Positions 1-64,000 of a DNA stretch of 64,000 nucleotides are shown piece by piece. The position numbers were made by a program, and so were the translations under genes. Each line of letters begins with the position of its first letter. The stretch's first letter is position 1. Source of the stretch: Microbacterium sp. NC79 (GTDB lineage Bacteria > Actinomycetota > Actinomycetes > Actinomycetales > Microbacteriaceae); NCBI RefSeq assembly GCF_019061125.1, contig NZ_JAHQYI010000001.1:1364001-1428000 (forward strand), written 5' to 3'. Under the pieces are notes generated by a model that saw only the letters and a program-made list of their open reading frames with translations, had not been told where the DNA came from and ran no database searches.

Positions 1-44
1 CCAGACAACGGGTGTGATCGGATTGTGACGTCGACGGAGACTCC

Positions 45-1649
45 ATGATCACGCTTTCCAGCACCGCCACCCGCGATGAATCGTTCACCACCAATGAACA
101 GGCGCAGCTCGCTTTACGCGACGAACTGCGCGATCGTCTCGCCACCGTCGCCCTCGGCGGGCCAGAATCATCCCGCCAGCGGCATGTGAAACGCGGCAAA
201 ATGCTCGCGCGCGACCGCATCGATCGCCTCCTTGACGAAGGCAGTCCGTTTCTAGAGATCGGCGCCCTCGCCGCGTTCGGTCTCTACGAAGGCGAGGCAC
301 CGTGTGCCGGAGTGGTCGCTGGTATCGGCATGGTGCATGACCGGCTCGTCATGATTGTCGCGAACGACGCGACGGTCAAGGGCGGCACGTACTACCCGAT
401 GACGGTCAAGAAGCATTTGCGCGCGCAGGAGATTGCTCGCGAAAACCGCTTGCCATGCATTTATCTCGTTGACTCCGGTGGCGCCTACTTGCCCAGACAG
501 GATCAGGTTTTTCCTGACCGAGAGCACTTCGGCCGTATTTTCTTCAACCAGGCGAACCTCTCCGCGGCTGGTATCGCGCAGATCGCGGCCGTCATGGGCT
601 CAAGCACAGCAGGCGGCGCATACGTGCCTGCCATGAGTGACGAGACCGTGATCGTTCGTCGCCAGGGCACGATCTTCCTCGGCGGACCTCCGCTCGTGAA
701 AGCGGCGATTGGCGAAGACATTTCGGCGGAGGAGCTTGGTGGCGGCGACGTTCACGCCAAGCAGAGCGGTGTCGTCGACCACATCGCTGAAAACGATGAG
801 CACGCGCTCGAAATTGTGCGCGACATTGTCAGCACGCTGCCGCCAACGCCAGCACCCGTGTGGCCGGTCGCCGATGTTCGCGAGCCGGCCGTTGCCGAAG
901 ACGAACTGTACGGCGTGATCCCCGTCGACGTTAACCAGCCGTATGACCCCCGCGAGGTGATTGCCCGCCTCGTCGATGGTTCCGAGTTTCGCGAGTTCAA
1001 GCGGGAGTATGGTGACACCGTCGTCACCGGCTTCGCGCGCGTTCACGGCCACCAGGTCGGAATCGTCGCAAACCAGGGCGTGCTGTTCCGGGAATCAGCA
1101 TTGAAGGCCGCGCACTTTGTTGAGCTGTGCGATCAACGCGGCATTCCGCTCGTCTTTTTGCAGAACATTTCCGGCTTTATGGTCGGTCGGGATGCCGAGG
1201 CCGGTGGCATCGCGAAAGACGGCGCCAAAATGGTCACCGCTGTCGCCACGACGCGCGTGCCGAAGATCACGATTATCGTCGGCGGCTCATTTGGTGCGGG
1301 AAACTACGCCATGAACGGGCGCGGCTACGACCCGCGGTTCTTGTTCACGTGGCCAGGCTCACGCATCTCTGTCATGGGTGGCGCACAGGCAGCGCGTGTG
1401 CTATCAACGGTCAGGGGGGATCAGCTTGCGGCTGCCGGAACCCCGTGGTCGGCTACGGAGGAAGCGGAGTTCCAAGCACCGATTCTTGCGCAGTACGAAG
1501 AGCAGGGCAGTCCCTACTATGCCACCGCCCGGCTCTGGGACGACGGCATCATCGAACCCACCGACACGCGCCGTGTTTTGGGGCTCACCCTCGACATCGT
1601 TTCCCGTGTTCCCCTCGCCGAACCCCGCTTCGGCCTGTTCCGGATGTGA
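45..1649 (+). CDS. accD1: Acyl-CoA carboxylase beta subunit (methylcrotonyl-CoA type carboxyltransferase)
   Basis: This 534-aa protein is the carboxyltransferase half of a biotin-dependent acyl-CoA carboxylase. It moves carboxyl from biotin to an acyl-CoA, most likely 3-methylcrotonyl-CoA in leucine breakdown. Visible signatures are a Gly-rich [14 protein letters not shown] segment near residue 185 and, in the C-terminal half, [19 protein letters not shown] followed by [11 protein letters not shown], which is the form typical of MCC-beta rather than propionyl-CoA carboxylase beta. The ATG at 45 has GGAGA about 5 nt upstream. The stop overlaps the GTG/ATG of the alpha subunit gene, so the two are co-translated. 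Substrate assignment rests on motif style and operon context. Confidence 0.9.
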
Positions 1650-1654
1650 GCGCC

Positions 1655-3547
1655 ATGTTCCGTACCGTTTTGGTCGCCAACCGTGGCGAGATCGCGCGCC
1701 GTGTCTTGCGCACACTGCGACAAGAAGGCATCCGCTCCGTCGCCGTGTACAGCGATGCCGACGTGGACGCGCCGTTTGTGCGCGAAGCTGATGTCGCCGT
1801 GCGCATTGGCCCCGCCGCAGCGCGCGACAGTTACCTCAACATCGACGCCGTGATCGCGGCAGCCCAACAGAGTGGTGCTGAAGCGATTCACCCAGGCTAC
1901 GGTTTCCTCTCCGAAAACGTGGCCTTCGCCGAAGCGTGTGAACGTGCGGGCATCGTCTTCATCGGGCCGAGCGTCGAAGCCCTGACCATAATGGCCGACA
2001 AGATCACCGCGAAAACCCATGTTGCCGCGCACGACGTGCCCGTGGTTCCGGGCTTTAGCGCTGTCGGCATGACAGACGACGCCATCATCGCGAAGTGCGC
2101 CGAGATCGGTTTCCCGTTGCTCATCAAGCCGTCAGCGGGCGGCGGAGGCAAGGGCATGCAGGTCGTTGAATCCGCGGCAGACGTGAGCGATGCCCTGGGC
2201 ACCGCGCGCCGCATCGCAACGGCGTCGTTCGGTGACGATTCGATGCTGATTGAACGGCTGGTCGTGCGCCCCCGCCACATCGAGGTGCAGGTGCTGGGCG
2301 ACAACCACGGCACCGTTGTGCACCTCGGTGAGCGCGAGTGCACATTGCAACGCCGCCACCAAAAGGTCATCGAAGAGGCGCCGTCTGCGGTTATCACCCC
2401 GGAGACGCGCGAACGCCTCGGCAAGGCTGCGGTCGCAGCAGCACAGAGCGTCAACTATCGGGGCGCAGGAACCGTCGAGTTTCTTGCGTCGGGCGATGAC
2501 GTGTCTGAGTTCTTCTTCATCGAAATGAACACGCGCCTGCAGGTCGAGCACCCGGTGACCGAACTCGTGACGGGAATCGACCTGGTGCGCGAGCAGCTGA
2601 ACATCGCGGCGGGCGAGCCGCTCGGCTTCGCTCAGCACGACATCACGCTCACCGGCCATGCCGTGGAGGCGCGAGTGTACGCCGAATCGCCCGAGCGCGG
2701 ATTCTTGCCAGCAACCGGAACCATTGTGCGATTCACACCGTCAGCTCGCGTGCGCAACGACAGCGCTATTGAGACGGGCTCAGAGATTTCCAGCGACTAC
2801 GACCCAATGATCGCCAAGGTCATCGCCTACGGCCGCACCCGTGAGGAAGCGCTGGACACGCTCACGCAGGCCCTCGAAGAAACCGTCGTGCTCGGGGTCG
2901 AAACCAACATCGAGTTCCTCACCGGCCTCTTGCGCCGCGACGAAGTGCGAGGCGCCACGTTCGACACCGAGCTTCTTGACCGGCTGGGAACGCCTGACCG
3001 CACGCCAACGTCGCCCGCGCTTGTGGCGGCAGCGGCAGCAACCGTGCACTCCGAAACTGGCGCGGGCGTATGGCATCAACGCGATGGCTGGCGTGCTGGC
3101 GGGCGAGCACAGGCCACCGTGCGGCACTTCCTCGACGACGGTGAGCTCATCACGACGACCGGGCAAGAACCCGCGCCAGCCGTGAGCGCCGTGGTCGATG
3201 CCGATGGCGCGCTGTGGGTCCATGCCGAAGGGCAAACCCGCCGTCTTGAGCCCCTCACGAGACGGGGCGTCTTGGAACGCCACCTGGCAACCCTCGAAGA
3301 AGCCGAGCACCCGTCCGATCCGCAAGCACGCGCACCGATGCCTGGCAACGTGGTCGCCGTGCATGTCGCGACCGGTGACACGGTCGCGGTGGGAGACCGC
3401 CTCATCACGATCGAAGCCATGAAGATGGAGCACCCCGTTATCGCTACCGCCGCAGGCATCGTCACGATTGACGTCGCTGTCGGCGAGCACGTTCGCCGCG
3501 ACCAACCCGTCGCGCACATCACCACGATTGATTCAGGAGACAACTGA
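1655..3547 (+). CDS. accA1: Acyl-CoA carboxylase alpha subunit (biotin carboxylase + BCCP)
   Basis: The 630-aa protein carboxylates its own biotin using ATP and bicarbonate and feeds the beta subunit encoded just upstream. The N-terminus (MFRTVLVANRGEIARR) is the classic biotin carboxylase start. It is followed by the ATP-grasp glycine loop (GGGGKGMQVV), the catalytic stretch IEMNTRLQVEHPVTE, and a C-terminal biotinyl domain with IEAMKMEHP, the modified lysine being K590. The open frame extends far upstream, but homology begins here. A GTG at 1646 overlapping the accD stop is an alternative start adding three residues. The stop overlaps the next ATG (ATGA). No BT-domain-scale insertion stands out, as in short actinobacterial MCC alpha chains. 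Confidence 0.93.
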   Translation: MFRTVLVANRGEIARRVLRTLRQEGIRSVAVYSDADVDAPFVREADVAVRIGPAAARDSYLNIDAVIAAAQQSGAEAIHPGYGFLSENVAFAEACERAGIVFIGPSVEALTIMADKITAKTHVAAHDVPVVPGFSAVGMTDDAIIAKCAEIGFPLLIKPSAGGGGKGMQVVESAADVSDALGTARRIATASFGDDSMLIERLVVRPRHIEVQVLGDNHGTVVHLGERECTLQRRHQKVIEEAPSAVITPETRERLGKAAVAAAQSVNYRGAGTVEFLASGDDVSEFFFIEMNTRLQVEHPVTELVTGIDLVREQLNIAAGEPLGFAQHDITLTGHAVEARVYAESPERGFLPATGTIVRFTPSARVRNDSAIETGSEISSDYDPMIAKVIAYGRTREEALDTLTQALEETVVLGVETNIEFLTGLLRRDEVRGATFDTELLDRLGTPDRTPTSPALVAAAAATVHSETGAGVWHQRDGWRAGGRAQATVRHFLDDGELITTTGQEPAPAVSAVVDADGALWVHAEGQTRRLEPLTRRGVLERHLATLEEAEHPSDPQARAPMPGNVVAVHVATGDTVAVGDRLITIEAMKMEHPVIATAAGIVTIDVAVGEHVRRDQPVAHITTIDSGDN

Positions 3548-4692
3548 TGCGTGATCTCACTCCAGACGAGCGCGAGTTCGCCGGGCTCGTTCGCGACTTT
3601 GCCGAACATGTCGTCGCGCCGCAAGCCTACGAGGCCGACCGCACCCACACCCTCAACCTCGATGTCGTCGCACAAATGGGGGAGATGGGACTGTTTGGTC
3701 TCCCGTTCCCCGAGCAATACGGCGGTCAGGGCGGTGACTACATGGCGCTCGGTCTCGCGATCGAGGCGTTGGGGCGCGTTGATCAGTCCATCGCGATCAC
3801 CCTGGAAGCCGGTGTCAGCCTGGGCGCTATGCCGATCTTCCTGTTCGGCACCGAAGAACAGAAGCAGCGCTATCTGCCTGATCTGCTGTCTGGCACCGCT
3901 CTGGCTGGCTTCGGACTGACGGAACCAGAGGCTGGTTCCGACGCCGGAGCCACCCGCACCACCGCGCGTCTGGACGGCGACGAATGGGTCATCAATGGTT
4001 CCAAGCAGTTCATCACCAACTCCGGAACCGACATCACCCGTTTCGTCACGGTGACGGCTGTCACCGGCGAGCAGGAAGGCAAAAAGGAGATCTCAACGAT
4101 CCTGGTGCCCAACGGTACTGACGGGTTCACCGTCGAGCCGGCATACGACAAGGTGGGCTGGCACGCTTCCGACACGCACCCACTGACGTTTGTGGATGCC
4201 CGGGTGCCCGCCGAGAACCTCATCGGCGAGCGCGGCCGCGGGTTCTCCAACTTCCTCAAGATTCTCGATGAGGGGCGGATCGCGATTGCGGCGCTCGCCA
4301 CCGGTGCTGCCGAAGGGTGCTTGGAAGCTGCCGTCGACTACGCGAAAAAGCGGAATGTGTTTGGCACGCCGCTGTCGACGCGTCAGAACGCACAGTTCAC
4401 TCTGGCCCGCATGGAGTCTCGCGTGCACATGTCGCGCCTCGCATGGCACCATGCTGCGCGCTTGCGCGACGCCGGTGAAGAGTTTGCTGTCGCTGCCGCT
4501 CACGCCAAACTCGTCTCGAGCGAAGCGGCCATGGACAACGCGCGCGATGCGACGCAGATCTTTGGCGGCAACGGATTCATGAACGAATATCCCGTCGCCC
4601 GGCACTACCGCGACTCTAAGATTCTTGAGATCGGTGAGGGCACGACAGAAGTGCAGCTGCTCGTCATCGCCCGTTCGCTCGGGGTAGCGTGA
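3547..4692 (+). CDS. Acyl-CoA dehydrogenase
   Basis: This 381-aa flavoprotein oxidises a short or branched acyl-CoA to the 2-enoyl-CoA, passing electrons to ETF. It shows the FAD/substrate stretch GFGLTEPEAGSDAGA near residue 120 and the C-terminal YRDSKILEIGEGTTEVQ block. Glu364 sits where medium/short-chain dehydrogenases carry the catalytic base. True isovaleryl-CoA dehydrogenases usually lack Glu there, so a 2-methyl or straight short-chain acyl-CoA substrate is possible despite the leucine-type operon. It is the syntenic counterpart of mycobacterial fadE19. The ATG overlaps the accA stop by one base, implying translational coupling. Confidence 0.9.
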   Translation: MRDLTPDEREFAGLVRDFAEHVVAPQAYEADRTHTLNLDVVAQMGEMGLFGLPFPEQYGGQGGDYMALGLAIEALGRVDQSIAITLEAGVSLGAMPIFLFGTEEQKQRYLPDLLSGTALAGFGLTEPEAGSDAGATRTTARLDGDEWVINGSKQFITNSGTDITRFVTVTAVTGEQEGKKEISTILVPNGTDGFTVEPAYDKVGWHASDTHPLTFVDARVPAENLIGERGRGFSNFLKILDEGRIAIAALATGAAEGCLEAAVDYAKKRNVFGTPLSTRQNAQFTLARMESRVHMSRLAWHHAARLRDAGEEFAVAAAHAKLVSSEAAMDNARDATQIFGGNGFMNEYPVARHYRDSKILEIGEGTTEVQLLVIARSLGVA

Positions 4693-4696
4693 TCGC

Positions 4697-5179
4697 ATGA
4701 CCGACACCCCACGAGAGATTGTGCAGCGCGGCCTCTACTTTGATGAGTTTGAGACCGACGTCGTGTATCGGCACACGCCGGGGCGCACAGCCACCGAGGC
4801 CGACAATGTGCTGTTCACGACCCTCACCATGAACGCGCAGGCCCTGCACCTCGATGAGGCCTATGCCGCCACCCAACCGTTCGGTCGACGCCTGATGAAC
4901 TCGATGTGGACGCTATCGACCCTGGTGGGGCTCTCGGTCGCGCAACTCACGCAGGGCACGCTCGTGGCACAACTCGCCCTCAGCGACATTTCGTTTCCGC
5001 ACCCCATGTTCGCGGGCGACACTCTGACGTGTGAAACCGTCGTCGTTGACAAGCGCCTGTCGTCTTCGCGGCCGGGGGAGGGCATCGTGAGACTGCAACA
5101 CACCGGGCGGAACCAGGACGGAACCATTGTGGCGCTGGCCACGCGGGTGGCACTCATGCACGTACAGGAGAAAGCATGA
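4697..5179 (+). CDS. MaoC family enoyl-CoA hydratase
   Basis: This is a 160-aa single hot-dog MaoC protein that hydrates an enoyl-CoA to an (R)-3-hydroxyacyl-CoA. Features are a VVYRHTPGRTATEADNVLFT stretch near residue 22 and the HPMFAGDTL segment typical of MaoC folds. It lies 4 nt after the dehydrogenase and overlaps the lyase gene by ATGA. The same gene position in Mycobacterium tuberculosis is Rv2499c, linked to leucine and itaconate degradation. I infer the same role here: hydrating itaconyl-CoA or 3-methylglutaconyl-CoA for the lyase next door. Confidence 0.82.
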   Translation: MTDTPREIVQRGLYFDEFETDVVYRHTPGRTATEADNVLFTTLTMNAQALHLDEAYAATQPFGRRLMNSMWTLSTLVGLSVAQLTQGTLVAQLALSDISFPHPMFAGDTLTCETVVVDKRLSSSRPGEGIVRLQHTGRNQDGTIVALATRVALMHVQEKA

Positions 5180-5985
5180 CGTTCACCCTGGGGCCTGCAC
5201 TGCTGTTTTGTCCTGCCGATCGTCCCGAACGCTTCGCGAAGGCAATCACCGCGGCAGACACCGTCATCATCGATCTGGAAGACGCTGTTACCCCCGATGC
5301 GAAGGCTTCGGCGCGCGCCGCGGTCCAAGCGGCAGAGTTCGACCCCACGCGCGTCATGGTGCGAGTGAACCCGGTACGTACGCCTGATTTCGCGCTCGAC
5401 ATCGCGGCGCTCGCAACGACGTCGATCACGACGATCATGCTGGCAAAAACAGAATCCGTCGACGATATCGCCCAGGTTCCGCAGCACCTCAACGTCGTCG
5501 CACTGTGCGAGACTGCGGCTGGCGTCGTGAACGCGGCGACCATTGCCGCGCACCCCCAGGTGATTGGTTTGATGTGGGGTGCGGAAGATCTCATTGCCTC
5601 CCTCGGCGGAACCAACAGTCGCCGCGCTGACGGAACCTACCGTGACGTCGTGCGCACGGCTCGCTCCACCGTGCTGCTGTCTGCCGGAGCACACACGAAG
5701 GCCGCGATTGACGCCGTCTACATGGCGATCGCCGACCACGATGGGTTGGCAGCCGAATGTGCGGACGCGGTCGCGAGCGGGTTCACCGCGACCGCATGCA
5801 TTCACCCGGGCCAAGTGCCCGTGATTCGCGGTGCCTACCAGCCCAGTGTTGAGCAGGTGCGGCACGCGACAGCGCTACTCGCGGCAGCCGAGGGTGCACG
5901 CGGTGCATTTCAGTTCGAGGGCGCGATGATTGACGAAGTCATGCTGCGGCACGCTCGGCGCGTTTTAGAACGAGGGCGGCACTAG
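5176..5985 (+). CDS. citE: HpcH/HpaI aldolase / citrate-lyase beta-like CoA lyase
   Basis: This 269-aa TIM-barrel lyase is related to CitE and malyl-CoA lyases. The N-terminus FCPADRPERFAKA, the strand-end IIDLEDAVTPDAK, the VRVNPVRTPDF loop and GLMWGAEDLIASLGG are characteristic, supplying the Mg-binding acidic residues. With no citF or citD nearby it is not a citrate lyase subunit. The mycobacterial ortholog by position (Rv2498c) is reported as a bifunctional (S)-citramalyl-CoA / (R)-HMG-CoA lyase, which suits this operon. It is the last gene of the operon; only 17 nt separate it from the convergent phosphatase gene. The bkdABC genes that follow in mycobacteria are absent. Confidence 0.87.
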   Translation: MTFTLGPALLFCPADRPERFAKAITAADTVIIDLEDAVTPDAKASARAAVQAAEFDPTRVMVRVNPVRTPDFALDIAALATTSITTIMLAKTESVDDIAQVPQHLNVVALCETAAGVVNAATIAAHPQVIGLMWGAEDLIASLGGTNSRRADGTYRDVVRTARSTVLLSAGAHTKAAIDAVYMAIADHDGLAAECADAVASGFTATACIHPGQVPVIRGAYQPSVEQVRHATALLAAAEGARGAFQFEGAMIDEVMLRHARRVLERGRH

Positions 5986-6002
5986 CCGACGCCAAACCGC
6001 GG

Positions 6003-6590
6003 CTACTTGACGTTGGCCGGGGCCAGCCAGCGAATCTCATCGTCGCTGACGTGAAAGTCGTGGGCAGCACCGTTAGCGACGCCGACACCGGGTGCGGGGT
6101 GCTCGCCATCGGTGAGCGAGCGCAACAGCTCAGCAATCATCGCACCGTGGCTCACCGCAACCAGACGCGTGTCGGCGCTCACACCGTTTGCTTTCGCGTG
6201 CGCCACCACGTCACGAAGCGCCGCAACGATACGAATGCGAATGTCGGCCTTCGTCTCAGCACCCGGCACTTCTGCCGTCGGCCAGGGGCCAAAGCGTTCC
6301 AAGAAGTCGGAAGTGAGAATGCCCTCGGCATCACCGTAGAAACGCTCGCGTAGCGGCACGATGACGTGCGGCTCATTCCAGCCGTGCACGCCCGCGATAA
6401 TGCGTGCGGTCTCATTTGCTCGGCTGAGATCGCTCGAATACATCACCGTTGCCACCGTTGCATCGAGCGCGAGAGCCGCCTCGCGTGCCTGCTCTCGCCC
6501 GGTGTCGTTCAACGGAATGTCTGTTGACCCCTGAATGCGCCCGGCAAGGTTCCAATCGGTCTGGCCGTGGCGGATCAGCGTAACGATCAT
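6003..6590 (-). CDS. Histidine phosphatase family protein (phosphoglycerate-mutase-like)
   Basis: This 195-aa histidine phosphatase has the catalytic LIRHGQTDWN motif at residues 5-14, with His8 as nucleophile, and the second conserved His in AVSHGAMI near residue 150. Substrate is not predictable; members include phosphoglycerate mutases, cobalamin and trehalose phosphatases. The start chosen (MIVTLIRHGQ) overlaps the Sir2 stop by ATGA and puts the RHG motif at the usual distance from the N-terminus. A longer frame reaches 6671 but reads through the Sir2 C-terminus and has no homology. It is the second gene of a two-gene minus-strand operon. Confidence 0.9.
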   Translation of the reverse strand: MIVTLIRHGQTDWNLAGRIQGSTDIPLNDTGREQAREAALALDATVATVMYSSDLSRANETARIIAGVHGWNEPHVIVPLRERFYGDAEGILTSDFLERFGPWPTAEVPGAETKADIRIRIVAALRDVVAHAKANGVSADTRLVAVSHGAMIAELLRSLTDGEHPAPGVGVANGAAHDFHVSDDEIRWLAPANVK

Positions 6591-7429
6591 GCAATCTCCA
6601 TAGCATCGGCGAGCGCCTGCAGCGTCGCACTGGTTCCGTCGTCGATCTTCACAGCAGCCTGCGAGTCCCATTTCGTCGGACCGCGATTGATGATCACGAT
6701 GGGTAGATTTCGGCGACGTGCGCGGTCGAGCAAGCGGATCGGGGTGTTAACGGTGAGGGAGGTTCCTGCCACCACGATGGCGTCGGCGGCAGCGACCATG
6801 CCTTCTGCTGAGGCGAACCGCTCGCGCGGGATGAACTCACCGAAGAACACCACGTCAGGGCGCAAGACGCCCCCACAATTGGTGCACTCCGGAACCACGA
6901 ATTGTTCGATGTTGTCGGGGATGGAGTCGCCGTCGGGGCCGAGTTCGTCGGCTGGTGCCGATGCGAGCCAGGGGTTTGTCGCTTCAATGCGTGCGCCAAT
7001 TTCGCGACGGTCAAACACCTGCCCGCATTCGATGCACACGATATTGCGCGCGGTACCATGCAACTCCACAACGTGCTGGCTGCCGGCTTTCAGATGGAGC
7101 CCATCGACGTTTTGGGTAATCACGCCGAGCGCGTTACCTGCCCGCTCAAACCGGGTGATGGCGTGGTGAGACGCGTTGGGCACGGTGGCATCAAACGTCT
7201 TGAAGCCCCGGTGGCCACCCGCCCAATAGCGTTGGCGTGATTCCTTATTTGTGAGGAAGGCGTTGATGTCCATCGGGGTGCGGGGCGCGCTGCCGGCACC
7301 GCGGTAATCCGGAATGCCGGAGTCGGTGGACACCCCCGCTCCGGTGATGAAGGCAATGCGGCGAGCGGTCAGCACAGCGCGAGCGTCGGCAATGCCGCGC
7401 GCACTCGCGAATGAAGAAAGCTCGGTCAC
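6587..7429 (-). CDS. Sir2-family NAD-dependent protein deacylase
   Basis: The 280-aa sirtuin removes acyl groups from lysines using NAD. It contains the NAD-binding GAGVSTDSGIPDYR (residues 30-43), TQNVDGLH (105-112), the catalytic His in ELHGT (H124), and four zinc cysteines C132, C135, C182 and C185. The GxSTxSGIPDYR form resembles class II (SIRT4-like) sirtuins. The GTG start at 7429 is preceded by TAGACT and a 6-nt spacer, a leaderless promoter. It is co-transcribed with the histidine phosphatase gene. Confidence 0.93.
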   Translation of the reverse strand: MTELSSFASARGIADARAVLTARRIAFITGAGVSTDSGIPDYRGAGSAPRTPMDINAFLTNKESRQRYWAGGHRGFKTFDATVPNASHHAITRFERAGNALGVITQNVDGLHLKAGSQHVVELHGTARNIVCIECGQVFDRREIGARIEATNPWLASAPADELGPDGDSIPDNIEQFVVPECTNCGGVLRPDVVFFGEFIPRERFASAEGMVAAADAIVVAGTSLTVNTPIRLLDRARRRNLPIVIINRGPTKWDSQAAVKIDDGTSATLQALADAMEIA

Positions 7430-7435
7430 CCTCCA

Positions 7436-7441
7436 AGTCTA
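7436..7441 (-). promoter_or_regulatory. -10 element of leaderless promoter, sir2-phosphatase operon
   Basis: TAGACT on the minus strand lies 6 nt before the GTG start at 7429, so transcription probably begins at the start codon. Confidence 0.6.
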
Positions 7442-7634
7442 TGGGGGTTCCTCGCGGTGGGATCAGCGTGTGCGTCGCGAGGGCGTGTACCGCATCTCCG
7501 GGCGACCAGCGCTGCCGTAACGCGGCTCGACGTCGGCGCGCCCGCAACCCGAGCGGGGCATCCTCTCCACCCGTCATGTGCGCACGGTTGACGACGAATC
7601 GAAGAAGCCGCCGCCTAGCTGAGATGACGCGGCT

Positions 7635-7673
7635 GAGGGAGGTGAGGCTTATGCCCTCACCTCCCTCCTTTTC
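7635..7673 (+). terminator. Strong hairpin upstream of the SpoU methyltransferase gene
   Basis: A 13-bp perfect stem (7635-7647 with 7655-7667) closes on a short loop and is followed by TCCTTTTCGTTT, as in an intrinsic terminator. No plus-strand gene precedes it. The left arm reads as an ideal Shine-Dalgarno (GGGAGGTGA) 6-7 nt before an ATG at 7651 in the loop; the right arm would mask it. It may therefore end a short RNA, or act as an attenuator or leader for the next gene. The remaining bases 7430-7634 show no convincing gene. Confidence 0.55.
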
Positions 7674-7705
7674 GTTTCCACAGCCGCACCGCAGACAATG
7701 GTGAG

Positions 7706-8500
7706 ATGCACGCGATTGCGCTCACCGATGGTTCCGACCCCCGACTCGATGGGTTTCGCACCCTCACCGACCGCCAAGCGCGGCACAGTCACGAGGCGGC
7801 GACCGGCACATATATCGCGGAGTCGTTTGTTGTGCTTGAGCGGGCGATTGCCGCTGGGCACGTCGTTATCGCAGTGCTCGCGCAAGACAAGTGGGTACAG
7901 CGGCTGGAGCCGTTGCTTGCCGCAGACACTCCGGTCTACGTCGTGCCTGCCGAGATTGCCGAAGCTGTGACCGGCTTTGCCGTGCACCGCGGCGTCATGG
8001 CCGTGATGCAACGGCCGGCACCGCTTTCGCTCGATGAGGCGTTGCGCGGTGCGCGCACGGTCGTGGTCGCCGATGACATCACCGATCACACCAATATGGG
8101 CAGCCTGTTTCGAGCCGCCGCTGCGCTCAATGCCGACGCCGTGTTGCTGTCGCGCGTGTGCGCGGATCCGCTATATCGCCGCAGTGTGCGCGTCAGCATG
8201 GGAACCGTTTTTGCCTTGCCATGGGCGCGTGCCGTTTCGTGGCCGTTGCTACGCGCCGCCCTCGTTCGGGCGGGCTTTGAGATCGTGGCCCTGGCCCTCA
8301 CCGATGACGCCGTATCGCTGCGCGAGTTCCAGCCGGCAGAGCGCGTGGCGCTCGTCGTGGGAACCGAGGGTGACGGACTGAGCGAGGTCGCCCTCGCGCA
8401 CGCTGATCACACCGTGATGATTCCCATGCGCGAGGGTGTCGACTCGCTCAACGTCGCCGCTGCGGCGTCGGTCGCCCTCTGGGCGGTTCAAGACCGCTAG
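7706..8500 (+). CDS. TrmH/SpoU family RNA methyltransferase
   Basis: This 264-aa SPOUT-class methyltransferase transfers methyl from SAM to ribose 2'-OH in rRNA or tRNA. An N-terminal L30e-like substrate-binding part is followed by the SPOUT domain: DITDHTNMGSLFRAAAALNAD (motif 1, near residue 118), VVGTEGDGL (motif 2, near 212) and IPMREGVDSLNVAAAASVALW (motif 3). The exact RNA target is unknown. Upstream, GACAAT with a 6-nt spacer resembles a leaderless promoter; alternatively a 17-codon frame from 7651 ends one base before this ATG. The stop codon lies within a tandem repeat. Confidence 0.88.
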   Translation: MHAIALTDGSDPRLDGFRTLTDRQARHSHEAATGTYIAESFVVLERAIAAGHVVIAVLAQDKWVQRLEPLLAADTPVYVVPAEIAEAVTGFAVHRGVMAVMQRPAPLSLDEALRGARTVVVADDITDHTNMGSLFRAAAALNADAVLLSRVCADPLYRRSVRVSMGTVFALPWARAVSWPLLRAALVRAGFEIVALALTDDAVSLREFQPAERVALVVGTEGDGLSEVALAHADHTVMIPMREGVDSLNVAAAASVALWAVQDR

Positions 8501-8602
8501 TCGGTGATGGTTCCGGACCGCTAGTCGGTGATGGTTCCGGACCGCTCGTCGGCGACTGTTCCGGACCGCTAGTCGGTGACTGTTCCGGACCGCTAGTCGG
8601 TG
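8492..8602. repeat. 24-bp tandem repeat, about 4.6 copies, across a convergent gene junction
   Basis: Units start at 8492, 8516, 8540, 8564 and a partial one at 8588. The consensus is GACCGCTAGTCGGTGAYKGTTCCG. The central CTAG gives TAG on both strands, and the two flanking genes end inside the first and last units. Copy 3 has CTCG instead. The period is eight codons. Confidence 0.92.
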
Positions 8603-9471
8603 CCCTCGTCCGTTGCCTGCTCGGGAGTTGCCGGGGGCTCGGGCGTGGCAGGCACGATTGGCGCGACGTCGGGGCGCTTTGGCGTCATATTGTCACCAGA
8701 AGACTGGTGACGCACACGTCGCAAAACCCACGGAACGAGGTGGCCGCGTGCCCAGATCAGGTCATCTGTGCGAGCCTCGCGCCACGTACGCACCGGGTGC
8801 GGGGCGGGTTCCATCGGCTTGAGATCATTCGGGACGTTGAGTGCGCGGAGCACCATGCGCGCGACTTCGTGATGACCGAGCGCGTTCATGTGGAGCCGGT
8901 CAGCAGCGAAGAACCGTGTGTCCTGCACTGATTTCAAAGCCCACTGATCAGCGACGATGCAGTCGTACTTTTCGGCGACAGCCCGGATATTTTCGTTGTA
9001 AATCGCGACCTTACCGCGGAACGGACGAAAGACCGGAGTGAAATTGACGTCGATGCCGGTGAAAACGACAACGGTGGCACCGTTCGCGCTCAGTCGAGCC
9101 ACCGCAGCTTCAAACTGTCCGGTGATTTCGTCTGGGTCGGTACCGGGGCGAATCACGTCGTTTCCACCGGCCGAAATCGTGACGAGGTCAGGGCGGAGGG
9201 CGACTGCAGCATCAAGCTGCTCGTTGATGATCTGCCCGATGAGCTTGCCGCGCACCGCAAGATTTGCGTACGCAAAGTCCTCGGCGGTCTCACTGAGCAC
9301 CTCGGCAACACGGTCAGCCCAACCACGCACACCGTGCGGCGAGTTCTCATCATCGTCGCCAACACCCTCGGTGAAGGAATCGCCAATTGCGACGTAGCGC
9401 CGCCAGGGGTGGGACTCTTCGTTGGACATAAGTGGGTTCCGAGCGTCAGGGCTCGTAGATGGATCGGTCAT
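8593..9471 (-). CDS. SGNH/GDSL hydrolase
   Basis: The 292-aa SGNH-fold esterase or lipase has block I AIGDSFTEGVGD near residue 32 (nucleophile Ser), block II in ANLAVRGK, block III SAGGNDVIRPG near 97 and block V DRLHMNALGHHE near 190 with the Asp-x-x-His pair. No signal peptide is seen, so it is probably cytosolic. The C-terminus is a Pro/Glu/Thr-rich tail whose stop lies in the tandem repeat. ATG 9471 has GAGGAG upstream; an inner ATG (MSNEESH, residue 15) is an alternative. A shorter paralog lies at 39100-39855. Confidence 0.88.
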   Translation of the reverse strand: MTDPSTSPDARNPLMSNEESHPWRRYVAIGDSFTEGVGDDDENSPHGVRGWADRVAEVLSETAEDFAYANLAVRGKLIGQIINEQLDAAVALRPDLVTISAGGNDVIRPGTDPDEITGQFEAAVARLSANGATVVVFTGIDVNFTPVFRPFRGKVAIYNENIRAVAEKYDCIVADQWALKSVQDTRFFAADRLHMNALGHHEVARMVLRALNVPNDLKPMEPAPHPVRTWREARTDDLIWARGHLVPWVLRRVRHQSSGDNMTPKRPDVAPIVPATPEPPATPEQATDEGTD

Positions 9472-9577
9472 CGCATGCTCCTCTGCGGTGGATACTCAGC
9501 AGTCCACCCTAAACCGGCACGCCAAACACACACGGACTTTTGAGCGAGTGTCCGAGCGGGCGACTATCGTTGAGCAG

Positions 9578-11326
9578 GTGCTGTCACCGTCCTATCCTCA
9601 ACGTGCCCCGTGGGGTACCGCAGGAAAGTTGCGAGCATGGCAACAGGAAGCCCTGGAAACGTACTTCGCGCAAGACAAGCGCGACTTTCTCGTTGCCGCC
9701 ACCCCGGGCGCAGGAAAGACGACGTTCGCGCTGACTCTGGCTCAAGAACTGTTGCGGATGCGCGTCATCAATCGCATCGTCGTTGTCGCTCCCACCGAGC
9801 ATCTGAAGACACAGTGGGCCGACGCCGCCGCACGCCTGCACATTCGACTTGACCCGCGGTTCCGCAACTCTCATGTGGCACCGTCCCGCCAATACCACGG
9901 CGTTGTCGTGACGTACGCACAGGTCGCGGCGCGCTCATCGGTGCATAAGCATGTCACCGAGGGGGCACGCACGCTGGTCATTCTCGATGAGGTACACCAC
10001 GGCGGCGATGCACTCAGCTGGGGCGATGCGATTCGCGACGCATTTGGTTCCGCCGTCAAGCGGCTCCTGCTGTCTGGAACCCCGTTCCGTTCAGACACGG
10101 CACCGATTCCGTTCGTCGAGTACGCGCCAGACGCGACAGGCGGGCGCGTGTCACGCACCGACTACAACTACGGTTATGGGCGGGCCCTGGCCGATGGTGT
10201 CGTGCGGCCCGTGCTTTTTCACGTGTACTCCGGAACCATGCGCTGGCAAACGAGCATGGGCGATGAACTCGAGGCTCACCTCAGCCAGGACAATACGAAG
10301 GACGTCACGTCGCAGGCGTGGCGCACGGCGCTTGATCCTGAAGGGGAGTGGATTCACGCGGTTTTGAAGTCGGCGAATGAGCGGCTCACCGAGATCAGGC
10401 AGCATATTCCAGACGCCGGAGGCCTGGTCATTGCCACCGATCAGACGGTCGCGCGTGCCTACGCAAAGATTCTCCAGGGGCTCACTGGGCAGTCGCCGAC
10501 CGTTGTGTTGAGCGATGAGAAAGAGGCCTCGAGCCGAATCGAGAAGTTCGCGGAAGACACGAGCCGGTGGATGGTTGCGGTTCGCATGGTTTCTGAAGGC
10601 GTTGACGTGCCTCGACTGGCCGTCGGTGTCTACGCCACAAGCTCGTCGACGCCGCTGTTTTTCGCTCAGGCCATCGGCCGCTTCGTGCGTGCTCGCCGTC
10701 GTGGTGAAGCTGCGAGTGTGTTCTTGCCGCACGTACCGCCACTGCTGAAGTTGGCGAACGAAATGGAGCGGGAACGCGACCACGCGCTTGACCGCAAGCA
10801 AAAAGACGACGATGGCCTTGACGATTCGTTGCTGGAATCAGCGAACCGCGAAGACAAAGCATCGGACGCACTGACCGAAGAGTTCAAGTACACCGCGCTT
10901 GGCTCCACGGCACACTTCGACAGCATCGTGTTCGAAGGAAAACAGTTTGGTGAGCTCGCCGAACCCGGCTCGGATGAAGAGCTGGAGTTTATTGGCCTGC
11001 CCGGCCTGTTAGAACCCGAACACGTTCACGAACTCCTGATGCAACGCCAGAGCCGTCAAGCCCGCCACCGCGAGGCCCGTGAGGCCCGTGAGAAGGCGGT
11101 CGGCGCCCCCGAAACAACGTTGCCCGCACCGTTGCACCGCACACTGCGCGAACAGCGCCAGCTCTTGAATAGCCTTGTTGGTCTCTACGCACGCCAGACA
11201 GGGGAGCCGCACGGGCTTGTGCACGCGGAATTGCGCCGGCTGTGCGGTGGTCCCGCGGTCGGTACCGCAACGGTCGCGCAACTGCAGTCCCGCATCGAAC
11301 TCCTGCGCCGCCGCGTACACTCCTAA
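9578..11326 (+). CDS. DEAD/DEAH-box superfamily 2 helicase
   Basis: This SF2 helicase has 582 aa from this GTG. Visible motifs are the Walker A ATPGAGKTTFA, DEVH box (VILDEVHHGGD), motif III (LLLSGTPFRSD) and motif VI (AQAIGRFVRARRRGE). After the helicase core is a charged helical tail with arginine/glutamate-rich repeats (REAREAREKA). Its architecture resembles type III restriction/ERCC3-like helicases without a nuclease domain. GTG 9578 is chosen because TATCGT lies 7 nt upstream (leaderless); GTG 9548 is possible, and the open frame reaches 9422 only by overlapping the divergent hydrolase gene. Function, repair or otherwise, is not established. Confidence 0.86.
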   Translation: MLSPSYPQRAPWGTAGKLRAWQQEALETYFAQDKRDFLVAATPGAGKTTFALTLAQELLRMRVINRIVVVAPTEHLKTQWADAAARLHIRLDPRFRNSHVAPSRQYHGVVVTYAQVAARSSVHKHVTEGARTLVILDEVHHGGDALSWGDAIRDAFGSAVKRLLLSGTPFRSDTAPIPFVEYAPDATGGRVSRTDYNYGYGRALADGVVRPVLFHVYSGTMRWQTSMGDELEAHLSQDNTKDVTSQAWRTALDPEGEWIHAVLKSANERLTEIRQHIPDAGGLVIATDQTVARAYAKILQGLTGQSPTVVLSDEKEASSRIEKFAEDTSRWMVAVRMVSEGVDVPRLAVGVYATSSSTPLFFAQAIGRFVRARRRGEAASVFLPHVPPLLKLANEMERERDHALDRKQKDDDGLDDSLLESANREDKASDALTEEFKYTALGSTAHFDSIVFEGKQFGELAEPGSDEELEFIGLPGLLEPEHVHELLMQRQSRQARHREAREAREKAVGAPETTLPAPLHRTLREQRQLLNSLVGLYARQTGEPHGLVHAELRRLCGGPAVGTATVAQLQSRIELLRRRVHS

Positions 11327-11586
11327 CCTTCGCCCCACCCGGCCGCGCTCCCCACCCGCACCGGTTGGGTAGTTCCGCGCCGTCCGCACTGCGGTTCGGT
11401 GGCTCCGCCCCGAGGCTGCCCGTGGTTCCGTGGTTCCGTGTCCGGTACTGCTGCACGTGGTTCCGTCGCCTGCTCCGACGCTTCGACGTGCAACCGTCGG
11501 ACAAATCTCTCGGGAAGGGGGGCCACGGGCGCCGTGTTCGGCGTGTCGGCGGAAGTCGTCCGACGGTTGCACGGGGCAAGCCTGAT
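11327..11586. other. Non-coding spacer rich in GGTTCCG
   Basis: No convincing gene is present. The stretch holds three GGTTCC copies within 65 bp, two of them in direct succession, and several related GG-TCCG variants. Longer minus-strand frames through here are compositional artefacts that also run through the helicase gene. Confidence 0.6.
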
Positions 11587-11623
11587 TTCGGGCGCCCGAA
11601 CGTTTCGGGGCGCCGAATATAGT
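11587..11623 (+). promoter_or_regulatory. Double palindrome abutting a -10 box, probable operator
   Basis: TTCGGGCGCCCGAA at 11587-11600 is a perfect 14-bp palindrome. A second, imperfect copy TTCGGGGCGCCGAA occupies 11604-11617, 17 bp centre to centre. TATAGT at 11618-11623 follows at once, so a bound repressor would cover the -35 region. The gene controlled is the ferritin-like/VIT1 fusion starting at 11691. Confidence 0.6.
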
Positions 11624-11690
11624 GAAATCGCGGGGGACAGCGGGTGGCGGTCGGTAGCGTTGAGGTTTCCCCCACAGAACTTGGAGCACC

Positions 11691-12767
11691 ATGAGCGCGC
11701 CTGCAGACGCTACTTCCGCCGATCGCAAACGATGGGCGAAGTACCTCGTTGACGAGCGCGCCGAAGCGAAGGTCTATCGGCGTTTGGCCGAACGCAAAAC
11801 GGGGGAGGAGCGCGAAATTCTGCTTGCTCTCGCCGAAGCCGAAGGCCGGCACGAATCACACTGGCTCGCTTTGCTTGGCGGAGAACCCGCACGACTCCCG
11901 CGGCCGGGCCTGCGTACCCGTCTGCTCGGCGCGATGGCAGGCACTTTTGGTTCCATCTTCGTGCTCGCACTGGCACAGTCGGCCGAAGCGCGTTCACCCT
12001 ACGAGGACGAAGCCGATGCAACCGTTGCAATGGCCGCGGATGAACGTGTGCACCATGAGGTCGTGCGCGGTTTGGCGGCACGCGGCAGGCGTCGCCTGTC
12101 CGGAACCTTCCGGGCGGCTGTCTTTGGAGCGAACGACGGCTTGGTGAGCAACCTTGCTCTGGTCATGGGAATCGGTGCGACGGGCGTCGCTCCCGGTTTC
12201 GTGCTTTTCTCCGGCTTTGCCGGCCTGCTCGCCGGTGCGCTCTCGATGGGTGCGGGCGAGTTCGTGTCCGTGCGTAGCCAGCGGGAACTCCTTGCCGCTA
12301 CGCAGCCGAGCGATTATGCCGATGGCGCCCTCACACACCTTGATATTGACGCTAACGAGGTCGCGCTGATCTATCGCTCGCGTGGTGTCGATGCTGATGA
12401 GGCCCTCGAACGCGCCCGCAAGGTCGTCGCGGCCGCGCACAACGGCATCGCGCCAAACCGCGACGTCGTCGAGGACGATGACGACATTGTCGGCAACGCC
12501 TGGGGTGCGGCGCTGTCCAGCTTCCTCTTCTTCGCCTCCGGCGCCATCATTCCGGTCTTGCCGTGGCTGTTCGGCCTGAGCGGTGCCGCAGCGCTCGTGT
12601 TGGCGCTCGTGCTGGTGGGCATCGCCCTCATGGCGACGGGTGCCGCCGTTGGCGTGCTGAGCGGAACCTCACCCCTGAAGCGTGCGCTGCGCCAACTTGC
12701 GATCGGCTTCGGTGCGGCCGCGGTCACGTATGTGCTCGGACTCATCTTCGGTGTCTCTGTCGCTTAG
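11691..12767 (+). CDS. Ferritin-like domain fused to VIT1/CCC1 metal transporter
   Basis: The 358-aa protein joins an N-terminal ferritin-like (erythrin) domain to a VIT1/CCC1 membrane domain, as in the rhizobial iron/manganese exporter MbfA. Candidate di-iron ligands are E22, E25, E51-x2-H54, E118 and H121/H122. The membrane part begins with FRAAVFGANDGLVSNLALVMG (about 140-160) and GALSMGAGEFVSVRSQRE (about 185), both hallmarks of the family, with further helices near 265-290, 300-320 and 335-355. It probably exports or sequesters Fe(II)/Mn(II). The start has TTGGAGCACC upstream. A long 5' leader (about 60 nt) follows the operator-promoter. Confidence 0.88.
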   Translation: MSAPADATSADRKRWAKYLVDERAEAKVYRRLAERKTGEEREILLALAEAEGRHESHWLALLGGEPARLPRPGLRTRLLGAMAGTFGSIFVLALAQSAEARSPYEDEADATVAMAADERVHHEVVRGLAARGRRRLSGTFRAAVFGANDGLVSNLALVMGIGATGVAPGFVLFSGFAGLLAGALSMGAGEFVSVRSQRELLAATQPSDYADGALTHLDIDANEVALIYRSRGVDADEALERARKVVAAAHNGIAPNRDVVEDDDDIVGNAWGAALSSFLFFASGAIIPVLPWLFGLSGAAALVLALVLVGIALMATGAAVGVLSGTSPLKRALRQLAIGFGAAAVTYVLGLIFGVSVA

Positions 12768-12777
12768 CCGTACGCAC

Positions 12778-12818
12778 GCAATGTGCCTCGGAATGCGTTC
12801 CGAGGCACATTGCTTTTG
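12778..12818 (+). terminator. Intrinsic terminator after the VIT1 fusion gene
   Basis: A perfect 16-bp stem (12778-12793 with 12798-12813), TGCG loop and TTTT tail lie 10 nt past the stop codon. Confidence 0.9.
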
Positions 12819-12934
12819 CGTGGGGACCTCATGGTCATTCGTTGCGTGAGGCACCGCGTCGCGAGCGAGACGTAACGCGTGAAAACGGCGTCGTGGCCGA
12901 TCAATCAATAGGCCAGCCACACATATGCAGGCAC

Positions 12935-12980
12935 AACGAAAATGACCCCCGAATCTTTCGATCCGGGGGTCATTTTCGTT
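12935..12980 (-). terminator. Hairpin terminator of the tRNA-Leu(GAG) transcript
   Basis: A perfect 16-bp inverted repeat (12935-12950 with 12965-12980) lies immediately 3' of the minus-strand tRNA. The T-rich arm (CATTTTCGTT) provides the uridine stretch. Confidence 0.75.
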
Positions 12981-12983
12981 CTG

Positions 12984-13067
12984 TGCGCGAAGGGGGACTT
13001 GAACCCCCACGCCCTAACGGGCACTAGCACCTCAAGCTAGCGCGTCTACCTATTCCGCCACCCGCGC
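12984..13067 (-). tRNA. tRNA-Leu (anticodon GAG)
   Basis: The 84-nt class II tRNA on the minus strand has a 7-bp acceptor stem (GCGCGGG with UUCGCGC), D-arm sequence GGTGGCGGAATAGGTAGAC, anticodon stem CTAGC/GCTAG around loop TTGAGGT giving anticodon GAG, a long variable arm, and the T-arm GGGGGTTCAAGTCCCCC. CCA is not encoded. It reads CUC/CUU codons. Confidence 0.95.
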
Positions 13068-13159
13068 ATTTGGGTGTTTGTTTGGCTCTCACCAACGAGT
13101 AGTTAGCCTAGCACGGCTCTGCGGGACCTCACGAACCAAGATGCAGGTCGGGCGTGGCG

Positions 13160-13165
13160 TAACGT
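13160..13165 (+). promoter_or_regulatory. -10 element, leaderless promoter of the M20 peptidase gene
   Basis: TAACGT is followed by GGAGGC (6 nt, which also resembles a ribosome site) and the ATG at 13172. Confidence 0.5.
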
Positions 13166-13171
13166 GGAGGC

Positions 13172-14467
13172 ATGACCGCTGAGCTCTCCGACGTTGTTCG
13201 TATCGCCCGTGACCTGATTCGTTTCGACACCACAAACTACGGAGGAGGCCGCGCGAAGTCCGAGCGTGAAGCCGCCGAGTATGTCGCTGCGATCCTCACC
13301 GATTTGGGACTCACGCCCGAACTTTACGAAGCGGTCCCCGGCCGTACGAACGTGCACGCGCGAATCGCTGGATCCGACCCCACCCTTCCTGCTCTCATTC
13401 TGCATGGCCACCTCGACGTGGTTCCGGCGATCGCCGAAGACTGGACACACGACCCGTTCTCCGGCCACATTGACGCCGATGGTCTGCTCTGGGGTCGCGG
13501 TGCCGTCGATATGAAGGGCATGGACGCGATGATCCTCGCTGCCGTCTCTGAGGTTCTGCGTGCTGGGGAGCAGCCGCGCCGCGACATCATCATCACGTTC
13601 TTTGCCGATGAGGAAAATGGCGGCGTCGAAGGTTCCACCCCCGTGGTTGCCCAGCGTCCGGATTGGTTCGAGGGTGCGACCGAAGCTATCAGTGAGGTCG
13701 GCGGCTACTCGATCACGGTGGCTGGCCAGCGCGCTTACCTGCTTCAGGTGGGGGAGAAGGCACTGTTGTGGCTCCGCCTCTCCGCCAAGGGCCGAGCCGG
13801 TCATGGTTCTGGATTCCACCTGGACAACGCGGTCACGCGCCTTGCTGAAGCGGTGACTGCGCTCGGACGCACCGCGTGGCCCGTCACTCTCACTCCGACC
13901 ACCGAGGCGCTGCTCGCCGAGTTCCAGCGGCTGAGCGGAACCACGGAGACAGACCCCGATACGCTCGCTGCGCTGTCGGGTAACGCCCAGGGCTTCATCC
14001 GGTCGTCACTTCGCACCACGACAAACCCGACGGGCCTCGAGGCCGGTTACAAGCACAACGTGATTCCAGACAAGGCTCACGCGCTCATTGACGTGCGCGT
14101 ACTTCCCGGGACCGAAGCGCAGGCGCTCACCGATATCCAACGCATTGTCGGCGACGACATCGAGATTGAGGTCGTTGTCGGCGAGGTCGGACTCGAGGTG
14201 CCGTTTGCTGGCGACCTGGTCGACACGATGGTTGCATGTATTGGCGAGCATGACCCTGGCGTGCCAGTAATTCCGTACCTGCTTGGCGGCGGAACGGACA
14301 ACAAAGCGCTCTCTTCGCTCGGCATCGCCGGGTACGGGTTTGCCCCGATGCGACTGCCAGAGGGGCTCGACTTCACCGGCATGTTCCACGGTGTTGACGA
14401 GCGGGTACCGACCGACGCGCTGGAGTTTGGTCAACACGTGCTCGCGGACCTGATCCGTCGTTACTGA
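13172..14467 (+). CDS. M20/M25/M40 family metallopeptidase
   Basis: This 431-aa di-zinc amidohydrolase/peptidase is related to dipeptidases, succinyl-diaminopimelate desuccinylase and acetylornithine deacetylase. Metal-ligand motifs are visible: ILHGHLDVVPA near residue 75 (His, Asp), WGRGAVDMKGMDAM near 108 (bridging Asp), FADEENGG near 145 (catalytic Glu-Glu), and a C-terminal GGGTDNKA / MFHGVDERV region near 370-405 carrying the last His. No signal peptide, so cytosolic. Substrate is not predictable from sequence. Confidence 0.9.
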   Translation: MTAELSDVVRIARDLIRFDTTNYGGGRAKSEREAAEYVAAILTDLGLTPELYEAVPGRTNVHARIAGSDPTLPALILHGHLDVVPAIAEDWTHDPFSGHIDADGLLWGRGAVDMKGMDAMILAAVSEVLRAGEQPRRDIIITFFADEENGGVEGSTPVVAQRPDWFEGATEAISEVGGYSITVAGQRAYLLQVGEKALLWLRLSAKGRAGHGSGFHLDNAVTRLAEAVTALGRTAWPVTLTPTTEALLAEFQRLSGTTETDPDTLAALSGNAQGFIRSSLRTTTNPTGLEAGYKHNVIPDKAHALIDVRVLPGTEAQALTDIQRIVGDDIEIEVVVGEVGLEVPFAGDLVDTMVACIGEHDPGVPVIPYLLGGGTDNKALSSLGIAGYGFAPMRLPEGLDFTGMFHGVDERVPTDALEFGQHVLADLIRRY

Positions 14468-14564
14468 TTTCGCTCAGCCGCGCGCCTGACAAACGCTCAG
14501 CGCGCGGCAGGTAAAGTCCTCTTTTGGCGTGCCCACCGGCTCGCAAGACGCACAGGAGCACGTC

Positions 14565-15395
14565 ATGGAATTTCTCGAAGCAATCATCCTGGGCATCGTT
14601 CAAGGCCTCACTGAGTTCTTGCCGATCTCCTCGAGCGCACACATCCGCATCGTTGGCGAGATGTTCCCGAACGCCGCCGACCCCGGGGCAACCTTTACGG
14701 CGATCACCCAGATCGGCACTGAGCTTGCTGTGCTTGTGTACTTCCGCAAGAAGATCGCGGCCATCATCAAAGCCTGGTTCCTCTCGCTCCGCGGCGTCGT
14801 GCCGCGTAACGACCCGGATGCCCGCATGGGATGGCTCGTCATCCTGGGTTCGCTGCCGATCGCAGCTCTCGGCTTCTTCGGACAGGAGTACATTCGCGGC
14901 GCGTTCCGGAACCTGTGGATCGTCGCCATTGTGCTGATCGTCTTCGGCATTCTGCTTGGCATCGCCGATGCCTACGGAAAGCGCACCCGCGAGCTGAAAG
15001 ACATTACGTACCCCCATGGCATCGCGATGGGCTTCGCGCAGGCGCTTGCACTCATTCCGGGTGTCTCACGCTCAGGCGCGACCACGACGGCAGCCCGCGC
15101 GCTCGGATATAACCGCACAGCTGCCGCCGAGTATGCCTTCCTGCTGGCCGTTCCCGCTGTCTTCGGCAGCGGACTCTACGAGTTGGTGTCCAGCCTCGAC
15201 GAGCCCATGGTTCCGTACGGCATGGCAGAAACCGCCGTCGCCACCGTCGTCGCCTTCGTCGTCGGCCTCGTGGTCATCGCGTACCTGATGAAGTACCTCA
15301 AAAAGGGCAGCTTCCTGCCGTTTGTGATCTACCGCGTGGTTCTCGGCATCGTGCTCATGGTGCTGCTCGCAACCGGCATATTGCACGCGTTCTAA
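14565..15395 (+). CDS. uppP: Undecaprenyl-diphosphatase
   Basis: The 276-aa integral membrane phosphatase regenerates undecaprenyl phosphate for peptidoglycan synthesis and can confer bacitracin resistance. It has the two family signatures: [13 protein letters not shown] (near residue 14, with catalytic Glu and Ser) and [17 protein letters not shown] (near 165, with the catalytic Arg). Several hydrophobic helices span the rest. The ATG at 14565 has AGGAG with 6-nt spacing; frames beginning at 14529 add a hydrophilic stretch absent from the family. Confidence 0.95.
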
Positions 15396-15412
15396 GCGGA
15401 ACCGCCCAGCAG

Positions 15413-15453
15413 ATATGACGAAGGCCGCGAATCGCTCGCGGCCTTCGTCATAT
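15413..15453. terminator. Bidirectional terminator between uppP and the PAC2 gene
   Basis: A perfect 18-bp stem (15413-15430 with 15436-15453) with a 5-nt loop sits between convergent genes. Confidence 0.85.
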
Positions 15454-15463
15454 GTTCGCAGTG

Positions 15464-16381
15464 CTATGCCTCATCACCCGGGCCGGACGCCGGCCCCTTC
15501 CGCGGACCCTCATTGTCACGACGCAAGAACTGTTCGAACTCGCGGGCAATGGCATCGCCCTTGGCTGCGGGAATATCCCACGCATCACGGGCCTGCTCCA
15601 GCGAGCGAATGTACTCGATCATCTCCGCGTCATCGTTCATCGCCGCATCGATCGAGGCTTCCCACTTGCGGGCTTCGGCGTCCAGCTCGTCATGATTCGT
15701 GCGTACGCCGGTCAGATCAGCAACCTTTTCAATGAGCGCAATCGTGGCTTTCGGCGCCTTCGCCTGCATCGAAAGGTAGTGCGGAACGCTTGCCCACTGA
15801 CTCATGGTCGGAATGCCAGCCGTTTCCAGCGCATCCGCCATGACGGACAGCATCCCGACGGGCCCCTCGTAACGGCCGCGCTCGATCGTGGAATTGGCGC
15901 GAATGTATTCGTTCTCGCTCCACGCGTGCACCAGAATCGGCCGCGTGTGGGGCACATCACCCATCATCGCGCCCAACAGGATCACGCCGGTGATTCCTTC
16001 GTCCCGTGCCGTGGCAACGAACTCGGAGGCAAAGCGCTTCCAGCGTCTGGCAGGCTCGTGGCCGCGCAGTAGCCAAAGCCCGGAACCATGACGCGGGCTC
16101 CACAGCGTGGCCCCCGGCCATGTCAATCGGCGAACACCGTCCTCGTCGCGGTGCACACTCGGCCGGGTGTATTGAAAGTCGAAGTATGATTCGGGGTCAA
16201 CGCTGTGCGCCAACACATAGTCACCATCGGCTCGCATGACGTCGACGGCTGCTGTTGCGGCTTCTGCCGCATCATTCCAACCTTCAAATGCAATGACGAG
16301 AACTCGGTCTCCAAGTAGCTGCACGGTACCTCCTGACTTCAGCGTAGCGTCAGGGACTGTGTCACGGTCTGGACGTTTCAT
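15464..16381 (-). CDS. PAC2 family protein
   Basis: This 305-aa protein belongs to the actinobacterial PAC2 family (proteasome-assembly-chaperone-2-like fold; Rv2125 and a structurally solved Corynebacterium homolog are members). Characteristic segments are VLVIAFEGWNDAAEAATAAV near residue 27, GVILLGAMMGDVPHTRP near 130, and VPHYLSMQAKAPKATIALI near 200. Biochemical function is unknown. In mycobacteria it lies near the proteasome/pupylation region; here it adjoins that region's remnants although the proteasome genes themselves are missing. The ATG at 16381 has only a weak ribosome site (GAAGCAAG). Confidence 0.87.
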   Translation of the reverse strand: MKRPDRDTVPDATLKSGGTVQLLGDRVLVIAFEGWNDAAEAATAAVDVMRADGDYVLAHSVDPESYFDFQYTRPSVHRDEDGVRRLTWPGATLWSPRHGSGLWLLRGHEPARRWKRFASEFVATARDEGITGVILLGAMMGDVPHTRPILVHAWSENEYIRANSTIERGRYEGPVGMLSVMADALETAGIPTMSQWASVPHYLSMQAKAPKATIALIEKVADLTGVRTNHDELDAEARKWEASIDAAMNDDAEMIEYIRSLEQARDAWDIPAAKGDAIAREFEQFLRRDNEGPRKGPASGPGDEA

Positions 16382-16516
16382 CTTGCTTCACCAAGCTCGC
16401 CGGACTCGCCGGGTGGGGCACAAGCATGCAGAGGGGCATAAGCGCTGTGCCCGCCGAGCCAGGGCGGTAGGCAGACAAGAGGGCGATGGGTGTCGGCCAT
16501 CGTGCGGTCCTCGGGC

Positions 16517-16522
16517 TAGCAT
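16517..16522 (+). promoter_or_regulatory. -10 element, leaderless promoter of the HAD-trmI operon
   Basis: TAGCAT, then GGTGAA (6 nt), then GTG at 16529. Confidence 0.6.
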
Positions 16523-16528
16523 GGTGAA

Positions 16529-17197
16529 GTGAAAAAGGCTTCAATGCGTGCAGTGCTCTGGGACATGGACGGGACTCTCGTCGACACGGAACCATACTGG
16601 ATGCGAAGCGAGGAAGAGCTCGTTGCCGAGCACGGCGGCGCCTGGACGGATGAAGACGCCACGAAGCTCGTCGGTCTGGGCCTTGATACTTCCGCGCGCA
16701 TTCTGCAGGGTGCCGGCGTTCGCATGGATGAAGACGCCATCATCAACCACCTCACCGACCAGGTGACGTACAAGCTTGCGACCGAGGGTGTTCCCTTTCG
16801 CCCCGGGGCTCGCGAACTCTTGGCCGACCTCAAGGCGGCAGGTATCAAGACCGCGCTCGTCACGATGTCGCTGCGTCGGATGGCTGCCGAGGTCGTGAGC
16901 CTGATCGACTTCGATGCCTTCGACATCATTCTCGCCGGTGACGACGTCACGCGGCCGAAGCCATTTCCCGATCCCTACCTGATGGCATGCGAGGCATTGG
17001 GTGTGAGCCCAGACGAATGCGTTGCCCTCGAGGACTCACCGAATGGTGTTGCCTCAGCGGTCGCCGCAAGAATCCCAACCATCGGCATCCCGCACATTGT
17101 GCCGCTTGACGACACCGGCGTGACTGAGACGCGCGCGACGCTTGCCGGTGTGACCACAGCCGATCTTCTCGCTTTCCACGAAAGGCACACGTCATGA
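16529..17197 (+). CDS. HAD-superfamily hydrolase (beta-phosphoglucomutase/phosphatase-like)
   Basis: This 222-aa HAD hydrolase has motif I WDMDGTLVDTEPYW near residue 11 (nucleophile Asp and acid/base Asp), motif II TALVTMS near 112, and motif III/IV with RPKPFPDPYLMA (Lys) and ALEDSPNGVASA near 170. The small helical cap between motifs I and II is of the PGM type. The natural substrate is unknown. The stop overlaps the trmI start (ATGA), so the genes form one operon, as commonly seen upstream of trmI in actinobacteria. Confidence 0.9.
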   Translation: MKKASMRAVLWDMDGTLVDTEPYWMRSEEELVAEHGGAWTDEDATKLVGLGLDTSARILQGAGVRMDEDAIINHLTDQVTYKLATEGVPFRPGARELLADLKAAGIKTALVTMSLRRMAAEVVSLIDFDAFDIILAGDDVTRPKPFPDPYLMACEALGVSPDECVALEDSPNGVASAVAARIPTIGIPHIVPLDDTGVTETRATLAGVTTADLLAFHERHTS

Positions 17198-18204
17198 GTT
17201 CTGCTCGCCCCAGCGGACCCTTCCGCATTGGTGACCGCGTTCAGCTCACCGGCCCGAAGGGCAAGCTGCACACCACCACGCTGCGCGCTGGGGGTGAACT
17301 GCACACGCACCATGGCGTCCTCCGTCACGACGAGATCATCGGTTCTCCCGATGGTTCCGTGCACACGAACAGTGGCGGTCACGAGTATTTGGCGCTTCGT
17401 CCGCTGATGCGCGACTTCGTGATGTCGATGCCACGAGGCGCGGCCATCGTGTACCCGAAGGACGCCGCGATGATTGTGACGCAGGCTGACATCTTCCCTG
17501 GCGCCGTTGTCGTTGAGGCGGGAGTTGGTTCCGGAGCCCTCTCGTTGTCGCTACTGCGCGCCATCGGCTCGCACGGGCATTTGCACTCGTTCGAGCGTCG
17601 CGAAGAGTTCGCCGATGTCGCCAAGGGCAACGTCGAGACGTTCTTCGGTGAGGTTCCTGAGGCCTGGTCTGTGCACATTGGCGATCTGGCCGAAGCGCTG
17701 GAGAATGTGGTCGAACCCGGAACCGTTGACCGCGTCGTTTTGGACATGCTGGCTCCGTGGGAGTGCATGGAGACGGTCGCAGAAGCGCTCACACCGGGTG
17801 GCGTCGTGATTTGCTACATTGCCACGGCCACCCAGTTGTCTCGAGTCGCTGAGCACATTCGAAACCTCGGTGTGTTCACCGAGCCGGAAGCAAGCGAAAC
17901 CATGGTTCGCGGCTGGCATGTCGAGGGTCTCGCCGTGCGGCCTGACCACCGCATGATCGCGCACACCGGCTTCCTGCTCACCGCACGCCGACTAGCCCCC
18001 GGTGCTATCCCGCCCGAGGTCAAGCGCCGCGCGTCAAAGACCAGCTTCAGCGATGCGGATGTAGAAGCCTGGACCCCCGGAGCCGTGGGCGACCGCGAGA
18101 TCACCGACAAGAACCTCCGTAAGCGGGTTCGCGACGCACAGAAGCACGCAACTGCCGCGCGCATTGCCGCGGCAACACCGAAACTTTCAGAAGACGAGAA
18201 CTAA
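17194..18204 (+). CDS. trmI: tRNA (adenine-58-N1)-methyltransferase
   Basis: The 336-aa class I SAM-dependent methyltransferase makes m1A58 in the tRNA T-loop. After an N-terminal beta domain (GDRVQLTGPKGKLHTTTL), the Rossmann core shows VVEAGVGSGALSLSLLRAIG near residue 107, the acidic turn HSFERREEFADVAKGNVE, and DRVVLDMLAPWECMETV (motif IV Asp) near 180. A basic C-terminal tail (NLRKRVRDAQKHATAARIAA) may touch tRNA. In most actinobacteria this gene directly precedes the ARC/Mpa-Dop-Pup set; here a lipoprotein gene follows after 9 nt. Confidence 0.94.
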   Translation: MSSARPSGPFRIGDRVQLTGPKGKLHTTTLRAGGELHTHHGVLRHDEIIGSPDGSVHTNSGGHEYLALRPLMRDFVMSMPRGAAIVYPKDAAMIVTQADIFPGAVVVEAGVGSGALSLSLLRAIGSHGHLHSFERREEFADVAKGNVETFFGEVPEAWSVHIGDLAEALENVVEPGTVDRVVLDMLAPWECMETVAEALTPGGVVICYIATATQLSRVAEHIRNLGVFTEPEASETMVRGWHVEGLAVRPDHRMIAHTGFLLTARRLAPGAIPPEVKRRASKTSFSDADVEAWTPGAVGDREITDKNLRKRVRDAQKHATAARIAAATPKLSEDEN

Positions 18205-18207
18205 GCT
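18202..18207 (+). promoter_or_regulatory. -10 element at the end of trmI
   Basis: TAAGCT overlaps the trmI stop codon and lies 6 nt before the GTG at 18214, giving the FKBP-like lipoprotein gene its own possible leaderless promoter. Confidence 0.5.
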
Positions 18208-18213
18208 GTGCAC

Positions 18214-19188
18214 GTGCGTAAACCTGTTGTAGCTCTGACCGCCCTCTCTGTTATTGCTCTGGCGCTTGCCGGATGCACGGCATCGACTCCGAACACGACG
18301 CGCGTTGCCGAGAGCAGCTGTGGTTCCGCGTTTGATGCGCCGACACCGCTGCTGGACACGCTGAGTGTGTCTGGGGAGGCAGGAGAACTCCCGGCTGTCA
18401 CCATGCCGAACCCGCTCCAGGTTCCACGTAATGAACGAAAGATTGTGAACGCCGGTGACGGTGCGCTGATCACAAGCACCTCGCAGCTCGCCCACACCAC
18501 GGTGTGGGCAGCGCCAAGCACAAGTGGCGAGATTCTCGGCGCGCTGGGATCAACCTCGGGGCAAATGGGGCAGGTGGATCAGTGGGCACAGGACTTGCCT
18601 GGGCTTGCCGAAGAGCTCCTCTGCGTTCCCGGCGGCTCTCGTGTGCTCATCACCCTGCCCACGAGCGATCTCGCCCCTGCCTGGAGCGAAATCTACAAGC
18701 TGGAAGAAAATCAGGGCGTCGTTCTTGTCGTCGACGTCGGACAGGTCGTTCCGCAGGCAGCCGCCGGCGCTGACGTCTTCAACGCGGATCGTGGACTACC
18801 AGCGGTGATCCGCGACACGACAGGTCGCCCTGGCTTGGTCATTCCGTCAGGGGATGCGCCGACCGATGTCCGTACCCAGACGTTGCTCAAGGGCGATGGC
18901 GAGGCGATCACCGCCGATGCTCCGGTCTACGTCCAGGTATTGGCTGTGGCGTGGCGCGGTCATGAACCCTTCATCAATACCTGGGCTCAGGCGCAGCCAG
19001 GGCCGGTTGCGGTGTCGCAGGGCTTCCCCGCAGATGTGGCTCAGGCGCTTGAAGGCGCCACGGTTGGTTCGCAGGTGATGGTCGTTCTGCCCGCAGGCTC
19101 CATTCCCGCAGAAGCCCTCCAAGGTTCCAGTATTCCTGCCGACGACGCTCTCGTTTACGTCGTCGACATTCTCGCGATCGCCCAGTAG
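18214..19188 (+). CDS. FKBP-type peptidyl-prolyl isomerase-like lipoprotein
   Basis: The protein has 324 aa from this GTG. It starts with a lipoprotein signal: basic VRKP, hydrophobic ALTALSVIALAL, then lipobox LAGC with the Cys near residue 21. The mature part has two FKBP-like halves. The second retains the family frame: a LLKGDGEAITADAPVYVQVLAV strand pair, a buried Trp segment (PFINTW), GSQVMVVLP and a terminal LVYVVDILAIAQ. Classical FKBP catalytic aromatics are poorly conserved, so isomerase activity is uncertain. Its neighbours trmI and pafB are where actinobacteria often keep an FKBP gene. GTG 18208 is an alternative start. Confidence 0.75.
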   Translation: MRKPVVALTALSVIALALAGCTASTPNTTRVAESSCGSAFDAPTPLLDTLSVSGEAGELPAVTMPNPLQVPRNERKIVNAGDGALITSTSQLAHTTVWAAPSTSGEILGALGSTSGQMGQVDQWAQDLPGLAEELLCVPGGSRVLITLPTSDLAPAWSEIYKLEENQGVVLVVDVGQVVPQAAAGADVFNADRGLPAVIRDTTGRPGLVIPSGDAPTDVRTQTLLKGDGEAITADAPVYVQVLAVAWRGHEPFINTWAQAQPGPVAVSQGFPADVAQALEGATVGSQVMVVLPAGSIPAEALQGSSIPADDALVYVVDILAIAQ

Positions 19189-19226
19189 CGGGTCTGTCGC
19201 TCATCCTGGAGGACTACATGCGCCTC

Positions 19227-19232
19227 TAGGAT
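19227..19232 (+). promoter_or_regulatory. -10 element, leaderless promoter of pafBC
   Basis: TAGGAT, then GAGCGT (6 nt), then GTG at 19239. Confidence 0.6.
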
Positions 19233-19238
19233 GAGCGT

Positions 19239-20228
19239 GTGGCAGCGAAAATTCCCCCCGAAGAGCGACTGACAAACCTCGTCGTCGCACTCATGGCGAC
19301 CGATCGCGGGTTGACGAAGGCACAGATTCTGGAATCGGTTTCCGGCTACCGTCAACGTGCGGAGAGCGGAACCGGGGCTGACGCTCTCGAGAAGATGTTC
19401 GAGCGCGACAAGGACGACCTCCGCGGACTCGGGATTCCGGTCGAGACGCTGGGCGACCATGCTGATCCCAACGACCTCCGCGAAGCACGGTATCGGATTC
19501 CAAAATCGGAATATACCTTGCCTGACGATCTCTCCTTCACTCAGGAGGAGGTCGCTCTGCTGACATTGGCTGGCACCGTCTGGCGTGAGGGATCGATGTC
19601 GGACGACTCGCATGCGGGCATCCGTAAAATCCGTTCGCTCGGTATCGACGTTGATGAGCCGATCATCGGCTTCGCGCCGGAATTGGGCCTCACTACGAAC
19701 TCGTTCGTTCCGCTGAAGAACGCTATTGAGGCGAATCGAGCCGTCACCTTTACCTATATCAAGCCGGGGGAGAAGCGTGCGTTGTTGCGCCGCGTGCAAC
19801 CTCTCGCGCTTGTGGAGCAGGAAAACCGCTGGCACCTGTTCGGTTTTGATACTGACCGCGACGCTGAACGTACATTCCTTCTCAGCCGTATTTGCGACGA
19901 CGTGAAGACCACTCGACTTTCGTTTGACCCGACGCTCAAGGTGGGCGCGGGGGAGCGGGCGCTGGCTGGGCTGGCCGCCGTCGCTGCCCGCAACATCGCA
20001 CATCTCGAAGTTCATCCGGGGTCAGAGGCCGCACTCCGTCTGGCGCGCCGCGCTCAGCAGGCACCCCAGGGCATCGACGTCTCGTTTCTGGACCTGCATA
20101 TTTTCGCTGACGAACTCGCGTCATACGGGCCTGAAGTGCGCGTGATTTCGCCCGATGAACTTCGCAATCAGGTGATTGCGCGGTTGCAAGCGGCGCTTGC
20201 TCGCCACCAGGAGGTCACCCGTGGCTGA
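19239..20228 (+). CDS. pafB: WYL-domain transcriptional regulator PafB
   Basis: This 329-aa protein has an N-terminal winged helix (RLTNLVVALMATDRGLTKAQIL), a helical middle, and a WYL domain near 165-235 (AVTFTYIKPG ... RVQPLALVEQENRWHLFGFD). PafB pairs with PafC in a heterodimer that, in mycobacteria, recruits RNA polymerase to RecA-independent DNA-damage promoters, probably after sensing DNA through the WYL domain. The order pafB-pafC-tatA-tatC-helY matches mycobacteria, but pafA, the Pup ligase normally directly upstream, is absent. It is probably co-transcribed with pafC, overlapping it by 8 nt. Confidence 0.92.
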   Translation: MAAKIPPEERLTNLVVALMATDRGLTKAQILESVSGYRQRAESGTGADALEKMFERDKDDLRGLGIPVETLGDHADPNDLREARYRIPKSEYTLPDDLSFTQEEVALLTLAGTVWREGSMSDDSHAGIRKIRSLGIDVDEPIIGFAPELGLTTNSFVPLKNAIEANRAVTFTYIKPGEKRALLRRVQPLALVEQENRWHLFGFDTDRDAERTFLLSRICDDVKTTRLSFDPTLKVGAGERALAGLAAVAARNIAHLEVHPGSEAALRLARRAQQAPQGIDVSFLDLHIFADELASYGPEVRVISPDELRNQVIARLQAALARHQEVTRG

Positions 20229-21195
20229 TCGACCCAAGCCCATGATGGCACCCGACCGCGTGCGCATTTATCTCACCCTGGTTCCGTACCTCGCAGAGCG
20301 CGGTCAAGTGAGCGTGGCCGACGCGGCACACGACTTCGGGGTATCCGTCGACGACATGCGCGCCATGGCGGAGAAACTCACCGTGATGGGGCTGCCAGGC
20401 GACAGTGGCTACTACCAGCTTGATCCTGACCTGTTCAATATCAACTGGGATTTGCTTGACGAAGCCGACATGATCGAGCTCACCAATACGGTGGCGCTCG
20501 AACGTGCACCGAAGCTCTCCGCGCGTGAGGCGGCGGCGCTCCTGTCTGGTCTGCAACTCACCAGGGCGATCGCAGGCGTCAGCCCGGAACTTGTCGATGG
20601 TCTCATCGCGAAGCTCACTGCGGGCTCATCAACTGACCCGGTCAACGTCATCGTGGCGCCGCCACAGGCGGATGCCGTACGCACGGTTGTCGCCGACGCT
20701 TTGCGACAGCGTAAGGCAGTCTCGTTCACGTATCGCGCGCCCGACGCTCAACCCACAACGCGTACCGTCGATCCGGTGCGCGTGCATATTACGAGTGGCG
20801 AGTGGTATCTGGAGGGCTGGTGTCATCTCCGCCGCGCCATGCGAACGTTCCACCTCGATCGTGTATCAGACCTCGCGGTTACCGACATTGAGATATCGCA
20901 CACCGTGGGGGACGAACCGCCCGCATATACCGAAGTCGCAGAGGGAACGGCCGCCGCTATTCGGTATCCGTCACAGCTGGGCGCTCTGGTTGGCGACTAC
21001 CTGCGCGGTGCGCAGTTAACGACCGATCATGAGTTCTCGATTGCGCGGTTCAGCGTGGGGGACCCGCTGACGCTGAAGCGTTTGGCGACACTGCGCAGCG
21101 GAACCATCGAAGTGCTGGAACCGGAGTCAGCTCGCGCCGCAACGATTGACTGGGCGCACCGCGCACTTGCGCAGTACGACACAGAAGCGAACTAA
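20221..21195 (+). CDS. pafC: WYL-domain transcriptional regulator PafC
   Basis: This 324-aa partner of PafB has an N-terminal HTH (VPYLAERGQVSVADAAHDFGVSVDDMRAMAEKL) and a WYL domain near 155-215 (QRKAVSFTYRAPDAQ ... WYLEGWCHLRRAMRTFHLDRV). GTG 20221 overlaps the pafB end and has AGGAGG at a good distance, which decides it against upstream possibilities. It is expected to act only as a complex with PafB. Confidence 0.92.
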   Translation: MADRPKPMMAPDRVRIYLTLVPYLAERGQVSVADAAHDFGVSVDDMRAMAEKLTVMGLPGDSGYYQLDPDLFNINWDLLDEADMIELTNTVALERAPKLSAREAAALLSGLQLTRAIAGVSPELVDGLIAKLTAGSSTDPVNVIVAPPQADAVRTVVADALRQRKAVSFTYRAPDAQPTTRTVDPVRVHITSGEWYLEGWCHLRRAMRTFHLDRVSDLAVTDIEISHTVGDEPPAYTEVAEGTAAAIRYPSQLGALVGDYLRGAQLTTDHEFSIARFSVGDPLTLKRLATLRSGTIEVLEPESARAATIDWAHRALAQYDTEAN

Positions 21196-21265
21196 TTCCC
21201 GCTGATCCAGACGCACGTTAGCGAAACGTATAGGCGACACCAAGGTTCGCCCACACCCTGCGGGG

Positions 21266-21271
21266 TAGACT
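21266..21271 (+). promoter_or_regulatory. Probable -10 of tatAC
   Basis: TAGACT in the 112-nt pafC-tatA gap; the start at 21308 has its own GGAG ribosome site, so this transcript would carry a leader of about 30 nt. Confidence 0.4.
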
Positions 21272-21307
21272 GAAGCCGCATTCGCACCCCCGACCATTGG
21301 AGCGCTC

Positions 21308-21574
21308 ATGGGCAACGCATTTCAGCCAGCACACCTGTTGATCCTTCTGCTGATCGTTCTGCTGTTGTTCGGCGCTGCGAAGCTTCCGGCTCTGGCCAAG
21401 AGCCTCGGCCAGTCTGCCCGCGCATTCAAGGGCGAGATGAAGGCAATGAAGCAGGAAGACGCCGCTGATGCTGCCGCGAACGCTGTGGCGTCCGAAGCTG
21501 CGCCGCAGGCTGGCGTCGCTCCTGCCCAGCCGCAGACGCCCGACACGAATCTTTCTGACGGCTCGCGCCCGTAA
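21308..21574 (+). CDS. tatA: Twin-arginine translocase subunit TatA
   Basis: This 88-aa protein has one N-terminal helix (LLILLLIVLLLFGAAKLPALAKSLG, residues 9-33) with the FG hinge, followed by an amphipathic helix (GQSARAFKGEMKAMKQ) and a Gln/Pro-rich soluble tail. TatA polymers form the pore for folded Tat substrates and work with TatC encoded next. No tatB-like gene is adjacent, as is usual when tatB lies elsewhere in actinobacteria. Confidence 0.95.
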   Translation: MGNAFQPAHLLILLLIVLLLFGAAKLPALAKSLGQSARAFKGEMKAMKQEDAADAAANAVASEAAPQAGVAPAQPQTPDTNLSDGSRP

Positions 21575-21579
21575 ACAGC

Positions 21580-22398
21580 GTGACGACAGAAACCCCCGAG
21601 TCGGCTCTGGAGGGCGACCCGAAGCGCGACAAACGTATGTCGCTGGCGCAACACCTGGTGGAGTTGCGCCGCCGCTTCATGATTGCGGCCATCGCATTCA
21701 TCGTGTGTATGGTCGCGGCCTTCTTCATCGCTGACTGGGTCATTGATCAGCTCGACAACCCGATCGATGTGATCGCGGCGAATGGGCACGGCGAAGCCGC
21801 GCTGACGTTTACTCGCATCACCATGGCGTTTGACATGAAGCTGCGCATTGCGGCGTCGATTGGCCTTATTCTGTCTGGCCCGATCTGGATCTGGCAGTTG
21901 TGGGCCTACATCATGCCCGCGATGACCAAAAAGGAAAAGGTTTACACGCTCAGCTTCATGGGTGTCGCTGTGCCGCTATTTTTCGGCGGTGTTGCTACGG
22001 GCTGGTTTGTTCTTCCGCACATCATCGAAGTGATGGCATCGTTTGTGCCCGATGGCGCCTCATACAATCAGTTCTTCGAGGCAAGCTACTACTGGGATTT
22101 TGTTTTTAAACTCCTCCTCACCGTGGGCGTCGCCTATGTGCTTCCGCTGTTTCTCGTGATCCTCAATCTTGCCGGTGTCATCACGGGCAAAGACATTCTG
22201 AAGGGCTGGAGAATCGCTGTGCTGATCGCCTCCGTTTTCGCGGCCGTCGCAACCCCGGGTTCCGACGTTGTATCCATGCTTCTGTTGGCGGCCATTCTTG
22301 TGGTGCTCTACCTGCTCGCCGCCTGCGTTGCGCTGCTCTTTGACCGTCGTCGACGTAAGCGTGAAGGCGATCTGTTTACGCCCTCGGTGATGGCGTGA
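21580..22398 (+). CDS. tatC: Twin-arginine translocase subunit TatC
   Basis: The 272-aa six-helix membrane protein recognises twin-arginine signal peptides. The conserved N-terminal cytoplasmic stretch MSLAQHLVELRRRFMIA with its acidic residue, the periplasmic FTRITMAFDMKLRIA loop and PGSDVVSMLLLAAILVVLYL near the C-terminus are all present. GTG start 5 nt after the tatA stop. The stop overlaps the helicase start (GTGA). Confidence 0.95.
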   Translation: MTTETPESALEGDPKRDKRMSLAQHLVELRRRFMIAAIAFIVCMVAAFFIADWVIDQLDNPIDVIAANGHGEAALTFTRITMAFDMKLRIAASIGLILSGPIWIWQLWAYIMPAMTKKEKVYTLSFMGVAVPLFFGGVATGWFVLPHIIEVMASFVPDGASYNQFFEASYYWDFVFKLLLTVGVAYVLPLFLVILNLAGVITGKDILKGWRIAVLIASVFAAVATPGSDVVSMLLLAAILVVLYLLAACVALLFDRRRRKREGDLFTPSVMA

Positions 22399-24836
22399 GT
22401 GCAGCCGAGCAGTACGCGGCCGCGCAATCACGCGCGGCACATCCGCTGACGCAGGAGTTTGCGGCTCGTTTGTCGTTTGAGATGGACGAGTTTCAGGTGC
22501 AAGCGTGTCACTCGTTGGAAGAGGGCCACGGAGTGTTGGTCGCGGCACCCACGGGGGCGGGTAAAACCGTCGTTGGTGAGTTCGCGATCTATCTCGCGAT
22601 GCGCACCGGTACTGACAAGGCCTTCTATACGACGCCCATGAAGGCGCTGTCCAATCAGAAGTTCCGTGAACTTGTCGACGTGTATGGCGCGGGCGAAGTG
22701 GGGCTGCTCACTGGCGATACAAATATCAATCCGCATGCGCGTGTTGTGGTGATGACAACCGAAGTTTTGCGCAACATGCTCTACGCCGATTCCGCGGCGC
22801 TGCGCGGTCTTCGTTTTGTCGTGATGGATGAGGTTCACTACCTTGCCGACCGGTTCCGCGGCGCGGTGTGGGAAGAGGTCATCATCCACCTCCCCGAAGA
22901 GGTTCGCGTTGTCGCCCTGTCTGCCACCGTGTCAAACGCCGAGGAGTTTGGTGACTGGTTGGCTGCGGTGCGCGGCGGAACCGAAGTGATCGTTTCTGAA
23001 ATTCGTCCGGTTCCCTTGGAACAGCACGTGTTGGCCCGCGGCGACCTGTTACCGCTCTTTGACCAGCGGTCAGGCATCGCTACCCAGCAGGTGAATCGCG
23101 AGCTTGCCCGCCTCCGTACTTTCAAGGGTGTGGCCTGGGAAAACAACTCCCGTACCGCGCATGCCCGCGGTCGCGACAAGCAGAAGCCCAAGTACCAGAA
23201 GCCATCCATGGCGGGCCGAGGCAGCCGTCTCGATCGAGCCGAAGCCATTGAGACTCTGCGTCGCGACAATCTTTTGCCTGCGATCTTCTTCATCTTTTCC
23301 CGGGTCGGGTGCGAACAGGCCGTTCAGCAGGTCGCACGCGATGGAATTTCGTTAACGAGCGCCGACGAACGTCGCGAAATTCGCCGTCACGTCGAAGAGC
23401 GCATATACATGCTCCCCGACGAAGACCTTTCGGTCCTCGGCTACTGGACGTGGCGCGAGAACCTGGAGCGGGGCATCGCGGCTCACCACGCCGGAATGTT
23501 GCCCGCATTCAAGGAGATCGTCGAAGAGCTGTTTCAGCGCAAGCTTGTCAAGGTGGTATTCGCCACCGAGACATTGGCGCTCGGTATCAATATGCCCGCT
23601 CGTACCGTCGTGCTCGAAAAACTCGAAAAGTTCAATGGTGAGGCCCGTGTACCGATCACGTCGGGGGAGTACACCCAGCTGACGGGTCGTGCCGGTCGCC
23701 GCGGTATTGATGTCGAGGGCCACTCCGTTGTGGTCTGGAACGAGGGCATGGATGTTGAGGCGGTTGCGGCGCTGGCATCGCGGCGCACGTATCCGATGAA
23801 CTCGTCGTTCCGGCCGACATACAACATGGCCGTGAACCTCATCGATCAGTTCGGTCGCTCCCGTGCGCGCGAGATTCTGGAATCGTCGTTTGCGCAGTTC
23901 CAAGCCGACCGTGCGGTCGTCGGGCTGGCCGTTAAGGTGCGTGATGCCGACGAGTCATTGCGCGGATACCGCGACTCTCTGGCATGTGATCGCGGGGATT
24001 TCCTTGACTACTCTCGGTTGCGCCGCGAGCTGACCGAGGCGGAAAGACGGGGCAGGGGCGAGCTTTACGGCTCGCAGGAACGCGCCGAGAAGCGCCGCAA
24101 TGACATCAACAGCCTGCGTGCGCGGATGCAGAAACACGCGTGCCATTCGTGCCCCGATCGCGAAAAGCATGCGCGCTGGGCGGAACGGTACTGGAAGCTC
24201 GAGCGCCAGGTCTCTCAGTGGCGCTCGCAAATTGACCGTCGCACCGGAACCGTCGCCCGCATCTTTGACCGTGTTGTCGACGTACTGGATGAGCTGGGCT
24301 ACGTCGACGTCGCCCCCAACGGATCTGCGACTCTGACGCCGTCCGGGCGCACAATGCGGCGCATCTATGGCGACCGCGACCTGTTGGTCGCCGAATCTCT
24401 TCGCACCGGCATTTGGAAGAACCTGGACGCCGCTTCGCTTGCTGCGCTGGCTTGTGCTCTCGTGTATGAACCGCGTCGCGACGAAAACGGTACCGGAATG
24501 CGTGACCTGCCCAAGGGCGCGTTCCGGATCGCGCTTGATGAAACCGCCATGCTCTGGGCACGACTCGATGACGTGGAACACGACTTTGACCTGCCGGGAA
24601 CCGAACCGCTCGCCCCTGGACTGTCGGCTGCCATGCACTCGTGGGCCCGCGGCGCGAACCTTGACCGCGTTTTGACGCAGGCTGACATGGCCGCTGGCGA
24701 CTTTGTGCGCTGGACCAAGCAGACCATCGACCTGCTTGACCAGCTCAGCATCGTGGCAGACGGTGATATCGGAACCACTGCTCGGCGGGCACTCGATCTC
24801 GTACGCCGCGGCATCGTCGTCTATTCAGGAGTGTGA
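22395..24836 (+). CDS. helY: Ski2/Mtr4-like DEAD/DEAH RNA helicase (HelY type)
   Basis: The 813-aa SF2 helicase contains Walker A APTGAGKTVVGEF near residue 51, the DEVH box VMDEVHYLADRFRGAVWEE, motif III ALSATVSNAEEF, motif V ATETLALGINMPARTVV and motif VI QLTGRAGRRGIDVEGH. A DSHCT-like C-terminal region with a Cys pair (HACHSCPD) follows. It probably unwinds structured RNA in decay or maturation. It is the last gene of the tatAC transcript, as in mycobacteria. Its stop is followed one base later by the lnt start. Confidence 0.93.
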   Translation: MSAAEQYAAAQSRAAHPLTQEFAARLSFEMDEFQVQACHSLEEGHGVLVAAPTGAGKTVVGEFAIYLAMRTGTDKAFYTTPMKALSNQKFRELVDVYGAGEVGLLTGDTNINPHARVVVMTTEVLRNMLYADSAALRGLRFVVMDEVHYLADRFRGAVWEEVIIHLPEEVRVVALSATVSNAEEFGDWLAAVRGGTEVIVSEIRPVPLEQHVLARGDLLPLFDQRSGIATQQVNRELARLRTFKGVAWENNSRTAHARGRDKQKPKYQKPSMAGRGSRLDRAEAIETLRRDNLLPAIFFIFSRVGCEQAVQQVARDGISLTSADERREIRRHVEERIYMLPDEDLSVLGYWTWRENLERGIAAHHAGMLPAFKEIVEELFQRKLVKVVFATETLALGINMPARTVVLEKLEKFNGEARVPITSGEYTQLTGRAGRRGIDVEGHSVVVWNEGMDVEAVAALASRRTYPMNSSFRPTYNMAVNLIDQFGRSRAREILESSFAQFQADRAVVGLAVKVRDADESLRGYRDSLACDRGDFLDYSRLRRELTEAERRGRGELYGSQERAEKRRNDINSLRARMQKHACHSCPDREKHARWAERYWKLERQVSQWRSQIDRRTGTVARIFDRVVDVLDELGYVDVAPNGSATLTPSGRTMRRIYGDRDLLVAESLRTGIWKNLDAASLAALACALVYEPRRDENGTGMRDLPKGAFRIALDETAMLWARLDDVEHDFDLPGTEPLAPGLSAAMHSWARGANLDRVLTQADMAAGDFVRWTKQTIDLLDQLSIVADGDIGTTARRALDLVRRGIVVYSGV

Positions 24837-24837
24837 C

Positions 24838-26421
24838 GTGAGCGTCGTCGATCCAGCGCCAGACAAGGCGTTCGTCCCGCTCGGGGTTGCGGCGTTTCTC
24901 GCCGTGATTGGTGGAGCGGCCCTCGACCTCGCGTTTCCGTCCGTGGGCATCTGGCCGCTCGCTTTCGTCGGCATTGCCATCGCGCTGATCACGCTGATTG
25001 GGCGTTCGATCGGCGGTGGGCTGCTGATCGGGCTGCTCTTCGGACTTTCGTTTTACCTGATCCACATTCTGTGGGCGACGCGCTACCTCGGGGTGATCCC
25101 GTGGCTTGCTCTCGCCGGAATTGAAGGCATCTTCTGGGGCCTCGGCTCCATTCTGATTGTGCTCGCCTACCGGTGGGTGCCGAAGCTCTCCACGCGGCCC
25201 GTGGTGACGCACGTAGCGACTGCAGTCCTCGTGGGTGGGATCTGGAGCGCGCGCGAACTCTTCATGGGCTCCTGGCCGTACAGTGGCTTTCCCTGGGGGC
25301 GGATGGGCATCAGCCAATCGGAAAGCCCGCTCGCACACCTCACATCGTGGGTGGGCATCACCGGCTTGAGCTTTTTGCTGGTGACTTTCACCGCACTCGT
25401 CGTCGAATGGTTCCGCTTTATTCGCGCTCGCTGGCATACGGCACCGACGCGTACGCGCGTGGGCTGGGGAATGTTTGGCGCCCCTATCGCGACGATGATG
25501 GTGCTGTTCCTGGTGCTGCCTGCGTTCCCGACGACGCCCAATGGAACCATGACGGTGGGATCGGTGCAGGGTAATGGCCCTGCCGGGTATTTTGATGACC
25601 GCTCAGAGCACAGTGTCATGCAGGCCCAGCTTGATGCGACAGAGCCACTCCTCGGCGAAGACATCGATGTGCTGTTGTGGCCGGAAGGCGGCGTCGACTG
25701 GGATCCGCTGCAGCAGCCGACGGTGGCCCGGATTCTGGATCGGCTGGCAATTGATGCAGACGCACCCATTCTGATGAACGCTGTCACCGAGCGTGGCGAG
25801 CAGTACTTCAACACCTCCATGCTGTGGCAGGCGGGGGATGGCGCGGTCGCGTACTACGACAAACGCAACCCGGTGCCGTTCGGAGAGTATGTGCCCGATC
25901 GATGGTTCTACGAAATGATCGTGCCGGATCTCATCGGCCTCATTCAACGCGAGTACGCCCCTGGAACCAATAGTCCCGTTTTCGACGTTGATGGTATCGC
26001 CGTTGGCCTTGCAATCTGCTTCGACGTTATTTACGACGCGGTGATCTGGGAGGGCGCTGCTGACGGCGCCGAGGTCTATATGTTCCAGACCAACAATGCT
26101 GACTTTCGTGAGACCGACGAAAACCTGCAGCAGTTGGCGTTTGCGCGCATGCGTGCCATTGAAACCGGACGCTCTGTGGTGAACATTTCAACTGTCGGCA
26201 CGAGTCAGGTGATGGCGCCAGACGGCAGGACGATCGACCAACTACCGGAAGCCGAGCCTGGGCACATGCTGACCGAGGTGGAATTGCGCACTGGCCTCAC
26301 TCCGGCCGTGATCCTGGGCTCGTCGATTCAGTTCGTGTTGCTGTGGGGCAGCGTGGGGGCACTGGTCGTGGTGGGCGTCGCCGCCCGCCATCGACGCCGT
26401 CGTACGACAGCGGTGCAGTGA
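24838..26421 (+). CDS. lnt: Apolipoprotein N-acyltransferase
   Basis: The 527-aa membrane enzyme N-acylates the lipid-modified Cys of lipoproteins. About eight helices (residues 15-190 and a C-terminal anchor near 495) flank a nitrilase-fold domain with the Glu-Lys-Cys triad: LLWPEGGVDW, YYDKRNPVPFGEYVP and GLAICFDVIYD. GTG 24838 is chosen since earlier in-frame sequence belongs to the helicase gene. In many actinobacteria a polyprenol-phosphate mannose synthase gene or fused domain separates lnt from rbpA; none is present here. Confidence 0.92.
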   Translation: MSVVDPAPDKAFVPLGVAAFLAVIGGAALDLAFPSVGIWPLAFVGIAIALITLIGRSIGGGLLIGLLFGLSFYLIHILWATRYLGVIPWLALAGIEGIFWGLGSILIVLAYRWVPKLSTRPVVTHVATAVLVGGIWSARELFMGSWPYSGFPWGRMGISQSESPLAHLTSWVGITGLSFLLVTFTALVVEWFRFIRARWHTAPTRTRVGWGMFGAPIATMMVLFLVLPAFPTTPNGTMTVGSVQGNGPAGYFDDRSEHSVMQAQLDATEPLLGEDIDVLLWPEGGVDWDPLQQPTVARILDRLAIDADAPILMNAVTERGEQYFNTSMLWQAGDGAVAYYDKRNPVPFGEYVPDRWFYEMIVPDLIGLIQREYAPGTNSPVFDVDGIAVGLAICFDVIYDAVIWEGAADGAEVYMFQTNNADFRETDENLQQLAFARMRAIETGRSVVNISTVGTSQVMAPDGRTIDQLPEAEPGHMLTEVELRTGLTPAVILGSSIQFVLLWGSVGALVVVGVAARHRRRRTTAVQ

Positions 26422-26445
26422 GCGGCATGCCGGGTAACTGAGACC

Positions 26446-26489
26446 ACGAAAAGAGGGGTGTCACCGTGTGGTGACACCCCTCTTTTCGT
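26446..26489. terminator. Bidirectional terminator between lnt and rbpA
   Basis: A perfect 20-bp stem (26446-26465 with 26470-26489) with A-rich and T-rich flanks works in both directions. Confidence 0.93.
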
Positions 26490-26495
26490 CAGGAG

Positions 26496-26867
26496 TTACG
26501 CGCCGACTCGTGCCGGCGCTTCTCCACGGCGCTCGCGCAAGTATGCGAGTCGCTCAGCCAAAATCTCTTCTAGTTCTTCACGCGTGCGACGTTCCAGCAG
26601 CATGTCCCAGTGGGTACGTGCAACCTTGTCTTCGCTGTGGTCGACGGTGACGGCTTGGCCATCAACGACGAGCAATGCTTCGGCGCCGCACGTGCGGCAT
26701 TCCCACGTTGCTGGCGGCTCTGCATCAGCCGCAAACGTGAGCGTTGTTTCGCGCTCACACTGAGTACACGTGTACGTGTGATTCGTTCGGTCCATGAGCA
26801 CGACGCCCTCTTCGCTTTGTAAGCTCTGAGCGCCGAGTCGGATACCACGCAGGCTGCGTTCTGCCAT
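26496..26867 (-). CDS. rbpA: RNA polymerase-binding protein RbpA
   Basis: The 123-aa actinobacteria-specific transcription factor stabilises RNA polymerase-sigma-A open complexes. It has the N-terminal tail (RGIRLGAQSLQSEEGV), the zinc core with CTQCERE and CRTCGA, the basic linker, and the C-terminal sigma-interacting helices (EDKVARTHWDMLLERRTREELEEIL). ATG start preceded by GAGAGGA. Presence of RbpA fixes the phylum. Confidence 0.97.
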   Translation of the reverse strand: MAERSLRGIRLGAQSLQSEEGVVLMDRTNHTYTCTQCERETTLTFAADAEPPATWECRTCGAEALLVVDGQAVTVDHSEDKVARTHWDMLLERRTREELEEILAERLAYLRERRGEAPARVGA

Positions 26868-26988
26868 GGGTGAGTCCTCTCGTCAGTCCCTAGTTCTAAC
26901 GTCTCCGCCTGTGCAGATCATCCAAACAGGGAGGGAATCGTACTCTTTCCCAGGCAACGCACAGGGCATAGGCGTTGAACAGATGATG

Positions 26989-27759
26989 TCAGAGCGCTAA
27001 AGCAACATCAATACGGTCGGTGACGAGCCCGTCGACACCGAAATCGAGTAACCGTCGCATGTCTGCCGGATCGTTTATTGTCCAGACATGCACAACCGTT
27101 CCGTTGCGGTGTGCGGCAGCCAATAGGCGACGCGTGAGCACGCGAATCTTTCCGAATGATTCAGGTATTTGCAGGGCGTCGAATCCGGCAAACAAGCGCT
27201 TCTGCCACGGGCGAATTCCGAGGGCGACAGCAACGAGAATCTTGGCCATGGATGATTGGCCGGGGGAGTACGCAGGGCGTGCGCCCAGTTCTGCGAGGCG
27301 AGCGGCAGCGGCGGAACGGGCCCGGTCGCTAAAGCTCGTCACCAGCACCCGGTCAGCGTGGCGGGCGATGATGTCTGCCGCCGGGGCCGCAGCAGCGTGC
27401 GCCTTGATATCGATGTTGAAACGGGTCTGCGGAAAAGACTCCAGCGCCTGCTGCAGCGTGATGAGTCCGCCACGATCCGTCATCAGGTCGGCCAGTTCAC
27501 GCTCGGTCACATCGGCGACGAGACGCGCGTCCCCCGTAACGCGCAGGAGCGAAGAATCGTGGAACAAAACCACGACACCGTCAGCCGTCAGATGACAGTC
27601 AGACTCAATGTAGCGAGCGCCCGCAGCATGAGCTGCGGCGACAGCGGCGAATGAGTTCTCTACAACGCTCACCGTGGCCCCGTCGGAATCGACGAGGCCA
27701 CGGTGAGCGAGGAGCTGCGGAACAACACCCGCGAGATACGGATGAATGATGCTACGCAC
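26989..27759 (-). CDS. Glycerophosphodiester phosphodiesterase
   Basis: The 256-aa TIM-barrel GDPD hydrolyses glycerophosphodiesters to glycerol-3-phosphate. It has LLAHRGLVDS near residue 14 (catalytic His-Arg), the metal-binding ENSFAAVAAAHAAGARYIESDCHLTADGVVVLFHD (Glu, Glu-x-Asp, second His), IDIKA, and WTINDPADMRRLLDFGVDGLVTDR at the C-terminus. GTG 27759 is chosen: it overlaps the SPFH gene stop by 8 nt and gives the family's usual N-terminus, whereas the frame further upstream runs through SPFH coding sequence. Confidence 0.9.
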   Translation of the reverse strand: MRSIIHPYLAGVVPQLLAHRGLVDSDGATVSVVENSFAAVAAAHAAGARYIESDCHLTADGVVVLFHDSSLLRVTGDARLVADVTERELADLMTDRGGLITLQQALESFPQTRFNIDIKAHAAAAPAADIIARHADRVLVTSFSDRARSAAAARLAELGARPAYSPGQSSMAKILVAVALGIRPWQKRLFAGFDALQIPESFGKIRVLTRRLLAAAHRNGTVVHVWTINDPADMRRLLDFGVDGLVTDRIDVALAL

Positions 27760-28972
27760 CCGGATTCTGCGGAGGCAGCGGGGGTACAGGTGGGAGCGTC
27801 GGGTTGATGCCAAGCTCTTCTTCGTAGACCTCAGCAGGAACTGCACCTGAACGCACGTCGTTCGCTTGCGCTTCGGCAATCAGATCCCGCACTGACGGCT
27901 CGCCGTCGAGAACGCTATCAACGACGGCGTCCGCCTCCGTCTTTGCCTGCTCCGCAGCAACCACCGGTTCCGACGGAGTGACAACGGGCTGTTGGGGAGC
28001 GGCCGCGGGCTGCTGAGCATAGGCTGCTGCAGGCCCACCACCGGCGCCTGGCGCTCCGGGGAATGGCGACGCGCCACCGCTCTTGGGCGTAAACGCTCCG
28101 CCGATACCCTTGAGCGCCTCGGTGAGCTCGCTCGGGATGATCCACAGCTTGTTGGATTGTCCCTCCGAGATCTTCGGCAGCATCTGCAGGTACTGGTAGG
28201 CGAGAAGCTTGTCATCGGGCTGACCGGCGTGAATGGCGCCGAAGACAGTCGTGATCGCTTCTGCTTCACCGTGCGCACGCAGAACCGCTGCCTGCTTGTC
28301 ACCCTCGGCGCGGAGAATCTCCGCCTGACGAGCACCTTCAGCCTCCAGAATTGCGGACTGCTTGGTTCCTTCAGCCGTCAGAATGGCGGCACGGCGATCA
28401 CGCTCGGCGCGCATCTGCTTCTCCATCGAGTCTTGGATGGAGAGGGGCGGGTCAATCGCCTTCAGCTCGACACGCGACACGCGGATACCCCACTTGCCGG
28501 TCGCTTCATCAAGCACCAAGCGAAGCTGGCCATTGATTTCGTCGCGGCTGGTGAGCGCCTCTTCCAGGTTCAATCCACCGACGACGTTACGAAGAGTCGT
28601 CGTGGTGAGCTGCTCAACGGCGCCAAGGTAGTTCGCGATCTCATACGTCGCGGCACGCGCATCGGTGACCTGGAAGTAGACAACGGTGTCGATCGAAACG
28701 ACCAGGTTGTCTTCCGTGATGACCGGCTGCGGCGGGAATGAAACGACCTGCTCGCGCATGTCGATCAGGGGGCGCAGGCGATCGATAAACGGAACCAGAA
28801 CGTTCAGACCCGGCATCAGGGTTTTGTGGTACTTGCCGAGTCGTTCAACAACGCCAGATGCGGCCTGCGGAATGATGCGAATAGACCTCGCCAAAATCGT
28901 GATCGCGATGATCACGAAGGTGATGGCAATAATCCACCCGATCACAGTGGGAACGATGTTATCGCTATCCAT
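27752..28972 (-). CDS. SPFH/Band 7 family membrane protein (paraslipin type)
   Basis: The 406-aa protein begins with one membrane helix (residues 8-30), then an SPFH domain (QAASGVVERLGKYHKTLMPGLNVLVPFID ... DTVVYFQVTDARAATYEIANY), and a long Ala/Glu/Arg coiled coil (about 190-255, repeats of AEG-(T/A/D)-(K/R)-Q-(S/A)-A-(I/V)-L). The tail is Pro/Ala/Gln-rich and disordered. Such proteins oligomerise into membrane rings linked with membrane microdomains and proteolysis. The partner NfeD gene is directly upstream, the classic SPFH-NfeD pairing. Confidence 0.93.
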   Translation of the reverse strand: MDSDNIVPTVIGWIIAITFVIIAITILARSIRIIPQAASGVVERLGKYHKTLMPGLNVLVPFIDRLRPLIDMREQVVSFPPQPVITEDNLVVSIDTVVYFQVTDARAATYEIANYLGAVEQLTTTTLRNVVGGLNLEEALTSRDEINGQLRLVLDEATGKWGIRVSRVELKAIDPPLSIQDSMEKQMRAERDRRAAILTAEGTKQSAILEAEGARQAEILRAEGDKQAAVLRAHGEAEAITTVFGAIHAGQPDDKLLAYQYLQMLPKISEGQSNKLWIIPSELTEALKGIGGAFTPKSGGASPFPGAPGAGGGPAAAYAQQPAAAPQQPVVTPSEPVVAAEQAKTEADAVVDSVLDGEPSVRDLIAEAQANDVRSGAVPAEVYEEELGINPTLPPVPPLPPQNPGA

Positions 28973-29040
28973 ATCGCGGGTGATTCCTTTCTCTGTAGTG
29001 GTGGCCGTGACTGCGAACGACGGCGCGAACCAGCGGGAGG

Positions 29041-29511
29041 TTACTGCGAAGCGGTTGCGTTAACCGGAACCACAACGGCGACAGCACCGTTGATGGCAGA
29101 AACAACAACAGGGGTTTGCGGCGAGAGCAATTGGTAGCCGGTGCGGGCTGTCCAGGTGTCGCCATTTTGCAACTTGACCTGTCCAGACGTTGTGGTGACC
29201 GTCTCGATCACCATGCCGTGCATGCCAATCAGGGCGTCGACGTTGCTCTTGGCTGGGTCAGCATTCTTTGAGAGCCGAGCCAATAGCGGTGGCCGCAAGA
29301 ACAGAATCAGTAGCACGCCGATGACGGCGGCAACGACAACCTGCAGCCAAAATTCGGCGCCGGTGAGTGAAACCACGAGGCCCGCGGCGCTGCCCAACGC
29401 CAACATGAGGCAGGTGAATTCGAGCGTGAACATCTCAATCACGATAAAAAGCGCGATGAGCACAAGCCAGACGACCCAGGCCCAGTCGGTCAAGAATTCG
29501 ATGATTTCCAT
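29041..29511 (-). CDS. NfeD family protein
   Basis: The 156-aa membrane protein has helices at about residues 12-32, 34-50 and 52-72, and a C-terminal OB-fold (GMHGMVIETVTTTSGQVKLQNGDTWTART). This is the short NfeD form lacking the ClpP-like protease domain. It is expected to partner the SPFH protein encoded 68 nt downstream. The start has GGGGAGGT. Confidence 0.92.
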   Translation of the reverse strand: MEIIEFLTDWAWVVWLVLIALFIVIEMFTLEFTCLMLALGSAAGLVVSLTGAEFWLQVVVAAVIGVLLILFLRPPLLARLSKNADPAKSNVDALIGMHGMVIETVTTTSGQVKLQNGDTWTARTGYQLLSPQTPVVVSAINGAVAVVVPVNATASQ

Positions 29512-29644
29512 AGAAACCTCCCCTTGGCAGTGAACTTACCACGAGGCATCGGGTCACTTCTTGTTGACGCCCAACGTGGGGGAGACGCACAGCGTTGATA
29601 GTCTCAGAAAGCGCATTTTTGCGCCTGTAACCAAAGGAGTCTCT

Positions 29645-30409
29645 GTGACAACGCTGCTTCCCCCCGGTTCTTTGAACGGAAAGGTGGCCCTCGTCACCGG
29701 TTCTTCGCGCGGTATCGGTGCCGATACGGTGCGTTACTTCGCCGAAGCTGGCGCCGATGTCGTCATTAACTTCCGCAACAAGGCTCCGCGTGCTGAGAAG
29801 CTCGCAACGCAGCTGCGTGATTTGGGCGTGCAGGCCATCACGGTAGGCGCAGACCTCACCGACCCGGACTCGGTCAAAACCATGATCGACGCTGTTCGTG
29901 AAGCGTACGGAAAGCTCGACATCCTTGTCTTGAACGCCTCGGGTGGCATGGAGTCGGGAATGGCGGCGGACTATGCGCTCACGCTCAACCGCGATGCCCA
30001 GCTCAACATGCTCAATGCCGCACGCGAGATCATGACGCCAGGTTCGCGCGTCGTGTTCGTCACGAGCCACCAAGCACACTACATTCGCACCACGCCGACG
30101 ATGCCGGAGTACGAGCCTGTCGCGCTGTCAAAGCGTGCGGGTGAAGACGCACTGCGCGAGCTCATCCCATCGCTCGCTGAAGATGGCATTGAGTTCGTTG
30201 TCGTCTCGGGCGACATGATCGAAGGAACGATTACCGCGACGCTCCTCGAGCGCGCGAATCCGGGAGCAATCTCCGAGCGCCGCGAATCTGCAGGCAAGCT
30301 CTACAACGTGTCTGAATTTGCCGCCGAGGTCGCTCAGGCCGCCGTCGATCCGCTCCCCGCAGACAACACCCGCCTCGTCGGCGATGTCTCCGCATTTGAA
30401 AGCAACTAA
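29645..30409 (+). CDS. SDR family oxidoreductase with altered active site
   Basis: This 254-aa Rossmann-fold protein has the cofactor motif TGSSRGIG near residue 17 and NASGG near 98. The catalytic Ser is plausible in VFVTSHQAH. The usual YxxxK is not: the sequence reads EYEPVALSKRAGEDAL, so the position four before Lys is Val and the Tyr is seven before it. Activity may be altered or lost; a different reading of the alignment is possible. GTG 29645 follows AAAGGAG. The neighbouring S9 peptidase gene starts 5 nt after the stop, so they likely form an operon. Confidence 0.85.
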   Translation: MTTLLPPGSLNGKVALVTGSSRGIGADTVRYFAEAGADVVINFRNKAPRAEKLATQLRDLGVQAITVGADLTDPDSVKTMIDAVREAYGKLDILVLNASGGMESGMAADYALTLNRDAQLNMLNAAREIMTPGSRVVFVTSHQAHYIRTTPTMPEYEPVALSKRAGEDALRELIPSLAEDGIEFVVVSGDMIEGTITATLLERANPGAISERRESAGKLYNVSEFAAEVAQAAVDPLPADNTRLVGDVSAFESN

Positions 30410-30414
30410 GTCAG

Positions 30415-32418
30415 ATGAAGCCTCAGGACATTACTCAGCTCATTTCCGTCTCGCGTCCCACCATCGCACCCGATGGTTCCTTCGCGGTCTTCGCCACCTC
30501 CCGGCCTGACGAGGTCGCGAACCGTAGCGTCGGTCAGCTCTGGCGCACTGACTTCGTTGGTGCCCCGCGGCGTATTACTCGTGGCGTGGCGGATGCTGCT
30601 CCTGCGCTGTCGCCCGACGGCACCCAGATTGCGTTCCTCCGCGGTGTCGAGAAGAAGGGCGCCCAGCTGTTCGTGGTTGACGCGAACGGTGGTGAGGCGA
30701 TTCAGGTCACCGACGTTCACGGCGGTGTGAGCGGATTCGAGTGGGCACCCGACGGTGCATCCTTCGTGTTTGCTGCTCGGGTTGCGGAGAACGGCCGGTA
30801 CGGAACCGTTGACGGGCTCGGCGAGGCTGCGGAGGCTCCGCGGAAGGTCACCGGGTTCCGCTGGCACGCCAACGGCCTCGGATACACCGTTGACCGTCCC
30901 AGCCACCTGTTCGTGGTTCCGGCCCCCGATCTTTCGGCCGAGCCGTTCTATGCTCCCGCTCCGGCGGTCATCGCTGATGGTGCGGAGAAGCCGAAGCCGC
31001 AGGTTATCCCGGCGGAACCGCGTCAGATCACGACGGGCGAAGGTAAGACGTACGCGGGTATTGCCTTCACTCCCGATGGCAGCGAGGTGCTGACCACGGT
31101 CGCCGATGTGCAGCCGACGACGATCGACTTGACCACCACGGTTGTTGCCGTGACCGTGGCTGACGGCGCTGAGCGCGTTGTGGTTGCGCCCGAGGCGCTG
31201 CTTTCCGTTGGCGACATCGCTGTGGCGGAAGACGGAACCATTGCACTGCTGGCGTATTCGGTAGGGGAGTCCCGCACCGACTTCGTGGCGCCCGGAATGG
31301 GCCTGTGGGTTCTCGACGGCGCGACTCCGCGCGCGCTGACGGATACCGCCACAATCGACCTCGGTGAGGTTGGCAGCCACATTGTTGTTGTCGGCGACGA
31401 CTTCCTCGTCCTTAACCGCACGCGCGGTCGTGTGCACGCTCTTCGCGTGACTCGCGCGGGCGATGTCTCCACCGTGATCGATGGCGACGTCGAGCTCGGT
31501 GGTCTTGCTGCTGCCGATACGGCTGCCGGCCTGCGCATCGTGGCGACTGCGACGTCGCCCGACTCGTTCGGCGAACTGCTCGTCTCGGACGCTGAGGGAA
31601 CACGTACCGCGACGAATTTCGGTGCGGGGCTCCGCGCCAGCGGTATCGTCACGCCGAAGGAACTGACGATCACCGGCCGCGACGGTTACCCGATTCACGG
31701 CTGGCTCGCCGCCCCCGAGGGTGACGGCCAGCACCCGGTGATTCTGATGATCCACGGCGGTCCGTACGCGAGCTACGGTGTGCACGTGTTTGATGAGGTA
31801 CAGACGCTTGTCGACGCTGGCTACGCCGTTGCTTTCTGCAACCCGCGTGGTTCCGCCGGCTACGGCACCGCACACGGGCGTTCGATTCGCCAGGCCATGG
31901 GTACCGTCGACTTCAACGACGTCATTGACTTCCTTGAGGGCGCGGTTGCAAGCGATGCGCGCCTTGACGGCGAGCGTGTCGGTGTGATGGGCGGTTCATA
32001 CGGCGGCTACCTCACCGCATGGGTGACCACGCAGGATCACCGTTTTGCGGGAGCCATTGTGGAGCGCGGATTCCTCGAGCCCGAGTCGTTCGTCGGAACC
32101 AGTGACATCGGATCGTTCTTTGGCATCGAGTACGTGGGTGGTACCGCTGAGCAGATCGCTGCGCAGAGCCCCTACGCGCACGTCGACAACGTGAAGACCC
32201 CCACGCTGGTCATTCACTCCGAGCTGGACTTCCGTTGCCCGCTTGAGCAGGCGACACGGTATTACTCGAAGCTGAAGCACAACGGTGTTGAAGCCGAAAT
32301 GCTGATCTTCCCTGGTGAAAACCACGAGCTCACCCGCTCCGGCCAGCCGCGCCACCGTCTGGAGCGGTTCGCTGCCGTTCTGGAATGGTGGGACCGCGTG
32401 CTTCCGGTTACGAAGTAG
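30415..32418 (+). CDS. S9 family (prolyl oligopeptidase / acylaminoacyl) peptidase
   Basis: The 667-aa serine peptidase has an N-terminal beta-propeller (WD40-like PD40 repeats such as APALSPDGTQIAF) and a C-terminal alpha/beta-hydrolase domain from about residue 415. The oxyanion HGGPY, nucleophile GVMGGSYGGY (Ser near 530), Asp in SELDFRCP and His in PGENHELTRSG form the expected triad. It lacks a signal peptide and is probably cytosolic, trimming short or acylated peptides. Confidence 0.94.
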   Translation: MKPQDITQLISVSRPTIAPDGSFAVFATSRPDEVANRSVGQLWRTDFVGAPRRITRGVADAAPALSPDGTQIAFLRGVEKKGAQLFVVDANGGEAIQVTDVHGGVSGFEWAPDGASFVFAARVAENGRYGTVDGLGEAAEAPRKVTGFRWHANGLGYTVDRPSHLFVVPAPDLSAEPFYAPAPAVIADGAEKPKPQVIPAEPRQITTGEGKTYAGIAFTPDGSEVLTTVADVQPTTIDLTTTVVAVTVADGAERVVVAPEALLSVGDIAVAEDGTIALLAYSVGESRTDFVAPGMGLWVLDGATPRALTDTATIDLGEVGSHIVVVGDDFLVLNRTRGRVHALRVTRAGDVSTVIDGDVELGGLAAADTAAGLRIVATATSPDSFGELLVSDAEGTRTATNFGAGLRASGIVTPKELTITGRDGYPIHGWLAAPEGDGQHPVILMIHGGPYASYGVHVFDEVQTLVDAGYAVAFCNPRGSAGYGTAHGRSIRQAMGTVDFNDVIDFLEGAVASDARLDGERVGVMGGSYGGYLTAWVTTQDHRFAGAIVERGFLEPESFVGTSDIGSFFGIEYVGGTAEQIAAQSPYAHVDNVKTPTLVIHSELDFRCPLEQATRYYSKLKHNGVEAEMLIFPGENHELTRSGQPRHRLERFAAVLEWWDRVLPVTK

Positions 32419-32426
32419 CAAAGCAG

Positions 32427-32468
32427 AGGTGGGTGGCGTGGGCTTCGGCTGACGCCACCCACCTTTTT
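32427..32468 (+). terminator. Intrinsic terminator after the S9 peptidase gene
   Basis: A 13-bp stem (32427-32439 with 32452-32464) and a TTTTTC tail. Confidence 0.9.
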
Positions 32469-32536
32469 CGTGGCCGCAGGTGCCGTGTCGGTGCATACTT
32501 ATAGGCTGAACAGCCCACAAAGCCTCTGGAGCCCGC

Positions 32537-34891
32537 ATGTCGCACCCCGCTGACAACCACGATTACATTCGCGTGCAGGGTGCACGCGAAAACAACCTGA
32601 AGAACGTTTCAGTCGCCATTCCGAAGCGCCGGCTGACCGTCTTCACGGGGGTTTCCGGTTCCGGTAAATCGTCCCTCGTGTTCGGAACCATCGCAGCCGA
32701 GTCCCAGCGCATGATTAACGAGACGTACAGTTCGTTCGTGCAGGGCTTCATGCCGTCGATGTCTCGTCCAGATGTCGACGTTCTCGAGGGGCTCACGACG
32801 GCGATCATCGTCGACCAGGAGCGCATGGGCGCGAACTCCCGTTCCACGGTGGGCACGGCAACCGACGCGAATGCGATGTTGCGCATCTTGTTTTCGCGCA
32901 TGGGTGTGCCGAGTGCCGGGGGACCACAGGCGTACTCGTTTAACGTGCCGAGCGTTTCCGGTGCGGGTGCCGTCACGATCACGAAGGGCGGCGAGACGGT
33001 GAAGGAGCGCCGCAGCTTCTCCCAGGTTGGCGGTATGTGTCCTCGCTGCGAGGGAATGGGGTCAGTCACTGATCTCGATCTCACCCAACTCTACGACGAG
33101 TCCAAGTCGTTGCTGGAGGGGGCAATCACCATTCCTGGCTACACCGCAGACGGCTGGGCCACCCGCATTTACGCGGCGTCTGGGTTTGTTGACCCGAACA
33201 AACCGATCAAGGACTACACCGAGCAAGAGCTCCAGGACTTCCTGTACAAAGAGCCCACCAAGGTCAAGATTGAAAGCATCAATATGACCTACCAGGGCCT
33301 CGTCAACAACATTCAGAAGTCGATGCTGACGAAAGACCGCGAGGCGATGCAGCCGCACATTCGCGCCTTTGTTGAGCGCGCGGTGACCTACACCGCGTGC
33401 CCGGAGTGCGACGGCACGCGGTTGGCTGCGCACGCGCGTGATTCCAAAATCGGTGACGTCAGTATCGCGGATGCCTGTCGCATGCAGATTTCCGACTTGG
33501 CGGTGTGGTTGCGTTCCATTGATGAGCCCTCCATCGCACCTCTGGTTCGTGCCCTCCAGGAGTCACTCGACTCATTTGTCGAGATTGGCCTCGGCTACCT
33601 GTCGTTGGAGCGTCCGAGCGGAACCTTGTCTGGGGGAGAGGCACAGCGCACGAAGATGATTCGTCACCTGGGTTCGTCGCTCACTGACGTTACATACGTG
33701 TTCGATGAGCCAACGATCGGCCTCCATCCGCATGACATTCAGAACATGAATGGGCTGCTGCAACGACTGCGTGACAAGGGCAATACCGTGCTGGTTGTGG
33801 AGCATAAGCCGGAGGCAATCGCCATCGCGGACCACGTCGTTGACCTGGGGCCACGCGCTGGCGTCGAAGGCGGCGAGATTTGCTACCAGGGCGATTTGGC
33901 GGGTCTTCGAGCGAGCGACACACTCACCGGCAAGCACCTCGATGACCGAGCACATCTCAAAACCACTGTGCGCACACCGAGCGGGACCTTTGCCGTGCGC
34001 GGCGCGAACACGCACAACCTGAAAAACGTTGACGTCGATATCCCGCTCGGCGTGCTGACGGTTGTCACGGGCGTCGCAGGGTCAGGCAAGAGCTCGCTTA
34101 TCCACGGTGCGTTGCCCGCGCATGGCGATGTCATTGTGGTCGATCAGGGGGCGATCCGAGGCTCACGCCGGAGTAACCCGGCGACCTACACGGGTCTGCT
34201 CGATCCGATTCGAAAGGCATTTGCCAAGGCGAATGATGTGAAACCCGCGCTGTTCAGCGCGAATTCCGAGGGTGCATGCCCGACCTGCAATGGTTCCGGC
34301 GTCATCTACTCCGACCTGGGCGTCGTCGCCGGTGTGTCTGCCGTCTGTGAGACCTGCGAAGGCAAGCGCTTTGCCGCAGGCGTGTTGGAACTGATGTACG
34401 CAGGCAAGAACATCAGTGATGTGTTGTCGATGTCGGTACGGGAAGCCGTCGAGTTCTTCTCGGCAGGGGAGGGGAAGCTCGCTCCGGCCGCGACAATTCT
34501 GAAACGTCTGAGCGATGTGGGCTTGGGCTATTTGACAATTGGGCAGCCGCTCACAACGCTGTCAGGCGGCGAACGTCAGCGGCTAAAGCTCGCGACGCAC
34601 ATGGCTGACAAGGGCGGCGTCTACGTTCTTGATGAGCCGACGACCGGACTACACCTCGCCGACGTCCAGCAGTTGCTGGGGTTGATGGATCGGCTCGTTG
34701 ACGCGGGCAAGTCGGTGATCGTGATCGAGCACCACCAAGCGGTGATGGCTCACGCCGACTGGATCATTGACATGGGTCCAGGGGCCGGCCATGACGGTGG
34801 GCGCGTCGTTTTTGAGGGCACACCGCGTGAGCTTGTGGAGTCTGGGTCGACGGTTACGGGGGAGCACCTCGCGCGTTACGTGGGCGCATAA
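32537..34891 (+). CDS. UvrA-like ABC ATPase (short, UvrA2/DrrC class)
   Basis: This 784-aa protein has two UvrA-type ABC modules: Walker A GVSGSGKSSL and VAGSGKSSL, signatures LSGGEAQRTKM and LSGGERQRLKL, Walker B VFDEPTIGLHP and VLDEPTTGLHL, with zinc cysteines CPRCEGMGS, CPECDGTRL and CPTCNGSG...CETCEG. At about 165 residues shorter than UvrA (roughly 950) it should lack most of the UvrB-binding region. Similar short UvrA paralogs include DrrC, a DNA-associated daunorubicin resistance protein. Role inferred: repair accessory or intercalator resistance. ATG with TCTGGAG upstream. Confidence 0.9.
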   Translation: MSHPADNHDYIRVQGARENNLKNVSVAIPKRRLTVFTGVSGSGKSSLVFGTIAAESQRMINETYSSFVQGFMPSMSRPDVDVLEGLTTAIIVDQERMGANSRSTVGTATDANAMLRILFSRMGVPSAGGPQAYSFNVPSVSGAGAVTITKGGETVKERRSFSQVGGMCPRCEGMGSVTDLDLTQLYDESKSLLEGAITIPGYTADGWATRIYAASGFVDPNKPIKDYTEQELQDFLYKEPTKVKIESINMTYQGLVNNIQKSMLTKDREAMQPHIRAFVERAVTYTACPECDGTRLAAHARDSKIGDVSIADACRMQISDLAVWLRSIDEPSIAPLVRALQESLDSFVEIGLGYLSLERPSGTLSGGEAQRTKMIRHLGSSLTDVTYVFDEPTIGLHPHDIQNMNGLLQRLRDKGNTVLVVEHKPEAIAIADHVVDLGPRAGVEGGEICYQGDLAGLRASDTLTGKHLDDRAHLKTTVRTPSGTFAVRGANTHNLKNVDVDIPLGVLTVVTGVAGSGKSSLIHGALPAHGDVIVVDQGAIRGSRRSNPATYTGLLDPIRKAFAKANDVKPALFSANSEGACPTCNGSGVIYSDLGVVAGVSAVCETCEGKRFAAGVLELMYAGKNISDVLSMSVREAVEFFSAGEGKLAPAATILKRLSDVGLGYLTIGQPLTTLSGGERQRLKLATHMADKGGVYVLDEPTTGLHLADVQQLLGLMDRLVDAGKSVIVIEHHQAVMAHADWIIDMGPGAGHDGGRVVFEGTPRELVESGSTVTGEHLARYVGA

Positions 34892-34895
34892 CGAA

Positions 34896-34963
34896 GGGCG
34901 TTTCGCCTCACACAGTCGCGCCCACTCGCATGGCGAGCGGCGGCGCCGTGAGGCGAAACGCCC
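34896..34963. terminator. Inverted repeat between convergent genes
   Basis: A perfect 16-bp inverted repeat (34896-34911 with 34948-34963) encloses 36 nt that includes CGCATGGCGAG. There is no T-run, so termination is plausible but unproven. A related element occurs at 44793-44848. Confidence 0.55.
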
Positions 34964-34978
34964 GGAGACTCTCCGTCG

Positions 34979-35557
34979 TTAGTCTTTGCCGATAGTGAAG
35001 GCGCGAACGACCTGCACGATACCGATGACGAACAGCGAGATGCCGAACCACATCCACAGCACGGCGCCAGCGAACAGCGGCGACAGCAGCAGACCAATGC
35101 CGGCAAGGATGCTCACGATCGCGAAGAAGATTGCCCAGCCCTTGCTGGGTGCAAGCTTCAGCGTCGTGAGGGCTGCGACGCCCTCAAAGATCCACGACAC
35201 ACCGATAAAGATCACGACGATCGCGGCAAATGTTTGAGCGGCGATCGCCGGGTTCATGAATGCGATGATGCCGGTGGCGATGAAGACGAGACCCGCGAGT
35301 GCGTGGCCTACGCGGCCACCGACCGACATGCCTTTGGCGACGATGGCAAGGATGAGATAAAAAACACCACCGACGAGAGCGTAGGCAGCAAGGATCATTG
35401 TGAACGTGATGGCCGACTTCGTCGGCCACAGGAAGATCAGGGCGCCAATGATGATTGCAAGCGCTCCACCGAGTCCGAGAAGCCATTTCAGGCTCTTCAG
35501 CAGCGGGGAGTCGGCTGCGGGGGCGCCGACGGTTGCGTTGTCGACAGATTCAGACAT
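34979..35557 (-). CDS. HdeD/DUF308 family membrane protein
   Basis: The 192-aa protein has six predicted helices in three pairs, following the DUF308 repeat (for example LGGALAIIIGALIFLWPTKSA and HALAGLVFIATGIIAFMNPAIAA). HdeD of E. coli is tied to acid resistance; here function is unknown. The ATG at 35557 has CAGGAGG at 6-nt spacing, which decides it over the much longer upstream frame that overlaps the divergent acetyltransferase gene. Confidence 0.87.
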   Translation of the reverse strand: MSESVDNATVGAPAADSPLLKSLKWLLGLGGALAIIIGALIFLWPTKSAITFTMILAAYALVGGVFYLILAIVAKGMSVGGRVGHALAGLVFIATGIIAFMNPAIAAQTFAAIVVIFIGVSWIFEGVAALTTLKLAPSKGWAIFFAIVSILAGIGLLLSPLFAGAVLWMWFGISLFVIGIVQVVRAFTIGKD

Positions 35558-35729
35558 TTTTGCCTCCTGAGCAAGGGTGATCACCTTAAAGTAGCGCTTT
35601 AAGGTATTTCCTGCCGGTAGCAACCGCGCTTGAGCGCAATATTTCGTCAATTCTTGATGATGCTGTGCGGTCACGAGAGCGAAACCGGCGCAAAAGGGGA
35701 CCCTCATGAGCGCCGTGGGGGAGTCGTGC

Positions 35730-35735
35730 CAGGAT
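35730..35735 (+). promoter_or_regulatory. -10 element, leaderless promoter of the GNAT gene
   Basis: CAGGAT, then GGAACG (6 nt), then GTG at 35742. Confidence 0.45.
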
Positions 35736-35741
35736 GGAACG

Positions 35742-36386
35742 GTGAGCGTGATCGCCGTATTTCCGCCGCTGGGCCTTCGAATCGAGGCAGGGCCGCTGGT
35801 GTTGCGCCCGGTCAGCGACGACGTCATCCCACAACTGGCAGAACTTGCACTCAGTGGAATTCATGATTCCAATTCCATGCCGTTTGCTTATCCATGGACC
35901 GACGCTGCGCGAGAGGTATTGCCAACCGAGTTTGCGCAGTATCACTGGAGCAATCGTGCGCGTTGGTCGCAGGCGGCGTGGAGCCTCGATTTCGCTGTCG
36001 AGCACGAAGGTGAGCTGGTGGGCACCCAGGGCATCGCCACGCGTGATTATGTCAGTACTCGCACCGGCGAGACCGGTTCATGGCTGGCTCTCCAACATCA
36101 GGGGCGCGGTATCGGAACGCAGATGCGGCAGGCGCTGTGTGCATTCATGTTTGATTACGCCGGCGCAAGCGAAGTGACGTCTGCGGCTTTTACCGACAAT
36201 GCGAAGTCGCTTGCCGTCAGTCGCAAGGTGGGTTATCGACCTGACGGAGATGTTCGTGTGCAGCGGCGTCACGAATTGGCGATCAGTCGCCGGCTCGTGC
36301 TGACGCCTGAAGCCTTTGTGCGGGGTGACGCGATCACCGTGACCGGCGCCGAGGCGTTCCGCGCGTTTATCGGGCTTGATTCCTAA
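35742..36386 (+). CDS. GNAT family N-acetyltransferase
   Basis: The 214-aa acetyltransferase is of the RimJ/RimL type, which modify protein N-termini or small molecules with acetyl-CoA. Seen: LRIEAGPLVLRPVSDDVIPQL at the N-terminus, GSWLALQHQGRGIGTQMRQAL (the Q-x-x-G-x-G acetyl-CoA loop) near residue 115, and FTDNAKSLAVSRKVGYRPDGD near 160. The GTG at 35742 is preferred over the ATG at 35706 because of the leaderless promoter geometry. Confidence 0.86.
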   Translation: MSVIAVFPPLGLRIEAGPLVLRPVSDDVIPQLAELALSGIHDSNSMPFAYPWTDAAREVLPTEFAQYHWSNRARWSQAAWSLDFAVEHEGELVGTQGIATRDYVSTRTGETGSWLALQHQGRGIGTQMRQALCAFMFDYAGASEVTSAAFTDNAKSLAVSRKVGYRPDGDVRVQRRHELAISRRLVLTPEAFVRGDAITVTGAEAFRAFIGLDS

Positions 36387-36417
36387 CCTCAGCTCCGCCT
36401 CCCCGCGCAATCATAGC

Positions 36418-36438
36418 TTATCCGATAATGCACATTAT
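36418..36438 (+). promoter_or_regulatory. Overlapping palindromes at a promoter
   Basis: TTATCCGATAA (36418-36428) is a perfect palindrome about a central C, and ATAATG-CA-CATTAT (36425-36438) overlaps it. GATAAT at 36424-36429 is a good -10, 7 nt before the ATG at 36437. This looks like an operator-promoter. Confidence 0.45.
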
Positions 36439-36601
36439 GTCAGATCGAGAATTGCGCGCACGGATGGGCACTCCTCCGCGATACGCAATCGAGTGGGAGG
36501 AAATTGACGCGGCAGAAGGAAGCCTGCGCGATATTTGCCTTCCCTCGCGACACATTCCTCCTGCCAGGCGTCGGTTGTGTCGAGGTGAGCAGCGCAGATA
36601 G
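36437..36601 (+). CDS. Small hypothetical protein, 54 aa
   Basis: The frame starts MSDRELRARMGTPPRYAIEW and ends in a basic Arg-rich tail. I do not recognise it. Support comes from a GATAAT -10 seven nt upstream of the ATG, the overlapping palindromes there, and the acidic, well-mixed first 35 residues. The tail (from about residue 37) is of poorer composition and could reflect a frameshift in a once longer protein. The stop overlaps the -10 of the cupin gene. Confidence 0.4.
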   Translation: MSDRELRARMGTPPRYAIEWEEIDAAEGSLRDICLPSRHIPPARRRLCRGEQRR

Positions 36602-36604
36602 CCT
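36599..36604 (+). promoter_or_regulatory. -10 element, leaderless promoter of the cupin gene
   Basis: TAGCCT, then GCTCGC (6 nt), then ATG at 36611. Confidence 0.55.
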
Positions 36605-36610
36605 GCTCGC

Positions 36611-37048
36611 ATGCACTCCAAGACGGACTATGAGGTCATCAATATCGGCGCGCTCGATGAGTGGCGCCAGCACTACGGCGGATTCGTTCCGGCACGCGCG
36701 CGGGATGGCCGCCGCGTCGTTGACCATGAACTCGACGCCCAGTACATCGGCATGACGGCGAACGCCCTCCAGCCCGGTGAAGATGCTGGCTACTGGCATA
36801 CGCACTCGGCGCTCGAAGAGCTCTACGTGTTCCTTGCCGGGTCCGGGCAGTTCGCTGTCGACGACGATGTCATCGATGTTCGTGCCGGAACCGTTGTGCG
36901 CGTTGGGCAGAATGTCTGGCGCAATTGGCGTGCGAATCCCGACAGCGATGGCGAACTTCGCTGGCTCTGTATTCGAGCCGGAGGCCAGCACCGCGAGCGT
37001 ATTCCGAACGACGCTACCCGCGACAGCGAACGCCCCACCCCCTGGTAG
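36611..37048 (+). CDS. Cupin domain protein
   Basis: This 145-aa single-domain cupin has motif 1 GYWHTHSALEELYVFLAGSG (residues 59-78; metal ligands His-x-His and Glu) and a weaker motif 2 around VRAGTVVRVGQNVWRNW, where the usual second-motif His is replaced by Asn or Trp. It may be a metal-dependent isomerase, dioxygenase or a ligand-binding protein; nothing nearby tells which. Confidence 0.82.
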   Translation: MHSKTDYEVINIGALDEWRQHYGGFVPARARDGRRVVDHELDAQYIGMTANALQPGEDAGYWHTHSALEELYVFLAGSGQFAVDDDVIDVRAGTVVRVGQNVWRNWRANPDSDGELRWLCIRAGGQHRERIPNDATRDSERPTPW

Positions 37049-37143
37049 CCGCGGGCAACTGCCCGCCACTCCCTTGGTTCCGCGTCCCATCGGCGCAGGT
37101 TGCTCCGATGCCGAATGCGATCCCCTTTTCGAGAGGGAAGGAG

Positions 37144-37149
37144 GACAAT
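37144..37149 (+). promoter_or_regulatory. -10 element, leaderless promoter of the DsrE-like gene
   Basis: GACAAT, then GGAACC (6 nt), then ATG at 37156. Confidence 0.45.
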
Positions 37150-37155
37150 GGAACC

Positions 37156-37512
37156 ATGAGCACACAGCCGCGTTCCGCCGTCTTTCAAGCAGCAGGAGAT
37201 TCTGAAGAGCTCACCCTGATCGCTCTTAAGAAGGCCGCCAACCTGCTGCGCGAGCACCCCGCAACCGTCATCGAAATCGTGGTGTCTGGTTCCGCTGTCC
37301 ACGGTCTCATCGAGGGGCACGCGACAGCCGTCGCCGCAGAAATTCTCTTGGGTGATCACCCCTCTGTCACCGTCGTTGCTTGCCGCAACGCTCTTCATGC
37401 GCACGACATCGATGAGTCATCGCTCGCCGATTCGTTCGCCGTGGTTCCGGCCGCCGCTGCTCGCATTGTCGAACGACAGTGGGAAGGCTGGGCACTGCTC
37501 GTCATCAACTGA
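37156..37512 (+). CDS. DsrE/DsrF-like family protein
   Basis: The 118-aa protein has the small DsrE-fold pattern: VIEIVVSGSAVHGLIEGHAT, then SVTVVACRNALHAHDIDESSLADSF and VVPAAAARIVERQWEGWALL. The conserved Cys in VACRNAL (near residue 78) is where sulfur-relay relatives carry their reactive Cys. Sulfur transfer is possible, but many single-gene members are uncharacterised. A longer in-frame extension to 36925 overlaps the cupin gene and is not credible. Confidence 0.75.
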   Translation: MSTQPRSAVFQAAGDSEELTLIALKKAANLLREHPATVIEIVVSGSAVHGLIEGHATAVAAEILLGDHPSVTVVACRNALHAHDIDESSLADSFAVVPAAAARIVERQWEGWALLVIN

Positions 37513-37573
37513 CGCGAAACGCCCGTGTTTTCTCCTAAGGCCACAGCCTCCCGCATTCGTGCGTACGCTTCGG

Positions 37574-37579
37574 GATAAT
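37574..37579 (+). promoter_or_regulatory. -10 element, leaderless promoter of the TetR gene
   Basis: GATAAT, then GGACGC (6 nt), then ATG at 37586. Confidence 0.55.
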
Positions 37580-37585
37580 GGACGC

Positions 37586-38161
37586 ATGCCGAAAATCTCT
37601 GCGTCCACCGTTGCTGAGCACCGGCATGCCCAGCACTCGGCGCTCCTGGCGGCCGCCGAACAGATTCTGCTCGATCACGGTGTCGATGGCGTCACGGCAG
37701 GCAAGGTCACGTCGGCCGCCGGTCTCGGGCGATCCACGTTCTACGACTACTTTCCCTCGCGCGACGACATTCTCGTCGCCCTGGCACGTGTCGCGTTCGA
37801 ACAATGGAACGCGGAGTTGCGCGTGGCAACCGACGCAGCAACCGCCGGACCCGATCGCCTCCGGGTGTACATCGAGAAGACGATCGAGATGACGAACGAT
37901 GGGCGCCACCATCTCGCAACCGCGCTTCGAGATGTCACCCTCTCCCCCAAAGGCCGTGATGACATCGTCGCTCTGCACGATGCGCTCGCAAAACCCATCA
38001 CCGAGCTGGTGGCCAGCTTCCCGTTCGAGACCACGCCCCTCTCCCCCATGTTCGTGCGCGGCGCTATCGCTTCGGGCATGGCTCTCGTCAATCACGGCGT
38101 TCCTGCCAGCGAAGTCGCGCAGCAACTGACAACTTTCATCCTTAACGGACTCAAGAACTAG
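37586..38161 (+). CDS. TetR/AcrR family transcriptional regulator
   Basis: The 191-aa protein has an N-terminal TetR HTH (ALLAAAEQILLDHGVDGVTAGKVTSAAGLGRSTFYDYFPSRDDIL, residues 17-60) and an all-helical ligand-binding C-terminus. The target is unknown. The small membrane protein gene downstream has its own promoter 33 nt away and may be its target. The start is set by the -10 box and by the position of the HTH. Confidence 0.9.
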   Translation: MPKISASTVAEHRHAQHSALLAAAEQILLDHGVDGVTAGKVTSAAGLGRSTFYDYFPSRDDILVALARVAFEQWNAELRVATDAATAGPDRLRVYIEKTIEMTNDGRHHLATALRDVTLSPKGRDDIVALHDALAKPITELVASFPFETTPLSPMFVRGAIASGMALVNHGVPASEVAQQLTTFILNGLKN

Positions 38162-38182
38162 TCCATTCCGACACACTGTCGC

Positions 38183-38188
38183 TAAAAT
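38183..38188 (+). promoter_or_regulatory. -10 element, leaderless promoter of the small membrane protein gene
   Basis: TAAAAT, then GGAACC (6 nt), then ATG at 38195. Confidence 0.55.
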
Positions 38189-38194
38189 GGAACC

Positions 38195-38563
38195 ATGGAG
38201 ATCCTTAAGAACGTCATCCTTGCGTTCCACATCATTGGTATCGCAAGCCTTCTGGGCGGCATGCTCGTCCAGATGAAGAGCATGAAGACGGGTGAAACCA
38301 AGATCGTTCCCGCCATCATGCACGGCGCATGGACGATGCTAATCACCGGTCTCGCACTCGTCGGCATGGCATACGCGCTGGGCAACGGCGAGTTTGTTAA
38401 CAACGCGAAGATTGGCGCGAAGACGGTCGTCTTGCTTGCCATCTTCGTCATCGCCTTCATGAACAAGAAGAAGCCGACCCTTGCCGGTTGGGTACTTCCG
38501 TCGCTCATGGTGCTGACACTCGTCAACATCTTCATGGCGACGGTCTGGAAGGCTTATAACTAA
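38195..38563 (+). CDS. Small integral membrane protein, four helices, unknown function
   Basis: This 122-aa protein has hydrophobic helices at about residues 7-25, 45-63, 77-92 and 100-117 with Lys-rich cytoplasmic turns (KIGAKT, NKKKP). No known catalytic motif. Homologous small membrane proteins are widespread in Microbacteriaceae by general recollection. It follows the TetR gene and may be regulated by it. Confidence 0.8.
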   Translation: MEILKNVILAFHIIGIASLLGGMLVQMKSMKTGETKIVPAIMHGAWTMLITGLALVGMAYALGNGEFVNNAKIGAKTVVLLAIFVIAFMNKKKPTLAGWVLPSLMVLTLVNIFMATVWKAYN

Positions 38564-38575
38564 GCTCTCACCTGT

Positions 38576-38617
38576 TGATGGCCCACGGCGTATTTCGCCG
38601 TGGGCCATCACACATTT
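38576..38617 (+). terminator. Intrinsic terminator
   Basis: A perfect 15-bp stem (38576-38590 with 38596-38610), TATTT loop, followed by CACATTTG. Confidence 0.8.
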
Positions 38618-38618
38618 G

Positions 38619-38624
38619 TAGGGT
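38619..38624 (+). promoter_or_regulatory. -10 element, leaderless promoter of the DUF2087 gene
   Basis: TAGGGT, then GGGCTT (6 nt), then ATG at 38631. Confidence 0.5.
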
Positions 38625-38630
38625 GGGCTT

Positions 38631-39116
38631 ATGGCTGATCTTGTTCGACCTCTCCTCGCCGCACTCATCAACGATGACCTGCGACAGGTGCTAGCCGAAA
38701 CGCTCATCGCTGACGCGGAACCGCTCACGGCTGCACGGCGTGCGCGAGCCACGGAGAAGCTCATTGCCACCGGGATTCTGTCTGACGCCGAGGGCGGGCT
38801 GACGTTTGACCCCGCGCAGGTGCGCACAGCCCTGCAGTCGTTGGCGACGCCACGACGAGAGGGCGTCGAACGGTTCTTGACGCCAGCGGGAAAAGTCGAC
38901 CGCTACCCCTCAGATCATGCCGCCCGTGTCGAACTCCTCCGCCACCTCGCGCATGGCGTGCTGCAGCCGTCTGATCGACTCACCGAACCAGTGCTGACGG
39001 AACGCTTACGGGCATTGGCTGATGATCCGGTGCTCCTGCGTCGCCATCTGGTGGACTACGGGGTTGTGCAACGCACGCCGGGTGGCGAGGAGTACTGGCT
39101 TACGGCTGGACAGTAA
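38631..39116 (+). CDS. DUF2087 domain-containing protein
   Basis: The 161-aa protein has an N-terminal winged-helix-like part (ARRARATEKLIATGILSDAEGG) and a C-terminal DUF2087 domain: VERFLTPAGKVDRYPSDHAARVELLRHLA, RLTEPVLTERLRAL and DPVLLRRHLVDYGVVQRTPGGEEYW. DUF2087 is often attached to HTH regulators, so a DNA-binding role is possible. Its last 17 nt overlap the end of the convergent SGNH gene. Confidence 0.82.
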   Translation: MADLVRPLLAALINDDLRQVLAETLIADAEPLTAARRARATEKLIATGILSDAEGGLTFDPAQVRTALQSLATPRREGVERFLTPAGKVDRYPSDHAARVELLRHLAHGVLQPSDRLTEPVLTERLRALADDPVLLRRHLVDYGVVQRTPGGEEYWLTAGQ

Positions 39117-39855
39117 CCCAGTCGCCATACTTCGGCTGGCGCCCATCCCCCGAACTCGTTTTCGTGACCCGCCGCTTCACCCACGGAACCAGGTGCTCGC
39201 GGAAGTAGACGCCGTTGGGAAGCGGCGCTGTGGCAGCGTCCAGCGGGAGAGACCACCAGCCGTCCGGAACCTGTTGACCAAGCGCTTTCAGCATGCGTGC
39301 GGCAACCCGGTGATGACCGCGCGTGTTCATGTGTAGGCGGTCGGGAGCCCAATATGTGGGGCCGGCGAGTTCACGGTCGGGCCAGTTCAGGGCGCGGATG
39401 ATGTCGGGCCGGTAGGTCAACCGGCCGATCACCGCATCAGACAGCTCATTGCCGCGTCGGCTGATCAACCCGGGCATCGGGAGGCCTGTCGAGGGGAAAG
39501 CGCCAGACAGGATGATGAGTTGCACGCCCTCCTCGTCACACCGACGAATAACGCGCGAGTAGGCGTCGGCGATGTGCTCAGGATCGGTACTGGGGCGCAA
39601 CATGTCGTTGCCGCCGCCATTGAACGAGAGATGCGTGGGTTTCAGAGCCAATGCGGGCTCCAGCTGTTGCTCCACGACAGGCCAGGCAAGCTTGCCGCGA
39701 ATCGCGAGGTTGGCGTACTGCACGGGTTCGCCCAGTGAGGCCGCCCAGCCCTGCGCAGTGAGATCCGCCCAGCCCCGCGGCGTACCGTCTTCGCGCTCGT
39801 CACCCACGCCCTCGGTAAACGAGTCTCCGATCGCGACGTAACGAACCTCAGCCAT
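39100..39855 (-). CDS. SGNH/GDSL hydrolase (paralog)
   Basis: This 251-aa SGNH esterase is clearly paralogous to the gene at 8593-9471. It shares AIGDSFTEGVGDE, YANLAIRGKL, NGGGNDMLRPSTDPE and DRLHMNTRGHHRVAARMLKAL, and the HLVPWVKRRV tail motif. It lacks the Pro/Glu tail of the paralog. TAGAAT lies 7 nt upstream of the ATG, a leaderless promoter. Confidence 0.88.
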   Translation of the reverse strand: MAEVRYVAIGDSFTEGVGDEREDGTPRGWADLTAQGWAASLGEPVQYANLAIRGKLAWPVVEQQLEPALALKPTHLSFNGGGNDMLRPSTDPEHIADAYSRVIRRCDEEGVQLIILSGAFPSTGLPMPGLISRRGNELSDAVIGRLTYRPDIIRALNWPDRELAGPTYWAPDRLHMNTRGHHRVAARMLKALGQQVPDGWWSLPLDAATAPLPNGVYFREHLVPWVKRRVTKTSSGDGRQPKYGDWVTVQP

Positions 39856-39858
39856 GAT

Positions 39859-40467
39859 CTAAATTCTATGAGATTCCGATGGTTCCGCGGCGCTCTCCGG
39901 CGTCTCACGCGCGTCGAACGTGACGTCAGACGCGGAGATGACTCGAGAAGTGCGACCCGGGGCGTGCTGGCCTGCCCAATACGCATTGGTGTGCGCAATC
40001 ACGCCGGCAGGGTCGGGTACCTCAGGAAGCCATTCGCGGAGGTCTTCGGTCGTGTGTGCATCGCCGACGAGAGTCATGTCATAGCCGCGTACGATACCGC
40101 CGTGCAATGTCGACCGCACGCAGAAGTCAGTTTGACCACCAACAACGACAATCTCCGATGTCTTCGCCTGCGCCAAAACATCTTCGAGGTTGGTGTCTTC
40201 GAAGGAGTCCCGCCAGACTTTCTCGACGATCGCTTCACCCGCGGCCGGCTCGAGTTCGTCGACAATGCGCCAGCCGTCGGATCCGTACGTAAGCCCTTCG
40301 TCTGAGTGCTGCACCCATATGACGGGCGCTCCTACGCGTCTCGCGCGTTCCACGAGGCCGACGATGCGTTGAACGACGCCGTCACGATCGTGCGCGGAAG
40401 CGAATACGTCGCGCTGCACGTCAATGACAAGCAGTGCGGCACCATTTCGATCAGCAAGTGTGCTCAT
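39859..40467 (-). CDS. Isochorismatase-family cysteine hydrolase
   Basis: The 202-aa hydrolase has the Asp-Lys-Cys triad of nicotinamidase/isochorismatase relatives: ALLVIDVQRDVF, VEKVWRDSFEDTNL and VVVGGQTDFCVRST, the cis-peptide region preceding the Cys. Substrate could be an amide or an isochorismate-like ether. The inner ATG (MSTLADRNGA) is chosen because AAAAAT lies 6 nt upstream; the frame extends 11 codons further. Confidence 0.87.
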   Translation of the reverse strand: MSTLADRNGAALLVIDVQRDVFASAHDRDGVVQRIVGLVERARRVGAPVIWVQHSDEGLTYGSDGWRIVDELEPAAGEAIVEKVWRDSFEDTNLEDVLAQAKTSEIVVVGGQTDFCVRSTLHGGIVRGYDMTLVGDAHTTEDLREWLPEVPDPAGVIAHTNAYWAGQHAPGRTSRVISASDVTFDARETPESAAEPSESHRI

Positions 40468-40499
40468 GCACGCATTTTTCCACGAGGTTCCGACATTCA

Positions 40500-41849
40500 C
40501 TAGCGTTCGTCGAGCGCGGCACCCGAGCGGTCAACCAGCCCCCACGTCGCGACCGCCGCTATGGCGAATGCGATGGCGAAGATCACGAAGAGGGTTGGGG
40601 CACCCGCGTTGGCGAGGATCACCGGAACCAGAATCGGCGCAATAATCGACGCGATTCGGCCGACACCTGCGGCCCACCCTGAGCCGGTCGCGCGCATTGA
40701 CGTGGGGTACATTTCCGGGCTCACGGCGTACAGCGCACCCCATGCGCCCAGGTTGAAGAAGCTCAGCGCCATGCCGGTGGCGATGATCATTGGCACCGTT
40801 GTCGCTGTGCCAAAGAGCATGGCGGAGACAGCGGAACCAACAAGAAAGACAGAGAGGGTGGTGCGGCGACCCCATACCTCAATGAGCCAGGCTGCGACCG
40901 CGTAGCCGGGAAGCTGTGCGAGGGTAATGATCAGGGTGAAGCCAAACGACCGCACGAGGTCAAAGCCGGCCGCGACAAGGATCGACGGAATCCAAATGAA
41001 CGCGCCGTAATACGCGAAGTTCACGCAGAACCACACCACCCACAGGGCCGTCGTGCGTACACGGAACTCAGGCGAAAATAGCGCGGCCAAGCGCTCACGA
41101 AGTGACGAAGCCACCGCGACGACTGCCGTCGGTTCCGCTGCCTCGGTCGGAGACTCGACGCCTGCCGATGCCTCGAAGTCGCGCACAATTCGCTCCGCCT
41201 CTGCGGTACGGCCCTTGCGTTCCAACCAGCGTGGGGACTCTGGCAACCCCCACCGCACGATCAGTGCGTAAATTGCCGGGACGGCACCAATCGCGAATGC
41301 CCAACGCCATCCCTCAGGGACGTTGGGGATAACGAAGTAACCGATGAGCGCCGATGCAGTCCAACCGACCGCCCAGAACGCCTCAAGCCAGACGATGATG
41401 CGGCCACGGTTGCGTGCTGGCGCAAACTCACTGACGTATGTCGACGCAACCGGAAGCTCGGCGCCAAGTCCAAGCCCGACGAAGAAGCGGAGCACCAAAA
41501 GCGCCGCCACTCCCCCAACGAGGGCGCTCGCTCCGGTCGCAATACCGTAAACCAGCAGCGTGAGAGCGAAGATCGAGCGCCGGCCGAACCTGTCGGCAAG
41601 CAAGCCTCCGAGCGTTGCGCCCAGAGCCATGCCGACGAATCCGAGCGAGGCGATCCAGCCCTTTTCCGCCGGAGTGACATTCCACACGGCGGGCAATGCC
41701 GCGAGGATGAAGCTGATCAGCCCAACATCCATCGCGTCCAGCGCCCACCCGAGCCCCGACCCAGTCAGAATCTTGCCGTGTTTACGGGTAAACGGAAGTC
41801 GGTCTAGTCGAGCGCTACGGCCCAGCGGCATTGCCTGAGTGTCGGTCAC
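40500..41849 (-). CDS. MFS transporter (sugar-porter / NiaP-like)
   Basis: The 449-aa twelve-helix permease has GGLLADRFGRRS after helix 2, LPESPRWLERKG in the central loop, the R-G-R-I motif after helix 4 and SPEMYPTSMRATGSGWAAGVGR before helix 11. These mark the MFS group that includes sugar porters, AAHS aromatic-acid symporters and the NiaP niacin transporter. Substrate unknown. Leaderless promoter TAAGCT (41856-41861) precedes the GTG. Confidence 0.88.
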   Translation of the reverse strand: MTDTQAMPLGRSARLDRLPFTRKHGKILTGSGLGWALDAMDVGLISFILAALPAVWNVTPAEKGWIASLGFVGMALGATLGGLLADRFGRRSIFALTLLVYGIATGASALVGGVAALLVLRFFVGLGLGAELPVASTYVSEFAPARNRGRIIVWLEAFWAVGWTASALIGYFVIPNVPEGWRWAFAIGAVPAIYALIVRWGLPESPRWLERKGRTAEAERIVRDFEASAGVESPTEAAEPTAVVAVASSLRERLAALFSPEFRVRTTALWVVWFCVNFAYYGAFIWIPSILVAAGFDLVRSFGFTLIITLAQLPGYAVAAWLIEVWGRRTTLSVFLVGSAVSAMLFGTATTVPMIIATGMALSFFNLGAWGALYAVSPEMYPTSMRATGSGWAAGVGRIASIIAPILVPVILANAGAPTLFVIFAIAFAIAAVATWGLVDRSGAALDER

Positions 41850-41855
41850 GATGTC

Positions 41856-41861
41856 AGCTTA
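41856..41861 (-). promoter_or_regulatory. -10 element, leaderless promoter of the MFS gene
   Basis: TAAGCT on the minus strand, GACATC spacer (6 nt), GTG at 41849. Confidence 0.55.
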
Positions 41862-41901
41862 AAGCATTATTGCCCAACTTGAGAACAAAGCGACGTAACT
41901 G

Positions 41902-42933
41902 TTACTCCCCCAGGATCTCGCGTACCCGCGGAATGACTTGCGTGCCATACAACTCAATCGACGACATCAGCTTCTCGTGCGACGTGGTTCCGTTTGCAAA
42001 CTTGAAGTCGAAGCGATCGATCTCGAGCGCGTTGACGGTCGCGGCAATCTTTTGCGCGACCCGCTCGACCGAGCCAACGTACTGTGCGCCGTCTGGACCC
42101 ACCTCGTGCTGGAACTGCGCGCGCGTGTACGGCGCCCAGCCACGCTCGGCGCCAATACGGTCACTGAGCTCCTTCACACCCTCGTACGCCTCGTTCCACG
42201 CTTCTTCGTCTGTGGCGGCAATGTAGCCCGGCGAATGCACCGCGATCGGGCGACGGTCAAACCCGAAGGTCTGCACCGACTTGTGAAACAGATCGACAAA
42301 GGGGCGGAACCGGTGGGCGCCGCCGCCGATGATGGCGAGCGCCAGTCCGTGGCCGTATCGGGCCGTGCGCACGACCGACTCCGGGCTTCCGCCGACGCCG
42401 ACCCAGACCGGCATCTTGGCTTCGGTTTTTGGGAAGAGCTCAACATTGTTCAGCGGGGCACGCGTGTGACCACTCCACGTAATGCCCGGATTGTCGTTCA
42501 GGATCGTGGTGAGCAGTTCGAGCTTCTCTTCAAAGAGCGCTTCGTAGTCGTTCAGCGAGAAGCCGAAGAGTGGGAAGGACTCGATGAAGCTGCCGCGGCC
42601 GACGACAATCTCGGCACGGCCGCTGGACAGGGCATCGAGCGTCGCGAAACGCTCGTACACGCGCACGGGGTCGTCAGAGGAGAGCACGTTGACGGCGGTG
42701 CCGAGTTTGATGTTCTTAGTCGCCGTGGCAATACCCGCCAACACCATTTCGGGTGCTGACACCGCGAACTCGTTGCGGTGGTGCTCCCCCACGCCGAAGA
42801 AGTCGATGCCGAGTTCGTCGGCAAGGGTTGCTTGTTCGACGATGTTGCGGATCGTTTGCGCTTCGGAAATAAGCTCGCCATTGGCGTCGCGTGTGACGTC
42901 ACCGAATGTGTCGAGACCAAACTGCAGTGGCAT
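41902..42933 (-). CDS. LLM-class flavin-dependent oxidoreductase
   Basis: This 343-aa luciferase-like TIM-barrel monooxygenase uses FMNH2 or F420. N-terminal LQFGLDTFGDVTRDANGE, FFGVGEHHRNEFAVSAPE, RAEIVVGRGSFIESFPLFG and PVWVGVGGSPESVVRTARYG are typical of the bacterial LLM clade near alkanal monooxygenase. Natural substrate unknown. ATG has AAGGAG upstream. Confidence 0.9.
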   Translation of the reverse strand: MPLQFGLDTFGDVTRDANGELISEAQTIRNIVEQATLADELGIDFFGVGEHHRNEFAVSAPEMVLAGIATATKNIKLGTAVNVLSSDDPVRVYERFATLDALSSGRAEIVVGRGSFIESFPLFGFSLNDYEALFEEKLELLTTILNDNPGITWSGHTRAPLNNVELFPKTEAKMPVWVGVGGSPESVVRTARYGHGLALAIIGGGAHRFRPFVDLFHKSVQTFGFDRRPIAVHSPGYIAATDEEAWNEAYEGVKELSDRIGAERGWAPYTRAQFQHEVGPDGAQYVGSVERVAQKIAATVNALEIDRFDFKFANGTTSHEKLMSSIELYGTQVIPRVREILGE

Positions 42934-43007
42934 GAGTTCTCCTTACTCTGCTGGGGATAACCTGCCACCAGCAAGATTCATTCCCCTGAATGCAAGCGGA
43001 ACCAAAA

Positions 43008-43039
43008 GCGGTGGCCGGGAGGCTACTCCCGACCACCGC
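43008..43039 (-). terminator. Terminator of the DUF885 gene
   Basis: A 14-bp stem with one mismatch (43008-43021 with 43026-43039); on the minus strand it is followed by TTTTGG. Confidence 0.8.
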
Positions 43040-43051
43040 CTAACGAAGCTG

Positions 43052-44722
43052 TTAGCCCAGAAGTGCCTTCTTCAGGGTGTCGAGGCCGACACCACCGAGG
43101 TCAAGCGCACGCTTGTGGAACTCCTTGATCGAGAAGTTCTCGCCCTGCTTGGCGGCATACGCGTCACGCACGTTTTCCCAAATACGTTGGCCGACCTTAT
43201 AGCTGGGCGCCTGTCCCGGCCAGCCGAGGTAACGGTTGACTTCAAACTGTACGAACTGGTCGCTCATGTTGACGTTCTTGCGCATGAAGTTGAGGGCGTA
43301 ATCCGCGTCCCAAATGCCGTCGCCATCGAGGCGCGGCTTGCCGAGGTGCACACCGATGTCGAGCACGACGCGGGCAGCGCGCATGCGCTGGCCATCGAGC
43401 ATGCCGAGACGGTCAGCCGGGTCGGAGAGGTATCCGAGGTCTTCCATCAGCCGCTCGGCGTACAGTGCCCACCCCTCAGCGTGGCCCGAGGTTCCGGCAA
43501 GCACACGGCGCCACGAGTTCAGCTCGGCACGGTTGTACGTTGCCTGCGCGATCTGCAGGTGGTGACCGGGAACGCCCTCGTGGTAGACCGTCGTCAGCTC
43601 ACGCCAGGTGTCGAACGTGTCGACGCCCTCAGGCACCGACCACCACATGCGACCCGGGCGGGAGAAGTCATCCGTCGGACCGGTGTAGTAGATGCCACCC
43701 TCCTTCGTGGGGGCGATCATGCACTCCAGCTTGCGGATGGGCTCGGCAATGTCGAAGTGGGTGGCAGCGAGGTCAGCGATGGCCTTGTCGCTGGTGGCCT
43801 GCATCCATTCCTGCAGCGCCTTGGTGCCGTGCAGCTTGCGCGACTCGTCCTTCTCGAGGAAAGCGACGGCCTCCTCAACGGATGCCCCCGCCTTGATCTC
43901 GTTGGCAATGGAGGTCTGCTCGGTGACCATGCGGCGCAACTCGTCGATGCCCCACTCGTACGTCTCATCGAGGTCGATCGTCGCACCAAGGAAGCTGCGC
44001 GAGTGCAGCGCATACAGGTCGCGGCCCACAGCGTCAACGTCGGACGCTGCCGGCGCAAGCTCGTCGGCAAGGAACGCAGCCAGCTTGCCGTACGCAGCGC
44101 GGGCCGAGTCTGCATTGTTTGCCAGCTCGCGCGCGAGCGTCGTCGGCAGCGAACCGTCTACGGGCTTTGCCTCGCCGGCAAACTCAACGAAGTAGCCGTT
44201 GTCTGCGGCGTACCGCTCGACCTGCGTGATGACTTCGGCGACCTGGCGGCGTGCCGGAACGGAGCCCTGTGCAATACCTTCACGGAGCGTTTCGATGTAG
44301 CCGTCGATGGCGCCACCGAGGTTGCTCAGACGTGTCGAGATGACGGACCAATCATCCGTCGTCTGCATCGGCATGAGGTCCAGCACATTGCGGATCTCCT
44401 GCGCGGGCGACGCGATGACGTTGAGGTCGCGGAGCGCCCACTTCGCGTCGTTGAGCTCTAGGTCGAGCTCAAGCGTTGCGGACAGGTCGGTCTTGGTAAC
44501 CTCGTCGATGGCGTCAACGGGTGTCGCGGCGTTGAGCTTGGCGAGCGTTGAGCGCGTCTCAGCAATGAGTGCCTCGTGTCCGGCCGGGCTGTAGTCACCG
44601 TAGCGGTCGTTGTATTCGGTGCGTCCGAGGTAGGTACCCAGCGTCGGGATCTGTTCTGCGAGCGTGTCGACCCACGCGTCGGCGATCTGGTCGATCTCCG
44701 TGGGAGTGCGTTGTTCAGTCAT
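43052..44722 (-). CDS. DUF885 family metallopeptidase-like protein
   Basis: This 556-aa mostly helical DUF885 protein resembles gluzincin carboxypeptidases. The HExxH-like zinc motif reads YHEGVPGHHLQIAQ (near residue 388), followed about 35 residues later by GTSGHAEGWALYAERL, providing the downstream Glu. No signal peptide is seen. Peptide cleavage is inferred from the family. TAGGCT lies 7 nt upstream of the ATG. Confidence 0.9.
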   Translation of the reverse strand: MTEQRTPTEIDQIADAWVDTLAEQIPTLGTYLGRTEYNDRYGDYSPAGHEALIAETRSTLAKLNAATPVDAIDEVTKTDLSATLELDLELNDAKWALRDLNVIASPAQEIRNVLDLMPMQTTDDWSVISTRLSNLGGAIDGYIETLREGIAQGSVPARRQVAEVITQVERYAADNGYFVEFAGEAKPVDGSLPTTLARELANNADSARAAYGKLAAFLADELAPAASDVDAVGRDLYALHSRSFLGATIDLDETYEWGIDELRRMVTEQTSIANEIKAGASVEEAVAFLEKDESRKLHGTKALQEWMQATSDKAIADLAATHFDIAEPIRKLECMIAPTKEGGIYYTGPTDDFSRPGRMWWSVPEGVDTFDTWRELTTVYHEGVPGHHLQIAQATYNRAELNSWRRVLAGTSGHAEGWALYAERLMEDLGYLSDPADRLGMLDGQRMRAARVVLDIGVHLGKPRLDGDGIWDADYALNFMRKNVNMSDQFVQFEVNRYLGWPGQAPSYKVGQRIWENVRDAYAAKQGENFSIKEFHKRALDLGGVGLDTLKKALLG

Positions 44723-44729
44723 GATGCTG

Positions 44730-44735
44730 AGCCTA
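44730..44735 (-). promoter_or_regulatory. -10 element of the DUF885 gene
   Basis: TAGGCT on the minus strand, 7 nt before ATG 44722. Confidence 0.5.
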
Positions 44736-44792
44736 TCGAGAAAGCGGAACCATCGGAGGGCAAAAGTAGTCGCCTGCTGAGCGCTTAACGCG

Positions 44793-44848
44793 GAGTACCC
44801 GGGTCGAAACGAACCGCATGGCGACGGCGCGTTTCGACCCGGGTACTC
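44793..44848 (-). terminator. Inverted repeat downstream of polA
   Basis: A perfect 19-bp stem (44793-44811 with 44830-44848) with an 18-nt loop containing CGCATGGCGA, the same loop core as the element at 34896-34963. It lies 23 nt past the polA stop, with no T-run. Confidence 0.65.
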
Positions 44849-44871
44849 GTTCAGCGAGTGCGGGGTGCGTG

Positions 44872-47502
44872 TTAGTGGCCGGCGGCGTCCCAGTTCGGGC
44901 CGCGGCCGACCTGCACGTCGAGCGGAACCGACAGGCTGGCGGCATCTCCCATACGCTCACGGACGATCTTCTCGGTGGCATCCCATTCGCCCGGTGCGAC
45001 TTCAACGACCAGTTCGTCGTGGATCTGCAGCAGGACGCGCGAACGCAGCTCGGCAGCGCGCAGGTCTTGGTGAATGTGGAACAGCGCGATCTTCATGATG
45101 TCGGCCGCACTGCCCTGGATGGGCGAGTTGAGCGCCGCACGCTCAGCGTTTTCACGCAGCACGCGGTTCGGGCTCGACAGGTCGGGGAACGGCCGGCGGC
45201 GACCAAAGATCGTCTCGGTAAAACCGTCGATCTTGGCCTGCTGCACGGAAGCGCGCAGGTAGTCGCGCACCGCACCAAACCGATTGAAGTACTCGACCAT
45301 CAGGTGCTTGGCTTCCGACTGTTCGATACGCAACTGCTTCGACAGACCGAACGCCGAGAGTCCGTACACCAGACCGTACGACATCGCCTTGACCTTGGTG
45401 CGCATCGCCGGGGTGACATCGCTCGGGGCAACACCGAACACACGGGAGCCAACGAAGCGGTGCAGGTCTTCGCCCGAGTTGAACGCTTCGATGAGGCCGG
45501 GGTCTTCTGAGAGGTGTGCCATGATGCGCATTTCAATCTGCGAATAGTCGGCAGTCAGCAGCGTTTCATAACCTTCGCCCACTTCGAACGCCTGCCGGAT
45601 GCGGCGTGATTCTGCCGTGCGCACCGGAATGTTCTGCAGGTTCGGGTCGGTGCTCGAGAGGCGCCCGGTCTGGCTACCGGTCTGCACGTACGTCGTGTGC
45701 ACGCGGTTGTCTGGCTTAATCGCGCTGTCGAGCGACTCGATGATCTGGCGCAGCTTCGTGGCCTCACGGTGCTGTCCGAGCAGGTCGAGGAACGGGTGTG
45801 GGCTGGACTCCTGCAGGTCGGCAAGCGCCGCGGCGTCGGTAGAGTATCCCGTCTTTGTCTTGCGTGTCTTCGGCAGCGAAAGTTCTTCGAAAAGTACCTC
45901 CTGAAGCTGCTTGGGCGAGCCCAAGTTCACTTCGCGGCCGATGGTTCCGTATGCCTCCTGTGCGATGCCTTCCGCACGCTGCGCAAGCTCAGCACTAAAC
46001 CCGCTGAGGAGCTCGTGCGACACCGCGACACCAGCAAGCTCCATGTCGGCCAGCGCCGACAGCGTCGGCAGTTCGATGTCGACGAGCACGCTGAGGATGT
46101 TCTCCGGCATGTCGGCGCGAACGGCGTCGGCGACGCGCAGCGTGAACCAGCTCAGCTGGCCGGGGGTTGCGCCTTCAGTTTCAGGAACGAGCTGCGTCGG
46201 ATCGGCTTCGGGGAGCTTTTCGCCGAGATAGCGGTCAACAAGATCGCCGAGCGTCTTGTCTGGGTAGCTCGGGCGAATCAGCCATCCTGCCAGGTTCGTG
46301 TCAAACGACAGCCCGGCGAGGTCGGCTCCGGAACGCCGAATCGCCTTGAGCTGCGCCTTGGCGTCGTGCAGAACCTTGTCGTCGTTGCCAGCGAGCCACG
46401 AGAGCACGGCGGTATCGGTGGTCCAGTCAAACTCAATCGCCTCGGAAAGCGTCGCCACACCTACCCGCTGCGGCGCGCCCCCGTCAACAGTGATCGTGAC
46501 GCCGACCGGTGCTGCGTTGTTCTTGGTGAGCCAATCGGCAGCGCCAGCAGCGTCCACCTGACGCGCCTCAGGAACCGGCATCGATGGTTCCGGTGCGCTC
46601 TCTTCGGCGACGGCGCCGGTTGCTTCGAAGACACGCGGCAGGAGCGTGCGGAATTCGAGCCGGGCGAACATGTCGCGCACGGCCTGAGCGTCGATGGGCT
46701 GCACCGCGAGATCAGCAGGCTTCACGTCAAGCTCGACGTCGGTGAGTAGACGGTTGAGTTTGCGGTTGCGACGCACATCGTCCATGTGCTCGCGGAGGTT
46801 GTTACCGACGACACCCTTGATTTCGTCGGCGCGCTCCAAAATGGCGTCGAGGGTGCCGAACTGGTTGAGCCACTTGACGGCGGTCTTCTCCCCCACCTTC
46901 GGAACGCCCGGCAGGTTATCGCTCGTCTCGCCGACGAGCGCGGCAATATCGGGGTACTGGTGTGGGGGCACGCCGTAGCGTTCCATGACGGTGTCCGGGT
47001 CGTAGCGCTTGAGCTGAGAGACGCCCTGAACAGACGGGTAGAGCAGCGTGACCTGGTCGTTCACCATCTGAATTGAGTCGCGGTCGCCCGAGCAAACGAG
47101 CACGTTGTACCCCTCAGCAGCGCCCTGCGTCGCAAGCGTTGCCAGAATATCGTCGGCCTCGAAGTCTTCCTTCGTCAGCACCGTGATGTTCATTGCGCGG
47201 AGGGTCTCCTGCAGCAGCGGAATCTGGCCAGAGAACTCTGGCGGCGTTTCGTTGCGCGTGCCCTTGTACTCCGGGTACTCCCGAGTACGGAACGACTGAC
47301 GGGAAACGTCAAAAGCGACGGCAATGTGCGTCGGCTTCTCCGCCTTAATCAGGTTGACGAGCATCGACAAGAAGCCGTAAATCGCGTTGGTGTGTTGGTT
47401 GTCTTTGGTCGTGAAGTTCTCGACCGGGAGCGCGTAAAACGCGCGGAAAGCCAAGGAATGGCCATCGACAACAAGAAGGGTAGGCTTTTCGGAGTCCGTC
47501 AC
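44872..47502 (-). CDS. polA: DNA polymerase I
   Basis: The 876-aa family A polymerase has an N-terminal 5'-3' exonuclease (FDVSRQSFRTREYPEYKGTR, VCSGDRDSIQMV, LVGETSDNLPGVPKVGEKTA), a middle domain without the DxE proofreading motif (so 3'-5' exonuclease is probably inactive, as in other actinobacteria), and a polymerase domain with motif A DYSQIEMRIMAHLSED, motif B KAMSYGLVYGLSAFGL and motif C QIHDELVVEV. It processes Okazaki fragments and fills repair gaps. GTG start with the TAGGCT leaderless promoter at 47509-47514. Confidence 0.97.
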   Translation of the reverse strand: MTDSEKPTLLVVDGHSLAFRAFYALPVENFTTKDNQHTNAIYGFLSMLVNLIKAEKPTHIAVAFDVSRQSFRTREYPEYKGTRNETPPEFSGQIPLLQETLRAMNITVLTKEDFEADDILATLATQGAAEGYNVLVCSGDRDSIQMVNDQVTLLYPSVQGVSQLKRYDPDTVMERYGVPPHQYPDIAALVGETSDNLPGVPKVGEKTAVKWLNQFGTLDAILERADEIKGVVGNNLREHMDDVRRNRKLNRLLTDVELDVKPADLAVQPIDAQAVRDMFARLEFRTLLPRVFEATGAVAEESAPEPSMPVPEARQVDAAGAADWLTKNNAAPVGVTITVDGGAPQRVGVATLSEAIEFDWTTDTAVLSWLAGNDDKVLHDAKAQLKAIRRSGADLAGLSFDTNLAGWLIRPSYPDKTLGDLVDRYLGEKLPEADPTQLVPETEGATPGQLSWFTLRVADAVRADMPENILSVLVDIELPTLSALADMELAGVAVSHELLSGFSAELAQRAEGIAQEAYGTIGREVNLGSPKQLQEVLFEELSLPKTRKTKTGYSTDAAALADLQESSPHPFLDLLGQHREATKLRQIIESLDSAIKPDNRVHTTYVQTGSQTGRLSSTDPNLQNIPVRTAESRRIRQAFEVGEGYETLLTADYSQIEMRIMAHLSEDPGLIEAFNSGEDLHRFVGSRVFGVAPSDVTPAMRTKVKAMSYGLVYGLSAFGLSKQLRIEQSEAKHLMVEYFNRFGAVRDYLRASVQQAKIDGFTETIFGRRRPFPDLSSPNRVLRENAERAALNSPIQGSAADIMKIALFHIHQDLRAAELRSRVLLQIHDELVVEVAPGEWDATEKIVRERMGDAASLSVPLDVQVGRGPNWDAAGH

Positions 47503-47508
47503 CCCTCC

Positions 47509-47514
47509 AGCCTA
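47509..47514 (-). promoter_or_regulatory. -10 element, leaderless promoter of polA
   Basis: TAGGCT on the minus strand, GGAGGG spacer (6 nt), GTG at 47502. Confidence 0.55.
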
Positions 47515-47548
47515 ACGAGGGATACCGACGAGCGCAGGAGGAACCTCA

Positions 47549-47986
47549 ATGCCGATGAACAACCAACATCTCGCCGAGCTGTACGACAATCCCCTCGAAT
47601 GGGTGCAGTCGCGCGGAATGGGGGCGCTGGCCGAGCGCATGGGAATCGAAATGACCGCGTTCGATAAGGATCACGCCGTGGCCACGATGCCAGCGGAAGG
47701 CAATACGCAACCCGTCGGCCTCATTCACGGGGGCGCATATGTCGTGCTCGGCGAGTCGCTGGGTTCGATGCACGCGAACCTCCTCGCCGGCCCCGGCAAG
47801 CTTGCCGTCGGCGTCGACATCAACGCCACCCACACACGCTCCGTGCGCAGCGGATCCGTCACCGGCACCTGCACACCCATTCATGTGGGGCGAAGCCTCG
47901 CTGTTCACGAGATCGTCGTCACGGATGACGAGGGCCGTCGGTGTTCAACGATCCGCATCACGAACGCCATCATCGACCAGCGATAG
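47549..47986 (+). CDS. Hot-dog fold thioesterase (PaaI/MenI-like)
   Basis: The 145-aa acyl-CoA thioesterase has AEGNTQPVGLIHGGAYVVLGESLGSMHANLL near residue 50 (the HGG turn and catalytic-helix Glu) and AVGVDINATHTRSVRSGSVTGTCTPIHVGR. This resembles the DHNA-CoA thioesterase/PaaI branch. Substrate may be an aromatic or DHNA-CoA. ATG has AGGAGG upstream; divergent from polA. Confidence 0.88.
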   Translation: MPMNNQHLAELYDNPLEWVQSRGMGALAERMGIEMTAFDKDHAVATMPAEGNTQPVGLIHGGAYVVLGESLGSMHANLLAGPGKLAVGVDINATHTRSVRSGSVTGTCTPIHVGRSLAVHEIVVTDDEGRRCSTIRITNAIIDQR

Positions 47987-48050
47987 TCGCCCGCGCGCCG
48001 CAGGCACCGGTTCCGGAACCAGAACAGCGGAACCAGCAGGCGGTAGATAC

Positions 48051-48086
48051 ACGAATGGCCACCCCACGAGGTGGCCATTCGTTTGC
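48051..48086. terminator. Bidirectional terminator between the thioesterase and response-regulator genes
   Basis: A 13-bp stem (48051-48063 with 48070-48082) with a 6-nt loop and TTTG tail. Confidence 0.8.
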
Positions 48087-48096
48087 GTACGGGGTA

Positions 48097-48717
48097 CTAG
48101 TCCTTCTTCGGGGACAGCTGGTCGATGATGGCCTTGGCGACATCTTGCATCGTCAGGCGGCGATCCATCGAGGCCTTCTGAATCCAGCGGAATGCCTCGG
48201 GCTCGCTGAGCCCCATCTTTTCGTTGAGCAGGCCCTTGGCGCGGTCAACGAGCTTGCGGGTCTCGAAACGCTCGACCATGTCGGCGACCTCGGCCTCAAG
48301 GGTAATGATCTGCTCGTAGCGGGCGAGGGCAATTTCGATTGCGGGCAACAGGTCGTTCGGCGTGAAGGGCTTGACAACGTATGCCAGGGCGCCGGCCTCG
48401 CTGGCGCGCTCGACGAGCTCCTTCTGGCTGAACGCGGTCAGCAGAACGACGGGTGCAATGTGGTTCTTGCTCAGCTTCTCGGCTGCGGTGATGCCATCCA
48501 TCTGCGGCATTTTGACATCCATGATCACCAGATCAGGGCGCAACTCGGTCGCGAGCTGAACGGCCGTCTCACCGTCGCCTGCCTCACCGACAACGTCGAA
48601 ACCGTTGTCTCGGAGAATCTCGACAATGTCGAGGCGAATAAGCGACTCGTCTTCGGCGACGACCACGCGACGGGGTGCGGGCGCTGAGGTGGCTTCGGTT
48701 TGTTCCTGATCGGTCAC
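48097..48717 (-). CDS. pdtaR: ANTAR-domain response regulator (PdtaR-like)
   Basis: This 206-aa protein has an N-terminal receiver domain (VVVAEDESLIRLDIVEIL, phosphoacceptor in LVIMDVKMPQMDG, Lys in YVVKPFTPNDL) and a C-terminal ANTAR RNA-binding domain (ETRKLVDRAKGLLNEKMGLSEPEAFRWIQKASMDRRLTMQDVAKAII). It matches Rv1626/PdtaR, which is phosphorylated by PdtaS and acts as a transcription antiterminator. The kinase gene is not adjacent. Leaderless promoter TAGGAT (48724-48729). Confidence 0.94.
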   Translation of the reverse strand: MTDQEQTEATSAPAPRRVVVAEDESLIRLDIVEILRDNGFDVVGEAGDGETAVQLATELRPDLVIMDVKMPQMDGITAAEKLSKNHIAPVVLLTAFSQKELVERASEAGALAYVVKPFTPNDLLPAIEIALARYEQIITLEAEVADMVERFETRKLVDRAKGLLNEKMGLSEPEAFRWIQKASMDRRLTMQDVAKAIIDQLSPKKD

Positions 48718-48723
48718 TGCTCA

Positions 48724-48729
48724 ATCCTA
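48724..48729 (-). promoter_or_regulatory. -10 element, leaderless promoter of pdtaR
   Basis: TAGGAT on the minus strand, TGAGCA spacer (6 nt), GTG at 48717. Confidence 0.55.
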
Positions 48730-48786
48730 TGGCACAGGCCTGGTTCAAATGGTGTTTCCCACACAGCAAACGTGGATTAACCCCAC

Positions 48787-49044
48787 CTAATGCCGACGTA
48801 ACCGTGCGATGAGCTCCTGCTTTCGCAATCTCGAGTAGCCAGCAAGCCCCAGCTCCTTCGCTCGTTTCTTCAGCTCTGGTACGGTCCACTCTTCATATGG
48901 TTCCGCTTCTCCCCCGCGTTTTCCCACCGCCGCGCGTCCATCGCGGGCGCTCGCGTTCGCGATGCGGGCAGCCTTCTCTTTCGATGCGCCCTCGCGGCGG
49001 AGCGCCTCGTACACGTCTTCATCCTTGATTTGGGGGTTCGGCAT
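48787..49044 (-). CDS. Small basic protein with Rho-N/SAP-like C-terminus
   Basis: The 85-aa protein has a helical N-terminus (IKDEDVYEALRREGASKEKAARIANASARDG), a short Gly/Arg linker (VGKRGGEAEPYEEW), and a helix-extended-helix unit TVPELKKRAKELGLAGYSRLRKQELIARLRRH typical of Rho N-terminal or SAP-type nucleic-acid binding motifs. It resembles a family recalled as DUF7218. ATG 49044 has AAGGGA; the TTG at 49059 is a less likely start. It follows a 66-aa gene by 11 nt, so both are probably one operon. Confidence 0.8.
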   Translation of the reverse strand: MPNPQIKDEDVYEALRREGASKEKAARIANASARDGRAAVGKRGGEAEPYEEWTVPELKKRAKELGLAGYSRLRKQELIARLRRH

Positions 49045-49055
49045 CGTGTTCCCTT

Positions 49056-49256
49056 TCAATCGACCGGTTCGCGCTGGGTTTCGATGAACTGGCGGTCATC
49101 ATCGCTGAGCGTCTCACCATCCCGCACGACGTAACCGGTGAGGGTTCGAATCTCCTCCACCACGGTCGCAGGCAAGACGTCATTTGGTGCCTCCCAGATG
49201 GCGTGCTTGGCCTCGATGCTCAGCTGCGGCCACCAGGTGTGAATGTCTGGCAACAT
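49056..49256 (-). CDS. Small acidic hypothetical protein, 66 aa
   Basis: The protein starts MLPDIHTWWPQLSIEAKHAI and is acidic, Trp-containing and probably helical. I do not recognise a family. The ATG at 49256 has GGGAGA in place; GC-rich third positions and tight linkage to the SAP-like gene support coding. The first gene of a two-gene minus-strand unit. Confidence 0.65.
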   Translation of the reverse strand: MLPDIHTWWPQLSIEAKHAIWEAPNDVLPATVVEEIRTLTGYVVRDGETLSDDDRQFIETQREPVD

Positions 49257-49444
49257 CGTTCTCCCTTCCACACCACCAGCGTGTCAATCAGGCGGAACAA
49301 TGGGCACCCCCTTGACAACCACCGCAGGGTCTGGGGACTACCTACCCAGCACAGACCCGTCGCTCGTGTCAACCCGTTAGACCGAACGCGCGGCGTCGGG
49401 TCATAGTACAGCGACATCATTGTGCTCGAGAAGGGTTCACACAA

Positions 49445-50524
49445 ATGGCGCGATCTTTTGGGATCGAGGAAGAGTTCATGTTCGCGGACGCTGAGTCGTT
49501 GACTCCCGTGAACGTCGCGCACGATGCCATCGAGGACTTACGATCGCGCAATTTGCCCGGTACGGTCACCGCCGAGTTTCTGGACTGCCAAATTGAGTTT
49601 GCCTCGGGTGTGTGCCACGGCGCCGCACAGGCGCTCGATGAGCTCACCGCATTTCGCACCGCCGCTCAGGCGTGGGCGGAACATCGAGGTCTCACTGTGG
49701 TTCCGTCCGGCACGCCTTTCGTAGCCGGGCGCTCCCGCATCGAACCTACGAGCGCTCGATACCATCTCATCGCGCAAAATGTCGGACGATTGGCGGGCGA
49801 ACATCTTCTCAACGGCATGCACGTGCACGTGGGCATCGATGATCCCGCCGACCGCGTGCGAGCTCTCGGCGTCGTCCGGCCGTGGCTCCCCGCACTCCTG
49901 GCGATATCCGCAAACTCCCCGTTTTGGAAGGGTGCAGACACTAGCTTTCATAGTTGGCGATCGATCCAGGCCCGCAGATGGACAACGAACGGCATCCCTC
50001 CTGCCTACGAAGACCAGGCCGATCATGATCGGCTGCGTGAAAGGTTGATCGGTGTGGGTGCCACGCAGCACTACAGCACCGCAAGCTGGAGCGTGCGCGT
50101 TTCGGAAAACCTTCCCACGATCGAGTTGCGCATCAGCGACGCGCAACTCACCGCCGCCCGCGCGGTGTCGATCGCACTCGTCATCCGCGGGCTCGTTGAT
50201 GTCGGCCTCCGCACCCTTCCTGAGGGGTCACCTGAACGTCACCATATCCTCGACGCAGAGCTGTGGCACGCCGCTAGACACGGCATGAGTGAGGGGCTGT
50301 ATAATCCCATGACCCGCACGCATACCCCGAGCAGTGACGTGCTTTCTCACCTCGTAGCGATGCTGCATGACAGCGAAGAGGCAACGCCCGCATTCGTCGA
50401 CACGGAACTCGACACGATGGCTGCCGGAAGCGATGGCGCGACCATTCAACGCGCAGCGCTCGCCCGTAGTCTCGGACACCTTACCGCCCTCTACTGCGGT
50501 TCCATGCGTGGGGACGAGGATTAG
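49445..50524 (+). CDS. YbdK-type carboxylate-amine ligase (glutamate-cysteine ligase 2 family)
   Basis: The 359-aa GCS2-family ligase has an N-terminal FGIEEEFMFAD (metal/ATP-binding glutamates), EFLDCQIEFASGV near residue 40, LNGMHVHVGIDDPADRVRAL near 122 and the C-terminal ENLPTIELRISDAQL. Members have weak gamma-glutamylcysteine synthetase activity; true substrates are unclear. The end overlaps the convergent downstream gene by 4 nt. The 173 nt upstream hold its promoter region; no other gene is seen there. Confidence 0.88.
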   Translation: MARSFGIEEEFMFADAESLTPVNVAHDAIEDLRSRNLPGTVTAEFLDCQIEFASGVCHGAAQALDELTAFRTAAQAWAEHRGLTVVPSGTPFVAGRSRIEPTSARYHLIAQNVGRLAGEHLLNGMHVHVGIDDPADRVRALGVVRPWLPALLAISANSPFWKGADTSFHSWRSIQARRWTTNGIPPAYEDQADHDRLRERLIGVGATQHYSTASWSVRVSENLPTIELRISDAQLTAARAVSIALVIRGLVDVGLRTLPEGSPERHHILDAELWHAARHGMSEGLYNPMTRTHTPSSDVLSHLVAMLHDSEEATPAFVDTELDTMAAGSDGATIQRAALARSLGHLTALYCGSMRGDED

Positions 50525-50844
50525 TCTTTGCCGTTGTCCACGGCCTCGAAGTGCTCAGCAACCAGCATGATGCCGCCGGTGGAATGTGCAGAGCGCGCCA
50601 GCTCATCAAGCCAGGCCGGGCTGAGTTCTGCGGGTTCGGGTGAATCGAAAATGAACCGTAACGGAATAGCGGGATGCAGCCAAATGGTGCTGCGACCGCC
50701 GTCAGTATCCTCCGGGTGAATCCAAGAAACGGTGAAGCTCTCACCGCGGCGCAATTTCGTCGTGATGACGACCTTCAAATGCGCGAGTGCGCGATCTTCA
50801 ATCTCGATGGGGCTATCGGGGTGACCATAGTACAAAGCGCCCAT
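50521..50844 (-). CDS. Small beta-rich protein, DUF7882-like, copy 2
   Basis: The 107-aa protein belongs to the same family as the next gene upstream. Shared features are IEIEDRALAHLKVVITTKLRRGESFTVSW, then GGRSTIWLHPAIPLRF, LSPAWLDELARSAHSTGG. Such Microbacteriaceae proteins are recalled as DUF7882 and are sometimes mislabelled ATP-dependent DNA ligase; no ligase motif is present. The ATG overlaps the preceding stop (TGATG), so the pair is co-translated. Function unknown. Confidence 0.8.
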   Translation of the reverse strand: MGALYYGHPDSPIEIEDRALAHLKVVITTKLRRGESFTVSWIHPEDTDGGRSTIWLHPAIPLRFIFDSPEPAELSPAWLDELARSAHSTGGIMLVAEHFEAVDNGKD

Positions 50845-51155
50845 CACACAACCGAGCCTTCTGCTGGTTCCGGAACCATATGTAGGCCGTGCGCGGAGTG
50901 CGCCGTTTCGGAGAGTGCATCGAGCCAAGCGGGGTTGAGCTGCGGCCGGCGGCTACCATAAAACTTGAACACCAGTGAGGCAGAGCTGTTGATCCAGACG
51001 CTCGTGCGGCCGTCCCCGACGCTCGCGTCATCGCGCCAGCTGAAAAAGAAGGGCTCATTGCGACGCAACTTCGCTCCGATGACAACCTGAAGGTGTGCCA
51101 GCGCGCGATCTTCGACATCAATCTTGACATTAGTGTCGTAGATGAATTTTCCCAA
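50844..51155 (-). CDS. Small beta-rich protein, DUF7882-like, copy 1
   Basis: The 103-aa protein starts MGKFIYDTNVKIDVEDRALAHL and shares LRRNEPFFFSW, GDGRTSVWINSSASLVFKF, LNPAWLDALSETAHSAHGL with its neighbour at 50521-50844. The two are tandem duplicates that have diverged to roughly half identity by eye. No catalytic motif or signal peptide. Unknown function. Confidence 0.8.
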   Translation of the reverse strand: MGKFIYDTNVKIDVEDRALAHLQVVIGAKLRRNEPFFFSWRDDASVGDGRTSVWINSSASLVFKFYGSRRPQLNPAWLDALSETAHSAHGLHMVPEPAEGSVV

Positions 51156-51329
51156 CGTGCTCCTTAGCGACGCGCCAATCGTGCGAGTCCACCAAATGGT
51201 AACCCAGGTACAGCCAACCAGCCCCGCGTGGAGATAGCAAGCCTTAGCCTTCCGCTGTCAACTATGCAACCCCCTGTTCCTGGACGGACAGGGGCGTAAT
51301 CTAGCGGCGAAGCGATGGAAAGGTAGATC

Positions 51330-51497
51330 ATGGTCCCCGACCCTAACCTCGAGCCCGAGCCCGTAACACCGACCACCGACGGTGCCGCAGCCAGCCAACC
51401 ACGCATGTGGCGAGAGGTATCACTGGACTCCGGAGAAATATCAGTCGTGCCCCCGAATCCCGTTGGCATTGACGAGCCGAAGGACGTTTCTGACTAA
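51330..51497 (+). CDS. Small acidic proline-rich protein, 55 aa
   Basis: The frame starts MVPDPNLEPEPVTPTTDG and ends GIDEPKDVSD, Pro/Asp/Glu-rich and probably disordered apart from a short WREVSLDSGEISVV strand-like segment. Support: GGAAAGG ribosome site 7-13 nt before the ATG, a TAATCT -10-like box at 51297-51302, and balanced codons. Not recognised. The overlapping minus-strand frame at 51164-51469 is judged a shadow. Confidence 0.5.
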   Translation: MVPDPNLEPEPVTPTTDGAAASQPRMWREVSLDSGEISVVPPNPVGIDEPKDVSD

Positions 51498-51586
51498 AGA
51501 GACCCCTGCTCCACGACGCGCCCGGCCGCTCCTCACGTCGCGCTGAGGCTCAAAACTGCGATAGTGTCGAGTTGTTTCACGCACTT

Positions 51587-51672
51587 GCCGGTGTGGCGGA
51601 ATGGCAGACGCGGAGCACTCAAAATGCTTTGTCCGAAAGGGCGTGTGGGTTCGAATCCCACCACCGGCACCA
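51587..51672 (+). tRNA. tRNA-Leu (anticodon CAA)
   Basis: Class II tRNA with acceptor stem GCCGGTG/CACCGGC, anticodon stem GAGCA/TGCTT around loop CTCAAAA giving anticodon CAA, a long variable arm, T-arm GTGGGTTCGAATCCCAC and an encoded 3' CCA (51670-51672). It reads UUG codons. Its 3' end is the left border of the accessory island. Confidence 0.95.
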
Positions 51673-51684
51673 TTCAAACGAATC

Positions 51685-51724
51685 GAAACCCCCTCAAACG
51701 GACATTTTGAGGGGGTTTCACTTC
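51685..51724 (+). terminator. Terminator of tRNA-Leu(CAA)
   Basis: A perfect 14-bp stem (51685-51698 with 51706-51719), 7-nt loop, T-rich right arm. Confidence 0.88.
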
Positions 51725-51948
51725 GTTTCAGGGCGGCCCGCGTGGGGATGAACCGGGGATGAAGCCACTTTCGGCTCGATTGGAGGCCGAAGCGCGGCGC
51801 TATGCCACGCAAAAACACCAAAGAAGCGGTGCCGAAAGTACGTTGAGATACCTTGGCGCGGCGACCTCGACAAAGTTTCGGCTCGAGGCATGCCAGTTGA
51901 ATGGGAGATTGATCTCTCCGCTCACACTGCGGATGAGGGAAAGCAGGA
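51725..51948 (+). other. Left island flank with short repeats, possible integrase remnant
   Basis: No intact gene. GGGGATGAA occurs twice in tandem (51744-51763). TTTCGGCTCGA is a direct repeat at 51769-51779 and 51876-51886. A 14-codon frame at 51801-51845 (MPRKNTKEAVPKVR) resembles the basic N-terminus of phage-type tyrosine integrases but stops at once. These may be arm-site or integrase relics. Confidence 0.35.
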
Positions 51949-53208
51949 TCAAGCCTTGCTCGTCTTGCCGAGAGTCTCGATGGCCATCAGTAGCAGCTTT
52001 ACGAGTTCGGCATTCGAGGCAGATTCGCTAACGTTCTCTGCCTTTTGGTCTGCCCCCCAGGCACGACCGAATGCCATCTTCACGAATGCGAGCTTCGCTT
52101 CGTCAGAACCAGCAACATCCTGAAGGAATGGCGTCAGGGCGCGAAGTTCAAGCTCTTGCCTCTTGAACGAAGTTGCCCGAGCGAGCGCCTGTCCACCAAA
52201 TCGGAAAGCCACCGCGGCTATACCGCCGACCGCCGCAGTCAGCCCCAGCTTCAACACAACCTGGGGCCATTCGAGTGCGCCACGCGCATCTCCAAATGCG
52301 AATAGGGCGACCCAAACTCCAGCCGCACCCGCGAGTATCCCGGTGAGGTAACCGACGTATCCGGAGATGCGATCCCAGCGAGCGGACCTCTTGTATTGGT
52401 CGCCAAGTATGTCTCCTGAAGCAAGGTTAGACATATCCACGACGCTCGTGCGGAGCTGCGTTACTTTCTCAAGCGCCCTCACAGCAGTCTCATCCGCCTC
52501 AATAATGGCATCTAGATGCGGTTTCGCGAGGTCAGTGAAAGACTCTTCCTGCTGTTCGAGCCACTTTAGGAAGCGTTCTTGGCGGTCGGCCTGAGCTTTA
52601 AGGAAGGCGTCACTCGTCTCTGTCAAGGAAGTGGCTAGCCGCGTTTCATCGTCGCTGATCCGCTTCGCGAGCTTCTCAGCTTCCGCTTTGGCAGTTTCAA
52701 GCTGCGCGGAAAGCTCAGCCCCGCGGCGGACATGCTCAGCGACTTCGTTCAAGTGGTCAGCTCGGAGTTCCGACAGTTGCTCGATGAGCAGGCGACGAGC
52801 GGCATCAACCTGTTCGGTGTAAGCTCCAGCGGCGCGTGTCGCAGCACCCTTCTTAGCGCCCGCTTCATCGGGCTTGGGGAACTGTATTAATGCCGCCCGT
52901 ACGGCATCGGCCGTCGCAGTCTTCACGGTTTCAAGGTGCGATAAGTAGCTCGCGGGTGCCTGGACGTATTGCGCCACGCCTTGATGGAGCTGACTCCATG
53001 CGTTGTTCAGCGCATCCATTGAGGATGGGCTCAGAAGTGCGAGCTGATCTATCTCCCGTTGAGCCTCGGACACAGCGAGCAGTTGACGAACCTCATGCAA
53101 TCCAGCAGACACTTCAGCATCGCCAAGGGCATCAAGCGCTGTGATTTGCTCCGCGGCGCCCTTCATGGTGCGCCATAAGGCATGATTCTCGAACGCGCTC
53201 TTCTCCAT
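51949..53208 (-). CDS. Coiled-coil membrane protein of unknown function (island)
   Basis: The 419-aa protein is not recognised. Residues 1-275 are helical and charged with long heptad-like stretches (EQVDAARRLLIEQLSELRADHLNEV and following, AETAKAEAEKLAKRISDDETRL). Two hydrophobic helices follow, near 286-308 (YVGYLTGILAGAAGVWVALFAF) and 323-345 (VVLKLGLTAAVGGIAAVAFRFGG), then a soluble tail (LELRALTPFLQDV...LAFVKMAFGRAWG). No signal peptide. The architecture fits a membrane-anchored sensor or effector; a defence role is only inference from the tRNA-linked location. Codon use is less GC-biased than in flanking genes. Confidence 0.78.
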   Translation of the reverse strand: MEKSAFENHALWRTMKGAAEQITALDALGDAEVSAGLHEVRQLLAVSEAQREIDQLALLSPSSMDALNNAWSQLHQGVAQYVQAPASYLSHLETVKTATADAVRAALIQFPKPDEAGAKKGAATRAAGAYTEQVDAARRLLIEQLSELRADHLNEVAEHVRRGAELSAQLETAKAEAEKLAKRISDDETRLATSLTETSDAFLKAQADRQERFLKWLEQQEESFTDLAKPHLDAIIEADETAVRALEKVTQLRTSVVDMSNLASGDILGDQYKRSARWDRISGYVGYLTGILAGAAGVWVALFAFGDARGALEWPQVVLKLGLTAAVGGIAAVAFRFGGQALARATSFKRQELELRALTPFLQDVAGSDEAKLAFVKMAFGRAWGADQKAENVSESASNAELVKLLLMAIETLGKTSKA

Positions 53209-54215
53209 GGTGACCCCTCTCTTCCCTCAGGCTACTGGTAGCTCGGCGTTGTCCTTCGCAGCCAACACGCCGAAATTCGTTGCGCCGAATCCGATGTGGT
53301 CGCCGCAGACAACGTGCGCAGAGTATGCGGAACGGCACCAGTGACGGCGCGGTGCCTACGCGTGTTCTCGAGTCGTCTTTGCCCGGTGGCGAGAGCGTTA
53401 TCCGCCGTGAATTACTTTCGAAGACCTCGTGATCGCGGAGCTCGACTTTCGCAGTTCATGTTGGCTAACACCGACATGGGGTTGGAAGTAGGGACGGGTC
53501 GAGCATCTCCTTGATGGTGGCCCCTGGAAGATCCCCAAGTGCCATCGCACTGTCACGCTCTGAGCGCTCAGTGTGGCGGCGTGAAGTTGGCAAGCGCCGA
53601 TGCCGCATCGTAGCGACTGTCTACTTGCGCGAAGTCCCGCTTCTCTCCAATTGGCGTTGCGGGACTCGTTACTCCGGCTCGCCTACTCCACTTAGAAACT
53701 TGCCAAACACTTCACCCGAGCCCACCATGCTCGGAAGGGCCCGCCAAGCAATTATCGACCGCCTCGTCAACATTGGAAGCCCACTCTGAAATGCACTCAT
53801 CGCAACTAGCGCTGGTCGTGATTTCATGAGCGTCGGCATTGCGCATCGCGCGCCATTTGTTGGGTTGCACGGTCTTCGAATCTAATGGCGAGGCGTTTCT
53901 CGATGGCAGACGGCGTGCAAATGAGCAACCGGCGATTGAGTACCTCATCAGCAGTCTCCCGCTTCGGGAGCATTGTGGTGGTGGGGCCGATTAAACCTGG
54001 AACAGCGGAGTGCGGGGTAGTGCACGCGTAAGCGAGCATCATTCCGAGCGCCAGCCTGGCACCGGGTCGCGCGCGGACTAAACATGACCACCATTGGTGA
54101 AGACATGCCCCCGCTGGACCTGGATCAGAAAACTTCGCGCTTCTTCGAATAGGGTTTGCCTCAGCCTAGGTAGATTCGGCCTAAGAGTCCTGCGGCTCAA
54201 GATGGGAGCAAAGGT
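53209..54215. other. 1-kb intergenic stretch in the island, no intact gene
   Basis: Several short frames on both strands are all under 95 codons with poor composition. A minus-strand frame (53824-54042, with ETADEVLNRRLLICTPSAIEKR) and another near 53,490-53,600 (ERSERDSAMALGDLPGATIKE) look protein-like and may be decayed gene ends. Promoters for the two divergent island genes should also lie here. Confidence 0.5.
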
Positions 54216-56021
54216 ATGGCATCGTTCAAATCTCGCGAATTGACCGCCGCAATTGTGTTGCCGACGCTGATGTCACCGCTCGGAGAACACGATTCAGAGC
54301 CGGTGGCGATTAGGGCGACGCGACATAAATTGGGTTCCGTCGCCATTGTGCGAGGAGGCCGAAGCATCGGTCGATTCCTTACCGCGTCAAATGCGCTGCT
54401 CATGGATATCGAAGAGGGGCGCCGCTCAGCTGTTGCGGCTCTTCAACTCGCCGGATTTTCGCCCCTCTCCCCGGTCACGCAGGAGGCAACGGTGGGCGAG
54501 CCAATCCTGCGACTGCTCCTTGAAACTGGCGCGGGCGGTTCACCTGTTATCTACCTTAGATCCAAGGGTGTTTCCTCAGTGGGAGATGTGACTTTTGGCG
54601 CCTATGATCCGTCCACCCAATCTCTCGTGATGGCAGCCGAGAAATTTGAACCGCACATGGTGCGACTACTTGATCTGTGTGGTCTCAGCGTGAGCGTCGC
54701 CACGGTGAGACCACATCCGTCGATAAGCGCGAAAACACGGCGCTTCGTCACTTGGGATGACGCTAGGTGGATACAAGATACTGTCAACGAGGAGTCTCGA
54801 ATAGCGGCGCGGGGCAACTCCGTCGTGCGACGAGCGATGCTTCCCCAGCTTGCCGACAGATTTCCAAAGAGCATCGTGAATGCAGTCAACGAGACGCTCG
54901 ATTTTCCTACTGACAGTTGGAGGCGAATACGTAAAAAGGCCGACCAAACTTCGCTTTATACGTTCCCGAGCATTGACGAGCTACGGGTTGTTGGCCGAGA
55001 ACTACAGGGAATTAGCCTCCCGAATGGCTGGCATGAAGTTTGGGCGGGTTCGCTCAAAATTTCTCCCTACTTCGCGGGCCGAATCGCGGCGTTGGATCTG
55101 CGGGACAGCTTTAACGAATGGTGGCAGACGATCCCACCCACCCACGTCGGAAGCCCCACACGAGATAGATTCTCGATACCAGAAAGCATGTACAACCCGT
55201 CGCGACATGGTGCGAGGACTACCTCTGAGATAGCCGATTGGTTTGAAGCGGAGAACGGTCGTGTCGTAACCGTAGCTGCGTTACTCGCTGCCACGGTAGG
55301 GAGTGAAATTCCCGACACTGTCGGTTTTGAGCCGTGTTCGTGTCCGCTCTGCGGCACCAAATACAGCCCCGCGGAATTAAGCATTAAGTCTGTCCGCGAG
55401 CACATGACCGAAGCTTGTCCGCGTTGCTTGTCGCCCGTGCGGCAGTACGAGGATACGACTCCCACACAACGGGCAGGCGCCCTGTCCGCAATCCAACACC
55501 TAGTAAGAACTGCGCGCCGAATTGTGCAGCCAAATATGTTCAGAACGCTGGTGGTGGAGGGGGATATCGACCCCATCGAGCTTCTGGTGCTGAAACATGC
55601 TCTCCCAGACAAAAGATCCCAGTCCTGGTCGGGGTGGTTGGCGGAAGCTGGAGTGCTCGGAAAAGGTTGGCGTCCCTCTTATGGATTCATCACAAAAGCC
55701 TTGGACGGCCACGATTGCCGCTCGCTGTTCGAGCGAATAGTCGACGACTTCTTTTCGAGTAAGGCCTTGCATCACATTGTTGAACCGGCATATCCATATG
55801 ACTCGGAGCTGAACCAGCATGGAATGAGGGCCGACTGGCTCGTGGACGGGAGAGTTTTCGTGGAAGCAGCCGGGTTGACCGATATGGCGGACTATGCACA
55901 AAAGATAGAGCGCAAGAAAATACTCGCCGACCGCCACAATCTTGAACTCGTGATCCTTACTCCTGACGATTTGACGGGCTTGGCGGCAATCTTTCAAGAA
56001 CGTCCGTCCACTGTTCATTAG
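54216..56021 (+). CDS. Unrecognised protein with zinc ribbon and PD-(D/E)XK-like C-terminus (island)
   Basis: The 601-aa protein matches no family I know. The first about 365 residues are uncharacterised mixed alpha/beta. A zinc ribbon follows: C374, C376-x2-C379 and C401-x2-C404. The C-terminus looks like a restriction-endonuclease fold: a leading helix with E506, then HIVEP, D540 in RADWLVDG, E550 in VFVEAAG, and a helix with Y560, K563, K567, K568, ending ELVILTPDDL. The canonical Lys two after Glu is Ala, so the helix lysines may substitute. I infer a DNA- or RNA-cleaving enzyme, perhaps anti-phage. ATG with AAAGG nearby; codon use is less GC-rich than the flanks. Confidence 0.75.
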   Translation: MASFKSRELTAAIVLPTLMSPLGEHDSEPVAIRATRHKLGSVAIVRGGRSIGRFLTASNALLMDIEEGRRSAVAALQLAGFSPLSPVTQEATVGEPILRLLLETGAGGSPVIYLRSKGVSSVGDVTFGAYDPSTQSLVMAAEKFEPHMVRLLDLCGLSVSVATVRPHPSISAKTRRFVTWDDARWIQDTVNEESRIAARGNSVVRRAMLPQLADRFPKSIVNAVNETLDFPTDSWRRIRKKADQTSLYTFPSIDELRVVGRELQGISLPNGWHEVWAGSLKISPYFAGRIAALDLRDSFNEWWQTIPPTHVGSPTRDRFSIPESMYNPSRHGARTTSEIADWFEAENGRVVTVAALLAATVGSEIPDTVGFEPCSCPLCGTKYSPAELSIKSVREHMTEACPRCLSPVRQYEDTTPTQRAGALSAIQHLVRTARRIVQPNMFRTLVVEGDIDPIELLVLKHALPDKRSQSWSGWLAEAGVLGKGWRPSYGFITKALDGHDCRSLFERIVDDFFSSKALHHIVEPAYPYDSELNQHGMRADWLVDGRVFVEAAGLTDMADYAQKIERKKILADRHNLELVILTPDDLTGLAAIFQERPSTVH

Positions 56022-56100
56022 CGAGATCCGCCTCAGCGCGCCGTAGTCAAGCGCAGTTCGTTCCTACCCCGCGTCCGATGTTGCGTACATAACCGATCTT

Positions 56101-56136
56101 GAAGGAGGCGCACCCACAGGTGCGCCTCCTTCTGCT
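56101..56136 (+). terminator. Hairpin at the right edge of the island
   Basis: A perfect 14-bp stem (56101-56114 with 56119-56132), CACA loop; weak T tail (TGCTT). Confidence 0.7.
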
Positions 56137-56387
56137 TGGTAGCAACTCATGCCTGCCCAGCCCCTCCTGGTTCCACTCCCCTGGATCCGCTCTTCCCTGC
56201 TGCACTCCTGGTTCTGCTCCCCCTGCTTCCGTGCCCGTTATGCAGGAACCAACGGGTGACACGCCGGCGAAAACCCGCGACACGCCGTCGTTACTGTCGT
56301 GCGTTCCTCCATAACGGACAGAGCGGAACCACGACGCACGCCAGTGAGGCACGCGGCAGACACAAAACAGCACGCCGCAGACACGCC
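56137..56387. other. C-rich spacer without a gene
   Basis: Imperfect CTGGTTC-x-(C)TCC repeats lie at 56167-56222, followed by GACACGCCG-type repeats. No frame here is convincing. Confidence 0.5.
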
Positions 56388-56421
56388 CGGGCCGATGACA
56401 CCCGAAGGTGCCACCGGCCCG
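56388..56421 (-). terminator. Terminator of pyk
   Basis: A 15-bp stem with two G-U pairs (56388-56402 with 56407-56421), tetraloop TTCG on the minus strand, 10 nt past the pyk stop. Confidence 0.75.
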
Positions 56422-56430
56422 TAAACGGAA

Positions 56431-57879
56431 CTACTTGACCTCTTGGTAGATGGGCGCAGCGCCGTGAATGGCGTCTCCCACCTTGTGAACGCGAAGGTCG
56501 TTCGTTGAACCAATGATTCCGGGAGGGGAACCAGAGATTACGACGACCTTGTCGCCCACTTCAGCGAGGTTGTTCTTCAACAGATAGTTGTCGACCTGCA
56601 CGTACATCAGGTCGGTGTGCTTGACCGTGTCGACGAGCGTTCCGCGCACGCCCCACGTCAAGGCGAGCCGGCGGCGGATGCCCTCAAGCGGCGTGAACGC
56701 GAGCATCGGGATCTTTGAGCGCAGACGCGACATGCGCCGGGCCGAGTCACCAGACTGGGTGAAAACGCACAGGTACTTTGCGCCCACGAAGTCAGCAACC
56801 TCAGCCGCTGCCAGCGTGATTGCGCCGCCCTGCGTGCGGGGCTTTGCCGTCATGGGTGCGATGCGCTCCAGGCCGTGGTCTTCCGTTGACGCGATGATGC
56901 GCGCCATCGTTTCCACAACGACCGTCGGGTATTCGCCGACGCTCGTTTCGCCAGAGAGCATCACGGCGTCGGCGCCATCAAGCACCGCATTCGCGACGTC
57001 GCTGGTTTCAGCACGCGTCGGAACCGGGCTCGAAATCATCGACTCCAGCATCTGCGTGGCAACGATCACCGGCTTCGCCATGCGGCGGGCAAGCTCAACG
57101 GCGTGCTTCTGAACGATCGGCACAGCCTCGAGCGGCAGCTCAACACCAAGGTCACCACGGGCAACCATGATGCCGTCGAAGGCGTCGACGATCTCTTCCA
57201 GAGCGTCAACAGCCTGCGGCTTCTCGATCTTTGCGATCGTGGGAAGGAACTTACCCTCCTCGCGCATGATCTCGTGAACACGCTCAATGTCACGAGCGTC
57301 GCGCACGAAGCTCAGCGCAATGAGATCTGCGCCAATACGCAGACCCCAACGGAGGTCTTCCTCGTCCTTTTCGCTCAGGGCAGGAACATTCACGGCAACG
57401 CCGGGAAGGTTAATGCCCTTGTTGTTGGACACCGCGCCCGCGACGATGACCTTCGTGACGACATCGACGCCGTCAGTCGAGACAACCTCAACGCGAACCT
57501 TGCCGTCATCAATCAGGAGGAAATCTCCCGGCTTGACGTCTCGGGGCAGGCCCTTGAACGTGGTTCCGACTCGCTCCTTGGTGCCAAGGATGTCGTCAGT
57601 TGTAATGGTGAAGAGGTCGCCCTCGGCAAGCTCGTGTGGTCCGTCGGCAAACTTGCCGAGTCGAATCTTTGGTCCTTGCAGGTCCACCAGGACGGCAACG
57701 GCTTTACCGATGTCGTCCGCCGCGCGGCGCACGTTGGCAAAGTTTGCCTCGTGCACCGAATAGTCGCCGTGGCTGAGGTTCAGCCGTGCGACGTCAACGC
57801 CCGCTTCAAGAAGCGAACGTACGGTTTCATATGTGGATGTTGCAGGACCCAGGGTGGCGACGATTTTTGCGCGTCTCAT
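56431..57879 (-). CDS. pyk: Pyruvate kinase
   Basis: The 482-aa glycolytic enzyme converts phosphoenolpyruvate and ADP to pyruvate and ATP. It has MRRAKIVATLGPATS at the N-terminus, ARLNLSHG (near residue 36), LLDLQGPKIR-like VDLQGPKIRLG, the active-site TIAKIEKPQAV (Lys), DGIMVARGDLGVELP and TQMLESM. The C-terminal regulatory domain is complete. ATG start; ribosome site GGAGCAC. Confidence 0.97.
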   Translation of the reverse strand: MRRAKIVATLGPATSTYETVRSLLEAGVDVARLNLSHGDYSVHEANFANVRRAADDIGKAVAVLVDLQGPKIRLGKFADGPHELAEGDLFTITTDDILGTKERVGTTFKGLPRDVKPGDFLLIDDGKVRVEVVSTDGVDVVTKVIVAGAVSNNKGINLPGVAVNVPALSEKDEEDLRWGLRIGADLIALSFVRDARDIERVHEIMREEGKFLPTIAKIEKPQAVDALEEIVDAFDGIMVARGDLGVELPLEAVPIVQKHAVELARRMAKPVIVATQMLESMISSPVPTRAETSDVANAVLDGADAVMLSGETSVGEYPTVVVETMARIIASTEDHGLERIAPMTAKPRTQGGAITLAAAEVADFVGAKYLCVFTQSGDSARRMSRLRSKIPMLAFTPLEGIRRRLALTWGVRGTLVDTVKHTDLMYVQVDNYLLKNNLAEVGDKVVVISGSPPGIIGSTNDLRVHKVGDAIHGAAPIYQEVK

Positions 57880-57932
57880 CCGTATGTGCTCCGGTTGTTA
57901 GGGTTCTGTGGCCATCAGGGGCCGTGTCCAGC

Positions 57933-59391
57933 CTACTGATGCGGTAGTCCGATAGCGACATCACTCGCCCGGACCGGCGCAGGAAGTGACGTCGTACCCA
58001 TCAGATACGCGTCAGCATGCGCCGCTGCCGCACGTCCTTCTGCGATTGCCCACACGATGAGCGACTGGCCTCGGCCAGCGTCACCAGCGACAAAAACGCC
58101 AGGAAGAGAGGTGCGGAAGTCGTCTTCGCGAGCCAGGTTGCCCCGCGATGTGAAGGGTGCCTTGATCTGCGGTTCAATCGTGTCCCGCTCCGGGCCGGTG
58201 AAGCCCATCGCGATGAGCACCAGGTCAGCGGGAATCTCGCGCTCGGTGCCCGACTTCGGCACCCGCTTGCCGTCGATGAACTCGGTTTCTGCGACGCGCA
58301 GCGCGCGGACCTCCCCCGCATCGTTCGCCAAGAATTCAACGGTGGACGCCAAGTAGACCCGCTCCCCACCCTCTTCGTGTGCGGATTGCACCTCGAAGAT
58401 CGTTGGCATCATCGGCCACGGCTGGTGCTCGGGTCGCTCGTCCCCCGGCTGACGACCGATCGCGAGGTTCGTCACGCTGAGCGCTCCCTGCCGGTGCGCC
58501 GTGCCGATACAGTCGGCTCCGGTGTCACCGCCACCGATAACGACGACGTGCTTACCCGCTGCGGTGATCTGGTTCGTGACGGTGTCGCCCGCCAAAACCT
58601 TGTTCGACTCGACGAGGTACTCCATCGCGAAATGCACACCGGGCAGGTCGCGGCCGGGGATTGCCAGGTCTCGCGGAACCGTCGCACCGGTTGCGACGAT
58701 CACGGCGTCATACCGGTCGCGCAACTGGGCCCACGTGATGTCTTTACCAATCTCCACGCCAGCGCGGAAGCGCGTTCCCTCATCCTGCATCTGACGGATG
58801 CGGTCTTCAATGTGCGACTTTTCCATCTTGAAGTCCGGGATGCCGTAGCGGAGCAAGCCACCGATGCGGTTATCCCGTTCGAACACAGCGACGGTGTGAC
58901 CAGCGCGGGTCAGTTGCTGTGCGGCGGCAAGGCCTGCGGGACCGGAACCAACGACGGCGACGGTCTTGCCTGTGATGCGTCCTGGAGGCTGCGCCTGCAC
59001 CCATCCGTTTGCGAACGCCTCATCGATCGTCGAGACCTCGATCTGCTTGATCGTGACGGCTGGCTGGTTGATACCGAGAACGCATGAGCTCTCGCAGGGA
59101 GCCGGGCACAAGCGTCCGGTGAACTCCGGGAAGTTGTTCGTGGCGTGCAGACGCTCGATGGCCTGACGCCCCTCGCCACGCCAGGTCAGGTCGTTCCACT
59201 CCGGAATCAGGTTGCCGAGCGGGCAGCCCTGGTGGCAAAAAGGCACACCACAGTCCATGCAACGACCGGCTTGGCGCCGCAGCACCGCCTTGTCGCCGGG
59301 CTCGTACACCTCTTTCCAGTCCATGATGCGCACGGGTACCGGGCGACGCTTGGGGAGCTCTCGCTCCGTGACTTTCAGGAAGCCCTTGGGA

Positions 59392-59399
<8 letters not shown>
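57933..59399 (-). CDS. gltD: Glutamate synthase (NADPH) small subunit
   Basis: The 488-aa iron-sulfur flavoprotein delivers NADPH electrons to GltB. It has the N-terminal cluster cysteines [14 protein letters not shown] and [13 protein letters not shown], the FAD motif [17 protein letters not shown] near residue 150, the NADPH motif [13 protein letters not shown] near 287 and a C-terminal [19 protein letters not shown]. It overlaps the gltB end by 8 nt on the same strand. Confidence 0.97.
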
Positions 59400-63963
<4,564 letters not shown>

Positions 63964-64000
63964 AGAAGTCGTCCTCACAAAAATGGCGGTCAATGACTGG

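Follow-up and report, generated by a model that had tools for sequence, protein, structure and literature searches.

A gene of Microbacterium sp. NC79 encodes a 601-aa protein that very probably adopts a restriction-endonuclease nuclease fold, as judged from two structure models, fold comparison, and conservation across 26 aligned rows. We tentatively favor, at slightly less than an even chance, the view that this protein is a stand-alone accessory DNA endonuclease, laterally acquired and defensive in role. The gene lies in a 64,000-nucleotide stretch of DNA, referred to as the window, whose positions are used throughout. The 601-aa open reading frame of the original prediction was recovered, and the residues singled out there (C376, C379, C401, C404, E506, D540, E550, K563, K567, and K568) each occupy the position that had been assigned to them.

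Protein architecture and proposed active site

The gene and the segments of its product are as follows.

54216..56021, + strand: gene of the 601-aa zinc-ribbon and restriction-endonuclease-like protein (ATG start; frame intact)
54348..55139, + strand: N-terminal region, residues 45-308, common to a few full-length relatives (profile match)
55341..55427, + strand: zinc-ribbon-like segment, C376-x2-C379 ... C401-x2-C404 (cysteine positions and 26-row alignment)
55626..55658, + strand: segment W471-x3-L475 ... A478-G-V-L481, resembling the tail of PF18780
55725..55991, + strand: predicted restriction-endonuclease-like nuclease core, residues 504-592 (two models and fold comparison)
55731..55733, + strand: codon of E506, in the first helix of the core (invariant, 26/26 rows)
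55833..55835, + strand: codon of D540, just ahead of the second strand, 541-543 (invariant, 26/26 rows)
55863..55865, + strand: codon of E550, in the third strand, 547-551 (invariant, 26/26 rows)
55914..55916, + strand: codon of K567, proposed relocated catalytic lysine, in helix 558-573 after the third strand (26/26 rows)

Two AlphaFold models displayed a restriction-endonuclease-like core over residues 504-581, and fold comparison agreed with both models on the endonuclease fold that had been claimed. The core has the alpha-beta-beta-beta-alpha-beta arrangement of the restriction-endonuclease-like (PD-(D/E)XK) superfamily in the broad sense, including acids at the second and third strands (D540 and E550). 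Homologs devoid of D540 or E550 were not found among the 26 rows. The PD-(D/E)XK motif in the strict sense, with a lysine two residues after the third-strand acid, is absent, as that position is occupied by A552, in agreement with the original prediction.

The alignment comprised the window protein and 25 relatives, with Hoyosella counted once (P0003). It did not include the other two Streptomyces records (H3, and H4/L006 with its identical protein accession), the distant loci L021-L024, L025, L026, and L090-L092, or the Methylotuvimicrobium match H15, and three of its rows (L002, P0012, and P0013) are closely related to each other. Residues present in 26 of the 26 rows (positions counted) were W471, L475, G490, D497-G-H499, C501, S503, E506, D511, H520, E523-P524, P527, R538, D540, E550, G553, Y560, and K567. 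The position located two residues after E550 was never a lysine (Ala in 16 rows, Leu in 4, Phe in 3, Trp in 2, and Val in 1), and K567 was the sole invariant lysine out of the ten present in the compared region of the 601-aa protein; K563 was a lysine in 16 rows or an arginine in 10, and K568 was variable. Relocated catalytic lysines occur within the PD-(D/E)XK superfamily, and the simplest reading of the alignment is that the catalytic lysine probably no longer lies on the third strand but is K567, in the helix that follows. Replacement of the E-x-K lysine by alanine is, on the evidence of the alignment, a family trait rather than a mark of decay, since the position is other than lysine in every row while K567 is invariant. 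Among the restriction enzymes described in PMC4081073, some have E, Q, or N at the position of this lysine. The invariant DGH (497-499) and H520 are further active-site candidates.

The four cysteines of the ribbon (C376, C379, C401, and C404) were present in 23, 23, 24, and 23 of the 26 rows, respectively, nine of the eleven exceptions being gaps. The N-terminal region had no fold from prediction (pLDDT mostly <50). The original prediction had found no match for the first 365 residues, but a profile built from three full-length relatives matched residues 45-308 at E 2e-10, compared with 0.34 for the best of 500 shuffles, and the same profile reached the larger relatives G1113 (E 1e-4) and G965 (E 1e-3). 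The reverse profile, for which the larger relatives were used, failed to pick up the 601-aa protein (E 2); this result is weak evidence either way because the cut for one of them, G831, was faulty. The larger relatives have an extra N-terminal module (A9) for which no sensible PDB match was found. A HIRAN-like reading of this module was rejected, there being no Pfam match at E 0.05 either. The relatives, whose lengths run from 364 aa up to about 880 aa with starts as called, have the zinc ribbon and the nuclease in common and differ in their front ends.

Scans of the 601-aa protein at E 1 detected no Pfam or NCBIfam family, including PF18780 (homing-endonuclease-associated repeat), and the best PHROGs match had an E value of 0.28. 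A single PADLOC model was matched, PDC-S69 (PDLC05067; E 6e-7), whose nuclease end (182-277 of 289) aligned with residues 494-593; the match spans about a third of the model rather than most of it and leaves the zinc ribbon and N-terminal region outside. PDC-S69 matched eight of eight family members at E 0.1 or better and, within the class, had matches in 3 of 118 genomes. It also matched in 2 of 14 named control genomes; we counted this, together with the coverage of only a third of the model, against the defense reading. No paper among those searched names this model. A second PADLOC model, HEAT_CxxC_PDDEXK (PDLC01150), whose name describes a CxxC and PD-(D/E)XK layout, matched two unspecified members of the eight (best E 8e-6) and not the window protein. 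The Vsr endonuclease (PDB 1cw0) is among the closest known systems. T7 endonuclease I was rejected, the sequence-profile match not being significant (E 0.7).

Genomic site and distribution of relatives

The gene is located in the interval between tRNA-Leu(CAA) and pyk, which contains one other gene.

51587..51672, + strand: tRNA-Leu(CAA), one border of the interval (Rfam)
51949..53208, - strand: gene of a 419-aa protein within the interval (coiled coil and membrane segment by eye)
56431..57879, - strand: pyk, the other border, presumably the pyruvate kinase gene as named from its sequence

The original prediction placed the nuclease gene next to a tRNA; tRNA-Leu(CAA) is indeed present, but 2.5 kb upstream and with one gene between. 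The claim of a compositionally distinct island held, the GC content of the nuclease gene (0.557) and its GC3 (0.59) being below those of pyk, gltD, and gltB (0.607-0.642 and 0.72-0.76, respectively). The 419-aa protein gene and the nuclease gene are on opposite strands, so nothing points to a shared operon. Among the 38 genomes searched, the 419-aa protein was found only in its own; it had weak PADLOC matches only (JetC and ZorA; E 0.007) and two distant matches on Geobacillus/Parageobacillus plasmids. The 1 kb or so at 53209-54215 contains no plausible gene, perhaps a decayed one. On the other side of the tRNA, two small adjoining ORFs of one family (50521-51155, - strand; IEDRALAHL motif) include a 75-bp DNA repeat, 71% alike.

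The distance between tRNA-Leu(CAA) and pyk is about 4.76 kb in the window. It was about 66-115 bp in 11 of the 21 same-genus genomes with both genes on one contig, 227-480 bp in three, and 1.4-17.3 kb in seven; a 22nd genome had the two genes on different contigs. A conserved regulator, which we take to be pdtaR, flanks the tRNA on its other side; the distance is 26-122 bp in all 12 of the relatives examined for it and about 2.9 kb in the window (48103-48717). The site is variable on either side of tRNA-Leu(CAA). The content of the tRNA-pyk interval in relatives appeared metabolic or unclear by eye, which we counted against the defense reading; the 17-kb stretch at this site in G002 (L068), for example, holds what look like phosphoketolase, universal stress protein, and sensor-kinase genes. 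The tRNA and pyk are on the same strand in some same-genus genomes and on opposite strands in others (G014 versus G015), as would follow from an inversion of the tRNA gene. An integrative element delimited by tRNA attachment repeats was considered and rejected: the last 15-23 nt of the tRNA have no second exact copy in the window, and no matching direct repeat was found at 50400-57900.

Relatives of the protein are few. A first search, against 5.8 billion proteins and with 7,995 candidates scored, recovered a single relative besides the protein itself. Ten proteins came from an alignment search, of which two had been found before, and a full-length alignment search gave two. Six plasmid records with relatives were detected by tblastn: Cellulosimicrobium (653 aa, full length), Hoyosella (551 aa), Nocardioides (822 aa), and three Streptomyces records (364 aa), two of which were inspected and encode an identical protein. 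Whole-genome searches, own genome included, were positive for 1 of 198 relatives and 3 of 297 genomes of the order, and profile searches for 9 of 396 genomes of the phylum and 11 of 394 of the class. In the genus sample, the gene was present in 2 of 295 genomes, its own and G1190 (30% identity over residues 6-595). These samples of relatives, genus, order, class, and phylum overlap. A short local match at L007 (E 3e-5 relative to candidates only) was not counted as family, and a low-sensitivity scan of viral contigs gave two pattern matches and no relative. The inspected loci are plasmids or genome-variable sites, not core loci alone. The nuclease gene is thus rare, and we consider it very likely to be a laterally acquired accessory gene.

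Apparently broken nuclease genes were seen elsewhere (L099, 9515-10624; L100, 9591-10300; and L088), the faults across them being a frame change after the conserved lysine, split matches, and one in-frame stop.

Defense neighborhoods and alternative roles

Defense genes were found beside some relatives. Beside the Streptomyces copy are PycTM, a type I-like methyltransferase, a protein of the endonuclease VII type (REase_II, E 4e-9), and one of the Crp/Fnr type whose Pycsar matches are weak. RmrA is beside the Nocardioides copy, a partial Aga helical-REase match is beside the G398 copy, and the G1058 copy, an apparently broken nuclease gene, has Avs3a at a distance of about 1 kb. In the scan of selected neighbors (ten genes, then ten more), those of six other copies gave no defense match (Cellulosimicrobium, three genes; Hoyosella and G831, two each; G343, G965, and G1023, one each), which argues against the defense reading. 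In the window, the search for sigma-70-like sites at 53200-56500 gave 0 versus 1.0 expected, also counted against this reading.

The neighbor survey covered the 113 genes called up to 5 kb away at 13 loci, window included, and 100 control genes from 13 stretches of the same genomes or plasmids; G1023, for which there was no control stretch, and G1190 were left out. At E 1e-10, 40 families were matched near relatives versus 49 in the controls, counts in which matches are not attributed to members, one protein can match many families, and genes were called by a simple GC3 script. The 25 of 40 families listed near relatives include Avs3a/b, RmrA, PDC-M01A, PtuA, MTase_I, PycTM, mad3, and ATPase-type families; the 25 of 49 listed for the controls include strong helicase-type matches (DpdE/ZorD/DrmD/HamB), WYL, mad3, and PDC-M23B. 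There is no clear defense enrichment. The original proposal of a single-gene defense nuclease is still an inference; the solitary look of the gene and the defense neighbors of some homologs fit it, but the survey with controls adds no clear enrichment.

The main rival to defense, which we consider unlikely, is a free-standing, selfish homing-type endonuclease that would cut a gene-free allele, for example near tRNA-pyk, and spread by repair copying without host benefit. Free-standing homing genes exist. The solved fold that ranks first, I-Bth0305I (EDxHD, PDB 3r3p), belongs to a homing enzyme, which counts against the defense reading; its catalytic domain shares the fold of the 601-aa protein at 14% identity, the comparison being made at fold level. 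The EDxHD fold is unspecific here because I-Bth0305I is tied with TnsA as closest to the nuclease core. Homing is also favored by PF18780 matches in some relatives (L022, E 2e-12, above the cut-off; L099, E 0.0027, below it), by phage homing endonucleases among the viral model matches, and by the location of the window gene 3' of a tRNA and of distant relatives 3' of tmRNA in four genomes. The latter lie 284-588 bp downstream of tmRNA genes matched over the full Rfam model (L021, 6747-8447; L022, 7343-8757; L023, 7420-8834; L024, 7911-9217), and the gene ahead of tmRNA is presumably smpB; vertical inheritance and homing beside tmRNA are both possible. In contrast to I-Bth0305I, no intron RNA was found near the 601-aa gene, Rfam detecting tRNA only at 48000-58000. 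Neither the window protein nor the compact relative P0004 had a match in 50,697 phage records. Moreover, no tRNA is present in the 19.5 kb examined for the same-genus relative of G1190, other relatives are at unrelated sites, and the tRNA-pyk interval also holds another gene.

Less likely still is a nuclease carried by plasmids or other elements that serves recombination, transfer, or competition between plasmids instead of anti-phage defense. The tie with TnsA (PDB 1t0f and 1f1z) fits this role, as do the four kinds of plasmid on which relatives occur (four of the six records mobilizable, one conjugative) and the insertion-sequence transposases that some copies have at a distance of about 5 kb or less (annotated as IS701 in L003; recognized by eye in L097 and L100). 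However, no Tn7-type partner gene was seen beside the 601-aa gene, no partner was seen by eye to recur among the inspected loci, and the window copy, single in its genome, belongs to a contig of 1.4 Mb or more in a three-contig assembly. TnsA retains its lysine on the third strand.

Finally, a relic that is decaying or has lost catalysis and does no more than bind DNA is very improbable: the canonical lysine is missing, about 1 kb of the interval (53.2-54.2 kb) is without a plausible gene, and other genomes have apparently broken copies, but the window frame is intact and the four proposed catalytic residues are invariant, and we rated this reading low because K567 is conserved where the E-x-K position never is a lysine.

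Proposed mechanism and significance

Under the preferred reading of a laterally acquired defensive endonuclease, D540 and E550, together with E506, would hold a divalent metal, and K567, shifted to the helix that follows the third strand, would act in place of the customary E-x-K lysine. DNA binding and target choice may fall to the zinc ribbon together with the divergent N-terminal region. The protein would then cut incoming plasmid or phage DNA, providing the host with a one-gene defense. A bolder version, which we regard as rather doubtful, is that these proteins form a new family of DNA-sensing one-gene defense nucleases, found here mainly in Actinobacteria, with a common ribbon, a relocated lysine, and interchangeable N-terminal readers choosing the target.

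The analysis outlines a nuclease family that is nameless in Pfam and is touched by standard scans through a candidate model alone. With E506, D540, E550, and K567, it offers a precisely defined and testable active site in enzymes that would be called dead if judged by a search for E-x-K. If defensive, the family would represent a small, single-gene system whose recognition ends can be swapped.
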